Source: Babesia bovis T2Bo
Lineage: Eukaryota; Apicomplexa; Aconoidasida; Piroplasmida; Babesiidae
Direction: 5' to 3'
Assembly: GCF_000165395.2 (NCBI RefSeq)
Contig: NC_010575.1
Location: 667,001 to 731,000, forward strand
Length of the DNA stretch: 64,000 nucleotides
Shown here: positions 1 through 64,000 of the stretch, in pieces
Layout of the letters: every line of letters starts with the position of its first letter
Position numbering within the stretch: the first letter of the stretch is position 1
Position numbers and translations under genes: made by a program
Notes under the pieces: generated by a model
Database searches by the model: none
What the model saw: the letters and a program-made list of their open reading frames with translations, nothing else
Told to the model about the DNA's origin: nothing

Positions 1-453
1 ACGGCCTTCAACCATATCCACCAGTGATTCACGAGATAAACCACTAACGGAATTCAGCGACGTCACGATACAAGCGGCGGCTTCCCTGTTGGAAGCATCG
101 CCGCTTGTACGATTTATAGCATGACCATTTACATCGGAATCAAGATATTCAGGGCAACGCTTCAACCAAGCGGCGCCACGTCGAATATGCAAGTGCAGCA
201 CTTGCATAAAACCAGATACGTGCAAATCCAAACCTTTCAAGACGTTGCGGAATACCCGTAACCGATGCAAGCCAGCCTTGTCCTTGAAGCCAACAAAGGC
301 AGGATTTACCTGCAACTGCTGTTGATGGAAGCCATTCTGACCCTCAATTGAACCGCCCACAGCAACTATGAAGTCGCATATGGAATCGTCCAGAAGATCT
401 AGATCACGCGCGGCACTCTCTATGGCAAAGCAATTCACACCAATGTCACCCAT
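1..453 (-). CDS. Hypothetical protein, 5' part only (runs off the window start)
   Basis: An open frame of 151 codons reads on the minus strand from an ATG at 451-453 to the window edge without a stop. It begins MGDIGVNCFAIES. I recognise no domain. The composition is that of an ordinary soluble protein, with mixed charge, regular hydrophobic spacing, and no signal peptide or membrane segment in the visible part. A frame this long without stops in mixed-composition sequence argues for real coding. The 3' end lies outside the window, so length and function stay open. The next gene upstream is transcribed in the same direction and starts more than 600 bp away. An inverted repeat of about 15 bp (arms near 71-85 and 94-108) lies within the frame. 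Confidence 0.6.
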   Translation of the reverse strand, partial: MGDIGVNCFAIESAARDLDLLDDSICDFIVAVGGSIEGQNGFHQQQLQVNPAFVGFKDKAGLHRLRVFRNVLKGLDLHVSGFMQVLHLHIRRGAAWLKRCPEYLDSDVNGHAINRTSGDASNREAAACIVTSLNSVSGLSRESLVDMVEGR

Positions 454-590
454 TGCGCAAAGCCAGTACACATTAAATTACCTAAAGAATTGCGGGATAA
501 CCCGCAATGTAATCAAGTATAACTAGCATGTTTTGTGATTGCAAATTACGATAGAGTACTGTATATAGACTGGGGCAGTAAACTGGTGTA

Positions 591-1081
591 TTAAGGGCGA
601 CTTGCAATTACACACCTGAACTTATAGACACCCTGATCGTCTACAACAGCAACTACAGTGCGACACTCGTCACACCGAGCTATACAGTCAGTGGAAGCAG
701 TGTGTACACCACCAGGACCACGTTTAGCGGTATATACGATATCAGATGAAGATTCTGCAGGTGTATCTGTATCTTCTGTAGCACCAAATTCCACAGTGAC
801 GTTCACAGCTTCATTGGATTCAAATAGACCAAAGGAATTTCTACATTTATATAAGGGAACACAGCAGGCTTACATTCTACATTTGTAACATATAGGAGTG
901 AAACAACCCGGGCAACATAACACAGCATCTGAACTTCCTTCAGAAAGCCCTGAAGTCCAAATAAACTAGGGAATCGCTACAGAAGACCCACCAAATGTAT
1001 CGCGCACGAACTCTGCATCGGATTCATCCACATCAGAGGCATAGCATTCTTCAGGAAGCGGTACAGAGTTAGTGTCGGTAT
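591..1081 (-). CDS. EAPP-like (E2F-associated phosphoprotein family) zinc protein, spliced; 5' end not resolved
   Basis: Three exons read on the minus strand: 1081-992, 949-874 and 840-591, with GT..AG introns of 42 and 33 nt. The joined frame stays open and ends at 591. It holds an acidic stretch (DVDESDAEF), then SSDAVLCCPGCFTPICYKC, then near the end CIARCDECRTVVAVVDD. This is the layout of the EAPP C-terminal region: a Cys-rich block led by SDAVL, followed by a C-x2-C and a VAVYD-like tail ending in ASHS (here ASRP). In animals EAPP is a nuclear phosphoprotein linked to E2F-dependent transcription. E2F links in Babesia are not implied; only the zinc-binding fold is inferred. An acceptor at 1082-1083 suggests at least one more 5' exon, which I could not place with confidence. 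The link between the Cys blocks is shorter than in human EAPP. Confidence 0.62.
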
Positions 1082-1254
1082 CTGTAGGTGTAATGTGTGA
1101 ACCTATAGCGCTGGTATGGAATAGTCCTATCGCACAACCAGGCAAATGCTACACAGACCATAGTACCCACCTGGATGGATTGTTAGACCGATTTTATACT
1201 TATTTCTAAAATAACCAGTATCACGGCTCATTTTTAAGTGCCATAAGGCCTATA

Positions 1255-1310
1255 TGACTACGGCCCTCTGGCCCCCGTGGGGGGAGGCTCTGAACCCCGG
1301 TTCCCACAGC
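1255..1310. other. GC-rich stem-loop segment upstream of RPS26
   Basis: Between the EAPP-like gene and RPS26 the AT-rich spacer (1082-1425) is broken by a GC-rich block. It includes a C5/G5 hairpin (gccccc at 1271-1276 facing ggggg) and a gaac/gttc hairpin at about 1292-1303. It does not match a tRNA, 5S rRNA or spliceosomal snRNA that I can recognise. It may be a small structured RNA, a 5' UTR or a promoter element. Confidence 0.25.
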
Positions 1311-1425
1311 TGGCTACTGTTCCGTACATTGTGTTAAGCACTTAATAAATTCTAGAATTACTACTTTGACAGAACGCTGTCAATATCTGTAGCCCAGGAT
1401 TTGATTAAACTCCGTGTCTGTCACC

Positions 1426-1854
1426 ATGCCCACCAAACGCCGTAACGGAGGTCGCTCCAAGCACTCTAGGGGACGCGTACGCCCAATTCGTTGCAGCAAT
1501 TGTGGTCGTTCCGTACCAAAGGACAAGGCTATCAAGAGATTCAACGTTCGCAACATCGTCGACGCCAGCTCACAGCGTGATATCAAGGAAGCTTGCGCCT
1601 TCTCAAGTAAGTTATGTGTAATCTAACCACATCAAGTGTGTAATATATATCCAATAAGTCTGATGCCGTCGCTATATTTTGCCACAGCCTTTAACTTGCC
1701 CAAGTTGTACATCAAGCAGTGCTACTGTGTCTCATGTGCTATCCACTCCCGCGTAGTTCGCGTGAGGTCCGTTGAGGCCCGCAAGATCAGGACCTTCGTC
1801 CAGCCCAGGAGCATGCCCATGAGGATCAACGTGCCTCAGAACAAGGAGAACTGA
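1426..1854 (+). CDS. RPS26: 40S ribosomal protein S26 (eS26)
   Basis: Two exons, 1426-1606 and 1688-1854, are joined across an 81-nt GT..AG intron and give 115 residues, the usual length of eS26. The N-terminus [17 protein letters not shown], the block [18 protein letters not shown], and after the junction [16 protein letters not shown] are family hallmarks; the two CxxC pairs bind zinc. The protein sits near the mRNA exit channel of the small subunit and contacts mRNA upstream of the start codon. An in-frame ATG lies 12 nt upstream (1414), but the 1426 start matches the family N-terminus and length. The intron is longer than most in the window. The C-terminal tail lacks the Pro-rich extension of animal S26. 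Confidence 0.95.
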
Positions 1855-1988
1855 GGTCAGGGCACGCACAATACTCGCAAGTTGCTATCGAAACAACCTG
1901 AGTTAATGTTATAAAACTTAGAATTCACAATACTTCCAGCGTGTCGTAACGGCCATGCAAGCTATGGTCACAATACGTGGCATGGTAT

Positions 1989-2586
1989 TCAATGCCAATA
2001 AGGACCAAACTCACCAAAATTCGTGCGATGGCTTTTCTTAGCAGTCATGCCTTCCGGACACTTGTGATCTAAGCACCCGGTCCTGGGAAATACTCAATAG
2101 AGTCACTCAATCACCAACCAGCAAGCCGCAGAAGTGTCCTTATAGTAACTGGGATCTAGTATAGTACATAGAGGATAACCTATTTCATGTCGTGGTAGAT
2201 ACTTTCACCTACCGTGAGGAGTTGGAGGAGTGCTTATGCACATGTAACGCTGCTTTCCGTTACCGCAGTCTGTAGGGAATGCTAGGATTCCGTAGAAACT
2301 AACCACTACGTATAGGTCCGACATCATCCACACGCATTACTGCAGTAATCTTAATACTTTAAACTAGACGTACCAATGGTACCCGGAATGGCAATACGAG
2401 GGTTGCAAACACCTTCACAATTCTGTTACAATATAGAATATGTGATTACATGGGCACACATACCGATAGACAGTGCTGTCCAATACCCAGCGATCTCGGA
2501 CTAAGCTGAGCACACAAGTGGATTTTATCCTTCTCAGGTACAACAAAACTGATAGTACCTAGTAAAATAACCAGAAGATAGAGCAT
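1989..2586 (-). CDS. Small secreted cysteine-rich protein, six exons
   Basis: Six short exons on the minus strand (2586-2464, 2422-2374, 2339-2310, 2269-2213, 2155-2119, 2082-1989) are joined by GT..AG introns of 34-57 nt. The sum is 390 nt, exactly 129 residues plus stop, and the frame stays open through all six. Residues 1-15 (MLYLLVILLGTISFV) form a clear signal peptide. The mature part is about 115 residues with nine cysteines, in motifs such as GQHCLSNCEGVCNP and WTGCLDHKCPEG. There is no second membrane segment and no GPI-type tail, so the product should be secreted or reach a secretory organelle. I do not recognise the family. No single exon looks like a gene alone, so it is easily missed. 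It lies tail to tail with RPS26. Confidence 0.68.
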
Positions 2587-2686
2587 TGTCAACTGATTAT
2601 GCCATACACTACCTATAGACGCTGCCTTCCACACATTATATACATTCTAGTGAAATACACCCAAAAGCAAATAGTAATATTTAACA

Positions 2687-3989
2687 ATGAAGGGTAATGT
2701 GCCATGGGTCGAGAAATACCGGCCGGCAAGTCTGGATGACATTGTATTCCACACCAATGCAATGACTACCATGCGCCATATCGTCGAATCGTACGATGTA
2801 AGTTGAATTGTGCCGCTGCGGACATTACTAACGCCTACAGATGCCGCATATGATATTTCACGGACCTCCTGGAACCGGGAAGACATCAGCCGCATTGGCA
2901 ATCGCTCGTCAAATATACGGGTAGGAACATGAATACATACCAAACATAACATATGCAGCCCCGAGGGGATGAAGGAACGTGTATTGGAGCTTAACGCATC
3001 GGATGAGCGTGGTATGTATAAATGTTGCGCTATTATACCAGATAGGAATAAACGTTGTACGTGAGAGAATCAAGACATATACAAGACTGAATATATCTAG
3101 TAACAGGGTAAACACACAAACGGGGAGGTAAGTTACATGATGTGGGATACATATTACTACAGAGTAATGCCCAATTTCAAGATGATTATCCTAGACGAAG
3201 CTGATATGATCACCCCGGATGCCCAAGCTGCACTCCGCCGTATTATTGAAAACTTCTCCAACATATCGCGGTTCATACTGATTTGTAACTACGTACACAA
3301 GATCATTGGGCCCATATACAGCAGATGCTCGGCATTCCATTTCAAACCCATATCCCAGGATGCACAGATAGAGAGGCTGCGGTACATATGCACAGCAGAG
3401 AGCCTGGAGTACGAGGATCACGCGCTTGATTTTCTAACACAAGTGTCTCAGGGCGATATGCGCCGCAGCGTGACCATCTTACAGGTAACGACGCTGTAAT
3501 CGGTTGTCAATGCCTACAGTCAACTGCAAGCCTGTTCAACAAGGTAACCGAAGAGGCAGTGCGCAACGTCTCGGGGTACCCACCGAAAGAAATAGTTAAT
3601 GAGATATTCGCCACATGCAAGGGTACTACCCAGGATGTAAGTATACAGGGCACAAATGTTAACGGACACAGGTAGAGGAACTGTGTAAAAAAATCATATA
3701 CGACGGTTGGGAGGTCGCAACGCTGTTCCAACAGGTTAGTGACTATAATAGATATAAAGAAAGCACCAGATATCGGAATACGTCGTGAATTCGGCAAGTC
3801 TTACAGATGTGCAAAAGGCGACGATCACAATAGAGCTATCGGGCAGAGAACTGGCCCTTATACAAGGTTCGTGATAATAACATTATATAACACATTACCA
3901 TAGGAGGTCTTCAGTACTTCCAACTGGCATCACTCTGCTTCCATATACGATCTATCATCGCTAGTGGCGGGCAACGCGCCGCGGCATAA
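2687..3989 (+). CDS. RFC4: Replication factor C small subunit (RFC4 type)
   Basis: Nine exons (2687-2797, 2841-2920, 2959-3011, 3046-3127, 3163-3484, 3520-3636, 3672-3734, 3770-3866, 3904-3989) sum to 1,011 nt, 336 residues, the normal size of an RFC small subunit. In order: PWVEKYRP, the Walker A motif [18 protein letters not shown], the Walker B ILDEAD, an AALRR block, and the SRC arginine-finger motif (YSRCSAF). RFC is the AAA+ clamp loader that opens PCNA on primed DNA in replication and repair. Among the small subunits, the YGPE-(x)[12 protein letters not shown] spacing and [16 protein letters not shown] are closest to human RFC4 (yeast Rfc2). The gene following on the same strand starts only 22 bp after the stop. 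Confidence 0.9.
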
Positions 3990-4011
3990 TAACCTCGAGC
4001 GCCGCGCCATT

Positions 4012-4587
4012 ATGACCACAATCGACGTTAAGCTACTGGTGAACAGGTTCGACTGCGACCCAGAAACTAAAGGTATGTGTGTCTGTGTATCCAATTGTAT
4101 CACGTACACCAGGGGCCGAATTCAGCGATAACGACACTGTAGCAGTTATCAAAGAACGCTATTTTTTGGAGGATATTGAAAAAAGTAGGTCTGATGCTTC
4201 CTTTCTACTGAGTCACAGAATTCAATATACGTATCATACATGGAGGGAGAACGCTGCGCGATGACAGTGTCCTCAGTAGCCTCAGGGGCTACACAGCAGG
4301 AGAGCAACTTGTATTAACGGTGTTCGTAACCAAACCCGATACCTTGCCAAAACAAGAGCCGGGTAAGTATATATAATAGTTTTAAAACCCATGCAGTCGC
4401 ACCAAAACGTTTTATATCGAATGTAGCCTCCGTGGTCTGGGTACTGGTACTAATGACTCTATGGTACTACAAATTGAAGCTTGGCGGTTCTTTCCGCAAA
4501 CTGCCGCTGTTCGTAATCTACAGCGTCACGTTCGTAGGCTTCCATGCGCTGTTCACACGCATCGTGCGCGGCAGCCGGACGGAGTGA
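4012..4587 (+). CDS. Ubiquitin-like domain membrane protein (TMUB/DSC3-like)
   Basis: Four exons (4012-4072, 4113-4184, 4219-4362, 4397-4587) give 155 residues. Residues about 5-85 form a ubiquitin-like fold: a short N-terminal strand (IDVKLLVNRF), a helix segment, then IRIIHGGRTLRDDSVLSSL, which mirrors the ubiquitin IFAGKQLEDG region. Two hydrophobic helices follow at about 105-122 (SVVWVLVLMTLWYY) and 130-147. A UBL followed by a C-terminal membrane hairpin is typical of proteins that tie ubiquitin ligases to ER or Golgi membranes, such as TMUB1/2 and the fungal Dsc3 subunit. A role in membrane-protein degradation is inference. The stop at 4585-4587 lies two bases from the stop codon of the convergent minus-strand gene. 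Confidence 0.78.
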
Positions 4588-4589
4588 TG

Positions 4590-6399
4590 TTAAAGAAATG
4601 CCTGCAAAAAGGCAACTAAACGCGATCGCCTGACCTCATCAGCACAGCGCGCAACCTGGATAAATATAATGTCGAACGTAACAAGCATACCTCCTTGTTG
4701 ACGCCGTCAATGAAGGCCTCGCCCTCACGGCCCATAGCGGCCACCGCGCCTGCAACGTCAGGGACATAGTAACCAAACCTATAACTAATACAAACATAGT
4801 AAAAACCTAGACCCACCTTTGGTTAAATAAATTGAACAAGTGCTGAACGCGCTTCATCTGGTCATCCGAGAGCAGTGATAAATCAAAAGTATCACCACTC
4901 TTGCACTGCTTTGCCAAGGCACTGACCTCAGCAGCCTCATGCTCACCAACTGTAAATGAATCTAAAAATTCACTCTCACGAGCGTCAAAAGCCGTCTTGC
5001 AACGCTTGACAATCTCGCTTGGCTTGCCCTGGATATTGTGGATGACCAATGAAATCAACCTACACTGCGGAATGCAGCCAAGCCGTCATTAAAGAAAGTG
5101 AAGACGGGGTCACGCTTATTAGGGTCACCAGCAATTTCAGAAATTGCCGATGTAATGGCAGCATCCTGTAGTTTCGGAGTTTTCTGAAAGGTCTCATGGA
5201 ATACAGCCATGAGTTCATCGACCATTGTTTTTTGCACCGATCGGGACATGGCACTCTCCTGTAAAAGCATATTCTGCAGCCGCTCGTTCATTAAACGTGA
5301 CGATTCACTCTTCATGTGCTGAAGTAGAGCTACACGGTACTCCTTCATGCGGTGGGATACCTCGTGTCTAAATTGGTCGACGTACTCAGCACACTTGGAA
5401 GTGTCCATGTAACGAGTTAACTGGTTGTAAATAGCATCCTCACAGTAGTCCTTCTCCTCCTTGGCCTTGTCAATCAGGGCATTCTCCTCCTTCCAAGACA
5501 TCTCTTTCAAAGTCTTCTGGAAGTATGCTGCCAACATGTAAAATACAGCACCAAACGGAAGTGTCTTAGCAAAGAACCAAGCATTGCCCAGAACCGCGTT
5601 ACTCAACCCAAACCAGCATCCCAAAAAAATGAGACCGTAACTTGAAATCAGATTTTGAGGTTTCTTAAGTTTGAGCTCCACCAACTCCTCAGGGTTGGAA
5701 GCACGCTGCTTTAGGCAGTACTGGTAACAGTCAGACTCAGTAAGCTCAAACATAACCGCCAACTCAGGATAGTGGAAGCGATAGTCATCAGGAAAACCTA
5801 ACTTAACAGCGTCAATCTCTTCCTCGGAATAACCATTGCGCCACATGCAGTCAACCAGCTCGGCCTTGGTCACGTACACATCCTTTTCGACAACGAGACC
5901 GTTTTCACACCTAGGCATCAATAAGACGTTGTATAAACGCGCACAAGCTATACAGTCAACCATAACACAATATTACATCTGCAAACTATATAACATACCG
6001 CTTAGCAAACTCAACAAACGATTCCTTCCTGTTCTGAGCTTTTGTCAATAACTTCAGGAATTTAAGGAATAGTGGCATATCCTTAGAAAATGGATACAGA
6101 TCGTCCCTAGAAGGCTCAGCGAGGAATATATCGTCATAGGTGCTGTCTGCAGTCCACGGCTTCGATATACGATACTTAGTGTACTGGTTGCGCACAGGCT
6201 TCCATTCACGACCTAAATTCACATAGCAACGAACGGTTCCTACAGAAGATTTTGGTAATGAAATTACAGCACTGCCAAGGCTAGGATTGCGACCTGGTAC
6301 CGAAGAAACAATACCATAATAACGGACCCTAGAGGAACCGTATTTAGTCGCAGCCAGCCTCAGCGCACGAAAATTGTCAATAGCACCCATAGCTTTCAC
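4590..6399 (-). CDS. Mitochondrial membrane protein with long coiled coil; ATP synthase F0 subunit b-like candidate
   Basis: Five exons (6399-5999, 5910-5064, 5028-4817, 4778-4691, 4655-4590) sum to 1,614 nt, 537 residues. The N-terminus (MKAMGAIDNFRALRLAATKYGSS) is Arg/Lys-rich with few acids, like a mitochondrial presequence. A hydrophobic hairpin of about 45 residues lies mid-protein (SSYGLIFLGCWFGLSNAVLG, then PFGAVFYMLAAYF). It is followed at once by a charged helical stretch of some 120 residues rich in E, K, R and M. A membrane anchor plus long helix is how the b (peripheral stalk) subunit of ATP synthase is built, and alveolate F0 subunits are highly diverged. That name is therefore inference from shape, not sequence match. 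Alternatives are a MICOS-type or other inner-membrane scaffold. Start choice: ATG at 6399, or 6390. Confidence 0.6.
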
Positions 6400-6547
6400 C
6401 AGTTCAAAATGAACTGATTGTTTTCGGGACTCCTAATGTGTGACACGATGGGGCCATACAGATTAATTACGAAGGAAGTATACTTAATTACGCTACACAG
6501 TAGCGAAAATGTATAACTAAAACACAGCGCAAAAGCGATAATGGCCA

Positions 6548-9500
6548 ATGGCGCCACCATATCGCTTCTACTCAACCTGGTTAAATACAAACTTACAACG
6601 CATACTGTATGAAGCCACAACAGGACGTTTTATACCATGGAGATTTAATAATCACGGATTCCTACGGAATCATAGTACCCAAATACATAGGGAAGCTATA
6701 GAAATTAGTAAATGTAGTTTTCAAGATGATATAAACCATAATAGACACGATGCGCTGCATATCGCAAGAGATAATCCATGCCAAGACCAAGTTGAACTCC
6801 TGAAACGCGTGAAAAGTGAAATACAAACTAAAGGCACGAATATAATATGCTGGCTGCGGACAAATAGACAAGGATACATACGAGATATAGACCCGTCAGT
6901 GGTCACGCTGTTCAGGAATGCAGAACGATTCGCAGCGCTACACGGCCTTCTTCTGTGCGATGTGCCACTGGAAAACCTGGAGTCACATATACTAGGCGCG
7001 GATAGCTTGCGTGACCTGTTTTCACCCAGATTTATCGAAACACAGAAGGTTGCTCTGTATCGCCATCAACAACTGCCGCTCTTGAGGCACCCACAAGATC
7101 AGTATGTTGATCCAATACCAAATGAAGTGTCGTCACAATGCGATGAAGCGATTAATTCTACACCAGATGGTGATACCGAATGCCTAGGATCTAACTATGT
7201 CAACTATAAAAGACAGGTGCTTATCGAACGCCAAAGCTTCACGGAAGCGTTAGAAACAGCACGTGTTGAGGCCTCAAGCCTCATGGAAATTGAAAAACCA
7301 TCGCAACTGCCAGCATTAAGTGAAACTTGCGAACAGTGGATAGACGATATAGCCAGGTTCATTAAACATGATAGACAAAAGGATACTGAATCAGTATTGC
7401 CATCAATACTTGATGAGCATACACTGGCACGTGCAACGGTTAATCTGGCGTTACAACTTATGTGCTTCCCCGCCTACGCACACGATTCTAAAGGACAACG
7501 AGGAGGAATGCTAAGAAGACGGCCTCAACAAACGGCAGGTAACCAAGTACTACTGGCCCATGCAGCCATTCGACTTGGTGATGAAGTTGGACGTATGTAC
7601 GCAAGGAAACTTGCAGAAACCAAGCCATCAGATAGTGAATCTTCAGTAGAACCTGAGAATGTAGATATAAAATCGCATGACCAGGAAAGTAGTCTTGTTG
7701 CCAGTACACAGCCAATGGGTATAACCCAGAATATATTTGATGTTAACAAGGTCTTCACAGCGCTAACGGCGTCTGCATTTTCAGGGGCTTCCAAGGCAAG
7801 AATCATCTCGAACACCGCGTCGTCGTACATGGAACCCACGCCACAACTTCACAGTGACGGCACACTAACAGACGATCAGAAACAGTGGAATAGTAAACAA
7901 AGTGCCGCAGTGGGTGGGTACCTACTACACGCACTCGTGGAATCATGCTACGTACAAGTGGATTTGACCACAGCACTAAGGCAAACCAATTCGTTCGCAG
8001 AGTTGGATGCGTCCATGCTAATACCAGACCTAAACAATGCAGACCCGGACTCAACAAAAAAGAAACGGCATTGGCTCAAGAAAACAGTAAGTAGGATCAG
8101 GCAATCACGGTTTGATGCCTCCAAAGTGGAAATTGCAGCATTCGCCCATAAAGTACACCGACATGGAGTTAAGGTATACGGAGTCCTGGAAATGCGCGAA
8201 TGCTGCATGATACACCTGCGTGATGCCGTCGCACGGGGGCTCGTTAATCTAAGTTGCCTGCCTATGGTATGTGAGCCCAAGCCGTGGACCTCAGTGGCAT
8301 CCGGTGGACTTGCACTGCTCAAGCATTACTTCATAAGGACACAATGCAGACCAACGTATGACGTAAGGGTATACGATCTATCGAGGGTCTTGAAAGTTGC
8401 AACTTCATTCGGCAAGGTGCCGTGGAAGATAAATGGCAATGTGTTGCAAGTACTCCAGAAACTCTGGGAAACTGATGCAGTACTGCCAGTGAGGTCATTC
8501 CTACCAGATAAAACGCTAGTAGAAGCTGATCCAAGTACACTAGTCAATGTCATGGATAGAGCAAATGCACTGTCTGAATGCTCACTATTTGAACGAAGGC
8601 TACGCGTGGCCAGTGATTTCCTTATGGAACCGCGTATATACTTCCCGCAGAATATAGATTTCAGGGGTAGGATGTACCCGCTGTCGCCGCATTTAAATCA
8701 TATGGCAGATGATGTATGTAGGGGTTTGCTAAAATTTGCCGACAAGAAACCACTAGGAGAACGTGGGTTCTTTTGGCTGAAGGTACACATATCTAATCTC
8801 TACGGGATTGATAAGGTACCACTAGCAGAACGTGTTGCATGGGTAGAGAAGAATACAAACATGATACAGCAACTTGTTGCAGACCCGTTTGCTGAGCTAT
8901 CTCAATCCTTTTGGCGCCGAGTGGAGTCGCCATTTCAGTTCTACGCGGCATCAGTGGATTATGTTGCAGCGTTGAGATCGGGTAATCCCTATAGCTACCA
9001 AAGTGATATTCCAGTGCACCAGGATGGAAGTTGTAATGGACTCCAGCACTATGCAGCATTGGGACGTGACCTTAGTGGCGGAGCAGCAGTTAATCTAATA
9101 CCAGATGAACGCCCACAGGATGTGTACCAGCAGGTGTTACTAGAGGTAATAGCCAAGGTCCGGACGGATTACCAATGTACTGCATCCATAGAACCAATAA
9201 GTAAACGGTCATTCATGGCTAAACTGTGTTTAGAGCATGGTATACTGCGACGGAAAATCGTAAAGCAAACTGTAATGACTATCTGCTACGGAGTAACACG
9301 CACAGGAGCAGTGTCCCAAATAGAAGCAAGACTCAAGGAAATAGATACAATCGCATCAATGGGTAACCAACAAGTGAAGCAACTGGCGTCATACATAGCA
9401 GGCAAGGTCCTGGGATCAATTAAAACTGTATTTGCAGAAGCAATGGGAATAAAGAAATGGCTCGATGATATATCAGCAGCACATAACAGACTGAATGTAC

Positions 9501-9952
9501 CAGTTACATGGATAAGCCCTATAGGATTACCATGCGAACAGCCATACTGCAAGGCCGTAACAAAAGTTGTTAGAACACCAATACAAGCCATTAACATATC
9601 GGAAAATGCACCTAGCGTAGTGGATAAACGGAAGCAGAAATTAGCATTCCCACCCAATTTCGTGCACTCACTGGATGCGTCGCACCTTATGCTAACGGCA
9701 GAGGTACTGTTCCGTGATGGATTCAGCTTTGCGGCGGTACATGACAGTTACTGGACCCACGCATGTGACGTAGATATCATGAACAAGGCCATACGAGAAC
9801 AGTTTGTAAAAATGTACAATGAACCCATATTGGAGAATTTGTATCAAAGTTGTAATAAGCGACTACGAGGTGAGGTTACAATACCGCCACCACCGCCACG
9901 AGGTCGCCTTGACCTTGAATTGGTCAAGGACTCGGTATATTTCTTCCACTAA
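6548..9952 (+). CDS. POLRMT: Mitochondrial DNA-directed RNA polymerase, single-subunit T7-like
   Basis: One exon encodes 1,134 residues. The C-terminal half carries the T7-family polymerase blocks: FPQNIDFRGRMYPLSPHLNH near residue 700, the palm motif A region PVHQDGSCNGLQHYAALGRD near 823 (first catalytic Asp), the fingers helix with RKIVKQTVMTICYGVTRTGA near 901-920, and motif C AAVHDSYWTHA near 1061 (second catalytic Asp). The first 40 residues are Arg-rich and nearly free of acids (MAPPYRFYSTWLNTNLQR), fitting a mitochondrial presequence. Residues about 40-600 are family-variable N-terminal extension. The enzyme transcribes the small linear mitochondrial genome of piroplasms; apicoplast genes use a separate bacterial-type polymerase. 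The gene is intronless, unlike nearly all its neighbours, and is divergent from the minus-strand gene ending its spacer at 6399. Confidence 0.96.
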   Translation: MAPPYRFYSTWLNTNLQRILYEATTGRFIPWRFNNHGFLRNHSTQIHREAIEISKCSFQDDINHNRHDALHIARDNPCQDQVELLKRVKSEIQTKGTNIICWLRTNRQGYIRDIDPSVVTLFRNAERFAALHGLLLCDVPLENLESHILGADSLRDLFSPRFIETQKVALYRHQQLPLLRHPQDQYVDPIPNEVSSQCDEAINSTPDGDTECLGSNYVNYKRQVLIERQSFTEALETARVEASSLMEIEKPSQLPALSETCEQWIDDIARFIKHDRQKDTESVLPSILDEHTLARATVNLALQLMCFPAYAHDSKGQRGGMLRRRPQQTAGNQVLLAHAAIRLGDEVGRMYARKLAETKPSDSESSVEPENVDIKSHDQESSLVASTQPMGITQNIFDVNKVFTALTASAFSGASKARIISNTASSYMEPTPQLHSDGTLTDDQKQWNSKQSAAVGGYLLHALVESCYVQVDLTTALRQTNSFAELDASMLIPDLNNADPDSTKKKRHWLKKTVSRIRQSRFDASKVEIAAFAHKVHRHGVKVYGVLEMRECCMIHLRDAVARGLVNLSCLPMVCEPKPWTSVASGGLALLKHYFIRTQCRPTYDVRVYDLSRVLKVATSFGKVPWKINGNVLQVLQKLWETDAVLPVRSFLPDKTLVEADPSTLVNVMDRANALSECSLFERRLRVASDFLMEPRIYFPQNIDFRGRMYPLSPHLNHMADDVCRGLLKFADKKPLGERGFFWLKVHISNLYGIDKVPLAERVAWVEKNTNMIQQLVADPFAELSQSFWRRVESPFQFYAASVDYVAALRSGNPYSYQSDIPVHQDGSCNGLQHYAALGRDLSGGAAVNLIPDERPQDVYQQVLLEVIAKVRTDYQCTASIEPISKRSFMAKLCLEHGILRRKIVKQTVMTICYGVTRTGAVSQIEARLKEIDTIASMGNQQVKQLASYIAGKVLGSIKTVFAEAMGIKKWLDDISAAHNRLNVPVTWISPIGLPCEQPYCKAVTKVVRTPIQAINISENAPSVVDKRKQKLAFPPNFVHSLDASHLMLTAEVLFRDGFSFAAVHDSYWTHACDVDIMNKAIREQFVKMYNEPILENLYQSCNKRLRGEVTIPPPPPRGRLDLELVKDSVYFFH

Positions 9953-10176
9953 GTGGAAGTGGTATACAGAGTATATATCCCCGGTGGTCTATAAACAAGC
10001 ATTTATGGACGTAATTCTAACGAAACATGTTACATATTGCACACAAACTATCCATACTTGCAACAGTGAGCCCATGCAGTGTGCTAGGACACTGATGCAT
10101 CTAAGATGACCCATGATGAATCAGTGACAACATGCTCCAGGTCTAGAATCAGTTAACATTTATACACTATACAACG

Positions 10177-11218
10177 ATGATTGCCCAAAAATACAGTCTT
10201 ACGGCCATCCTGGGCTATATATGCCTGGCAGGAGCCTGTCATATTGCGTTGGCGGTAAATCCACCAGAAGGCACAGCACACGTAGCAATGAACCACTCAA
10301 ACGGGCATCCTGGTTACACTCCAGTTATAGGAGCTAACGATGAAAATCATGAAGTACCCAAGAAAAAACAAGGAGATAAAGCTATGCTGAAAACACAAAC
10401 CATGATGAGAAACCGCATGGAAAATGAACACTTAACAGGAATGAAAGTTGTAAGTTAGTGTCAGTCATGCTTCACAGAGAACAGATAGAAGGATTCTGCA
10501 TGGATGGAATGCATTGCTGGCCACTGCAAGTATTCGCATTCACCATGCTAGCAGTACATATCATCTGCTGCTTCGCTGCATTCTACGTCTCAGCCAACCT
10601 ATACTCAAGTGTAGGTTATACACGTTACTATAACAACTGCACTATATACAGGGACTATACAGCTCAGCATTCTACCAAAATGGAGGAGCGGTGATGATAG
10701 TGATGGCCCTGCTCGGAACTGGTGTCGGTTTAATTGCAGCACGACTATGTGAATTCGACGTCATGAAAACCGCTGCATTCACTGGCCCCGTGGTATCGGT
10801 ATTTGTATCGATAGTATTGATTGGTAAACGGTATGTCACTAAATCTATATAAAGCACTCCACAGTGGGATGGCCTTAGGAGGACTTGGAGGTCTCTGCGC
10901 AGGTATACCCATCGGAGCCATGCTTGAACACAATGGAGTCGGCATATCGCGTAAGTTAGTACGTATATATCCTATAACCAACAGTCGGAGCTATTGTAGG
11001 ATTACTAGTCGGTGGAATAATAGGCATATGCCCATTCTTCCACTGGCTAGAAATGAACCAACGCTATATGAACAAACAACATGAGTTTGGAAGGTAAGTT
11101 AGGCCAACCCATACTACATGACACGCCGTTCAGCTTCGCTGAGCCGGGATCATTCTCTAGTGAATATAGTAATGGGTACCAAAAAGTTACACAAATGCAT
11201 TCATCAGACTATCGATAA
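10177..11218 (+). CDS. Signal-peptide-bearing multi-span membrane protein, six exons, family unknown
   Basis: Exons 10177-10453, 10480-10610, 10652-10830, 10865-10950, 10985-11093 and 11134-11218 sum to 867 nt, 288 residues. Residues 1-26 (ILGYICLAGACHIALA) look like a signal peptide. A polar, Asn/Gly/Lys-rich luminal segment follows to about 90. Four or five hydrophobic helices come next: VFAFTMLAVHIICCFAAF, then AVMIVMALLGTGVGLIAA, then GPVVSVFVSIVLIG, then the Gly-rich ALGGLGGLCAGIPIGAM and AIVGLLVGGIIGICPFF. The tail is short and polar. The first intron (26 nt, GTTAGT..CACAGAG) is the weakest junction; the other four are standard and phase-consistent. I recognise no family. Gly-rich helices of this type occur in pores, transporters and IMC or vacuolar multispan proteins. 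Confidence 0.62.
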
Positions 11219-11368
11219 ATGACTCGTTCGAACAAGAAGTTGAATACTAACGTATATTAAATGTAAACGCCTACATGTATAATTACCTATTACACAGCAC
11301 GTATCCGCATCGCGCGACGTACCACATGTGCCAATAGAGCCTAACTAACCTGCACATTAGTTATAGAT

Positions 11369-11839
11369 ATGGATGTATTAGATTTCATCACATCGCAAAA
11401 GGTCCTTGTTGGAAAACCAAATGGATCTGAATCGCATAGTGGCGCCGACAGCCAAAAAACATGCTCAATCAAACAACGCTGCAATGAACTGAAAAATATC
11501 ATACGAACTGAAAATAGGAAAAGAGAATCATGTCCTGAAACCTTGAAAAGCGCAATCGATGAACTGCGTAGTCTTCAAAGACAAAGTCAACCTGCATCAA
11601 AAGATGGAACTACTTCAGTAGTAGGTAACCAAGAAAACAGGAAAAATAAAAAAGGACCTCGCACAGTTGATTGGCATGATATCGGTAAAGTGAGGAAAAG
11701 CAACGCCGAAAATCGCAAATTCGTCTTCTACATGCCAGCAGGAACCGAAATGGGAACTGACTTAACACCTGGCTATAAACGACTGGAAAAAATCCAAAAA
11801 AGAATGAATAAAACTACGTTCGGGTATGTTGCACTATAG
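11369..11839 (+). CDS. Hypothetical charged protein, 156 residues
   Basis: A single open frame with a good ATG context (gatATGG) in the first exon of an otherwise non-coding stretch. The protein is lysine- and glutamate-rich with a coiled-coil-like centre (NELKNIIRTENRKRES). A more ordered C-terminal part, KGPRTVDWHDIGKVRK then FVFYMPAGTEMGTDLTPGYK, looks like a conserved core. There is no signal peptide or membrane span. I recognise no family. The stop is TAG, and the same frame then stays open for a further 31 codons of coding character (ENNTEYRPLDGPTVTIAG and a basic end MQRRRQ) before a second TAG near 11933. The real protein may therefore be longer. Confidence 0.55.
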   Translation: MDVLDFITSQKVLVGKPNGSESHSGADSQKTCSIKQRCNELKNIIRTENRKRESCPETLKSAIDELRSLQRQSQPASKDGTTSVVGNQENRKNKKGPRTVDWHDIGKVRKSNAENRKFVFYMPAGTEMGTDLTPGYKRLEKIQKRMNKTTFGYVAL

Positions 11840-12001
11840 GAGAACAACACAGAGTACAGACCGTTGGATGGACCTACCGTAACCATCGCAGGGATACCTC
11901 AACCAATGAATCGAATGCAACGCCGACGACAATAGATAAATTAACAACCAACAGATATAAACACTCCCACATCCTCATGCAAAACAGCATAGTGTAATAT
12001 T

Positions 12002-12244
12002 TTAACTGTAGTTAATGTACTTGTCGTACTGTTCCTGTGTAATTTTCTTGGTGTACAGTAGCCGCTTTAAGTGCAACTTGTAGAATATCGAGGGTCGAAA
12101 TGGCTTGCTAACGTAAGTAGGGTGGTGTGCCCTCAGACCAATGAATAACCCAAAACACAATCCAAATGTCGCGTATAAGCGCAAGAAACGAACGCGATCT
12201 TTTGCGATAGGTAGCTTGAAAAGCCAATGCGTAGGGATCATCAT
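12002..12244 (-). CDS. Small single-span membrane protein, 80 residues
   Basis: An 80-codon frame (MMIPTHWLFKLPIAKDRVRF) has one hydrophobic helix at about residues 24-38 (LYATFGLCFGLFIGL), flanked by basic residues. A basic, Tyr-rich C-terminal half follows, ending TQEQYDKYINYS. Size and layout resemble small accessory subunits of mitochondrial respiratory complexes in apicomplexans, several of which are lineage-specific. That is inference only. The lack of a stop and the clean TM plus basic pattern in a short frame favour a real gene. It is convergent with the hypothetical gene at 11369. Confidence 0.5.
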   Translation of the reverse strand: MMIPTHWLFKLPIAKDRVRFLRLYATFGLCFGLFIGLRAHHPTYVSKPFRPSIFYKLHLKRLLYTKKITQEQYDKYINYS

Positions 12245-13135
12245 TGTGACTATCTACACATAAATGAGCATAAGACATTATCAGATTGAAATCTACTCCG
12301 TTTTATCTCACAACACGCAGCAACCATAGGCCGCCTTTAGATATAAAACGCGATCATCACATTATACAGTACTTATACTCACCTGGGTATTACATCGATG
12401 TGTCCAATACGCAGGATATAATGTGTGTTAACTATGTAACCGAATTTTGGTATGACGAGCTCATCAAGTGGTCTCTGATGTGCTTACTCAATGGGATCGC
12501 GGGGCCCCCATGGTTTCATAAGTTACGGACAATATATATTATTTAGCACTATCAAGTGCGTGGCAAGAGTTGCGAAGGTGTATACTTGATCCAGAGCTTG
12601 AAATAAAGTATATGCAACCTGTTTAACGGACACTCAACCTTCCACTGCACAGTCTACCAACTACCATAAACGCTATATCCATACTGTTTAACACAGGATA
12701 TACACACGAGATGTTGTATTAATTGCGTTTAATTGTATTAAATTGGCGGAATTTCTCTCTGTGTCAACCCATTTGGCATTATAGTACCTAACTGGGATAT
12801 GTAATATTCGTTATTTTAGGGTAATTTTAATTTAGTACTGGCATTTGTTTTTGGAATTGCATTGCCGCCACTCAACAATTTCAACGGCGCTGCGTGTGTT
12901 TGGGACCGTATACATTACGTAGGTATTGTTGTGACGGAATCAGCCTGGAAACATACGACTTGATCACAACCGGTTACCAGATTGTTGTTTTCTCATGGAT
13001 TGGGATAGCTCTAGCCTGCACTATTCACCCTTTGGTGCGCCCTCATCCTAAAGGATAATGTACTCCTTTAATCTGTGCCCTAAAGGCTATCTAGAGGAGG
13101 TTTGTGGTAACGACTGATAGGTTGAAATCAACACA
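12245..13135. other. Intergenic stretch; no convincing gene
   Basis: AT-rich sequence between a minus-strand and a plus-strand gene, so it should hold both promoters. A plus frame of 86 codons at 12286-12546 lacks domain signals and I do not call it. I see no repeat, tRNA or structured RNA here. Confidence 0.5.
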
Positions 13136-15773
13136 ATGGGTTACTCAACGGGGTCGTCGTCACGCACATCCACGCCGTCGTACGCTGCACTGAAAAAACT
13201 CTACCGAAGAGATAATTCGGCCCTTTCACTCTGTTACATCAGGGACGATAAAATCGTGGACTCGCTGGCGGACTTTATTATAGTCAATAATGTCAAGTCG
13301 CTATACCTGAACGCCCCCTCTAATCCGAACGTTTTCACTAAAGTGCTGCAGCAGTTGGCGAAAGTGAAGAATAAGTTCGAGATCTTGCACTTTGACCTGT
13401 GGTCAAATAGCTCCGCCGAACTTGTCAATCTCCTGTCACGTGCGTTAAATGCCCACAGCGAGACGCTTCTGGAATTAACCCTGAAATGTAGATTTAACTC
13501 AAGTTTTTTGGCCACACTGTTTCCCAAGATGCCAACTAATATCGAAATATTGGATATTTCAGAAAACCTGTTGTCCGACACACTGTTTCTAAGACCATTG
13601 ATAGACTATGCCAAATGTAGCGAGTTACGGATACTCAAACTCGCTAATTGTTGCACGCGAACTCGTATAGTCAATGACTTTGCGAAGGCGTTGCTGAAGG
13701 TGACCACGCCTCTGGCACTTGAATACATAGAAGGCGTGGACTTCACCAATTGTGAGGATATACCTCGAAAAGTGAGAACTAATTTGCGCGATGCGCCCGC
13801 GGATACACGAAAGAAATACATGGGTCGACCTGTTATAGGTATGCAGCCTCGCCGCGGATGTAACGTTCAACTACTGGACTATATAAAAAGCTCATTGCTG
13901 ATGCACCGGCTGGTTGGCTCACGAGTTAGAGTATGGTGGCCAGCGAGTTCCGATGAACATCGCGGCGCTTTTGCCGGTAGATATTGGCCTGCAACAGTAT
14001 TGAGAACTAACCCGATCGACATGATCATCGTTGTTGAATATGACAACCAAGAAGTGGATCACGTGCCGTGCAAACTGGTTCAACCAGAATCGCCATTCCT
14101 ATTTGGAGGTGGACTTAACGAAAATTTTTTAAGATCGCTATTTGGATCGAAGTACTTCGACAGCTTATCGGAAGAGTTGAAATCGCTGCACTCCGTTTAT
14201 GGAAATAAAAAGAAACCACCACCGTCTGCAATGAGAACACCGCAGCGGCGAGCGTCACTCATAGATTCCAGTTCAGATTCACTATCACTGTCAATTTCAC
14301 TCTCTAGCCTCGAAGATATCGACCAACAGCTTCTTGAGCTTGAGGCTAATCAAGATTTGTCAGCCAGCGCGCCCGTCACTACAGTATACGCACCTATTCA
14401 CAACGAGGATACCACACTGTCCGATACGAGCAAATTAAACGGTATGTTGTTATATATACTGGTTCACTACTTCCAGGTGACGAAGTCGTCGAATCGTCGT
14501 CTGACCAGGACCAGGCACCAGATGATGCTATATGCAGTAACACTGTGGAGAAACGTCCAGCATCGTTCGAAGGAAATAACGGTAATGTGGAGTCGCCGTC
14601 AAGCAAGATACTGAAAACAGAGGAACCAACGAATGATGACGACACAAGCTGCATACCGTCACTCAACCATTCATCAGCATCAATGCCTGAACTGGGTCTT
14701 GATGAATGTGAGTCATCTTCACAACAGGATTGTTCACCTGAGGTCCCCAAACAAACTATCGTAAAAGATGATGTTAAGGATGAAAAATGCACCGATATCA
14801 CAATGAAACCTGTTATCCTAAATGCTTTGATGCGTGCATGTGAGCGTAGGAATTATAAATACGCGTTCCCCGGTGACGTTTCCCATATTGCAAACAGCTG
14901 TTCACTTAACGTAGAGACTATAAACGGCATCGAAAGTCAATATAGCGGAAACGTATTGGACCCAGGTGATATCTGTGAGTTCAGGGACCCCTTGGACCTT
15001 GATGGAAGTGATCCTTCAGACTATATCGTGGTTATCAAGGAAGTGCGCACCGTAGAACCCATGTACAGGGTTATATACATATACCACGATGACGAGGAAT
15101 GCGTTGATGTTTACAGCAGTGATGTGCGCCGCCTCACGTTGCTACCGTGGTACCACTGGGTATCGCTGGTCATGGATATTGAGCGACACTTGTTATTCTT
15201 CAAGGGGCTGTGTGACCCACTCCTGCTCCACCGGACGTATGCAGAGTTCCTCGTGTGCCCTAATAAGCTGGACCTGAATAAGCCAATCAACTGCCCGATC
15301 AACCCGTTGCAAATGCCCATGCAAACGCTTTACGCCCGTTCTCTTGACTCGTCACACCTGAGGACACCGCACCCGAGGATGTCCGTCACACGTGACTATG
15401 AAATGGATGACGGAAATACTGTAGAGGGACTAAGGTATCAGCTATCTAAACAACAACAGAAAATGAATGCACTGAGGCTGCTTTACGAAGAAACACGCAG
15501 AGAATTGGAAAAGGAACGTGATAATAACGCACGCCTGCAAGCGAAGCTTAATTGCATTATATGCTTTGAAAAGTAGGTTTATATATATAATCCCAAATAA
15601 CGTGTGCTGTAGCCGGATCAACTGTGTGTTGAACCCCTGTGGACACTTCAATTTCTGTAATCTGTAGGTTATAATGAAATCAACTATATCAACGCAGATG
15701 CGCCGAGAGTTGCACCAACTGTCCCATATGCAGAGGCAAAATAAAGGAACGTAAAACGTTAAATGTGGAATGA
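13136..15773 (+). CDS. RING-finger protein with leucine-rich N-terminus and Tudor-like module (probable E3 ubiquitin ligase)
   Basis: Four exons (13136-14441, 14477-15572, 15613-15663, 15698-15773) sum to 2,529 nt, 842 residues. Residues about 15-220 are a leucine-rich series (KSLYLNAPSN, IEILDISEN, LRILKLANC) resembling degenerate LRRs. Residues about 260-310 carry a Tudor/agenet-like segment (GSRVRVWWPAS then GRYWPATVLRT and VVEYDNQEVDHV). A Ser-rich region follows, then a second globular part and a predicted coiled coil (YEETRRELEKERDNN). The C-terminus is a C3HC4 RING assembled across three exons: CIICF, NPCGHFNFC, then CPICRGKIK. The RING indicates E2 binding and ubiquitin ligase activity; chromatin or methyl-mark reading by the Tudor-like part is inference. 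The stop lies 8 bp from the convergent SNF7 stop. Confidence 0.82.
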
Positions 15774-15781
15774 CCAAATTA

Positions 15782-16691
15782 TTACTGTGCGATTGGAGAT
15801 GGTGCTGACGTTTGTATTGTTGTTTTGTTTACAGCCGAAACGGCTGTCTTTTGTTTACCTTGAGCTTCCTCCGCAAGCAGCTCCGCCTCGATCTCCGCAA
15901 GGGAGTTGCCCACGGCCACCTGCTCTACTTGTTCGTCCCTCATCAGGGCCTCCAGCTCATCCTCAAATTCTGTAGCCAACGTCACACCTTGGGTCATGGA
16001 GTCGTAAATCTCATACTGGGTTTCACGCTGCTCCTCAAGCTGCTCCATGAGGTCGTCAACAGCATTGGCAGCCATGCAATCTTGGAACCTTTTATGCGCA
16101 GCAGCGCCAGTGGTCAAGGCGTTGAGGGCAACCTGCTGCATCTGAGCACCCTCCAGAGTAATGTTCTGTGTCTCGAGCGTCATTATCGAAGATGTAACAC
16201 GCGAAGCCTCCTCCTCGTATAACTTCTTGCGGCGCAGCGCGCCCAAAGCTCCAGCCTTGTCATTTTTACTGTACCGCTCTTTTGCCTCTGCAATGCAACC
16301 CTGCGTTAAGCATTAACACTTTGCATACCACAATGGAGTTGGATGTAATGTCCTGTTGTATACACCATTGATGCTAGAGATAGACTAGCGTGACCATATT
16401 TAGATATAGAATAGACTACCACAAAAGTAACACACCGATGATAAGATTTGACAGCGAATATATCAATCAGACAATAGCCAGGTAGTGTATAGAGTGACCT
16501 ACCTTGATACGCTCATCCAAAATCAAAAGATGCTGATTCATGTCCTGTATAGCCTTCTTACCTAACTCCAAAGCTGATTCCACATCATGCTGCAGTTCTG
16601 TGTGTTAAACGAACGACACCAATACCTTGTTGCTACTAGAAGGCTCACGAATAGCGCTTCGTTTGGACCGACGAAGCAAACTAAACACCAT
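15782..16691 (-). CDS. SNF7: SNF7 / Vps32 (CHMP4), ESCRT-III core subunit
   Basis: Exons 16691-16626, 16589-16503 and 16285-15782 give 218 residues, the family's usual size. The N-terminal MVFSLLRRSKRS is basic, as in the membrane-binding start of CHMP4. The core helix run shows the Snf7 pattern (YSKNDKAGALGALRRKKLYEEE, then ITLEGAQMQQVALNAL). The C-terminal third is acidic with DDLMEQLEEQRETQYE and a short final helix (LAEIEAELLAEEA) in the position of the MIM. SNF7 polymerises into spirals that drive membrane scission in endosomal sorting, cytokinesis and repair, and is disassembled by Vps4. The second intron is 217 nt, much longer than the first (36 nt). Confidence 0.88.
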
Positions 16692-17502
16692 TGTTAATAA
16701 TTAAACGGTTCATCATTAAATGGAGCAATCGGTTGCGATTGTGCCATTCGACACGCCATAACATCAACTGTCGCTATATGGTAAGGGGCATTAAGTACAT
16801 CGCACACTCTAATGGCTATATGATACCATAAAACATACTCTAGGCTATGTTTTAATGTGTTTCATGTTTAATAATGTCTAGATCCAATTGATGAGTCATA
16901 GATATTGGACTGCTATATGCCACAAGGTGTGTAGGTAAGATTCATAATAAATGCGATAGACCAATGTCTATTGAATAAATTGAGCCATTTAATAACGTAC
17001 TAGTGAAGTAATATACGTAGAAGATAAAATGTTTCAACTACTGTGTCATAGACACGTAGAACCATATATTAAACAATAAAAACCATACACACAAGGCTAT
17101 TAGGTAGCCTAAAGTCATACCCAATACATGTGTATAGTAGAATGTAGATTACACAGATGATATATCGTGTTTTATTCAAGATACAGATGCAATAAGTTAC
17201 ACATGGATAAAAGTATGATACCCAATGGCACACTACCTGAAATGTACATGTACACACTGCCATAGGCTTGTCAATGACTCACAAACAGAACTTGCATATT
17301 GCATTGTACCGCTTCAAACGGATTTCATGTCAAAAAAATGCATTGGTGCAATTGATATGTGGGGCGTGAGTGCCTCGTCGCTTCTTTTAGTTAACGCGAG
17401 TAAAATTCACCATTTGTTTGGTAGTAATAGCCAAAATTTATAAAAGGCCGTAAAATCCCGGCTTTGGTAATTGTGTCAATTAGTTTTACTATCTTTGGAT
17501 TG
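16692..17502. other. Intergenic stretch between SNF7 and eIF1; no gene seen
   Basis: AT-rich DNA of about 810 bp between divergent genes. Short frames on both strands are without domain signals. It should contain the two promoters and 5' UTRs. I see no repeat family or structured RNA. Confidence 0.5.
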
Positions 17503-17847
17503 ATGTTCCTCGACTTCGATTCTGCGGGTGTTAAGGACCCCTTCAAACAGAGCACATCTGCGGAGAACGGGGGAAGCAATGCTGCCAGTCGACTAGTGCA
17601 TATACGCAATCAACAGCGGAACGGACGCAAAAGCGTAACAACCGTCCAAGGCCTTGAGGAAACGTTGGACCTAAAGAAAATGGTCCGTGCCCTTAAGAAA
17701 GAATTCAGTTGCAACGGCACAGTCATCTCTCACGCTGAATACGGGTCGATCATTCAACTTCAGGGCGATAAACGTCACGACGTAGTTCGTTTCCTAGAAC
17801 GAGAAAATCTAGTGTCACCTGACCAAATTAGGCTCCATGGTGTCTAA
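17503..17847 (+). CDS. SUI1: Translation initiation factor eIF1 (SUI1)
   Basis: An uninterrupted frame of 114 residues from the ATG at 17503, matching eIF1 length (about 113). It shows RIRNQQRNGRKSVTTVQGL-type sequence (here HIRNQQRNGRKSVTTVQGL), then LKKEFSCNGTVISHAEYG and IIQLQGDKRHDVVRFL, ending DQIRLHGV. These are the SUI1 fold hallmarks. eIF1 binds near the ribosomal P site and enforces AUG selection. The open frame extends upstream to 17464, but the upstream residues are hydrophobic and unlike eIF1, so the 17503 start is preferred. Confidence 0.95.
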   Translation: MFLDFDSAGVKDPFKQSTSAENGGSNAASRLVHIRNQQRNGRKSVTTVQGLEETLDLKKMVRALKKEFSCNGTVISHAEYGSIIQLQGDKRHDVVRFLERENLVSPDQIRLHGV

Positions 17848-18198
17848 TGAAACAGTTTGTTAATCATATATATTTGCGTGCCTGTTAAAGGCTGGCTTTG
17901 TCTATGGACCCTTTATGTTCGTACACATGTCAAATTAGGCGGATTGTCTGACGTTAACATCAGGGTTCCTTGCCAAGTCAGATTTGATGTGTAGGTGAGT
18001 AACGGCCTACTATTGACATGGAAACTGATATTAACTCATTAATAATATTATGTGTTTATTTTTATGCCTAGAGTATACCTTGTTTTTGTGATGTAGGACC
18101 CAAGGTGTAGACTCATGAGGTCTACATACAGCCCCGCAACCCTCAAGTAACATACCACCGTTGAGGCACACATCACATTAATTTAAAATGAAGCAGTC
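17848..18198. other. Intergenic stretch, no gene seen
   Basis: About 350 bp between two plus-strand genes. It should hold the eIF1 3' UTR and the MnmG promoter. No repeat or RNA gene is apparent. Confidence 0.5.
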
Positions 18199-20509
18199 AT
18201 GCAGTTATTGCCTTTGGTCTGTGTGACTATATTTGTTGACTTCTCAAGAGCTCTTAGACAACGACGGGTTGTAACGCCGGCATTCTCCTTCCCAGATGTG
18301 GTCATTATCGGAGGAGGCCACGCCGGCTGCGAAGCCGCCGCGGCTTCTGCACGTGTCGGAGCTAAAACGCTCCTCATCACCGCACGTAAGGAAACTATAG
18401 GTAACAAAACTGCCACTAACCGCTATTCGCTATAGGTGAAATGTCCTGTAATCCTTCCGTTGGCGGAATTGGAAAAGGAAATATCGTATGTGAAATTGAT
18501 GCCCTAGACGGGATCATGGGCAGAGCTGCTGATGAGGGTGCCGTCATGTACCACCTACTCAACTCCAGTAGAGGCCCTGCTGTACGTGGACCCAGAGCAC
18601 AAACAGATAGGGATGTTTACGCCCGAGCGGTGCGACGCCTTATCAATAACTATAGTAATTTACACGTGGAAGAAGGGATGGTTGATGATATCGTAGTCGA
18701 TGGAGGTGCCGTTAGGGGAGTTATACTGTCCAATGGCCGCAATATAAATTGCAAATCGGTGGTTGTCACCACTGGAACCTTTCTCAGAGGACGCTGTCAT
18801 CGTTCGAAAAACCTGTATGTTGAACTTATTTAACCACATATATGATTCAGGATACCCGGGGGACGCTTTGACAGGCTAAACCAGAATTTTGAACTACCAG
18901 CTGAAGGGCTATGCTCAACCTTTAAGAGGTTGGGTATTAGCACGAATCGATTCAAAACTGGTATGTCCAGATCATAGTACATCATTATCTCTAGGCACCC
19001 CCCCGAGACTCAAACGCGATACGATCAATTACGACATATTGGAAGTCCAATATTCAGACGAACATCCCATTCCATTCTCTTACCTAAACGTAGATACAAG
19101 CAACTTGTTGAACCACGGTGTTATACAATGCTACAAAACACGAACGCACAAAGCTACTCATAGGTAATGACACACTATGCGCATATATCTTGCCGCAGCA
19201 TTGTACGAGAGAACTTACACTTGCTTCCAGACTACGAAAGCGGCTATGGCATTGGTCTAGGACCAAGATACTGCCCTTCATTACCAGCTAAAATAACAAG
19301 ATTCCCAGACGTTAACCATCATATAGTATGGCTAGAACCTGAAGGTGTAGATAGCCACCTGGTATATCCCAATGGACTCTCAGGTGCATTCCCGCAGGAA
19401 GTACAACTTAAGTTGCTCAGAACAATACCTGGTTTAGAAAATGTAGAAATTGATACGCCCGGATATGACGTTGAGTATGACTATATCGATGCCCGTTTGC
19501 TAAAGCATACGCTAGAGTTTAAGCATATTAAACAACTGTACTTTGCTGGCCAAATCTGCGGTACCACAGGATACGAAGAAGCTGCAGGCATGGGTATAGT
19601 CGCTGGGTGTAATGCAGCTCTGTCTAGTTTAAACACAAATAAGGAATTTGTGTTAAATCGCAGTGACGGCTATATAGGCGTCCTTATAGACGACCTAGTC
19701 CGTAAAGGAACTAATGAACCGTATCGCATGTTTACTTCACGGGCTGAAGATCGACTATTTTTACGCATAGACAATGCCGACCTACGAATGCTCAAAAAGG
19801 GATTATATTGCGAGCTAATCAAGAACCCTGAAAGATTAAACAACATTAGGGAGAAGTATGTTAAAGTCCAAGCTGCCATAAACCGTCTAAGGTATGTCCT
19901 ACCCCAACTAGACACAAGCGTTGTAGGACTATTATATTACCAATGAATCGCTGGGACCCCAGCTTCAAAAGTAGCGAATCGAAGAATGGATGGGATATGC
20001 TAGGAACATCTGGGATGACCATAGATCGCATAGAAGCCATTGTTAACGAATACTACCCCAAGGGGACGATCGCTACGGTATGCAAACACAAAATGTCTAC
20101 GGCAGAAAACGAAGGTCTGGCAAAGGCATTCGAAACAGCTGAAGAGAATTTAAATACACAGGCAAACAAAATATCGGGAAAGCTTACTGAATACAGTATG
20201 CAGATACGTAACGTTATAGAAGCAAGATGTAAATATGCGCCATTTGTCGAGCGCCAAGCGAAGCAAATGGAACGTACATTACGAGGAGGCTCTGTACCAA
20301 TCTGTCCAGATATGGAATATACCAGGTACGCGTGTTTTAGTGATTTTAATGTTTGCCATAGGGAACAATTTGCATTCCTCTCCAAAGAAGAGGTAGAAGT
20401 GCTGAATAAATATCGCCCTGGTACTATCTCAGAAGCTGCAGATCTACCAGGTGTAACCCCTGCATCAATTACATTGCTTGCCGCGCAAATTCACAAGACA
20501 CAGAGATAA
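18199..20509 (+). CDS. MTO1: tRNA uridine-34 carboxymethylaminomethyl modification enzyme MnmG/GidA (MTO1), organelle-targeted
   Basis: Six exons (18199-18400, 18436-18814, 18851-18960, 18995-19163, 19199-19891, 19963-20509) sum to 2,100 nt, 699 residues. After a 30-residue leader ([22 protein letters not shown]) comes the FAD-binding [19 protein letters not shown], then [13 protein letters not shown], the [13 protein letters not shown] block, the second family signature [20 protein letters not shown], and [15 protein letters not shown]. With MnmE, this enzyme installs the xm5 side chain on U34 of tRNAs reading two-codon boxes. In eukaryotes it works in organelles. The hydrophobic then basic leader could be a signal plus transit peptide (apicoplast) or a mitochondrial presequence; I cannot decide between them. 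Confidence 0.92.
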
Positions 20510-20718
20510 CAAGATGTGTGAGCGTATGAGTGCCTTAGGGCGCCGGGTCAGCATGTGCAAAGCGAAACTTACGCGCAATCCATACCTAGTGCATTGGGAT
20601 TTAATGATTATATCAATGTGTAATAAATTGGCGCTATGATATAAAACAGGAACAAGTGTGTAACCTAGTTTGTTGGAGCGCAGATGACACCTGAACCCAT
20701 CGCCAACAGCAAAGTGAA

Positions 20719-23700
20719 ATGCTGAATTTCAAGGTTCCAGGACTGAACTTTGATATTCTATCCAAGGTTGGCGCCAAAGTTGAAGCTGCCGCAGAACGCC
20801 AGTCCACCGAACCTGAGAAGGCTGCTGATCCAGAAAAGGTATCATTCGAAAAAACGAAAACGAGCGCTAATGATCCTACACCAGTAACCGCTGAAAGTAC
20901 AAAAATCAACGATGGCGCAAATGACGAGGATAAGGAGCTGGCTGACCAGGGAGCGCTCTGGGTTACTCAATATACATACGATGAGTTCATCGACTCCCTT
21001 GCGGTGGACCAAGAGAGTCGCGGTGAAACGCCCAGCGAAAAGCGGCATTGGTCATACCCCCGTCGTTGGTCTGTCAAGCTATACAACCTAAAGATTGTTA
21101 ACTGCGTTGCGGATACCCTTACGTGTTTCGCAGAATTTGACTTTGGAGGCTCCCGTTCCGAATGCCGAGTGCAGATGGGTAATACAGTATGCATACTGAA
21201 TAAAGGAGAAACTAAGAATTATATACGCACGACCGTCGTGCAGAATGTAGTCAAGGATGTCCCAAGGTCTTTCAACTGCGCACATGAATTTGAGTACCGT
21301 GGCAGTTACCTAGACCTGGAAAATGAAAAGTTGAAGATAAAGCTGTGGAAGTACAGAAGATATAACATCAACTGTTTGGAGTCCATCTACGAAGGACAAC
21401 TGCTGCAGTTTGCCACTGGTGATATACACGTGGAAATACCAATGTACAAAGGTCTAAACGAGAAGCGCCATTTACGTTGCAGAATTTCATTTGACTTATA
21501 TTTCCAGGAACTATATGACTTTGAACTTTCATTTCTTACATGGCGTCTGTCGGACGTACCTTCATTCGTAGAGCTACTCTGCAAGGGTAAAGAAGCTCCA
21601 GAGAAGTTAGAGAGTAGAAGTACCACGAGTAAAGGGAAGTTCAAGGACAGACGTAGGGACAATATGTCGTTTTCCATATTTGACAAAATGAAGTACTTTT
21701 TCATACGCAAGAGGATTGAGCGGGACTACTATAAAAGCCATGCTCTCCGAAGGGATCGGACACACCACTTAAAGGATGATGAACGTATTAGCCTAAACAC
21801 ATTGGACCCCTATCAGCTATTACTACAAAGCCAATGCGATATCGTGTTCAAAGGGAATACCATAAACCAGATTAACACCGCATTGCCCTCATTAAGGCTC
21901 CAGATACACGTCAAAGCTGATTCGGGTCACAGGCTCGCTTCGTCACTGCAGTTGTCGTCACTAGTATCAAAGCACACCAGAAACGCATACTGGGAAAATA
22001 TGGGAGAAATCATACTCCGCGGTACGTTAATGGATCTTGAACGCGCCGAACTTGAAGTTGATATTATAGACGTTAATGCCCCAAAGGCAGCTAACAAAGT
22101 AGGTCGCGTAGTACTGCCATTGGCAGGTATTGTGGACTACCCATATCTTACCAGTAAGGTTAATACACCCAAATGGCTAACTTTGAAAGCCAGTATGGAG
22201 GGTTGGGGTTCAGTGCTCGAACGTTTGAACTTCGGCAAATTGAGTGGTAAAATTCAGATCCAGCATAAACCCAGATACAGACAGAAGACTAATCCCTCGG
22301 GTTTGTCCCTAACCAGCTATCCCGCCATGCTGGTAGTCACAGTAGGAAGTGTCGATCAGCTAATTGTTGACGATGATAATGTAAGGATCGATTCCTATGT
22401 AGAAGTTACATTCAACAAACAGAGCTATAGGACATACTGCTGCAAAAACAATAGAGCACCCATGTGGAACGAGGATGTGTTAATACCTTTTATGGTAAAC
22501 GACGTTGATAAGATTAACAGCTCAGTGGTGTTGCAGAGTAGTCCGATACGCTTCACTGTTTGGGGTGCTTCCGGACGTGATCGCAAAGTAGTATTTCTAG
22601 GCACTACTGTGCTCTACCCTTATGAAATATTCTACACCCCAAAGGGTGTATTGAAGCACCGAGTTAAGAAGACATATGCTGAGAATGGGCAATACGGAAA
22701 CATGTACAACTCTACAGTTTTCGAAACGCATGTTTTCAGTGGTCCATTGAAACTCCAGTTCATGAATGAAGATCATCAATCCAACCTTACCGTATCAGCT
22801 TGGCTGTACCCAGATATGCCGGACGATGTGATGCCTGATCAATTCGATCCACGACTAGTACGTTCAGAGCAACCCCAATTACTTTCATACCTCATGACAC
22901 CTTATTATCCAAGGCTCTCAGAGGATTGGCAGCGTGTAGTTGATCTGAAGTTAAAGCCCATTTTCAAAGATGTGGGAAATATCACTGTTGAGTGCCGGAC
23001 GCAGTATCACCAAAGAGTGTACCTGCCGTGTCTAATTACACCAATGCACCCACCAATGGGTATAGACACGCCAAATGCCATATTCCATATGGTCCGTTGC
23101 CTACCGTTCGTGAGGAAGTCGCATGATATAAGATTTACCCCGGACTTCCTAATGCAACTCAAGGGTGGTAACGCTTTTGACCACTGCCTGCTCCAGGTGA
23201 GTTACCTCCGTGGCCTCATACCGCCAGTGGAGGCATTTGTATGCGTTGGCACTACCCATAACGGAAGATACCACGCATGGGTAACTACGTTCTGCAGGGA
23301 TGTAACACATTCAGTAAAGATGTGGGAAAGTACTACTGGTGAGGTGCATGTATTGAAGCACAGGATAGAGTCAGAAGCTGATATCAATGACAGTATAACT
23401 GATAGGCGTTTGAGACTGAAAACAAGCAGCAAGTTCCCATACCAAACGCTGATCTACATGTTTAACGACACAAACGTTTGGCTCAACGTACAAGGATTTA
23501 CCGATCCACAATTGTTACTGTTCGACATATCTAACAATGACTTGTGGTACCCGTTTACGCCAAGGTTTAATCACAATGACAATATCCATGTGCCTCAAAT
23601 ATCGTATGTCAAGGTGAACGACTATGATATAGAGCGGATATCCAACGAACTACAACAGAACGTTGAGCGTCACTTGACAATGCATCGCAATGCCCAGAAC

Positions 23701-25821
23701 CTGCAGACTCGTTGGAATAAAGACGATGCTCTAAACAAGTTTCTCATCACTGGGATGAAGCTGTTGCACCAAATCAACACGTGCCCAGACGCTGATGTTC
23801 AACTGTCAAAGTGCGAACTTCAGGACTGGCGAGTGCTGCTAAATAAGAATATACCTCAGAGCCATCAAGTAGTTGTTGTTCCCGTACATTTTAATACATT
23901 GGATGCCGAGTTCATCGCTGATAACATTAAAAACAACGTCCCGCTGCTAGACTCACGAGAACGTTTTATTACCTTTGCAATGTCAAACCGCGTGATCAGC
24001 CTGCCAGGCAACTTGTTCAGCGTGTATATCATCTTATTAGTGGCCCAGAAAATACACGAACGTGTACGTATAAGGCTAGTTATGGAGCAGGAACGTCTAG
24101 CCCAAAAGAAGTCTAAGAAGAAATCGATGGCCGTTGAAGAAGATGGTAACGAAATAATGAACCGTGAGGATAGCCTCAATGAGAGTCTAAAGGCCGCTTT
24201 AGAATCGAACATTGAAATGTCTGGAAGTGACACAATACCCAAAAAGCAGTATTCAGCTTTGTTTAGCCATATAGACAACAACCTGCAGAACAAGGACAGC
24301 CAACTTGACAATTTGCTGTCCAGGACGTTTACAAGCGCGGCTTTGCAATCGAACAAAAATATCTCACAGAAGATTACAAATAGTTTGGAAGCTGATTCCA
24401 GCCTTTCTTCTCTTGCCAGGAGCTCCAGTGAGAACGATAATGAAGTTACTTCCTCCAACTCGTCCTTGGCGATTGGTTTTGAAAACCTGAGCTCATCAGG
24501 GATGAGCACGTTCAGGGATGTTGATGTGGTAGCAAGGAATTATGATGGCATGGAAACTGAAATGTATATTGCTAACGCGCCAAGTTATGACTTTGGCTCC
24601 GGGGCACAAAGCTTGGTCTCCAACTCCGATAAAAAGTGCGTATCCACTACTTTCAGAGATGATGTGGTAAATCCACACTTGTTAAGCAGTGGATCCTTTG
24701 TTGTATCAAGTTCCAGCAGTTCAATTGGGTCCCGATTGATGATACAAACGGGATCCTTTGAGTACTCCGATGGAGAGAGGCCGGAGCAGAATGAGACTTT
24801 ATCGCAAAGTATGGTCAACTATTCACCAATGATGACATCAGATGACACCAACGAGATCTCACGTGATGGTTCAGCATATGGCGCCGTGGATAGCATACAA
24901 AGTGCAGTGCAATCGATGTCATCGATGAACCAATCCATATTGTACAGTGAGGAGTCAGATGTCAACGTACAATCTACGGTATCAATTGATAATTATACGG
25001 TATCGGAAGCTTCTATAGCAAGCAGTCCCAGGATAATCGAAGATAACGGTCAAACCGACGCTACGTCTGATGTGATGTCTAATAGATACAGCTCGCGTAC
25101 ATTCACAGAAAGTGATAGTATAAACAAATATCTAAATTCCGAAAATGATTCTTTTCCAGATGATACGGACTGGAGTGATACTTTGAGCTCATCGGAAAGT
25201 ATACAGGTATCATCTCGCGGCGGTTATATATCATCAGCATTAGAGTCCGATATTGACACTGTATATAATAAGGGAATGTCAATAAACAGCGGCCTCGTAA
25301 GCCGCAATCAACTTGGGAATGGTGGTATCACCTCTGAATCATTTACCTCAACCATATCGGATGTAAGCAGTAGTGTATTTAGCCGATCGATTTCAAGGGA
25401 AGGAGAATCTGAAACCGCTGTAGAAGTATCGCCAGTCGCCATGCAAGCAACTCAACTCAACGAGCATATGCCTAAGAGTGAACCTGAAGTTTCACGTAAA
25501 GAAATTGCCAGTCATAGAGCATTCCTCGGTTTGAAGCCTGAGCCTTCAATAGCATCAACGGGTACAGAGACTCTCAGCCATGTAAGCAGTGATAACATGA
25601 GCAGCAGCAAGGTATGCTTCGCCAAGACGGCAACCCTTTACACATCTAACAATACGCCCGTGCAAGTGCCTACTCATGAAGGCAATACACCAAGTCAGCG
25701 ATTAGCACGATCTCTATTCGACAAGAGCAACGTGCTCAAAAAGCAACTAACCCGCCGCGAGGACTACACATACTCAGTGTGTGACTTTAAATATGTGGAC
25801 CTCTTCCGAGGATTCCTATAA
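20719..25821 (+). CDS. Large C2-domain protein of the CEP76/CC2D2A type
   Basis: A single exon encodes 1,700 residues. Residues about 110-260 and 350-500 are beta-rich, C2-like segments. A clearer C2 domain lies at about 535-690 (AMLVVTVGSVDQL then VRIDSYVEVTFNKQSYRTYC and APMWNEDVLIPF). Residues about 800-1010 match the transglutaminase-like region shared by CEP76 and CC2D2A: GRYHAWVTTF, MWESTTGEVHVL, FNDTNVWLNVQ, NDLWYPF and a later TRWNKDDALNKFL. The last 550 residues are low-complexity, dominated by Ser, Asp and Asn. CC2D2A and CEP76 act at ciliary transition zones and centrioles. Babesia has no flagellate stage known to me, so a role at centrosomes, apical complex or membranes is open. 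The intronless state is notable. Confidence 0.8.
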   Translation: MLNFKVPGLNFDILSKVGAKVEAAAERQSTEPEKAADPEKVSFEKTKTSANDPTPVTAESTKINDGANDEDKELADQGALWVTQYTYDEFIDSLAVDQESRGETPSEKRHWSYPRRWSVKLYNLKIVNCVADTLTCFAEFDFGGSRSECRVQMGNTVCILNKGETKNYIRTTVVQNVVKDVPRSFNCAHEFEYRGSYLDLENEKLKIKLWKYRRYNINCLESIYEGQLLQFATGDIHVEIPMYKGLNEKRHLRCRISFDLYFQELYDFELSFLTWRLSDVPSFVELLCKGKEAPEKLESRSTTSKGKFKDRRRDNMSFSIFDKMKYFFIRKRIERDYYKSHALRRDRTHHLKDDERISLNTLDPYQLLLQSQCDIVFKGNTINQINTALPSLRLQIHVKADSGHRLASSLQLSSLVSKHTRNAYWENMGEIILRGTLMDLERAELEVDIIDVNAPKAANKVGRVVLPLAGIVDYPYLTSKVNTPKWLTLKASMEGWGSVLERLNFGKLSGKIQIQHKPRYRQKTNPSGLSLTSYPAMLVVTVGSVDQLIVDDDNVRIDSYVEVTFNKQSYRTYCCKNNRAPMWNEDVLIPFMVNDVDKINSSVVLQSSPIRFTVWGASGRDRKVVFLGTTVLYPYEIFYTPKGVLKHRVKKTYAENGQYGNMYNSTVFETHVFSGPLKLQFMNEDHQSNLTVSAWLYPDMPDDVMPDQFDPRLVRSEQPQLLSYLMTPYYPRLSEDWQRVVDLKLKPIFKDVGNITVECRTQYHQRVYLPCLITPMHPPMGIDTPNAIFHMVRCLPFVRKSHDIRFTPDFLMQLKGGNAFDHCLLQVSYLRGLIPPVEAFVCVGTTHNGRYHAWVTTFCRDVTHSVKMWESTTGEVHVLKHRIESEADINDSITDRRLRLKTSSKFPYQTLIYMFNDTNVWLNVQGFTDPQLLLFDISNNDLWYPFTPRFNHNDNIHVPQISYVKVNDYDIERISNELQQNVERHLTMHRNAQNLQTRWNKDDALNKFLITGMKLLHQINTCPDADVQLSKCELQDWRVLLNKNIPQSHQVVVVPVHFNTLDAEFIADNIKNNVPLLDSRERFITFAMSNRVISLPGNLFSVYIILLVAQKIHERVRIRLVMEQERLAQKKSKKKSMAVEEDGNEIMNREDSLNESLKAALESNIEMSGSDTIPKKQYSALFSHIDNNLQNKDSQLDNLLSRTFTSAALQSNKNISQKITNSLEADSSLSSLARSSSENDNEVTSSNSSLAIGFENLSSSGMSTFRDVDVVARNYDGMETEMYIANAPSYDFGSGAQSLVSNSDKKCVSTTFRDDVVNPHLLSSGSFVVSSSSSSIGSRLMIQTGSFEYSDGERPEQNETLSQSMVNYSPMMTSDDTNEISRDGSAYGAVDSIQSAVQSMSSMNQSILYSEESDVNVQSTVSIDNYTVSEASIASSPRIIEDNGQTDATSDVMSNRYSSRTFTESDSINKYLNSENDSFPDDTDWSDTLSSSESIQVSSRGGYISSALESDIDTVYNKGMSINSGLVSRNQLGNGGITSESFTSTISDVSSSVFSRSISREGESETAVEVSPVAMQATQLNEHMPKSEPEVSRKEIASHRAFLGLKPEPSIASTGTETLSHVSSDNMSSSKVCFAKTATLYTSNNTPVQVPTHEGNTPSQRLARSLFDKSNVLKKQLTRREDYTYSVCDFKYVDLFRGFL

Positions 25822-26965
25822 TAATATGCTATGTTTAATCATATATGATAGTATGAATAAGAAAAGAATGAAATGTGTGCATCATTTAGACCAATGGTGG
25901 ATATATAATGCCATGCATCAGACACAACCAATGAACTAGGCCATAAGAGGGAAGGATATCTATAATTAATGTGTTTTTCACTTTTATTAACCGATTTCTT
26001 TTAAAAAGATTAATTGATACCTTGTCTAAGTTTTGTACAGTAACTTTTTGGATCATCTCAATTGTTGTCTTGGATGTCGCTGTCCATGTATCGTATTTTC
26101 TGTTTACTGGCTCAACGAACTTAGGAGAAATACTATCTTCTATGAGTATAAGGGTTATATTTATTCGTAGACAAGGATGAAGTGCTGAATTTTCTAAACA
26201 ATGGTGCTTGTAGAGACTGTATAATGCTTCGTTTACATCTATTGCCTGGATTCTTTAGCATTATTGCACATATGAATCCACCAGATATAGAGTGCCGCTG
26301 AACTTATAAAAGGTATACAGATATTGGATCGTACAAATACGCCAATCGTGACCTACGCAACTGTATAATAATACATATCAGTAACATGGCATATGCATTA
26401 TACCATCAAAATTATGCAATGTAATATTCGACGACTTATATGATAACGAATAGGAATGATTTTATAGAGAATGGAATCTTATCGTCCTGTGTATTTTAAG
26501 GCATAAATAGATGATAATTTGGAGTAACGTGGATACATTCCCATATATATAATGCAAGTAGTTTGAAGTGGTAAAGGTCAATGGTTTGTTATATAAGAGC
26601 ACATAACATGAGAATATCATTTACAGAAAGTGCAGAGTTGTCATAAATAGGCTTCAATGGACACAACTCGGCAACAAAATCACTTAATTTTACTCAATGT
26701 AACTTGAAGCTACATAATTAACGTATAGCCAGTGAAGTTATATTGCATTGCCGTACTATTTATACCATTAATTTTCTTAAACAACATAATTGCTTCAAGA
26801 AATTTACACCACTTGTAAAAGTTTATATAGTGAATATTTTTGTTGCCTTATTCTTTTACAAAGAATCTAGTGGTACTAGCTTATTCGCACGTTGACGTCC
26901 ATCACATCACGGCCATAATAATGCTAGTTTATTATAAAGTGACTACATTATGTTACTTAGTCTTA
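25822..26965. other. Gene-poor AT-rich stretch bordering the VESA island
   Basis: About 1.1 kb with no frame I can support; the longest plus frame (25971-26180) is a hydrophobic 69 codons with no upstream support. No hairpins of the ves type occur here. It lies 3' to both flanking genes, so it is a convergent terminator region. Confidence 0.5.
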
Positions 26966-29900
26966 TCACCTAAAGAAATCTACAGATCCCAGTGGCGAAT
27001 AATCTAAGTCAGTGTCTTTTATGACTACCACCTTGCTAATTTTGAACCAAAGTCCCTGTCCGTCGAGCCAGTGGCATCCTGGTAGCATCAAGTGCGATCT
27101 GAAGTGAAGCCAATCTAGGGGTACTAGTACGGCCCAAAGAAGGTAAACCAAACAAAGGGCCCATGCCAAGGTGGACACCGTGAGAAAAGGCAATCGCAGC
27201 CAATATAAGAACGCGTTGATGCTTTTGAGGAGTGCGATGTAGTATGGACTTGATACTACACTTTCAAGCTGTGTAGCAAATTGATCACACTTCCGTAGGG
27301 TCTTAGTATTCTTATTCGCTGACTGAGTAGTATCTTCGACGGCTAACCCCGCTAGATTCAATGGGTTTTCATACGTAAAACCATATTTGAAAAGCACGGG
27401 TAAGACGCCGGCACAGCATACAATGCTCTCACATGTGCAATTACCCTTTGCATTGTCCAGCTTTGTGCCATGATTGCCTTCTTTGCATTCACCGCCGAAA
27501 CCACACTGACCTGATCCAGCACCTGAGTGACTCACACAGCCTGCTTTTGAGCAGTTGATGTTCTTGAATTCCGACTGTAACTGTTCCAAACCTTGATGGA
27601 ATCCCTCAGTTAAATACAGAATCCAAGATAGGTATACTGTGGAATATTTGATTGACAGAGTCTTGTAGATCGACCCACCCAAGGTGTCTAGATAAAGACC
27701 ACAAGAGGTGTGAGTCGCCGTTTCCTTACACGATACCATGGTATCTAAAAGACCTTTGCTGTGTTCAACGTTTTGTCCGGCGGACTTCGCATCATGCTGA
27801 CCTCCTTTCCATAGAGTTGCTGCCTTACCTATATCATAGGTGGTACCATCACCAGTAGTTGGCTTTACTAGGCACCATTCATTGATTTGTTTTTTGAACG
27901 ATTCTTCCAGTTCTTTCTTGCCCCCAGGAGCGCTGCTCCCAGCATATACGTCACCAAAACCACAAAAGTACCCCCAAAGTGTACCTATAACATGAGGACT
28001 GTTTCCAGTTAATGCAATAATGCACCTGACCAGATGATAAAGGCATGAGTCTTTAATCTTAGTATTTGAGTAGTGATACAAAATTGACGATATGCGATAA
28101 CCAACCCATGAATCAGCATCTACCTTATTTTTCTCATAAAATTTTCGGTAACCCATAGGTATCGGGCAATATTGGCCTTGAGTTCTATGGTCAATATGGG
28201 AAGCGATGGGTGGGTAATCAATTGTATCCGATTTCCCATTTGCCTTCACAAATTTATCATAGACATCATCACACGTAAACACTGGTAAGCAATCGCAAAG
28301 AAATGCTTGTAGAGGAGATGGAAATCCACCGGAAGTACGTTGTTTGCCACATTTTTCCATATGTTTTTTTCTATGCTCTGCAATTCTGCGACCTTCTATT
28401 TTCTCATTGTTTCCATATAAAAACAGATCATCGGCTACACAAATCCAGCTTCTAACTTCTGCATAATTCGCTTCATAACCAAATCTACAATCTCCCCAGC
28501 CATGGGCCCTCCACGGCAGACCTATGCAATGTTCTTTCAAAAAATACAACTGGTAAAACAGTGCCATGACGCAGTCGCTCAACAATGAATAGGCGGCGGT
28601 TGCCCTGCTAGGAAAGCCAAATTTGAAGCATTCATTAGCATAGAGATCGTGAATGGGAGTGGAAGCACTTGTCCCTTGTGGAGAAGCCGATCCTGTAGCA
28701 TCGCTAGAGAAGCTTCCCTCCAAAGACAGTATTACCATCGGAGTATATATACATCCGGCCATTAGATAGAATACTATAGATTCCTTGTCAATGGTGAAGC
28801 TATTGTCCCCATCCCCGATGAATTTCATTGAACTATCTTCACCACTGTTCCTCTTGATCATCTCCGTCATCTTTTGGATTAGCTCTTGGTATATAGGACT
28901 ATAGGGCAATGCACTTAACCAGTAGAGGATTTCACGGATAGTCCTGGGCTCTCTAGGTTCCTTCGGTGCGCTGGACGTTTGTTGAGTTTGTGTTGCTGCA
29001 TTTTCCTGTATGCTCCGTTGTACGCTCCGGAAATAACCAGTGGAGAGGATATGAAGAATGGTGAGGTGATGGTCGGTATTAAGATTCTGATCCTGGCCGT
29101 TATTAATAGTTGCAATTTCCGATCGACTTTTCTCATAGACTATTTGAAGGAATTCGCCATAGCTTGCACCGACCTTTGATTTGCAATCATCAAATATTGT
29201 AAGACACTTTACTACCACATCTGATCCCGATGTTTTTGTAAGTTGTTTTGTATCATAGCCGAGACACGTCATTACATATCCCAAAAACAGGAAACTGCTA
29301 CCATCAATAGTCATACCGTTCCACCTTTTACCATCTCCATGACATAACCAAAATAAATATGCGAGACCATTGAACAAAAGTGGTATGCAACCCATGAATA
29401 TCCTGGCACATTTTCCCCGATCTGTAACACCGTGACTTATTCTTGACATTACGTTGCTACGAACAAAGTATTACGTACTTTATTATAAATAATTCATACA
29501 TAACCTGCTGGCAGATATCTACCCTTAGTTTTGTCGGAAATTGTCCCCCTCTACACTAATGGACTTACCTGGAGTACCACCCTTCAACTTGGACCAGGTA
29601 CAGTTAGTATTGTTCTTGTTGTTATAGGCAGAACTATAACCAGTCTTTTCAGCCGATGAATTCTGTTGGCCTATACCAGATCCATCTACGCTTGTACCTC
29701 CATTTGTGTGGGCACTCTCATTCCAACCTATAAACTTAGCCAATCCTTTTCCCAATCCCTCTATCAGGTTTCTTACAGTCTTCGTCCCACGGATCCCTTG
29801 GACGGTAGAGAGTAAGCTGGCGATATTCAAATTGCCTCCAACCGCTAGGTCACCCAGATGACTCATGTCGACTCCGTCCAGAAGGTCACATACTGCGGCT

Positions 29901-30084
29901 GCAAGGCCGCAAATACAGTCTACGACAAAGTTACAAGGAAACAAGTAATTAACCTACCATCATCATTCAGCGATTTACCATCCTTACCAGTTACCCTCAG
30001 GACCCAGTCAATGGCCTCCTTAAGGTTTGCGGGGGAATCCGTCAAAGACAACTTCTGAGATGATGATGTGGCGTCACCAGCCAT
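26966..30084 (-). CDS. Variant erythrocyte surface antigen (VESA1 family), three exons, solitary
   Basis: Exons 30084-29958, 29919-29569 and 29421-26966 sum to 2,934 nt, 977 residues. Family marks are the N-terminal NLKEAIDWVLRVTGKDG, the EPRTIREILYWLSALPYSP block near residue 325, Cys-rich variable modules, CESIVCCAGVLPVLFKYGF, and one C-terminal membrane helix followed by VPLDWLHFRSH. VESA1 proteins are exported to the infected red-cell surface, where they vary antigenically and mediate adhesion to endothelium in B. bovis. There is no classical signal peptide, as usual in the family. It lacks the Cys/Lys-rich domain of the gene at 39287, so it is more VESA1b-like. Its introns (38 and 147 nt) carry none of the GC hairpins. 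An upstream in-frame ATG at 30120 is possible. Confidence 0.88.
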
Positions 30085-31116
30085 GTTAGCGATACGCCTC
30101 TTACTGGAGGTGTATGCCAATCAGTTATCTTTGACAAAAATCCTGTGACATTTATTTCCAACGTCTCCTACGAGTAACAGAAACATGATGATTGCTTTAT
30201 CAACACATTACATGTCTTTGGGAGATAGATGGTATCAAAACAATATCAACATATTTCTCCAAGGATTGTAAAACGGCCGTATCGTAACCCGGGAAGATCA
30301 TGATATGCGCAATGAAAGAGATTCTTATCCTATGTTGGGTACAGGTATAATCAAAGGATTCCTGTCATTAATGCAGAATACATTGTCTACGCTTCGTGTT
30401 AAGACATCTATATAATACTCGTGGTAATCCTAAATATTTGTGATATACGTGGTATGTTATGGAGGCGTGGGTAACAACCGTAAATGTACAACACAATATT
30501 ATATCCGTCAGATGGCTATGATGCAAGTTCTCACTATGACAGCATCATTTGCATGCCTCGTTAAAATCTAAATATGTTTCTAGACACCTATATCAAGCAA
30601 GTGTTCCAACTTTTAACAGCTCTCCTCTGATGGGTGGTTGGTTATATACAATGGCATTATCGTTATGTGTTCTTCCATTTACTTGAAATTAAGCATTATA
30701 GGCATAATATCATCTACATTTACCGTTGTGCGGTGCTTTCGGTTTAGGTATTTCCGAACAAAAAGTAGTTTTCGACCTTTCATTTCAGGGAACCAAAATA
30801 AAACCTCCATTAGTAACACGTTAAATAGATGTAAACAGTGGTTGGCTTAAACAACCAGAACTTCCGTGGAACTTATATATCGTGTAGAATATTATCTCCC
30901 AATGAAGCGGTTGGGCAAGTTTCCATCTGAATACGTGCCTTTAAGATTATATGGAGGAAGTGTAATGACACATCATCGTAATGGTAGAATCATTACATCA
31001 TGCAAATAGATGCAACATAACCATTGGGATGTTAAACGGCATCAATTAATCTACTATCACTGCACCAGTAATTCGCCAAACACGGAGGGATTAATCCTAT
31101 AGCAAGGTTCAACATA
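30085..31116. other. Gene-poor AT-rich stretch, no gene seen
   Basis: About 1 kb upstream of the solitary VESA gene. A 70-codon plus frame at 30638-30850 is hydrophobic but unsupported. This should hold the VESA promoter. No GC hairpin of the ves spacer type is present. Confidence 0.5.
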
Positions 31117-31584
31117 TCATTCTCCACCATTGCCTGTTGTTAAAAACGCCGCTATTTCGCGTTCCTTATTTGGGAACCTATAGAAATCAATTGCCGTAAT
31201 GTTAGTACCGTGCCCACGCTTTCTGTCTTTTATTATATGGGCTTTAACAGGAACTGGACCATGTGTTACCAAGATATATCCTTCAGCATCCACATGGGTT
31301 TCCCTTTGCAATCGGTTCTCCACATCCGCTTCAATGTCGTATGCCATCAAACATTCATCTACATCCTTTTGCAAAAGATCCATGGCACGATATTTAACAC
31401 GCCTATATTCTAAATATTGCGATAGTATGCTCTGTCCCGTGATGCTACATGGTTTAAGCAAATTTCCTTCCTCATGGATTGGATAGTCTTCATTATGTTT
31501 TCTCAGATGTGTAACATCTGGTGCCAGATCGGGGAATACCGTACCCGGATTTGGACTACCACGGTCTCTGCGATGGACCTGCAT
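31117..31584 (-). CDS. RRP7: Rrp7-like ribosomal RNA processing protein, C-terminal domain
   Basis: A frame of 155 residues ends with the signature of the Rrp7 C-terminal domain: DLLQKDVDECLMAYDIEADV, a short link, DAEGYILVTHG, and a basic patch before AIDFYRFPNKEREIAAF. In yeast and human Rrp7 this reads V(D)-x-M-x-x-F-E, then DDGWVTV, then FYRFQ-R-K. Rrp7 is part of the UTP-C/CURI complex in the small-subunit processome and is needed for 18S rRNA processing. The protein is short: typical Rrp7 has an N-terminal RRM-like part, and the usual basic tail after FYRFQ is cut to about 20 residues. A 5' exon may be missing from my model. It sits inside the VESA island. Confidence 0.68.
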   Translation of the reverse strand: MQVHRRDRGSPNPGTVFPDLAPDVTHLRKHNEDYPIHEEGNLLKPCSITGQSILSQYLEYRRVKYRAMDLLQKDVDECLMAYDIEADVENRLQRETHVDAEGYILVTHGPVPVKAHIIKDRKRGHGTNITAIDFYRFPNKEREIAAFLTTGNGGE

Positions 31585-32399
31585 TCTACCTGTAATCTTG
31601 AATACAAATACACCAAGGTTGCAAAGGGTACTAAATATACGGATTAGATAGCCTAGGGGTCATGTCAGATCCACTGTCAAAACCAATGAATTAGCCTATA
31701 GTTGCAATGATCTACAGTGATAAACCTTCTTTGTGACGTTACCAAAACACACATTACAATATGTTATATGCCTATATATGCATAGATACAATACCTTCAA
31801 AGGGGTAAAGTTAACAACACTGGGTGTATTATCACATCATAGTTAATCACTGTACACTAACACGTGTACACATCGCATTATAATAAACTAATCATTAATA
31901 CGATACGATCAACCAATAGTATACTTTTCTATACACTGCCCATAAACTATTGCATTACGATATACTTACCTGTTACTAGCATTGGATTCCACAGGCAATC
32001 AGTTATAACTGAAGTAATGTGATTAAAATTTTGTTGTAACAACTATAACAAATGGTACATATCAACCATCATGCCTAAAATATTCTGTACCGATATTTGC
32101 CTGTTAATCGATCAATGATGCAGCCACTCCTTGGGCTACACCCAAGTATACCATAACAACGGCATACCGTTACACATTACCTTTATTTACTTTTCACTAT
32201 TTCACAAATAGTATTATCTGTTCAACTGCTAAGAAGAGTTCTATTTTGTCACTATCAATCGGTGCCTTCCTTAAGGCAGCATTAGACATCCTGGTAACGT
32301 GTCTGGATTCTGTCTATGTCGAGATATAAGGCAACGGAATAATTGTAGCAGAACCAACTCATGTAGCCAGTATTGATCATTGTATGATAAACCAATACA
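31585..32399. other. Divergent intergenic stretch, no gene seen
   Basis: About 815 bp of AT-rich DNA between the Rrp7-like gene (minus) and PCID2 (plus). It probably holds both promoters, and possibly an unplaced 5' exon of the Rrp7-like gene near 31600-31680. Confidence 0.45.
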
Positions 32400-33860
32400 A
32401 TGTCAACTTCCACTGCACTAATAAATCAGTGGACTTTGGATTTTGTCCGTGCTGTGGACACTCGGGATGGCACGTTGCTAGCGCAGTTGATACGCCATCG
32501 TTGCGATAAGCTTAGGTATAATGTCGCCAGACAACTGGATGAGGTAATGAGACCATCATTGTGTCATATTTGACAGGCAACAATCGAAAATGACTGCTAC
32601 CAAGTATTCCAGCGATTCGACGGGATATACGGAACAGAGATGAAACACTTTTTGACCCATTATACCAAAGTGGCGCTATGTATATCAAATAACGCTGCGC
32701 CCTGGGACGATATATTGAAGAAGTCATTCAAACTAGTTGATATGTGGATGGACCTGTACTTATCCCAAACCAACATCGATTACAATTGGCTAGTTCCGTC
32801 TCTTCATACTCTCTGTAACCTGGTTTCCCGAATCGGTTTAATGGTGTGTTGTACTTGACACCGTAACCATATGCAGGCCGATCGTTCATCAGAAGATAGT
32901 GGAGAGGACGAAGACAAGGACAAGTATATGAAGCAGGTCCTTAGTAATATACGAAGTAAAATGGGTAGAGTCAGAGGTGACGTCACCAGGCACCCAGCCT
33001 ATATCATACTGCTTTGCCATTCTATAAAGGGATGCATTCAGGTAGGAAGTCATTCTTAGGTGTTATCCTTCACAGCTTGGTAACATGCAAATGGCAGCCG
33101 GTTTCTTGAAGACTATTGAATCGCAGTGGGTGGAAATTAAACAGTGTTCAATCTGTTTAGCATTATCAACTACTCCAGGGCCTTCAGGGGGCCGCTAATC
33201 AACTATCGCTACTACCTCGGCAAGTTGCATATGCAAAAGGGGGATTATCAGGAGGTAGTAATATTAGAGAATATTGTATACTGCTCCAGGGCGATGAACA
33301 TCTATCCTGGGCATTCTCAAATACATTGCCTAATTCCATCAAGATGAGGAAGTAGGTTTACAAAAGGTGAATTCACTGGATACAGGCAAATCCTGGAATG
33401 TATAGTAGTAGTCCGAATTGGCTTAGGTAAATTACCTTCAATGCAGCTACTACAAAAATATGACCTTGGGGCTTACTGTGATATTATACGTGCAGTCAAG
33501 CTTGGAGACATCAAGCTGTTCACAGAAACTATCGAGAGGCACTTTGATACATTCACCTCCCAGGGCACTGTGCTCTGTGTGGAGCAGCTTAAATACATCG
33601 CCTATCGCAGTCTTATCAAAAACGTAAAACAGTGGTGGAATACCAATGTTCCCGAATCTAAGCAGAACATGCTATCGGTTGAGTTGCTTACTCATGTACT
33701 CAAATGGCAGATGCCGTATATAACCGACCAAGAGATGCTATGCATATGTGTCAACCTGATTAGACGTGGGCTCATCAAAGGTTACGTATCCTGGGAGAGG
33801 TTGATGATTGTCTTTAGCAACATCGAACCTTTCCCACCCATTAGCTCATGTGTACTCTAA
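32400..33860 (+). CDS. PCID2: PCID2/Thp1-like PCI-domain protein (TREX-2 mRNA export complex)
   Basis: Spliced gene with about eight exons. Those I can place firmly are 32400-32543, 32577-32843, 32877-33041 and, from 33076, a chain of short exons separated by about 35-nt introns, ending in a long last exon to 33860. The middle has FRGPLINYRYYLGKLHMQKGD, the TPR-like part of the PCI scaffold. The end has LLQKYDLGAYCDIIRAVKLGD, then NLIRRGLIKGYVSWERL and a terminal PFPPIS, all matching the PCID2/Thp1 winged-helix region. In TREX-2 the protein pairs with Sac3/GANP and Sem1 to link transcription with mRNA export through nuclear pores. It is a housekeeping gene enclosed by VESA genes on both sides. 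Confidence 0.86.
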
Positions 33861-34843
33861 GGTTCCATTGGACATATAGGAGTCAACTTTCTAGTGAATA
33901 ACATATCGTAATGATTCATCACAAAGTAGCATACGTAGGCAATGGGTATACAACAAAATATATCATCGTTGGTGGCATTTCAATCATTTGTAGAGATCTA
34001 CTGAGATTGGGACAATCACAGCACCTACAGAAGTAGGACTGAACGCAAGGTACCGTTATATGTCGCCCTTGAAAAACTCACTATTATACCGCACTTTGGA
34101 AAACGTGAGAGGATAGATATTGAGTGTTAAAGTAAATCTTGACATAAAAACTAATATTCGCTATACATGACACCATTTAATGTACAGGTGGTATAAATGT
34201 ATAACAATGCTGTATAGCGAGGTAGATCATTAGTGCAGTAGTGAGAGTGTATCTAACGGTATAACCAAGAGTCTAGGTTAGAGATTCACGTTAACATCTT
34301 CTTCGGGTGAGGTCTAATTAACGACCACAAGATGATAAATCACTCAGTCGACAGTGGCCCTATATTGGAGTGTGTTCATTGTCAATATTGACTAACCATA
34401 TGGAAGATAGCGGTTAATGTATAGTACCTCCTTGGCACTCTTCCAGTAGTGTTGGTGATTTCTTTAGAATTAATTCCTACATTCCATTTAATCATTACAG
34501 GCACTCTTTTATAGCTGAGTGTTGCAATTTGTTATAATAGGGTCTATGGGTTGTCATTCCATCTGCAGATATGATAACCAGGATAACGATGACTGCTAGG
34601 TCATGAAGGGTGCTATTGAATCACTCTCCTAGTGATTAACTCCCCTAGACACCATCTCCACTGTACTTATCCCTGAGATGTATCACGGATCAACTACAGC
34701 ATCGATATTCATTAAACCTATTCACAACCCTGATACTAACTAACGCATTACAGTGACGTAGCTCTAACAAAACATTGACCCTGTCTGATCCCCTTCGAGT
34801 AGTGTGTAATACTACGGAGTACTGTTAGAGTACCCCCTGTCAA
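33861..34843. other. Gene-poor AT-rich stretch, no gene seen
   Basis: Nearly 1 kb between the stop codons of the PCID2 gene and the convergent 11-exon VESA gene. I find no frame, repeat or RNA I can support. Confidence 0.5.
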
Positions 34844-37800
34844 TTACTTCCCACCAAAAAACTCCAATATCCCCCTTCCCTTCTTCTTTCCCACCATCAG
34901 TACCTCCCATGGGCTCAGACTGCCCTTCCTGAACCATCCCCTACAATGCGACCTCATATGTGTCCAGTCCAGTGGCCATATGGCACCAAAGGCAAGGTAC
35001 AGTACCGCTACTAGCCACGCCAAGGTCAGTACAAAGATCCAGGGGAGCCTGGTGGTGTAGATGAGCTGGTTTATTTCGTGGTGGAGGCCTTTTTTGGCGC
35101 TGTCCAATTGCTCACCGCCTAGGACTCCCTTCAAGGTCTCCAGGAAATCGTGACACTTCTTAGGTTCACCACCTACTACAGTATTACCCCTAGTGCACTG
35201 TTGCGCCCAAGGCGCCCTTATAGAACTTTTACCAAAAGTGGTACTACACTTTCGCTAGCACTGTCTTTACAGTGTTACTAGAACTTACCTCCAGCGTCGT
35301 GCAACTCCGTTACATTACCATACCCAAAGCCATACTTGTACAACACCGGCAGTACCCCGGTACATGATACGACAGAGGTACACTGACAGACTCCGCCACC
35401 ACCACCACCACTGCATGGCATACCGTGACTTCCTGCTTTACACGACTCTCCACATCCAACAGCTCCTGCCTTACCTACTACATCATTAATCCATATGATA
35501 CGGTTGCGCGCCGTACTAAAGGATATTGTTGCGCCGAAGGCGCCCCTATCTCTACGGCGCGCCACTATAAGCACTAGAACTCACCTCTACCACACCCATC
35601 ACCTCTACAATCCACCTTCTTGAACTCCTCTTTCAACCCCTCTAGTCCTTTCTCAAACTTTTCAATCAAATAGACCAACCATGACAGGTAGGTCCCGGCC
35701 ATCAAGGGACTCAACTGGCCATACTGCTGGCCACTCAGAGGAGAGAGGTATGGACTGCCGGTAGAGCACCCTGAGAGACAACTGAGAGTGCCATTAGTAC
35801 CGTTCGACTCAGCGGTAGTACCACTGAACTTATCCAGTGCCGTGACCAGGGTTTCACCCTTCTTTACCATTCCGAGACCAACATTTTCTACCTCATCCCT
35901 TAGTTTACTCCATACACTTTTTGCTGTGAAATTCCATGACTGGCGTGCCCCAATGTAGACTATATAGTAATAGAACCCAAAGAGGTCACCCAGAGTCCGT
36001 GGCACCGTGGGAGTGATACATGCCAGTAGTCTCAGTAGTACCACTAGGGTGCCATGGCACTTCTCTGGGTCACAGTAGTACTCCAGGAGATGTGATATTG
36101 TATTCCCAGTGCAGTGGGCAGGGTACTTCTGCTGCTGGCCTGCTACAGGATTAGTCCATGTAATATACTGTGGGACGTACCTGGTGGCTTCGTTGTCAGT
36201 TCTGCCTGCTTATGGGTACCCTGGGTTAAATCTGTGCATACCATGAGTCACTGTTAGTCACTATTGGTTACTGTGGCGCCCAGGGGGTGCCCCTAGGGTA
36301 TATATACAGTGCCCTAGGGGTGCCATATAGAGTACAGGGACGTACCTTTGAAGTGATTGTCTTTGTCCCATCCCATAGGGACGGGACATAACTCTGGATA
36401 CTCTTTGTGTGGCCCTTTAACTTCACCGCTAGGAGTGACAATCTTGTTCATGTGCTCTTCTATATCCGGATAACTTTGTTTACGGCTGTTGAGATCTACT
36501 CCTATGGTTTGATTGCAGGCCATTGTTCCTATTGCGTCACACAAGAAGCCCTGTAACGCTGACACGCTAGTACTACCCGCACCACTCTGTAATCCACAAT
36601 TCTTCGTGTGGTCTCCAGCACCACTACTACCTGCTACACCATGAATCCATATGACACTGTTGCGCGCCGTACTAACGGGCACTGTCAAGTACCATCAATG
36701 TGGCGCGCATAAAGTTATATTACTAACCTTTTGTTTCGCATATCCATATTTTAGCACCCGAACCACTCACTCCACTACCATACCTACAACTATTCCAGCC
36801 CAGCACACTTCCATTCTCCACTCCCACCATGCATTGCTTCCTCAGGAAATAGAGCTGGTAGAAGCAGTGGTAGACATATACCCTCAGTTGGTCCAGGCAC
36901 TGGGCGGGACTAATGTCCATCTGGAAGCCAAAGAGCCCATTGGCGTACATCCCATGTAGGGGGCCTACACATAGTGTTAGTGACTAGTGCTGCTAGGGTA
37001 CTTACCAAACTTGGAGACTTCCAGGTGGTACCCCCTGTAGCAGACTTGGCCTTCCTTGAGTTTTCCGGGGGAACCTGCTGGTGCCGGTGCGGCTGCTGGA
37101 GCTGTCGCTGCCTGTGTCTTGTCTTTATCCTCGAGTTTACACCTCTTAGAACTAGGGTCTTCCTTATGCTTGGGACACCTCTTGTCATCAGTAGTAGTAC
37201 TACTACTGCTACCACTTCCTCCTCCTCCACCACCACCTACTACACCATTACTCCACATGACTACCCCTAGGGCACTGTTGCGCCGAAGGCGCCCTTATAT
37301 ATAGCACTAGAGTAATGTACTCACCTCCCGGCGTCTTATCTACCTCCTTTTCTATGGTCCCCTGGATACCGATGAGTACCAGTGGGCAGTAGCCACAGGC
37401 GGCCATTAGGTAGTGGGTTACACAGTCTTTCTTGAGGTCTGTCTTGTCACCATCATCTTGTCCATGGATCTCTATTTTATCCACTGTTTCCTGTGGATTA
37501 GTCTCTTTTCTGGGATACTTATCATGCATCCTATCCACCAGTGCCCTGTACCCCTGACTATAGGGCAATGCACTTAGCCAGTAGAGGATCTCCCGGATGG
37601 TCCTGGGTTTCCTAGGAGCACTAGGGGCTGGCTTCGCCGGGGTAGTCACTCCCTTCGCCCCGGCACTGCCTGCCCTGAAGTACCCACTGGCCAGGATGTG
37701 GAGTACCAATAGGGGGTACTGCTCACATAATTTCTCACTAGTACCCTTGCCAGCTTCCTTTGCCTTATCATAGATACTACTGTAGTACTCAGCTACACTA

Positions 37801-38879
37801 TCTGGGTCACATTGGTACTACAGAGGATGTGGACTTACCCTTAGTAGCAACACCGTTCTTGAATTCGTTCCATTTCATATCTTTATTTGTCAACAATTCG
37901 TTTATAAATGTTCCCTTCTTCCCGGTACCTACTCCACCATGACTCCACATGGCTACCCTAGGCAGTACTTACCTCCCTGATTCAACCTCTCCAGGTCATA
38001 GCCCATGGCCGCCATGAATGAGCCGAGACCAGCCTTGGTAAGATCACTACTGATATCGTGCAGCTTACTATCGCTCCACCTATCCTTGCCACTCCCATCC
38101 TTGGTCAACCATCCCAACTGACTGAGTCCACTCCAGATGAGACATACTGACCCTAGGAAAATACGGGCCAGGAGGTGGACCTTAGAGGGGTCATTAGTCG
38201 TAGTAGTTGTACTACCTGCTATAGCATGAGTCACTGTCAGTACTAATGGGTACTTACCTGGTGTACCATTGACTATGTCAGTCCATAGAGCTTCCGTCTT
38301 GTTATATGCTGATTTATAGCAGCATTGTTTCGGATTAGTGGCACATTGGCAAGTACCACTACCACTAGTACCGGGACTACAACACTGAGCACCACCACCA
38401 CCAGTACCAGGACATTCACACACCTTTCCTATTCCTTTATCCCCCTTAAGACAACACTCATCTTCCTTATCATTCCACCCAACCCACTTCTGCAGTCCCA
38501 GTGCCAACTGCTCTATCAGTGTCTTTATAACCTCGGTGCCACCGGCGCAGGTATCCCTGGCAGCACTAGTGCTGCCACCAAGGAGTCCCAGGTCCGTGAG
38601 CACTGGTTGTGCTATGGTAAGTTCCTCCTTTAGGAGTATGTCGTCCCAGTACCTCTGTTGGCTGGGACCAGGGGACCCCGGGGACCTGGCGTCATACAGT
38701 AGGTCCTTCACTGCCTTGGCCAAGAAGCAGAGGCAACCGAATTGGGGAGGTGTTGCCGGCTTCGCCGGCGCATTCTTCTTACCATCCCTACCAGTTACCC
38801 TCAGGACCCAGTCAATGGCCTCCTTCAGGTTGGTGGGAGCCTGGGTGAGGCTGGTGTAAGGGGTCCACTTCTGTGCCAT
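34844..38879 (-). CDS. Variant erythrocyte surface antigen (VESA1 family), complete, 11 exons
   Basis: Exons: 38879-38258, 38215-37973, 37928-37839, 37801-37325, 37236-37006, 36964-36728, 36630-36346, 36231-36181, 36139-35585, 35474-35289 and 35172-34844. They sum to 3,306 nt, exactly 1,101 residues plus stop, so the gene is intact. In order: APTNLKEAIDWVLRVTGRDG; a Cys-rich insert (CECPGTGG then CCSPGTSGSGTCQC); HLLARIFLGSVCLIWSGL; KPRTIREILYWLSALPYSQG; CTSVVSCTGVLPVLYKYGF; and the last-exon membrane helix LPWIFVLTLAWLVAVLYLAF with PLDWTHMRSH. All ten introns are phase 1. The gene is divergent from the VESA gene at 39287, the head-to-head layout of the B. bovis ves expression site. Five introns carry GC hairpins. 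Confidence 0.92.
35203..35215. repeat. ves intron hairpin (GCGCC-CAA-GGCGC)
   Basis: A perfect 5-bp stem with a three-base loop in the last intron (116 nt) of the 11-exon VESA gene. It is one member of the 13-bp hairpin family in the island. Confidence 0.85.
35506..35562. repeat. Nested inverted repeat in ves intron
   Basis: Outer arms GCGCGCCGTA (35506-35515) and TACGGCGCGC (35553-35562) enclose the inner 13-bp hairpin GCGCC-GAA-GGCGC (35531-35543). The whole element lies inside a 110-nt intron and could form a cruciform in DNA or a long stem in RNA. Confidence 0.85.
36663..36710. repeat. GCGCGCC / GGCGCGC inverted repeat in ves intron
   Basis: Arms GCGCGCC near 36663-36670 and GGCGCGC near 36701-36708 lie in the 97-nt intron. 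The flank around the first arm (tccatatgaNac then gcgcgccgtactaa) nearly repeats the one in the intron at 35475-35584, which suggests the introns are homogenised by recombination. Confidence 0.75.
37280..37292. repeat. ves intron hairpin (GCGCC-GAA-GGCGC)
   Basis: A perfect 5-bp stem with a GAA loop in the 88-nt intron, flanked by cactgtt on one side and cctta on the other, the same flanks as other copies. Confidence 0.85.
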
Positions 38880-38968
38880 TATGTTACCACCCCTTGTTTC
38901 GAGAGTGTCCAGTAGCACGAGTGGTCAGTGGTAGTGGCTATAGGGGTGGAATCCTATATAATACAGTG

Positions 38969-38981
38969 GCGCCTTCGGCGC
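38969..38981. repeat. Spacer hairpin, left arm copy (GCGCC-TTC-GGCGC)
   Basis: A perfect 5-bp stem followed by gacagt. It pairs as an inverted copy with 39170-39182 in the divergent VESA spacer. Confidence 0.85.
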
Positions 38982-39169
38982 GACAGTGTCCTAGGGGATT
39001 CCACTGTAACAACGGCGTCGCCACCATGGTAATACCTTAGGATTCTCTATTTAGTAGCACCTCTTACTCAATAGCAATACCACCTCTGAGTATACTACCC
39101 TAGTAGATTCCCATAGGTAGTGGTGGAATCCCACAGAACAGTATGCGCGCCACTGTAACGGTTACTGTC

Positions 39170-39182
39170 GCGCCGAAGGCGC
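39170..39182. repeat. Spacer hairpin, right arm copy (GCGCC-GAA-GGCGC)
   Basis: Reverse complement of the left copy, preceded by actgtc. Beyond it lies a further cgggcgcgc block that the left arm lacks, so the two arms are similar but not identical. Confidence 0.85.
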
Positions 39183-39286
39183 CCCTTCTACACGGGCGCG
39201 CTCAGTATATATAGCATTCCACCCCGATAGCCACTCCACTCCCTCACCACTGTGAGTACTCTTGAGTACTCCTAAAGGCACTGATA

Positions 39287-42200
39287 ATGGCCGTGAATAG
39301 CACTTTCACGCCGAAGGCGTCACTAACAGAAGCACCCACCAACCTGAAGGAGGCCATTGACTGGGTCCTGAGGGTTACTGGTAGGGATGGTAAAGAGAAC
39401 AAAGATGGTACGTTACCATAGACATATGGATATAAGGGCGCCTTCGGCGCTCCGTACTATATAGACTCACTATTTTACAGAATGTATATGTGGCCTGGCG
39501 GCGGCAGTGGCTGACCTATTGCAGTCAGTAGAACTGGAGTACCATGGTAAGTACTGAGTAGTATAGTAGTTCAGCACCATTATAGGCTATCAAGGTGATA
39601 CCAAGGAAGCGGATACTACCGGGAAAAACAATCTGGCCACCGAAAAGCAAGTCACAGACCGCCTCAATGGACTATTCTCCCTGGTACAGGGTCTGGGTGG
39701 CACTGCAGTGGTCCGGACCTATATAGACCAGTTGGCACAGATACTCAGTGCACTCGTTGGGTGGAGTAAGATAGAGACGTGTAAGGGCAGTGGGTGCAAA
39801 AGCACGGATGGTAGTAGGAATTGCAAGTATGGTGGCAAAGGTCACGGTGGATCACAGTGCTGCTGCAGCTCAGGTGGCGCTGCACAACACAAGGGCAGTC
39901 CCTGGTGTTGCAAGGAAAATGGTGGCAGGAGGACTATGAACTGCGCCAATGGTTGTTGCAGTCATGGTGGCCCGAGCTGCAAGTATCTAGATGATGTAAA
40001 TGATAATGACAACTGTGACAAGTGTGAATGTAAGATATTCGACGACAACGGCCACCACCTGGGCAGAGGGTGTACAAGGTGTAAGGGTAGTGGTGGTAGT
40101 GATTGTAGCTGTGAAAGCGATTGTACTACTTCTGGTAAGTGCAAATGCGCTGGAAAAGGCAAATGCTGCAAGTGTTATTGCACGAGTTGTTCGAAGTGTA
40201 AGATGGATGCGAAGTGCGTTTGCACCACCGAGGAGAGCATTATACTATCCAGATCAACATACGTAGAGGTCAGCATAGAGCGCTATATGTCATCATACTC
40301 AAAAAACAAACACAATCATCCAACATGGAATGATCTGAAGGAAAGTGCTTCTAATCGCCACCACTGTGCCCAAATCCTCCTGGGATCAGTATGTCTCATC
40401 TGGAGTGGCATTACTTATATGTATTGGACTGGAAAGTGGGCCACGGGTAGTCCATACTGGAATAATCACATCCTGGATGGCAGTGGCCTAGATGATGGTA
40501 CACTATCCCAATGGTTACAGGCCCTAGGGTTTCCTAGGGATATGTTGAATAACGGTGGTCCTGGAAATAGAATGGATGGACTGATTAACGATGAGTTAAA
40601 GGAGAGGTTGTTTCTAGGGTTTATTCACCCTGATGACGAAGCTGCGAAGGAAACTTGGGGTAATACAGCTAGAGTGCCAACAAGTATGAACTGTGCAGGA
40701 TTTGTACACACTATACATAGGGATTCATTTCATCAGGGAGCTACTGTGTTCAGGAATGGCACTACCTCTGGTAATACTGACCAGGATATTAACCAGCACA
40801 AACGAGGTGCTCTCTTCAAACTCTATATCCTATCATGTGCCTATTTTACAGGGTTACAGAAAAAGACTACTGAGAGTAATAGTCTACGTCACCCGAAGAC
40901 CATCCGGGAAATCTTATACTGGCTTAGTGCATTGCCATATAGTACGGCATACCCCAAAATACTGCAGCACGGCAAAGAGAGACTAGAAGAGGTACTCAAG
41001 AAACCCGGGGATAGTGACTCTACCAATGGAGAGACACAACTTAAGTTTCACCAAACAGGCCGCGATTATCCCATTACAGTAGATGAATACAACCTCTTTG
41101 CCCACTTCCAAGCAGTGACTCAGTACTGCCCACTGGTCCTCATAGGTATCCAAGGTGGACTCAAAGGCACTGACGAAACACTAGGACCTCCCATCCACTC
41201 CCTCTACGCCAACACGGAGTGCCACTTCACCTACCCAGCAGTGCCCATTCAAGCATACAACCAGGTGGTCCACTACATTAGGGCTCTGTTCTACCAGCTC
41301 TACTTCCTAAGGAAGCAATGTGCCGTGAAGGTTACTTGTGGAGGCAAATGGCGTGAATGTAGGTATGGAAATGGGGTAGTCTCCAAGGGGGTAATTAGCT
41401 GGATGTGCCTGGGGTGTAGCCCCATGGAACATGATAGGAAAAAGAGGGTGGGGAAGGTAAAGGGGGAGTTGAGAAAAGTAGTGCCCCAGGGGACATCAGA
41501 GGAGCTCGTGAAGGCCCTAAAGGAATTACTTTTGAAGATTGGTGATGTAGTGGTACAATTGGGTAATGCCCAGGAGAGGTTGGATAGGGGAGAGATTGTT
41601 CTGACGGGAGTGAAGAATGCACTAAATAAAGTATTTGCAGGGGTGTATCCGAATGGGAAGTATGGGAAGAATTTTAAGGATGTACTATATGAGGTACTAG
41701 AGAAATTGGAGGAGGAGAAGGTGAAGGGACTAGAGAACCTGAAAGGAATCAAGCATGATGGGGAGACATCACAGGCAATAAGTCAGGCCAGGAAGGCACT
41801 AGAGGCGGCTAAAAAGAACGCTGGAAAAGGTGCTGGTTATATTGATCCATGTAAGAATGCGGTGAGTGCTGCTATCCATGGGTTTCATCAGGTATTGGAG
41901 ATATTTAAGAAGTGGTTCACAGATACATCAAAAGGGCTCGACGGTCACAAAGAGGGACTGTTAAAAGCTACAGAGCAACTCATCTCCATCTGCACCTCTC
42001 CCAAATGCAGCGCATGTGCAAAGCACATCGACAAGTGTGGCCGACAGGGAGAAAAAAAGACCTGTGAGAAGTGCCTCCAACCCACTACCACTGGTGTCCC
42101 CTCCCCCCTCCAGGCATTTCTCGATGACAGGTTACCAGGTTTTAGTTGTAGAGAGGTGGTGAACGATGAGAGCGCACAGCCAGACTACCCCTTGGCTTCA

Positions 42201-43451
42201 TCCCACTTAGGACACTGTAATGGTTCCGGTCAGTGCTGCCCACTGCCAATGGGTTTTAGAAATCAATTCTATAGTGGCACCAGTGACAGTACCGGCCAAC
42301 GCCTCTATGGCATCCTGTACTTCTTCAGTAACGAGAACATGATGCAGTCTTGTGTTTATACACTAGTGAGGGTCACAGCAGCACTCAGTGCCACCACACC
42401 ACAGGTATTGGGTGACGTCTTTGGGTTCTTTAGGGGTGGTGTAGGAAACAAGGAGGAGGGAGAGAAGAAGGGACAGAACAAGAAATGTGATCACGTTAGT
42501 AATCCAAGTGACCAATCAAAGAGGGAAGAATACTTTTGCGGCTGGTGTGCCTCTGGGTTACGGGATGTAGTACAAAAGATAGAGTGGATACCCAATGGGA
42601 ACAGTACTCCAGGAGGGCACTACATGGACAAAGTCGGTAAAGCGCTAAGAGATATTAAGGGGGACAAAGGGGATAGTGCTGCTGAACAAAACAGTACTAC
42701 TTCCCTCTCAACGCTCACTGACGGCAACCACTACGTATCCCCCCTAACCGGTGAGCTGTACACCGCAGTGAGTGCCACTTTCGGTAACACATACCTCTCA
42801 TGGGTACTATACCTATCAGATGCACTTGAAGGTGGATTAAAGTCACTCTCTGAGGCATTCCGTAATATTGAATGCCGGGGCTGTAAGGGTCAGTGTGACC
42901 CCAATAAGTGCAAGAAGGGTGAACACGGTAAAACTACTGGGGACTCCAAGAGCACTCCACTATGTAACTGCCAATCAATCGTATCATGTACCGGGGTACT
43001 GCCGGTATTGTATAGACATGGCTTCAGCTACGGTAACCCATTCAATCTGGAGGGGTATGAACAGAAAGAGGAGGAGGATTTGCAGTTCGACATTGAGGAC
43101 ACGAAGAAAGCTAAGCAGTGTCATGAGTTCCTAGATAGCCTGAAGAAGGTAATAGAGAACGCTGAGAAAGACAAGCAGGACCAGGCCACTAAAGAACACC
43201 CCCTCACCAACCTCCTCACCCAGGTCGGCCAACTCCAATACGACATACGGCTCCCCTGGATCTTTGTGCTGACCTTAGCCTGGCTAGTGGCAGTGCTATA
43301 CCTTGCCTTTGGAGCCATATGGCCACTGGACTGGACACATATGAGGTCACACTGGTTACGGGGTGGAGAACACCAGTGGCAGTGTATGTGGTATAAGGTG
43401 ATGACGGGACGGAAGGGAGTGGAGCTGATGGAGTATTTTGGTAAGACATAG
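39287..43451 (+). CDS. Variant erythrocyte surface antigen (VESA1a-like), with Cys/Lys-rich domain, three exons
   Basis: Exons 39287-39407, 39481-39546 and 39586-43451 sum to 4,053 nt, 1,350 residues, intact. After APTNLKEAIDWVLRVTGRDG and a short helix-rich part, residues about 125-285 hold roughly 30 cysteines with many Lys and Gly (KCKCAGKGKCCKCYC), like the CKRD of B. bovis VESA1a. Next come LLGSVCLIWSGITYMYW, HPKTIREILYWLSALPYST, and a helical insert of about 250 residues (EELVKALKELLLKIGDVVVQ) with no counterpart in the neighbour. The end has CQSIVSCTGVLPVLYRHGF and the membrane helix LPWIFVLTLAWLVAVLYLAF. The first intron (73 nt) carries the GC hairpin; the second (39 nt) does not. The last exon covers what takes nine exons in the divergent partner. 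Confidence 0.93.
39308..39320. repeat. Hairpin variant inside coding sequence (ACGCC-GAA-GGCGT)
   Basis: A perfect 5-bp stem with the same loop as the non-coding copies, lying 21 nt after the start codon of the VESA gene and encoding TPKAS. Confidence 0.8.
39438..39450. repeat. ves intron hairpin (GCGCC-TTC-GGCGC)
   Basis: A copy in the first intron (39408-39480) of the plus-strand VESA gene, preceded by tataagg like the copies in the neighbour's introns when read in their transcription sense. Confidence 0.85.
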
Positions 43452-44128
43452 TGGCGCCTTCGGCGCAACGGTGCTAAATGATATACACTAGTGTCACACA
43501 CAATATATAGTAGCGCTATAGGTAGTGATCTTATAGTGGGCATTAACAGGGTACACATTCCAGTGAAACCAGTCCTTTGAACAGGGATATATATGGAAGG
43601 CTGGAGTTAGTTCACTGAGCAGGTAGTGGGCGCCCTTCCATGGTACCACACACATTCAAATTTGCCCAGTGGGTTCCATAGGATGGCAGTGACTTTACTA
43701 GGGTACATGCCATTTATGACGTACATACAGTACACTGTCAATGCCATTGGGGGTCATATTATGGCGCCAGGGGCGCAACGGTGTCTCTAGGGGTGGTGAT
43801 GCGGAGCAATTGTAACATAGAAAGCCCATGGGTTCCACCCAGCCTTTGGCAACAATTGAAGGGAACAGTACATTGTAGACATGTATAGCAATTATTAATT
43901 TTCATTTGGCATACAAGTTATAGGTCTCCAGGGCGGTGTAACGCAAATGTTGTTATACCGTTGGTATAGCTTTAGTCAGGTAGTTTATACGTTTTAGTTG
44001 TGATTCCACTGAAACTGTGGCTTAGCTTTGGGTAATTCTTTCATAAAAGTTTTCTAGAGCTTTTGTGGTACTTTTGCTGAAAGTTTAGTATAAAAGTAGT
44101 CCTTTTCGGGGTGGTCATAGTGTCGTAG
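43452..44128. other. Spacer between VESA gene and orphan VESA exon, with GC hairpins
   Basis: The 13-bp hairpin recurs at 43454-43466, two bases after the VESA stop codon, with the aacggtg flank; a degraded copy (ggcgcc then ggggcgcaacggtg) lies near 43764-43782. The rest is AT-rich with no frame. The last part (about 44050-44128) reads like the end of a ves intron, finishing in a TAG acceptor. Confidence 0.65.
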
Positions 44129-44481
44129 GTCAGAAGAAGTGCCACGATTTCTTGGGAACACTGACCAACGTAGAAAAAAGCACCGAGTTCAAGAATCTCA
44201 CCACCTCCATCAACCAACTCATCTACACCACTAGGCTCCCGTGGATCTTTGTTCTCACGGTAGCCTGGCTAGTGGCGGTACTCTACCTTGCCTTTGGTGC
44301 CATATGGCCACTGGACTGGACACATATGAGGTCGCATTGGTTACGGGGTGGAGAACACCGGTGGCAATGTATGTGGTATAAGGTAATGACTGGACGCAAA
44401 GGAATGGAACTGATGGAGTATTTCGGTGGGAAGTCATTAACAGGAGGTACCATACAATATAATATAGACTTTGGAGAGTGA
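44129..44481 (+). pseudogene. Orphan VESA 3' exon (gene fragment)
   Basis: A lone copy of the VESA last exon. It follows a GTGTCGTAG acceptor-like end and reads QKKCHDFLGTLTNVEKS, then INQLIYTTRLPWIFVLTVAW and PLDWTHMRSHWLRGG, ending after MEYFGGK with an 18-residue extension not seen in the intact genes. The frame has no internal stop. There is no upstream VESA exon in the 650 bp before it, and no start codon in a fitting place, so it cannot be a complete antigen gene. Such partial ves copies can act as donors for segmental gene conversion, the known mode of ves variation in B. bovis. That use here is inference. Transcription of the fragment cannot be judged. Confidence 0.85.
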
Positions 44482-44944
44482 TATCTTGTGTCGACCTTGA
44501 AATATATATTAGAGTGCCATGAATAGTATCAGTGGTCCCTGGAAATATATCATAGAATCACCATTGGAGTGCTGTAGGGCAAATACACAGCACCGATAAG
44601 GCGGTTGTCTATTTGGTGAGCCTATACGCTATCATATAAGATTCCTATGATATTGCTCTATACACCGTAGAATAATAACTGATATCGCTAATCTTTCTAT
44701 AGATTTTATGTTTGATTGGTGTAGATGTTGTAGTAATGTAGTTAGGGTGTAGAGAAGGTGTTATCCATTGGCAGTATTAACTTTGTTGAGCCAATAAAGC
44801 AACCGAATGCGAACTTCAGAATAGAAGATTTTTGTAAATAGTGTAATGTAGTTTGAGGGGATGAGCCAATGTCTATGGTGTGTGTCGCCGGGGTACACAA
44901 CTCACTGCGAAATCTTCCTGTTTAATTACACAATTTATAAAATA
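44482..44944. other. Intergenic stretch at the island edge, no gene seen
   Basis: AT-rich sequence between the orphan VESA exon and the kinase gene, expected to hold the kinase promoter. No ves-type hairpin is present beyond this point. Confidence 0.5.
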
Positions 44945-46494
44945 ATGTACACCATGCATAAACGCGTTGATCTAGTGCTATTTCGTGACAATAGGGCAAT
45001 AGTTGTTTGTGATAATGTAGTTGGCATAAGGGCGATACCGCTTCCATCCGAAGATGAGCTTCCACCTGTAGGGTATGTATATACACATTGTTAAATGACG
45101 CCTATGTAGACATAGGAGCGTCTGCCCATTTTGTGGCAACGACATTGATGATGGTCAATACACATACATGGCACAGACCTACTTCTACCTTCTACAGAGA
45201 ACCTTTAAAAAATGGAGCAGACAAACAGATGGAAAAGATGAGCCGTATTCTTATGGAGATTCAAACATGGATACTATAGCATACATGAATACCGCGCTGC
45301 CAGACACTGTTGATAATATGAATGGCAGTTGCCAAGCGAATCATAGATATAGGACGTGTTTGAGCAAAATTCAATACCCAGAGGATGATTGCTCTACCAA
45401 TAAAGATTCTCAACAATGTAATATTGAGGTTCCGAAACATATACCTCCTGATCTTTTGGTGACGGGGTATTACCATAGATTCTTCATCGAAAAGATGAAA
45501 CTGGGTTCAGGATCGTACGGACATGTGTACCATTGTGTTCACGTTATAGATGGATTATCATTGGTAAGCTACAGATGCAATATATAACATGTGGCAGGGT
45601 GAATATGCCATTAAGAAGCTACCAGTTGGAGACGATCGCCAGTGGCTCAGGAAAATGATACGTGAAGTTAAAGTTCGTGAAATGTTAAGGCACCAGAACA
45701 TAGTAGATTATAATCATTCGTGGCTTGAGATGTACAGGCTTAACGAATTTTGCCCATACATACCTTGGCTCTTCGTGTTGATGGCATATTGCAACGGTGG
45801 AGACTTGGAAAAGTTTGTCAGGAATTACAAAGACAAACTCACAGATGAGGAGATATTTGTTTTACTAATTGATATTGTAAACGGCCTCTCCCATCTGCAT
45901 CGTCATGGAATCATACACCGAGATTTGAAGCCGTCCAATGTGCTATTGAATCATGACCAAAAGTTTGGCGCATTAGCGTTGCTATCTGACTTTGGTACAT
46001 GCGAATTACTTGCAGAAATTAGTAACCACGATGTAAGAAGGCAAGGGTTCACCGGTACCGTAGAATTCACAGCGCCGGAGCTCCTCCATACAAACGAGTC
46101 AGGGGAGTTGAATACGTTCTACGATACCAAAAGTGACATGTGGAGTTTAGGTATACTACTATATTTCCTGTGTTATGGAACTTTACCATATTCCGATGAT
46201 TCACCTAAGAAATGTCGCGATATGATATTACGTCACAAGTGTTTAACATTGCCAGCTACAACAAGATCTGCTGAACTTCAGATGCTTATCCTTTCACTTA
46301 CACAGGTATGCCCTGATCTGCGTCCAGACTGCGAAGACATTCTCTGTGACAAAAGAATTATTGCCTTAATGCAGGATGAGAGCTTTATAAAACACGGGAG
46401 GGCAAAATTAGCCCTGAAGCTCTCAACACTCGATGAAGTGATAACGAACTTCGACAACGCAGAATACTCAGAATGCATTCTAAATCTGAATTAA
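44945..46494 (+). CDS. IKS1-like serine/threonine protein kinase
   Basis: Exons 44945-45072, 45110-45563 and 45598-46494 sum to 1,479 nt, 492 residues. The N-terminus has RAIPLPSEDELPPVG, then CPFCG, a short zinc-like knuckle seen in the Iks1 group. The kinase domain starts near residue 165: LGSGSYGHVYHC, AIKKLP (lysine of VAIK), HGIIHRDLKPSNVLL, LSDFGTCEL, and EFTAPELL for APE, then DMWSLGILLYFL. Order and key residues are complete, so it should be active. Iks1 kinases are a small, conserved eukaryotic group of poorly known role. It lies at the edge of the VESA island. A second ATG nine bases downstream (44954) may be the start. Confidence 0.85.
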
Positions 46495-46852
46495 GACCCT
46501 TTGGAATGTGTTGTGTTTCACAGTACTGCGAAAATGCGGTTAGACATCAAAATCGATGGCGATCACGCCTGAGAATGAAGCTACCCTCCAGGTCAAAGTA
46601 CCTATAAATACTCGCGATGCAAGCCGATTGATGTTTGACACCTTTAATTGCCATCATAACTTATCACTTTAAACCACAGTATTGTGTCATTACAACGTAT
46701 GATATGATTTATTTTACGATGCATATACACTGGTGAATGTTGGTCCTAATTATACGATCATAAAATCTTTCACCAATATATGATTACCCTAGGCAAAGTG
46801 GATATCGTATATCTATGAAATATTGTGTATTTCATATTTCCCCTGGTACTGT
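46495..46852. other. Convergent intergenic stretch, no gene seen
   Basis: About 360 bp between the kinase stop and the maspardin stop. AT-rich, with no frame, repeat or RNA that I can support. Confidence 0.5.
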
Positions 46853-48425
46853 TCAAGCATCAGACAATGTTCCAGATGATGCATCTTGGTAATCCCAGGG
46901 TTGGGGTCCTGGTACAATTGAACAGTGTGATGAGGCTGATGACATCCTTGACAGGTTATTGGACTTCAAATGATTTAAACGAATGACTATTGCGTTGTCA
47001 TGAGCAACTAGATCATTGTCCACAACTTGTGCTACCCCGAGATTCTTGAGATGTACCAATAAGAATGTAAATATTTCCTCTGGTTTAGTTAGATATGGAA
47101 AATCTCCACCACCTTTCATATGAGCTATTTTAGCTTCACTATATCTATAATAGTCTATGACGCAATGACGAAAAACATACGCTACGCGCATATCCTCATT
47201 GAGATCTTCGGGTATATTATTATTGTTCGTCTCAATAATTAAAATCTTATCGCATGCAAGATGTCGATTTCCAAAATCATCCACATAATCTGTCGATAAT
47301 TGCAACCTGTTATTGATAATACAGGACCAACAGTAGAACCTACGATATACGACTACCTAGGTCACCTGCTGTCAGTTGATCCAGTTCACTAGACATGAAT
47401 TCCCTAGCCAACTGTTCCACAACGGGCACCTTGTTACGATGACTATTGCTTACAGGGCATATGTAAGAATCGACGAAAAGATTTCGCAGTATAGCATGCG
47501 GGAGCACTGAAAATAGCCTTCCATATAATCCACGCAACTCTGGAGAACTACTGAAAGCATCGGTCCTGATATTGCGTGAACGATAGAAATGTATATCAAT
47601 ATATCATAAATATGTAGCCATACAATGTTGACACGAACGTATGTCTAGCTTACCTGCGATATGAATTGCACAATACTATAGAGCAGACACTTTCCGGGTA
47701 TTTTTCAACGAAAAGTTGTAATAGATATCCACCTAAATCGCTACCAAATACCACAGGTTTGGACAACTTGAGATATTCAAAAAAGTGTAGCAGTCCTGCG
47801 ATCCATTCATCAATGGAGGAATACTCCGGATACTGTGCCGATATACACCGTATTCCCTGCATTCAATATGCAACCATTTGGTATGTATTTTGGACAACAA
47901 TATATTGTACAAAGAGGGGCAAAAATATATACTGATCAAATAAAGCAACTGTCAAAACTGCAGTTGACGCATCAGATTGAATGGCCATACCTACGTAAAA
48001 GGTTCGTATGTGCAAAAGGAAGAAGAACGATCATGAAACAATGAAGTACAACTTAGCTCTCATTTGATGCATAATAAACTTACTACTTCTTTAAAACGGT
48101 CAAGAATGTAAAAGTAACACCCTGCAGTTCCACATATTCCATGAAGAAGTACTACAGTAGGCAATTCTCTACTTCCATCGTCAGTATGTTGATGATATAC
48201 GGGCACTCCAGTTTCGTAATACGTCCAGAAACGTTCGCTAACTGGGTCAAACACACGTTTCACGGGGTTTTCACGCTTAAAACGTGAGTAGTCACTTTGG
48301 ATGGAATGTAGCGACTGTACACATTCCAGTGATGCATATACATTTCTCGCATCTGAAGAATAGTTATTTCGTCCTGAAGTCACATTGTCCATAGGTGTTA
48401 AATGAAAATAAGGTACTTTGGTCAC
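46853..48425 (-). CDS. SPG21: Maspardin (SPG21)-like alpha/beta hydrolase fold protein
   Basis: Exons 48425-48084, 47856-47654, 47565-47344 and 47306-46853 sum to 1,221 nt, 406 residues, against 308 in human maspardin. An N-terminal extension of about 90 residues precedes LPTVVLLHGICGTAGCYFYIL. Then come IRCISAQYPEY, the nucleophile elbow VVFGSDLGGYLLQLF, SIVLCNSY, and the strongly family-specific HMKGGGDFPYL. Maspardin is a cytosolic and endosomal protein that binds CD4 tail and ALDH16A1 in mammals; its enzyme activity is unproven. The elbow here is G-S-D-L-G where human has G-A-S-L-G, so Asp sits at the nucleophile position. It is head to head with NOP9, 94 bp apart. Confidence 0.84.
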
Positions 48426-48519
48426 ACGTGAGTCACTGGTGTGTGGGCACGTGATGCGTACAATGTGTATTTGATTCTGATATTTGATGTAAACAATGTT
48501 GCCCTGATTACGATTGAAA
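48426..48519. promoter_or_regulatory. 94-bp divergent spacer between maspardin and NOP9
   Basis: The two start codons are only 94 bp apart on opposite strands, so both promoters and 5' UTRs must share this segment. It contains a near-palindromic cacgtgatg and tcacacgtgag. Shared regulation is inferred from spacing alone. Confidence 0.5.
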
Positions 48520-50475
48520 ATGTTGTCTATAACAGAAGTCGATGATTATTTGCGCGGATTGCGCGATCGCATTGCCGCCGTCCAGGAGGAATCTTCTGCG
48601 TCGGACAAATTGTTACTTACAACAAACGTTTTCGAGCAAATACAAGATCATGTAAGTATATGTTGTATATGTTTGATAAGTGTCTGATTAGATATCATCA
48701 TTGGCAATTCATCAAGTGCTGTCTAAATATCTGGAGAAGCTGATTACGCTTTTAGCACACTCACTTATAGAGGATCCTGTAAATGACATAGTAGAAAAAC
48801 GTGATCTGTGCATATCACTGTGCAATCAACTGTTACTAAAGGGTGATGTTGAGGTATTATCAAAGGACGTATTTGGGTCACATGTGCTTCAATCCACTTT
48901 ACAATGTTGCACGCTTTTCGAACATCAAGGAGCATCAATTAGTGAACCTCTTCGATATTTTGCGACTACTGTAGAGTATGTTTCGTTGTAGTGTGGATAA
49001 ATATGCTCTAGGGATCGATGCCTATTCGAGTTGCTTCATCATACATCAGGGTCACACGTTTTACGCAGCTTAATGAAAGCCCTTGTAGGAGTTTTGGACG
49101 CAGAAGCATTTCAGAAAGCTAAACGTAGGTCTACTTTATATGTGATATTTATATATTTACCAGGGAAGTCAGCAGATAAGCCTGAATCACTGCTGCACAA
49201 CAAGGTAAGCAACCACTGCTATGTATATACATGTCGCAGCATGAGGTGGAGGAATGGCGATTTACAATAGTAGAACATTGGATAGAGTTATTCTGCAAGG
49301 ATCTAATGGGTTCTCTAACGACAAGCCAAGCCTGTGCTACGGTTTGCTTGGCATTGAGGTTATGCAAACAAAGACAAGGAACTAAAGTAGCGTTGCAATG
49401 TAATCAGGTTTTGGCATATAGCATTAGTCACTGCAATGAATCAAAGATAGCGAGTTATGCAGCAGAACAATGCATCGACTTGTGTGATAATGCTGAGTTC
49501 AACCAAGTCTGGAAAACTAGCATCCTACCCAATGCTAAGGAAATAGCAGAGAACAGTTTCGGTAACTACGTATTGCAAGCTGTAACACGTAATAAGTACT
49601 TCCAGCCGACCCATTTGGAGGAACTTCTAGAAACTATAGATATGGGCAACTTGCTTCTAACATCTTCTTCCTCTGTAGTATGGCGTATCTGTGAAGCCGC
49701 AGTATCCCTAGGTACAGGACAATCGCAGTTTATAAAGAAGCTCCAAGATGCATTACATATATCGCAATACAAAACCAAGCAGCTCAAAAAAGCAAAACAA
49801 AGGGAAACCGAACTTCCGCCGCGAACCGATGTTGCACCGGAACAATATGATGCCACAGAAAATAAATCAGATGACGATGATCCAAGTGTGAAACATAATG
49901 ACTCTGAAAAAGTCAAAGGGCATATATGGTTGGCGTTGATTTCATGTCAACCACCAGAGCCTAATCGCATTCACTTACGTGCTACTGGTGCTTCTATTTT
50001 ACTCAACCTTCTAAAATTTGATCGCAAATTGCTTACCAATATATTGGGAGACTTTAAACATTTTATTCGTATTGCCAAAGCACAGCAGAAGTTGTTATCG
50101 CTTGCTACAGATCGTCACTTTTCAAGAGTGCTACAGTTAATGCTTGACCGTCGTCAAGGTCTTTTGAAGGAAAAAGGTATAGAGCGCCTTTTCAACTACC
50201 TGAAAGCACATTTTGTGGAACTGGCACTTAATATAAATGGCGCTTTTGTTTTATCAAGTCTTTTTAATGCATCGCCGCTTCGGCTCCGTCAAAGTTTACT
50301 TACGGAACTAGCACCAGAGAGCGAACGCATCAAGGCGAAGAGCAAGAAGCTTGTGGAAATAATTGGCCTTGAGTCATTCTGCAAGAACAAGGAGCAATGG
50401 TCTAAGAAGATGAGCAAAGCGCAGTCAGTCCGCACGTTGTTTAAGGACATTATCGACACAAATGAGTTACACTGA
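48520..50475 (+). CDS. NOP9: Pumilio-repeat nucleolar protein NOP9
   Basis: Exons 48520-48651, 48692-48975, 49012-49124, 49164-49204 and 49240-50475 sum to 1,806 nt, 601 residues. Pumilio-type helical repeats recur: DVFGSHVLQSTLQ, HHTSGSHVLRSLM, ENSFGNYVLQAV, ATDRHFSRVLQLML, NINGAFVLSSLF. A central acidic, Lys-rich linker (KSDDDDPSVKHNDSE) separates two repeat halves. The C-terminal QWSKKMSKAQSVRTLFKDI is Nop9-like. In yeast Nop9 binds 18S precursor RNA near the 3' end and the A2/D region, restraining early cleavage. The repeat spacing and the SHVLR/NYVLQ triplets separate it from the cytosolic Puf proteins. Confidence 0.84.
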
Positions 50476-50683
50476 TTAACATCATTAGTTACTATCTTAC
50501 TTCTGATACGTTTGTTAATGTTATTAACTTTGTGTTTTGAAAGTTTACTTCATTTATATTACATCTTTAGCGTTTGTCGTAGGCAACACCAAATTTGTGT
50601 GATGAATGAAATGGGTAAATATCCGCACTAGTCTGTCTCAAATCTTATGCAATATTGCATATACATATAATAGATTCTGGTTA

Positions 50684-52040
50684 CTATATACCATCTGTTT
50701 TCAGGGGTGCTGGCTGCATTTGAGAAAGTGTCCCATTTTTGATCATTTCTAACATTTCTTCGGTGGTGTAGGTTTTCGTGGTTCCTCGAGTAGTTTCTTT
50801 TGTGAAACTGTCAAACAAAGACATGTACTCTTCCGGTTGTTTTCCACATATACCAATAACGTAGTGGCTACACACCATGGCAATTTCTTCTACATCATCT
50901 AGACATTCTAGTTTCTATATTTTCATGCAAACCGCTTATATGATACCTACTCTAATTCGTTGTTTTTCGTTATCTGCAACAAGTTCATTGTAAAACGTAG
51001 TCATGTCCATTACAACAACCTTCTGCCAGCCTAGTTCAGTATATCTGAAACAACTTTGTAAAAGAGAATCGTAATGTGTAAACGGTTACAGTATATCACA
51101 ATCGTATGCATATTATCAACGCGTTATAGATGACACCCGAAACTATTTTACCTTTTAATCTGGCTCTCTATGGTCTTGTACACACTTGGGCCTTGTAGTT
51201 CATAACCAAGTGCCTATACATCATAGAATATAAATTTAAACCGTACCTGAAACCTTTGTAAAATCATTTGTCCCATTGGATCATCCATTCTGGCCTGGAG
51301 CGTGATGTGTCACAATGTGTAGACATACTTGTTCCCAGTAAATAAAACAGGAAGGCTTTATTACCAAGTTACTTGCAAATTTAATTATCTGTTGCGATAT
51401 TGTATCAGTACTAAATCATTACCTTGTTACTCTGTTCAACGGATAGATACACAAGAACTAATTCGCTCAGGAAGACTGTGGGCTGGCTACATAATATCAT
51501 CTTATTCTACAGAACCAACTCTATCTGCAGGCCGTATTTGTTTGGCAAAGTCTCCAATTCTTCAATATTGTTCAAATCGATCGGTACCTGGCATTCGTGT
51601 AACCATAATAACGACCAACCATTTTATAGTTCTCAGTGACGATATATTCTTCCTCGATATCATTATATCCAAGAAACAGATTCATGATCTCTTCTGCATT
51701 TCGCATCATTTGAGCTTTTCGTTGGAGCAAGTTGGGAAGGTCTATGTCGAAACACGTAACATGTTTGTATTGCTGTAGAATCCATAATGCGATCGTATCA
51801 AATCCACAACCGAGGTTTACAACCTGAACCTTCTCATTGGGAAACTGCTCAATAAATGTCTGTATTGCTAATCTCACAGATGCGATGCGCAGAAAGTGGA
51901 CTATGAGACGATGTGTAAAGTTTACTATAACACATACTTATGTTATAGGAGGGACCTCGATTTCTATCCGTAACAAAGTAATTAATGAAGTCATCTTGAA
52001 CATAACCGGCGTTTACAGCTGACCTATAAGAATCTAGCAT
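50684..52040 (-). CDS. LCMT1: Leucine carboxyl methyltransferase (LCMT1/PPM1)
   Basis: A gene of about ten short exons, read down from 52040. Exon 1 gives YRSAVNAGYVQDDFINYF; the next exons give RLAIQTFIEQFP, VQVVNLGCGFDTIALWIL (SAM-binding motif), FDIDLPNLLQRKA, IDLNNIEELETLPNKYG, then PTVFLSELVLVYLSVEQSNK, YWEQ, and MDDPMGQMILQRF, ending LPNSL-type sequence replaced by QPAPLKTDGI. These match LCMT1 in order. The enzyme methylates the C-terminal leucine of PP2A catalytic subunit and steers PP2A holoenzyme assembly. Several introns are only about 31-40 nt. The C-terminal exon (YVIGICGKQPEEYMSLFDSF) is weakly conserved, and its length is longer than in animals. Confidence 0.82.
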
Positions 52041-52165
52041 CTACACCTGTAAATCTACCACTTGAAACGCAATGCGTGTTCACTAGTGTCAAGACTCTCG
52101 TCAAGGTCGTCACTAAAATTACCAACCATTCACACAATATTATTTATTTGATGTTAATTAGGTAT

Positions 52166-53996
52166 TTAATTTGAACCTTCGTCTTCTTCTTCAGATTCAT
52201 CGTCGTCGTCGGATTCTGTGAGGTGTTACCATTAACTACACACAAACATACCTCCATCGTCTTCAAAGTCCTCATCTTCTTCATCGTCATCATCACCTTC
52301 TTCTTCTAACTGTGATGCTCTGTACATAGCTGATGCATCTTGCTCATCAAGCCTCTTGATCTTAACATCTCTTGAGGCTAGGTACTTAGACAAGGGCTCG
52401 AACTCGGCACGGTCTACATTGGTGAACTCGTATTCTTGACCATTCTTAGTCGAAATGCTGAAAGCGAAGAATCTGTTTTGTGTAGAAACACCGGTCCTGC
52501 TGAATTCAACAGATATAATCTCATCGAATCTGAATGTAAATTCATTAAAAGCAATGGCAGACTTACCTAATGAATATAACAGGTTTGACAATAAAAAGCA
52601 GCGATCTGTTGAGCGGGAACATGTATCCGCTTGTAGCTTTGTATGTACATGAGAAACCCTAGAAATGATTGTTACTTAGGTTACACAAACATACCGCTTC
52701 TTCCTTTTCTGATTTGAATTCTCCGGGAACCACGATGGGTTTGTTTACCAAAGTGCCAAATAATTTGGTGACAACGTTGAACGTTTTACCGGTCATTACC
52801 TTCTCAAGCTTCATTGATTCGAGGTCCTCCTCGGGCATGTTTATTTCTAGTTCAATATCTTCTTCGGCGTCAAACTGCATTACAACGAAAGGGTACCTCG
52901 TTTGACCCTGCCTCATTGGCTGGTGCAACCCAATGATAAAGTTGATATGTGGGCTGTTAGGTTTAGGAACAAGAAACATGCGAGAAATATTGGTGAAGAA
53001 CATGGTGTAGTCGTAACTCTTTCCATGGTATTTGATATGTTTGCGTGAGAACTCGATTTCGAATCTTCCTCTTGGTACGATAAGAGGTACATCTGTAAGG
53101 AACGCCAATGTCTCGGACTTGAGTTCGTCCAAACCTGCTTTGAGCAGGAAGGTCTGGACATGGTGTACATATAGACCGTTGATCTTACCTGTTTAAGATC
53201 TTCTAAAGCCAGTTCATTATCGTCAACATCTGGCTTGTTAGGTATGCAGAAACGTATTTCCATGAGTTCATCTCCGTTGATGTATCCCTTGTTTTGCTTG
53301 AATTCTACAGCAAGGTCAGTCTTGGTAGGCACCGTGACTTGTGTTACATCCTTTGCGTCTATGTCGATACCGGCATTATCATCGATTGTTAATTTAAATG
53401 TGTCATTTTCAAAGCCGTAAACTCCCCAATGCCATCCCGTGTGGGCCACAGAGCCCACTTCTGGTGATATTTTAAAATGTTCATCAAAGTGTTGCTTCAG
53501 TTCATCGACAGCCTTTTCCGAAAACCCAGAAAACCTCAAGATTTCATAACCTTTTGAAGCATTCATGTCAAAACGAACTTGGTACATGCCTGGATATATT
53601 TGATTCACACTTGAAAGAAGTGTCTTTGGGACTGACTCTAAACAAAAAACAACACGAACACAGATAATGTAATTAAATGACAATAACGATACATAGTAAT
53701 AGACAAAATCAATAAGTTATACCACACATTAGTAACTACGCACAGAATTCCACCGTTACATAAAAAGATCCACAATCTTACCTCCTCCTATATTGATGAT
53801 GGAGATACTGTTCAAATCGCTGCGCTTGTGCTGGATGACTTCACCAGTCCTCTTGTTCTTCCATCCAAACAACTCAGTAGACACCTTGAACGCACCCTGT
53901 ATAATATAACAATATAATAAAACACAATCGTACAGAATCAATTGAATCAGGTCTTCTGATACCAGCGTAAACTAATACTGCGCTGGCTGTCGTCAT
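52166..53996 (-). CDS. SSRP1: FACT complex subunit SSRP1/Pob3, without HMG box
   Basis: About seven exons. Read from 53996: a short N-terminus, FKVSTELFGWKNKRTGEVIQ, then EILRFSGFSEKAVDELKQHF, HWGVYGFENDTFKL, VEFKQNKGYINGDELMEIRF, SARG-like VPRGRFEIEFSRKHIKYHG, MFFTNISRMFLVPKP, TRYPFVVMQFD, GFSCTYKATSGYMFPLNRS, and FRFDEIISVEFSR. These are the N-terminal/PH-like domains of SSRP1. The C-terminus is an acidic run (DDDDEEDEDFEDD then ESEEEDEGSN) and stops at 52166. There is no HMG box, as in fungal Pob3. FACT with Spt16 displaces and restores H2A-H2B during transcription and replication. The first exon junction near 53940-53990 is not fully settled. Confidence 0.88.
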
Positions 53997-54346
53997 TTTG
54001 GTGGTGTGTTGCCGCGCACAGCGTCACTGGCGGCCAGCCAAGGGGCATGAATTGATGTTGCTGTTTTACCCCCGAACGGCTGCGAGCTCTTTGCAAAGCT
54101 ATGCTATATATAACTGTTCTTTAATAATAGATGTAAAAATGTTAAGTAATGAATTACTGCGTTGTTACCTGGGGTGTTAGACATAACTACCCAGCTTACC
54201 TAGCACATACACACCAGGAAACCATATACACAACGATAAAAACCCAGATTCTATAGAATATTTACATTTATTCAGAACGCGCATGAAATGCATAGACCTA
54301 TATTTTCTGTATCAATTTAGCTTAAAGGTTTACTACGATTGCGGCT
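53997..54346. other. Intergenic stretch between SSRP1 and RPL10A, no gene seen
   Basis: About 350 bp between two minus-strand genes, holding the SSRP1 promoter and RPL10A 3' UTR. It includes a GC-rich patch near 54000-54090 upstream of SSRP1. No repeat or RNA recognised. Confidence 0.5.
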
Positions 54347-55380
54347 TCAGCCGTAAATCCTAAAAGGTTTACCCATAGTGCTCTTAACGGTAAGACCGCG
54401 CACGTTGTGCCAGTTCTTCTTAAGAAGGCTGACCAAGTAGTTGATGGCAAGAACAATGTTGGCTCTGAGTTGTTCGTGTGTCATCTCAACATTTCCAACG
54501 GCGACACCCATGCAAAGCACTTTCTTCAATTGGAACTTAACACTTGATTTGATTTCCCTGACCTTTTCCTCCATGTTGTCGTTGTGGGTAAGTTGAGTAG
54601 GGAATTTACCAGCCTTGTTCAATCCGGGACCGAGGAACCTGGGAATTTGTGGAAGAAGAGTTTGTGACGCAAGGAAAGCACCATATTTGTTGGCCAACTT
54701 CTTGACCAAAGTTTTGTTCCTGTTGAACTTCTTGAGACCCTCAAGGTCAATGTAATCAATACCTAAGCTCTTGGCCTGGTCACAGTGCACCTGGTCACCG
54801 AAAACACAAATCTTCATACGCTCACGTGGTACATTCTGAAGGACGACAGTACCACTGAAACGTTTGTCCCTCTGGGTATCGTAATCCTTAAGGGCTGCAG
54901 ATATAATTAGCACGTATCAAAATGCTTGATATGTAAACCACCCACTCAAACATGTATTTTGCTGAACCAAAATACCTAACACAGTGCAATAATGATGCAC
55001 ATATAACCACTGTGATCATAACGCGCTTGGTTTGGTTACACGATCGGACGTACAGCCGATTTAGAGCCGTTGCGATCGCGCATTTCACATATAAGCCACA
55101 CCACACCTTAATATAAAAATCCAACCACTAACAACGCAATGTGGAAGATATGGAGTCAATTTTCGACTATACAAACGCGATACATCGTGCCACCATCGCG
55201 CGCGGAGTACAGATGCACCAAGTAAGCATGAAACTTACAGATTTGAAGCTCTACAGTCTCGACAAAGTTCCTCTTCTTCTCCTGGGACTGCGTCAAGATT
55301 GCCGAGATGGCTTCGTTGAGCGTTTCGACGGTTAGTTTACTGAGTGGAATGATATGTGGGTGGTTTATAACCTACCTCAT
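54347..55380 (-). CDS. RPL10A: 60S ribosomal protein L10a (uL1)
   Basis: Three exons, 55380-55376, 55339-55239 and 54894-54347, sum to 654 nt, 217 residues, the same length as human L10a. Exon 1 is only five bases (ATGAG). Exon 2 gives [16 protein letters not shown] and [10 protein letters not shown]; exon 3 gives [20 protein letters not shown], then [18 protein letters not shown] and [16 protein letters not shown]. uL1 forms the mobile L1 stalk at the ribosomal E site. The second intron is 344 nt, ten times the local norm; the first is 36 nt. Highly expressed ribosomal genes often host such larger first introns, and sometimes snoRNAs, but I saw no clear box C/D or H/ACA motif in it. Confidence 0.94.
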
Positions 55381-56179
55381 CCTTATTCTGTTAATATATC
55401 CTCCTTATATGGTGCAATACGATAATATGAAAGGCGTTTCCGATGTTCCTATATATTCGGAGGCCTAATTTACTTACTGTTGCCCTCTTGGCAGGGCTCT
55501 CGAATGTGTGGGGACTAGGGGCCCTGAGGCTAGACGTTGGTCGACAACCAAAAACAACGTATCTAAACCAATGAAATAATACAGCTACTTCATGTTAGTA
55601 TAATTATAATTCCATATACAAGATTTTGGCCTTAGTTAAGCCGTGATGATAACGCCGCTAGTAATTATTACGCCTTCTTCGGATAATAAAAATAATACAC
55701 ATATTTTAGATATTTATAATATACTTTCATTTGTCTTTGTATACCACAGCGGTGTAGCGCATCAAATAAGGGCGTTGGCTGCGCTTCCAAGCTAGGCGTT
55801 TATGTGTATTCTTTTATGAGTATTGGTATTGTTTCATTATATGGAATAAACAAGTATCTAGCGGTTTATATGGTGTGTAATAATTAGACATATTGCATTA
55901 AAGTTTAAAGACGCTTTTAATGGACCAGGTTTATGAGTTTCATCGACACTTTACAATCTCCGTGAAAACTCTTCAGAATCCGTAATATGAATCCTGTGGT
56001 ACTATATGTCACATATTTTTTATTCTAACTGTGTTAATTATGCGTCAAATTACCCGATCGTTTCCCATTTGTGCGAACCCCATCAGTGGGTTGTTTTATT
56101 GCGTTAGTTTCCATAAGAATAACATTTCACTGTTAGATTACAATTTGTTACCTTGTATTACTTCAAAGAAAATAGCAAG
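55381..56179. other. Intergenic stretch with a GC-rich structured patch
   Basis: About 800 bp between divergent genes. It is AT-rich except for 55480-55565, where gccct/agggc around 55484-55499, ggggccc, and gttggtcgacaac near 55538-55552 form several possible stems. Another patch near 55640-55700 has a gtgatgataac string. I cannot name an RNA here. Confidence 0.4.
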
Positions 56180-56668
56180 ATGGTGGATGAACGTCGCAGG
56201 CGCCACCGTGGCGAAGGTGTGTTAATACTCCATATAACTGCGGTGTTCTCGTGTGTATTTAACTGACTTCCATTACAGATTCTGATGAGGAGGATCCTCT
56301 GTCTAAAAATGACCCAGATAGGGGTATGTTTATAATGTTCTTTGCATTCACACATACCAGAGTTCGGAGAGGATCTTGAGCCTAAACGCCCACGTTCTAC
56401 ACGGCGTTGCGCCCAGAACAGGAAGCCTATAACTGAAGAACCGACTGATTCTGAGGAGGAAGATCAACTTCCAGAAGAAGAGGAGGAGCTTGAGGATGAT
56501 GATGAGGGTGATGAGGAAGAAGAGGAAGTCTACGACTCCGACGACGTACAAGAGGAAGAAGAGGACGCCGAGGAAGATGTAAGTATTTTTACATTCTGCA
56601 AAAATTATAATATCCATGTGTGTGATTAATTTTATATGTGGCCTTACAATTTTTAGCAGGAAGCCTGA
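56180..56668 (+). CDS. Small acidic protein (about 125 residues) with basic start
   Basis: Four exons can be joined in phase: a first exon of 40 bases from the ATG at 56180, one near 56281-56322, a long exon at about 56362-56579, and a final exon ending in TGA at 56666-56668. The protein starts MVDERRRRHRGE, has a basic middle (PKRPRSTRRCAQNRKP), then a run of about 65 residues made almost wholly of Glu and Asp with VYDSDDV in it. There is no signal peptide or TM. The shape (basic patch plus acidic tail) is common in histone chaperones and nucleolar proteins; I recognise no specific family. The acidic run makes the long exon highly purine-rich on the plus strand. Confidence 0.6.
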
Positions 56669-56928
56669 GTCTCTTCCCTTTCCTAAATTATTTTTGATGG
56701 CTCTTTGAACACATCTCAGTTTATAACTTTTGGACGTGAATATTGAACTCTAATAATAAATAAAATTTTGTCACGTCTAATAATTTTGATCTTGCATATT
56801 CTGTTTTTACGGCGGTTTGTTAGATGTTGTCTTGCTGGTTATTTCGTTCCAAGGAAGCTGCAAACCGAATTTCCCAAACGATGTGCATATTGCATATGAA
56901 TTACAAACACATATAGACTTATATTATA

Positions 56929-58290
56929 ATGTCCGGTAATGATGGTTGTTGCCAGGGCAGTTGTGGCACCGATGTGAGTTCAGCAGATTCTATTGACCAG
57001 GGTGTAAATCATCATGGCGTCACTTTAACGAAAAGTAGCCTGTGCTATCGCTGTGGCATATTGCCAGCTACATTATTCACTCGGAAGGCTATCTGTAATA
57101 GTTGTTTCCTTGAAGTCTTTCGGCGGAAGTTTGCTTCTAATCTACGATCACATTTTGTTCGCAAAAATGAAAAGAAGGAGCCAATAATAATACTTATGGG
57201 TGGTGATGTGTTCTCTACATCACTACTGAATTTAATTTTGGAGCGTAATAAGCGAAGATATGTCACTGCAGCACATGTTCCCGCTGACAGTGACACTTCT
57301 AATCATTTATTTGTTTCCGATGATATGGCGTTGAATTATGTATTGTCGATTGATAACTATGTGGATGACAATGTTGGATTTGCCAGTCGTTCAGAGCAGT
57401 TTTTTCATCATGTAACCAACGTAGTCAATACATTAGGTAACTCTAGTGTTGAACTACAGAAGATTAAACAAACAGATCACGTCAATGAGTGGATGATACT
57501 GGGCCAAGTAACCGTATCGTATATCGCATTATGTTATTTCTATCATGAAGAGGATAGTAAATGTGACCATCGGTGTTACGAATTGAAGGAACATATGACT
57601 ACGATGTACAATTCATTGCACTGTGACGAGTTGGCTTATTCTTTAACTTTGCTACAAACCGTAAATTTGCTCAGATATATGAAAAATCACAACTTATCTA
57701 CGGTGTCTGTATTTGTTAGTGACACGCAGGAGTTGATTGTTCGTCGGGTCTTAATGTTAACCTGCATTGCAGCAGGAGGCATGGTTGCATTTAAGGGTTC
57801 CATGACAGATGCCAATAGTTTGGGCGATAATAACGTTATATATCGATTATTAAAAACTTTTTCGAGCAAGGAAGTTGCTTTGTATCATCGGCTCAACGGT
57901 CTACCTCATACATCATCTATGGATCTCTTCTGGCACAGCAGTCCACAATCCACTATATTGGGTTGTGTGAACGAGTTGGTGACCTCCATTGCATCTGCTC
58001 ATAGCAGCACTCTCCATAATGTTTGTAACGTCGTGGAGAAACTGACGCCTACATCTTATGGTAGTACATCTGGTAAGCGTAACCATTGTCTATGTTCACC
58101 TTGGCTCAGTATGCCGAGTCTGCAAGGGAGCCGTGTACTCATCGGACACAGAGGTACTTGATATGTATATTTTAATCCATTAAGCTTTTAGGTGACCTTA
58201 TGCGGAGGGTGTTCTTATTTTTGCGCTCGTAATACAGTTTTTGCAAAGTTGGCGGCTGATTTAGCCGCTTGGTTGAACTATTTTACTTGA
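56929..58290 (+). CDS. NCS2: Cytoplasmic tRNA 2-thiolation protein 2 (CTU2/NCS2)
   Basis: Exons 56929-58072, 58110-58153 and 58192-58290 sum to 1,287 nt, 428 residues. The N-terminal zinc pair CYRCG then ICNSCFLEVFRRKF fits Ctu2. The PP-loop-like body follows (PIIILMGGDVFSTSLL), with a degenerate loop as usual for the Ctu2 partner. SSKEVALYHRLNGLPHT and a Ser-rich helix then precede the C-terminal zinc knuckle CRVCKGAV and LCGGC, assembled over the last two exons. With Ctu1/Ncs6 it adds the 2-thio group to U34 of cytosolic Lys, Glu and Gln tRNAs, using sulfur from Urm1. It acts on the same wobble base class as the MnmG enzyme in this window, but in the cytosol. Confidence 0.87.
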
Positions 58291-58367
58291 TCTTGAGATG
58301 TAGTTAAACAGTTTCAAGTTCTTAATATATTATTAATATCCTAACTTAATGGTATCTTAGTTATAGG

Positions 58368-60033
58368 ATGGTTACACCTGGTTGGCGGCAGGGATGGAGC
58401 GAGGAATTACGAATTGCCACAAACTCCACACTATCTACACTTAGTGAATCCGACTATGAGAGCTTCGTAGATGTGTTGGCATTTTGGGAGGTATGTATGA
58501 TCTATATAACACCATTAAATCCAGGTATTCCGGCTGATGCTTAAAGCGGATGCCCTAATGAGTAGCTGCGTTAAGGCATTTGCTGGTACCCGAGCTTGCG
58601 GCACTAAAGCAGATCATGAATTTGATGCATTATTGGAACGGGGCATTGCCAAGGGCAAGGTACTTTTTAAAGACGTATATCTGGTATCGCAACTTCTTAA
58701 CCACTATGTTAACCCTCACCAACGTCTTATGAGCCGCACTACTGCAAGTACCGATTACGTTGAGCCGATTACACTTGATACGCAACAGTCACGTGACCTC
58801 AATAATGGACCTACATTGGGATCCCAGTACACTGACCAACTGAAGAAGCAAGAAAGTTCAAGTAATGTGGCCAGGTCAACAGAGGATATTAGATCAGAGT
58901 TTTGGGGAAGTACAGCTGACAGCGGTTCTATTGCTATAGATAAGGCATCATCAGTTAATTATGATTTGAAAAGTTGCAGCAATAGCTTTGATAATTGGAA
59001 CATGTTTGCAAAGTTTCTCAGCACAAGTAACACAGCATCCAAGCAATTTATGCTTCCGCTTTATAGCAAAATACCGTTCATTTCTTTAGGAAATTTTGTT
59101 GTATTCTACCGTATTAATGAAGGTTCGTTTGGCAAAGTGCACGTTGGTTTCCACAAATTGCACCGACGTACTTATGCTTTAAAAGTAATTAGCAAAACTC
59201 AATTCAACTCTGACACTTCCTTGTTCCGTCGCTTAAAAGATGAGATGAGTTTGGTTACTGCAGTTGTGCATCCGAATGTTGTGAGGACTTTTGAGATCAT
59301 AGAAACTGTGTCTACCTTGGTGATAGCTATGGAGTACTGCGATGGCGGTGACATGATTGGGTTGATAAAAGATTATTCCCCAATGTCTGAATCCATGGCC
59401 CGTACTATATTTCGGATGGTAGCCAATGGTGTCAATTATCTACATTCTTCCAACATATGCCATCGTGATATTAAACCGGAAAACATATTCTTGAAGCGTA
59501 TTGTACGCAAATCTAGCGGTTTAATCTCCAACACATCAGCTACTGCAACTTCACAGATCAACGACCAGCCAATTAATTTACCAAATGGGACTATGGCTTA
59601 CATTCTGAAAATAGGTGATTTTGGAGCTGCTACACGCATTCCCGAAGATCGTCTGCTTTTAGATACTGTAGGCACCATGAGCTATGCTGCACCAGAAGTT
59701 CTTGGTTGCGGCGGTGTTATGGGTTATTGCGGCAAGAGTGCAGACATTTGGTCACTTGGTATACTTCTGTATGCGATGTTATTTGGGGAGCTTCCGTGGC
59801 ACAATGAGGATATAAATCTACAGGACGCCGTGCAGCAAATTTTGAACAATCCTATAAAAATCCCTCTAGATATAAGTGCATCTTTGACTCATCTTCTAAG
59901 GCATATGTTACAGGTAAACCCTTCGAAACGTCCTAGTGTCAAGGAAGTGCTAGCTCATCCTTGGTTGTCAGAGGTTGCAGAGGACCATTTGATAGTGAAG
60001 AAGATAAAACCCACTTTCTCCAAACCTTCATAA
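58368..60033 (+). CDS. Serine/threonine protein kinase, CAMK-like
   Basis: Exons 58368-58490 and 58525-60033 sum to 1,632 nt, 543 residues. An N-terminal region of about 230 residues without known domain (MVTPGWRQGWSEEL, then ALLERGIAKGKVLFKD) precedes a full kinase domain at about 235-535: INEGSFGKVHVGFH (G-loop), YALKVISK, ICHRDIKPENIFL, IGDFGAATR, TMSYAAPEVL, then DIWSLGILLYAMLFGELPW and the end PSKRPSVKEVLAHPWL. All catalytic residues are present. The first Gly of the G-loop is Asn. An insert of about 30 residues sits between the catalytic loop and DFG. The AMPK/CAMK-like HPWL end supports the group; the substrate is unknown. Confidence 0.85.
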
Positions 60034-60349
60034 TGCGTTAAAAAATTATATTTGCATTATATTTTGCATCACTGCAAGGCAGGAATTACTGATCCCCTAT
60101 GGGTATTACACTGAACCACCAACGCAGTCCGTGACAATTTAGCATAACACAGAATATATAACTTCCAGAGTATATTATGCCGTTTATAGCATGTTTCATG
60201 TTTTAAACCATACGCTGGATTTATTCCATGCATGTGGTCACACGTTTGTCATCTGATACGATATTCTTAAGTGGTACAAAATGAACCCTAGGCTCTAATA
60301 TAACGCCACTCAGCAGTTTGTTAATTCTGGGACCTATGACCTGATGAAT
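60034..60349. other. Convergent intergenic stretch, no gene seen
   Basis: About 316 bp between the kinase stop and the stop of the minus-strand WD40 gene. AT-rich, with no supported feature. Confidence 0.5.
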
Positions 60350-61507
60350 TCAGAGTTGGGAAATATTACCTATACCGGCGTAGTGACTTATGCAAAGCCT
60401 TGAATCTACGTCCCAAATGCGTACTCCATCTAATGCGCAGGTGACTAAATTGAAGGCTTCTACACATCCCGTGACTGCACCTCTGTAAACATTAAGTATA
60501 CGTGTTGCTTGTAGCTTACACATGACCTGAGAGATAGAACGTTTTTTTGAAATCGTCCAATGGGACTATTGCAATATGTCCCATATCGCACGCTATATAG
60601 AGTCTTTGTGAGATTTTACTTTGTTCCACAGATAGGGGAACATGTTCAAGAAAGTATGAGCTAATAGCTGTCCTCTCTTTGTGATTCCAGAACCTGACGT
60701 TCTTATCCCTTGAGATAGACACGAATGACAGACGACGTGTATACGGTTCTTGCATCAAATTTGCGATACCAATAACAGTGGCAGAGTGACCCACGTAAAC
60801 GGTTCCTTTGCTGTCCGAAAGAAATAGCCTAATAGGGCATAGATTTAACATACGTTATTACTTACTCAACTAGTCTAATGAGAGCAATGTCTCCATTTTG
60901 GGCAGATATTAAAATAGTTACATTTTCAAAATCCACCTTTATATCTGTGATTGAGTTAAAAAAGATTTGCTTGTTTTTGATTAAAGTCCCGGTGGATATC
61001 TGTTGAACATTGGTGTACTTTCAAGTTTTAGATACCTGCCATACATAAAGCCTTCCGGTATTAGATCCGGCATAAAGTAAATCTCCAGAACGTGAAAATG
61101 TAACAGCAGTAATCTGTAACCATGTTTAACACATCAGATTTAACTTACAAGCTCAGGTACTGAAACTTTATAGCTCTTCGATTCCGATATAAATGCGATT
61201 TTTGCCTTATCCCCGGTAGCAATGCATACAATATTTGATGTTGATGCTACCGAGTTTGGGTTACACTTAAATCCATCCTGCAAAGTATATATTTGACGTA
61301 AAATTAACCAACTTTGGAAACTTCTCGTTCTACCCTTCCGGTGGAATCTAGTATGAACACGGCATTATCGCCAACAGCTATTACACTACCATCATTCAGC
61401 ATCTGTATGTTATAGCATCAAATTTAATGTATCGAGTCTACTTCATGGAATACGTGGGCTATTTCCCCAGTCAAGGTGTTAGCGCGCGTCAGTCTCCAAT
61501 AATCATG
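60350..61507 (-). CDS. WD40-repeat protein of the IPI3/WDR18 type
   Basis: Read from about 61507 down to the TGA at 60350-60352, with about six introns of 31-45 nt. Exons give ANTLTGEIAHVFHE, LNDGSVIAVGDNAVFILDS, IVCIATGDKAKIAFI, ITAVTFSRSGDLLYAGSNTGRLYVWQ, ISTGTLIKN, DIALIRLVE, then GHSATVIGIANL, LSFVSISRDKNVRFWNHK, LYIACDMGHIAIVPL and a last GAVTGCVEAFNLVTCALDGVRIWDV. The layout resembles IPI3/WDR18: a cage of WD repeats with a characteristic GNIYVWELSSG-like blade and a C-terminal repeat after a gap. In the Rix1 complex, IPI3 acts in ITS2 processing and late 60S maturation. The 5' end overlaps the start of the plus-strand WD40 gene, so the first exon is uncertain. Confidence 0.58.
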
Positions 61508-62548
61508 GTGGAGCTGGTATCATCTAATCAGAAGAGGTCACACCGTAATTGTGCAACCTCTGTAGGTGTTTATGGTTCATCTGTAGTCACTGGAGGAAAA
61601 GATTCCTGTGTCCTTTTGTACGATTGTACCCTTGGTCATATCCGCAACAGCGGTCGTTACGAAATATCGGCGGTGTCTGCTGTGCGTACTAATGTGTTAA
61701 GTGTTGATATAGTAGGAGAAAGAGTGATATGTGGTACATCATCCGGTCAATTACACATTTTGGATACCCGTGGCAATGGGTCTAATCGCATTTTGGCACA
61801 CGTTGGCCAAGTTAGTTGTGTAAAATGGTTAGAGGCCACTAGAAACATAGTGTGTAGCACATCTTTGGACGGTAAAGCAAAGGTGTGGGATATTAGACAC
61901 ACTTCAATCGCTTTGCACGAACTTATTGGTCATACGTCGGGGGTCAATAGTTGTGATTCACTCCCTAACACTTCATCTCAGGATGAGTTTTCTATGGGTT
62001 TTACCGATTATTTAGAAAGGTTACTGACTGTTGGTAGCGATCGCACGGCACGTTTGTGGAACCTTAATAGTGGAACGCATTTGGTTTTTAAGATACCTCC
62101 TACTCTGTCACAGAATGCGGAGTCTTGCTGTATTATATGTAGTAAACCTCACTACATATTTGCAACAGGCCTAGACACCGAATATTTGTTGATATTTTCG
62201 TTGAAACTGAATAAGCATATAGGCCAGTTTTCATTAGGCGGTACAAACGTATGGATCAATTGCATCCGTTTATGTGGTCCATATCTGCTTGTTGGTACTA
62301 ATACTGGCAAGTTGTTATTTATACGATACACTTTCCATGACAATTATTCTAATTGTACGTTGGAAATTGCGTGTTCGTTTGATTATCAAGGCTCAGTAAA
62401 TGACATTCGTTTTGAGCAAGACAAAGACAGTCTCTGTGTGTATTTGGCATTGGGAACAGAAGTGCGTCTTGGTCGTTGGGGAGAATGCCAATTAGCCATG
62501 GACGCGAAGCCTCACAACCTAATAAACCAATCGGTATTTAAGATATGA
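61505..62548 (+). CDS. WD40-repeat protein, RRP9/U3-55K-like
   Basis: A single exon; the frame is open from 61427, and I prefer the ATG at 61505 (347 residues) because the minus-strand WD40 gene appears to use 61442-61507. Repeats: GVYGSSVVTGGKDSCVLLYDC, ERVICGTSSGQLHILDTRG, HVGQVSCVKWLEATRNIVCS then KAKVWDI, ERLLTVGSDRTARLWNLNSG, and a final SVNDIRFEQDKDSLCVYLAL followed by EVRLGRWGE. The last part matches the RRP9 end, where a blade is followed by GQEHRLGRWW and a basic tail. RRP9 is the U3 snoRNP protein for 18S rRNA processing. The match rests mainly on that C-terminal signature; another WD40 protein is possible. Confidence 0.6.
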   Translation: MVELVSSNQKRSHRNCATSVGVYGSSVVTGGKDSCVLLYDCTLGHIRNSGRYEISAVSAVRTNVLSVDIVGERVICGTSSGQLHILDTRGNGSNRILAHVGQVSCVKWLEATRNIVCSTSLDGKAKVWDIRHTSIALHELIGHTSGVNSCDSLPNTSSQDEFSMGFTDYLERLLTVGSDRTARLWNLNSGTHLVFKIPPTLSQNAESCCIICSKPHYIFATGLDTEYLLIFSLKLNKHIGQFSLGGTNVWINCIRLCGPYLLVGTNTGKLLFIRYTFHDNYSNCTLEIACSFDYQGSVNDIRFEQDKDSLCVYLALGTEVRLGRWGECQLAMDAKPHNLINQSVFKI

Positions 62549-63261
62549 ATTTATTTATTACGCTATTGTGTGATGTGGCATCCTTTTTATGTTTTTACAT
62601 AATGGAATCACATATTATATATTTTAGATGATAGCACATAGTATGTAACAATGATATATATATACACAAGAAATACGTTCCTTACGTCCTCATCGATATA
62701 TAAGTTAAAAACCAAATTATGCGGCACGGAACGTATACGTAGCATACACCAATACACAACATGGTTCAATCTAAATGCTCACCATGCCTAATAGAACCAT
62801 TCCATACCATTCTAAAGCATGTTTACTCCGGTTTATATAAGGTAACATTAAATATTTTACAAAATAAGAGAATCCCCATCAATTAGGGTTAGACCAAAAC
62901 ATCATTTCATAGATGATGAGATTATTTAGGTAATTTGTACAATTAATCCATATGAGGATGATCTATAGACAACAAATCAAGGGAGATTAGATCATATATC
63001 GACATTTTATTTTTTGCCACATTTGTCAAAGGGTATGATTCTTCTATAATGCTACAAAGTAGTTTCAATTATCACCTTTCAGTACTATAAACCTCTTATA
63101 TGATATGGATATTGATCTAATAACTGTTAAAATACCGAGAATCCTTTGTATCATCTATTGTTGACTACTGGGTAAATTGCCCGCCAATTGTTACTAAATG
63201 GTTTATATATATTAAGGGAACCTAATACTATGCTATATAGTCCTATTTTTAGTGTTAGATT
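62549..63261. other. Convergent intergenic stretch, no gene seen
   Basis: About 710 bp of AT-rich DNA between the RRP9-like gene and the convergent last gene. No frame, repeat or RNA recognised. Confidence 0.5.
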
Positions 63262-64000
63262 TTATGTTTTAGACTGAACAGCCGCATTGTTTTTCTTTGC
63301 TTCTCTTGCCAACCTTCGTGCTTCATTCCGTTCTTGCTTTAGTTGTATCTTCAGCATATGCCGTTCATCGTGAATACGGTACATTGTATGACTCTTCGAG
63401 AGCAGTTGTAAATGCTCAGGTATTGGAGTGAGATGATAAAGTTCATTCGTCTCCTTTTGTACTTGTGGTGGTAATGCTACACGTCCTTCACGCCAGTGTA
63501 CGGACACTTCTGCATCCAATTCTATAGACTGCTGTATATACAATTTTTTCAATGTCTTGATAGACGTTTCATCAGACTGTAATCCTAAGGTGACGATGTC
63601 ATCTGTAATCAGTCTTAGAGTTGTGTTATATTACATACCCTTAATTTCGAACATGCCGTTGAGTGAAGGATGCTTTAGAAAAGCATCCCATCTCCCGAAG
63701 CGCATGAGTATCGATAAACCTGCTTTGTGCCATTTACCAGAGTAGAAGTTGCGTTCGTATATTGAATTTGCAACTTGATACAATGGACAGGGTCCATATT
63801 TGGTGAGCTTATTGTACACTTGTTTTGCGACGTCCACTACCTGCGATATGTAGTGCCTATGTTTATAAACATAGTGTGGATCGTTAGTTTTATCTGTATC
63901 TAGGTGCCTTATTGCGATAACTTTGCTATGTAATGAGTATGGCAGCACAAGATTTGCTGTTGCTGCTGCCACTGATGCTTCCTTGCTACGGAATGTTACA
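63262..64000 (-). CDS. Hypothetical basic protein, 3' part (continues beyond the window)
   Basis: Two exons on the minus strand: one open from the window edge to about 63641, then a 54-nt intron, then one ending at 63262. The visible part is about 225 residues. The start is outside or at the edge: the frame stays open upstream of the first internal Met at 63972 (TFRSKEASVAAATANLVLP). Motifs: HLDTDKTNDPHYVYKHRHYISQVVDVA, then WHKAGLSILMRFGRWD, then VSVHWREGRVALPPQVQK. The last 45 residues are a basic helix (HMLKIQLKQERNEARRLARE). I recognise no family; small basic proteins of this look include mitochondrial ribosomal proteins, but that is a guess. Confidence 0.5.

What the first reader, a model, noticed from the sequence alone, without database searches (positions are those of the whole stretch)
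35173..39480. GC hairpins occur only in the long ves introns
In the 11-exon gene the introns split into two size groups. Five are 37-44 nt and have no hairpin. Five are 88-116 nt and each contains a GC inverted repeat (perfect 13-bp hairpins at 35203, 35531 and 37280, a GCGCGCC/GGCGCGC pair near 36663-36708, and a ggcgccc/ggggtgcccc block near 36270-36330). The partner gene shows the same rule: its 73-nt intron has the hairpin (39438-39450) and its 39-nt intron does not. The added length thus looks like a hairpin-bearing insertion of about 45-75 nt into minimal introns. This could be a mobile or conversion-spread element, a splicing regulator or a recombination tag.
Basis: seen in the sequence. 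Interest (0 to 1): 0.85.

Follow-up and report, generated by a model that had tools for sequence, protein, structure and literature searches.

The report
Palindromic modules shared across ves loci
The variant-antigen genes of a cattle blood parasite carry a short mirror-image DNA module in their shared promoters, in many of their longer introns and just after many of their stop codons; its core hardly changes while its surroundings drift, which suggests it does a job there.

Summary
In 129 modelled ves introns from 20 genes, a GC stem of 5 bp or more occurs in 0 of 49 short (<=50 nt) and 47 of 80 longer introns (shuffles: mean 6.7, maximum 10). The same intron position occurs with and without the insert (37 against 94 nt), so 'optional hairpin-bearing insert' is well supported.

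The word 'only' is wrong. Of 120 exact 13-mers in 314 kb, 33 lie in modelled introns, 46 just after stop codons, 17 in promoters. Of 268 places I could list of 309 in the genome, 267 lie in ves loci. Two modules exist: S (GGCGCC-NNN-GGCGC) and L (GCGCGCC...GGCGCGC), with S often nested in L.

The S stem does not vary among aligned non-decayed copies, while flanks and usually the loop do. I read S/L as a ves-specific cis-element copied among ves non-coding sites, whose gain and loss sets intron length. Its function is inferred, not shown. RNA-compaction and conversion-border roles found no support.

The parts
34844..38879 (-). ves1beta-type gene, 11 exons (ATG at 38879, stop ending at 34844)
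   Evidence: gene model
39287..43451 (+). ves1alpha-type gene, 3 exons, TAG stop at 43449-43451
   Evidence: (VESA1_N, E 1.2e-103, on part of exon 3)
37240..37324 (-). beta intron 4 (85 nt; 88 with the alternative acceptor), module S
36634..36727 (-). beta intron 6 (94 nt), module L without S; paralog L033 has 37 nt and no module here
36232..36345 (-). beta intron 7 (114 nt), GC palindrome block, imperfect in most paralogs; paralog L030 has 47 nt
35478..35584 (-). beta intron 9 (107 nt), module L with S nested inside
35176..35288 (-). beta intron 10 (113 nt), module S; S present in 11 of 11 beta genes at this position
39408..39480 (+). alpha intron 1 (73 nt), module S; paralogs carry S, L or L+S here
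35203..35215 (-). S core in beta intron 10, sense loop TTG
35531..35543 (-). S core in beta intron 9, sense loop TTC
37280..37292 (-). S core in beta intron 4, sense loop TTC
38969..38981 (+). S core in the shared promoter, beta side, between GGTGGAAT (38945) and GATTCCAC (38997)
39145..39201 (-). module L with S (39170-39182) in the shared promoter, alpha side, between GGTGGAAT (39122) and ATTCCACC (39216)
39438..39450 (+). S core in alpha intron 1, sense loop TTC
35506..35562 (-). module L, 57 nt, in beta intron 9
36662..36708 (-). module L, 47 nt, in beta intron 6
43454..43466 (+). S core 2 nt after the alpha stop codon
43764..43776 (+). S core with AGG loop between the alpha stop codon and a second terminal-exon-like ORF (44089-44481)

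Best explanation
The hairpins are copies of two ves-specific palindromic DNA modules. S is GGCGCC-NNN-GGCGC. L is GCGCGCC...GGCGCGC around 31-45 nt and may hold S inside. Shown here: they sit in the shared promoters, in introns and directly after stop codons of ves genes; they are present or absent at the same intron position in different paralogs, which accounts for much of the intron length difference; and the S stem is invariant among the non-decayed copies aligned, while the flanks and, at most sites, the loop are not.

Inferred: the modules spread and are lost by ectopic (segmental) conversion within the ves family, and the core is kept because something recognises it. I think a DNA-binding protein (a dyad or direct-repeat site) or the extruded DNA hairpin is more likely than an RNA structure. 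The most likely role is as a common cis-element of ves loci that links promoter, gene body and gene end for silencing or monoparalogous expression, or holds loci together for conversion.
For: ves restriction: 268 of 309 places could be listed; 267 lie in ves loci, 260 within 8 kb of a VESA C-terminal exon and 7 more by homology. Same-site presence/absence. Same L module with different flanks in alpha intron 1, beta introns 6, 8b, 9 and promoters. Sense-only sharing between intron positions, 35 of 105 pairs, 0 reversed.

Constraint: pairwise difference per site in the stem 0.000 at intron 9 (9 genes), intron 10 (11 genes) and 46 stop-codon copies; 12-nt flanks 0.11-0.40. At 3' ends 46 have 0 stem mismatches, 14 have 4 or more, 1 could not be scored, none lie between. 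Outside coding matches, 120 perfect copies stand against 2 with one stem mismatch and 0 with a compensated pair. Spacing of the half-sites below 10 nt: 120 copies at 3, 1 at 6, 0 at the others; 44 pairs at 10-20 nt. G lies 5' of the 13-mer in 120 of 120 on at least one strand. Each of 11 beta genes has S within 450 nt upstream of its start and in intron 10.
Against: No function was tested. The gene models are mine, without transcripts. Paralogs are not independent, so invariance could partly reflect recent homogenisation, and decayed copies (more than 3 stem mismatches) were left out of the per-site figures. Conversion as the mode of spread is inferred; the only direct test of tract borders was negative and small. 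In introns, 3' sites and terminal-exon copies the sense loop is never GAA (0 of 83), which a symmetric DNA site does not predict unless by shared descent. At intron 4, 2 of 11 genes lack the hairpin; at introns 6 and 8 no gene examined has an intact S, so it is not needed at every site. Only 3 of 9 alpha introns 1 carry S; the others carry L alone.
Confidence: 0.5

Rival explanations
1. Selfish or neutral palindromic repeats, a nuclear counterpart of yeast mitochondrial GC clusters, that spread by conversion or invasion and are tolerated in ves non-coding DNA.
For: Palindromic, GC-rich, patchy at the same sites, merged and nested modules, stem less variable than loop, as described for GC42 in PMC4478555 (section 'GC42 is under functional constraint' read). 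Introns 6 and 8 show what look like decayed copies.
Against: At 3' ends, where the right flank differs by 0.405 per site, there are 46 perfect and no slightly decayed copies; near-restriction to one gene family and set positions such as 2 or 13 nt after the stop. No target-site duplication was noticed, though this was not tested systematically.
Confidence: 0.25
2. RNA element: the hairpin acts in pre-mRNA (splicing) or in the 3' UTR (3' end formation or stability).
For: Sense loop never GAA (0 of 83 intron, 3' and terminal-exon-copy sites); fixed place right after the stop codon.
Against: 41 distinct introns with hairpins do not fold to a shorter exterior length than shuffles (17.7 against 15.4, p=0.41), mean z -1.1. 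The S hairpin is in the minimum-energy fold of 12 of 32 distinct S-bearing introns. The same module also lies in promoters. No Rfam match in 34500-44600.
Confidence: 0.15
3. Recombination hotspot or tag: the hairpin starts or bounds segmental gene conversion.
For: Nearly confined to a family that varies by segmental gene conversion (PMC7485966, passages); flanks duplicated terminal exons.
Against: 0 of 14 near-identity tract ends in beta genes lie within 20 nt of an arm (4% expected, so the test is weak). PMC7485966 (passages) reports short homology patches at breakpoints, and it is not among the papers holding 'hairpin'.
Confidence: 0.1

Closest known systems
Quasi-palindromic bidirectional ves promoters (mentioned in PMC7485966, passages; original paper PMC3294438 not held)
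   Same: Same loci; the promoter copies of S and L would be part of what is called quasi-palindromic
   Different: Here the same modules are also in introns and after stop codons, with nested forms and an invariant core; I found no mention of that in the passages I could read
Plasmodium falciparum var pairing elements (PMC8957917, passage)
   Same: A sequence element shared by upstream region and intron of each variant-antigen gene
   Different: Sequences were not compared here; extra copies at gene ends; no functional data here
Yeast mitochondrial GC clusters, GC42 (PMC4478555, outline with abstract and one section)
   Same: Short GC palindromes, stem constrained against loop, patchy presence, mergers
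   Different: Nuclear-sized contigs, nearly confined to one gene family, one orientation within genes
Introners (PMC9860276, passages)
   Same: Introns at different positions share sequence; intron presence varies between paralogs
   Different: Similarity seldom reaches both splice sites; mostly module plus 3' tail

Membership tests
Yeast-type GC clusters | GC-rich palindrome | tested here: met
Yeast-type GC clusters | stem less variable than loop | tested here: met
   stem 0.037, loop 0.322 pooled over introns 4, 9, 10 (at intron 9 alone both are 0.000)
Yeast-type GC clusters | sporadic presence at the same site, with mergers | tested here: met
Yeast-type GC clusters | mitochondrial location | tested here: not met
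   listed copies lie on C1-C5; C1-C4 are 1.2-2.6 Mb; the length of C5 was not shown
Introners | similarity extends near both splice sites | tested here: not met
   of the best matches per position pair, only the short i1/i2 pair clearly does (37 of 39 nt); the others share module and/or 3' tail
var-type pairing elements | same element in upstream region and intron of each gene | tested here: met
   11 of 11 beta genes: S upstream and in intron 10; 9 of 9 alpha introns 1 carry S, L or both. Sequence identity with the var element was not tested.
var-type pairing elements | shared binding protein and role in silencing | not testable with these tools
   needs wet work
MITE-like transposons | terminal inverted repeats | tested here: met
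   module L
MITE-like transposons | target-site duplication | tested here: inconclusive
   none obvious by eye in the flanks; no systematic test
Known RNA family | Rfam match | tested here: not met
   window 34500-44600, no match up to E=1

The most novel reading that the evidence does not exclude
S/L is a constrained cis-element that couples the promoter, introns and ends of ves genes, an independently evolved counterpart of var pairing elements, and its copying also gained and reshaped ves1beta introns. Intron 8b, present in 2 of 11 genes, resembles intron 9 over 103 nt (77%, E 1.4e-19). That would offer an alternative to the published idea that ves1alpha lost introns by reverse transcription.
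Probability: 0.22. Interest if true: 0.85.

Novelty: new variant of a known kind. Interest (0 to 1): 0.6.

Why it matters
How one ves locus is chosen, and how ves segments find each other for conversion, is as far as I know open. A conserved motif upstream of and inside all 11 beta genes examined, and after 46 of 61 terminal-exon ends, gives a concrete cis-element to test. The module series at one splice site also makes intron length and intron gain within a single gene family traceable.

Tried and rejected
RNA compaction of long introns: not supported (longer introns without the hairpin even have a longer exterior length than shuffles, p=0.017). Conversion borders at hairpins: no support, but only 14 ends. 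Compensatory stem changes: 28 compensated double variants against 6 single-mismatch ones, but all 28 lie in coding matches, with 4 of the 6, so they are not covariation of the non-coding modules. General excess of 3-nt-loop palindromes: about 3-fold over shuffles in ves coding DNA, but non-ves DNA is similar, so not used. Known RNA family: none. A paper search for GGCGCC with ApiAP2 gave 0 papers. Introner membership in the strict sense: rejected.

Rows dropped or altered before counts: the ves-like model at about window 26.9-30.1 kb; 3 models without a terminal exon and 5; spurious intron calls (extra introns at positions 4, 8b and 9, and one 30-nt call). Acceptors of introns 2, 4, 6, 8 and 9 were set by a shared tail motif, those of introns 7, 8b and alpha by other short motifs; two were patched by hand and intron 10 was re-set by a second rule. 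A first script for this failed. With a length penalty alone the model in some cases chose shorter introns, ending before or within the module, so acceptor choice is a judgement. The 314 kb of the counts leave out L034 (8 kb).
Full report
What the window holds. A divergent pair of variant-antigen genes lies at 34844-43451: an 11-exon gene on the minus strand and a 3-exon gene on the plus strand, with about 400 bp between the start codons. Part of the large exon of the plus gene matches Pfam VESA1_N at E 1.2e-103; two stretches of the minus gene matched no Pfam family.

The observation. Introns of the minus gene are 39, 44, 37, 85 (or 88), 41, 94, 114, 38, 107 and 113 nt; those of the plus gene are 73 and 39 nt. 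The short ones have no GC hairpin; the long ones have one or part of one. The exact 13-mer GCGCCNNNGGCGC occurs 8 times in the window against 0.00 expected and 309 times in the genome, against 0 for the pattern read backwards.

Family-wide test. I fetched 250 kb of further ves-rich DNA and modelled 11 beta-type genes (window included) and 9 alpha-type genes, giving 129 introns. A perfect stem with at least 5 GC pairs occurs in 0 of 49 introns of 50 nt or less and in 47 of 80 longer ones; shuffled long introns give a mean of 6.7 and a maximum of 10 of 80 (Fisher p 1e-13, not corrected for relatedness or length). Against the rule: 33 longer introns lack such a stem. Several hold half or decayed modules (introns 6, 8, 9) or an A/T-rich palindrome (alpha intron 2, 8-10 bp), and some hold nothing notable. 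The introns are my models without transcripts, and acceptor choice matters (see Tried and rejected).

An optional insert. At the same splice position paralogs differ. Intron 6 has 37 nt without a module in one gene and 94 nt with module L in two others. Intron 7 has 47 against 102-142 nt. Intron 8 has 38 against 58-60 nt, the longer form with what looks like a decayed S. Alpha intron 1 carries S (2 genes), L (6) or L with nested S (1). Intron 9 carries S, L, L+S or a half. Some whole introns are optional as well: the extra intron in exon 1 in 6 of 11 beta genes, intron 8b in 2 of 11, and in locus L030 the reading frame runs unbroken where intron 2 lies in the other 10.

Borders and sharing. 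Module L runs from GCGCGCC to GGCGCGC, in 34 cases with 31-45 nt between (5 further pairs at 11 nt), and keeps much of its inside while its flanks differ between alpha intron 1, beta introns 6, 8b and 9, and promoters. Introns at different positions share sequence: 35 of 105 position pairs match at E<=1e-3 (best 3.7e-21), with 0 pairs for reversed queries and no antisense match at E<1e-6. A 44-nt intron 2 and an 88-nt intron 4 share their last 34 nt at 97%, as expected if they differ by a hairpin insert.

Not only introns. Of 120 exact 13-mers in 314 kb, 46 lie 3' of terminal-exon stop codons, 33 in modelled introns, 17 in promoters, 4 just 5' of terminal-exon copies, and 20 elsewhere, of which three (C1d 30700, 38481, 77682) appear from neighbouring exon matches to lie in alpha introns that I did not model. 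Of 61 terminal-exon ends, 46 have the 13-mer within 57 nt: 14 at 2 nt, 31 at 13 nt and 1 at 41 nt after the stop; 15 do not, the window's beta gene among them. The promoter copies in the window lie between GGTGGAAT and ATTCCAC repeats. The published description 'quasi-palindromic, bidirectional promoter regions' (PMC7485966, passages) would cover those copies.

Restriction to ves loci. I could list 268 of the 309 genome places. 260 lie within 8 kb of a VESA C-terminal exon (exons). Seven more lie in loci with ves homology. One, at C2:518514, is 25 kb from the nearest listed exon, has another loop and was not examined; 41 places were not listed. The first 100 places, all on C1, leave gaps of 498, 114 and 113 kb without a copy.

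Constraint. In introns 9 and 10 the ten stem bases do not differ between genes that have S (9 and 11 genes). At intron 4, 9 of 11 are perfect and 2 lack the hairpin. Loops differ by 0.58, 0.00 and 0.28 per site at introns 4, 9 and 10, and 12-nt flanks by 0.11-0.40. At 3' ends 46 copies are perfect, 14 have 4 or more mismatches and 1 could not be scored; loop 0.067 and right flank 0.405. Outside coding matches, 120 perfect copies face 2 single-mismatch and 0 compensated ones; introns 6 and 8 hold copies decayed beyond this count. Spacing below 10 nt is 3 in 120 pairs and 6 in one. A G precedes the 13-mer on at least one strand in 120 of 120, and 270 of 309 genome copies fit GGCGCCNNNGGCGC followed by a non-C. 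The motif can therefore also be read as a direct repeat GGCGC-N4-GGCGC, and the hairpin reading is not unique. Sense loops in introns, 3' sites and terminal-exon copies are never GAA (0 of 83); promoters are mixed.

Mechanism. RNA folding gives no sign that the hairpin shortens the intron, and S forms in the minimum-energy fold of 12 of 32 distinct S-bearing introns. Near-identity tract ends show no excess at hairpins, but only 14 ends were available. As single-stranded DNA the S hairpin folds at about -6 kcal/mol on either strand, and the whole window intron 9 has z -3.6. I conclude that a sequence-specific, ves-wide cis-element is the best reading, with ectopic conversion as the likely mode of spread. 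The pairing-element idea rests on the analogy that each beta gene examined has S both upstream and in an intron, as var genes have pairing elements upstream and in the intron (PMC8957917, passage). The constrained-stem, variable-loop pattern and the merging of modules resemble yeast GC42 (PMC4478555, outline with abstract and one section), whose authors infer functional constraint on a mobile element.

Literature. Passages of PMC4066756 found by term search, plus part 1 of its section 22, mention up to 11 ves1beta introns of varying length and the reverse-transcription idea for ves1alpha; the search for palindrom, hairpin and inverted repeat gave 0 occurrences there. Passages of PMC6684078, PMC12064010 and PMC3459096 showed nothing on hairpins in ves introns. 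In the listings of my searches I saw no paper on hairpins in ves introns; the key original papers (PMC3294438, PMC2034396, PMC3563878) are not held, so prior mention cannot be excluded.

Noticed in passing
L031 (C1:914001-924000) and other C1 loci: Tandem copies of ves terminal exons follow many of the ves genes read; several neighbouring ends in L031 are 705 bp apart. Five terminal-exon ends without the hairpin (C1d 3295, 44308, 68802, 84035; L031 9416) share GTAAATAAATAC shortly after the stop, like a polyadenylation signal; four of them are the last copy of an array as far as it was read.
   Followed up: partly
L030 5607-9588, C1d-22781 and C1d-40083 beta genes: Whole-intron presence/absence among paralogs within one genome: intron 2 missing in L030, intron 8b present in 2 of 11, an exon-1 intron in 6 of 11.
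   Followed up: partly
window 39308-39320 and alpha exon 1 of paralogs: A coding palindrome ACGCC-GAA-GGCGT lies in alpha exon 1 and recurs in several other ves loci.
   Followed up: no
C1 alpha genes, intron 2: 72-73 nt against 39 nt in the window; the longer form has an A/T-rich inverted repeat of 8-10 bp (10 bp with loop CC in one gene).
   Followed up: partly
G000:C2:518514: A 13-mer hairpin with loop GTA (TAC on the other strand) not near a listed ves exon.
   Followed up: no
window about 26966-30084, minus strand: A further ves-like gene with short introns (38, 50 and 37 or 43 nt in my models) whose end is not among the 150 C-terminal matches; possibly a divergent type such as the ves1gamma named in PMC4066756.
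   Followed up: no
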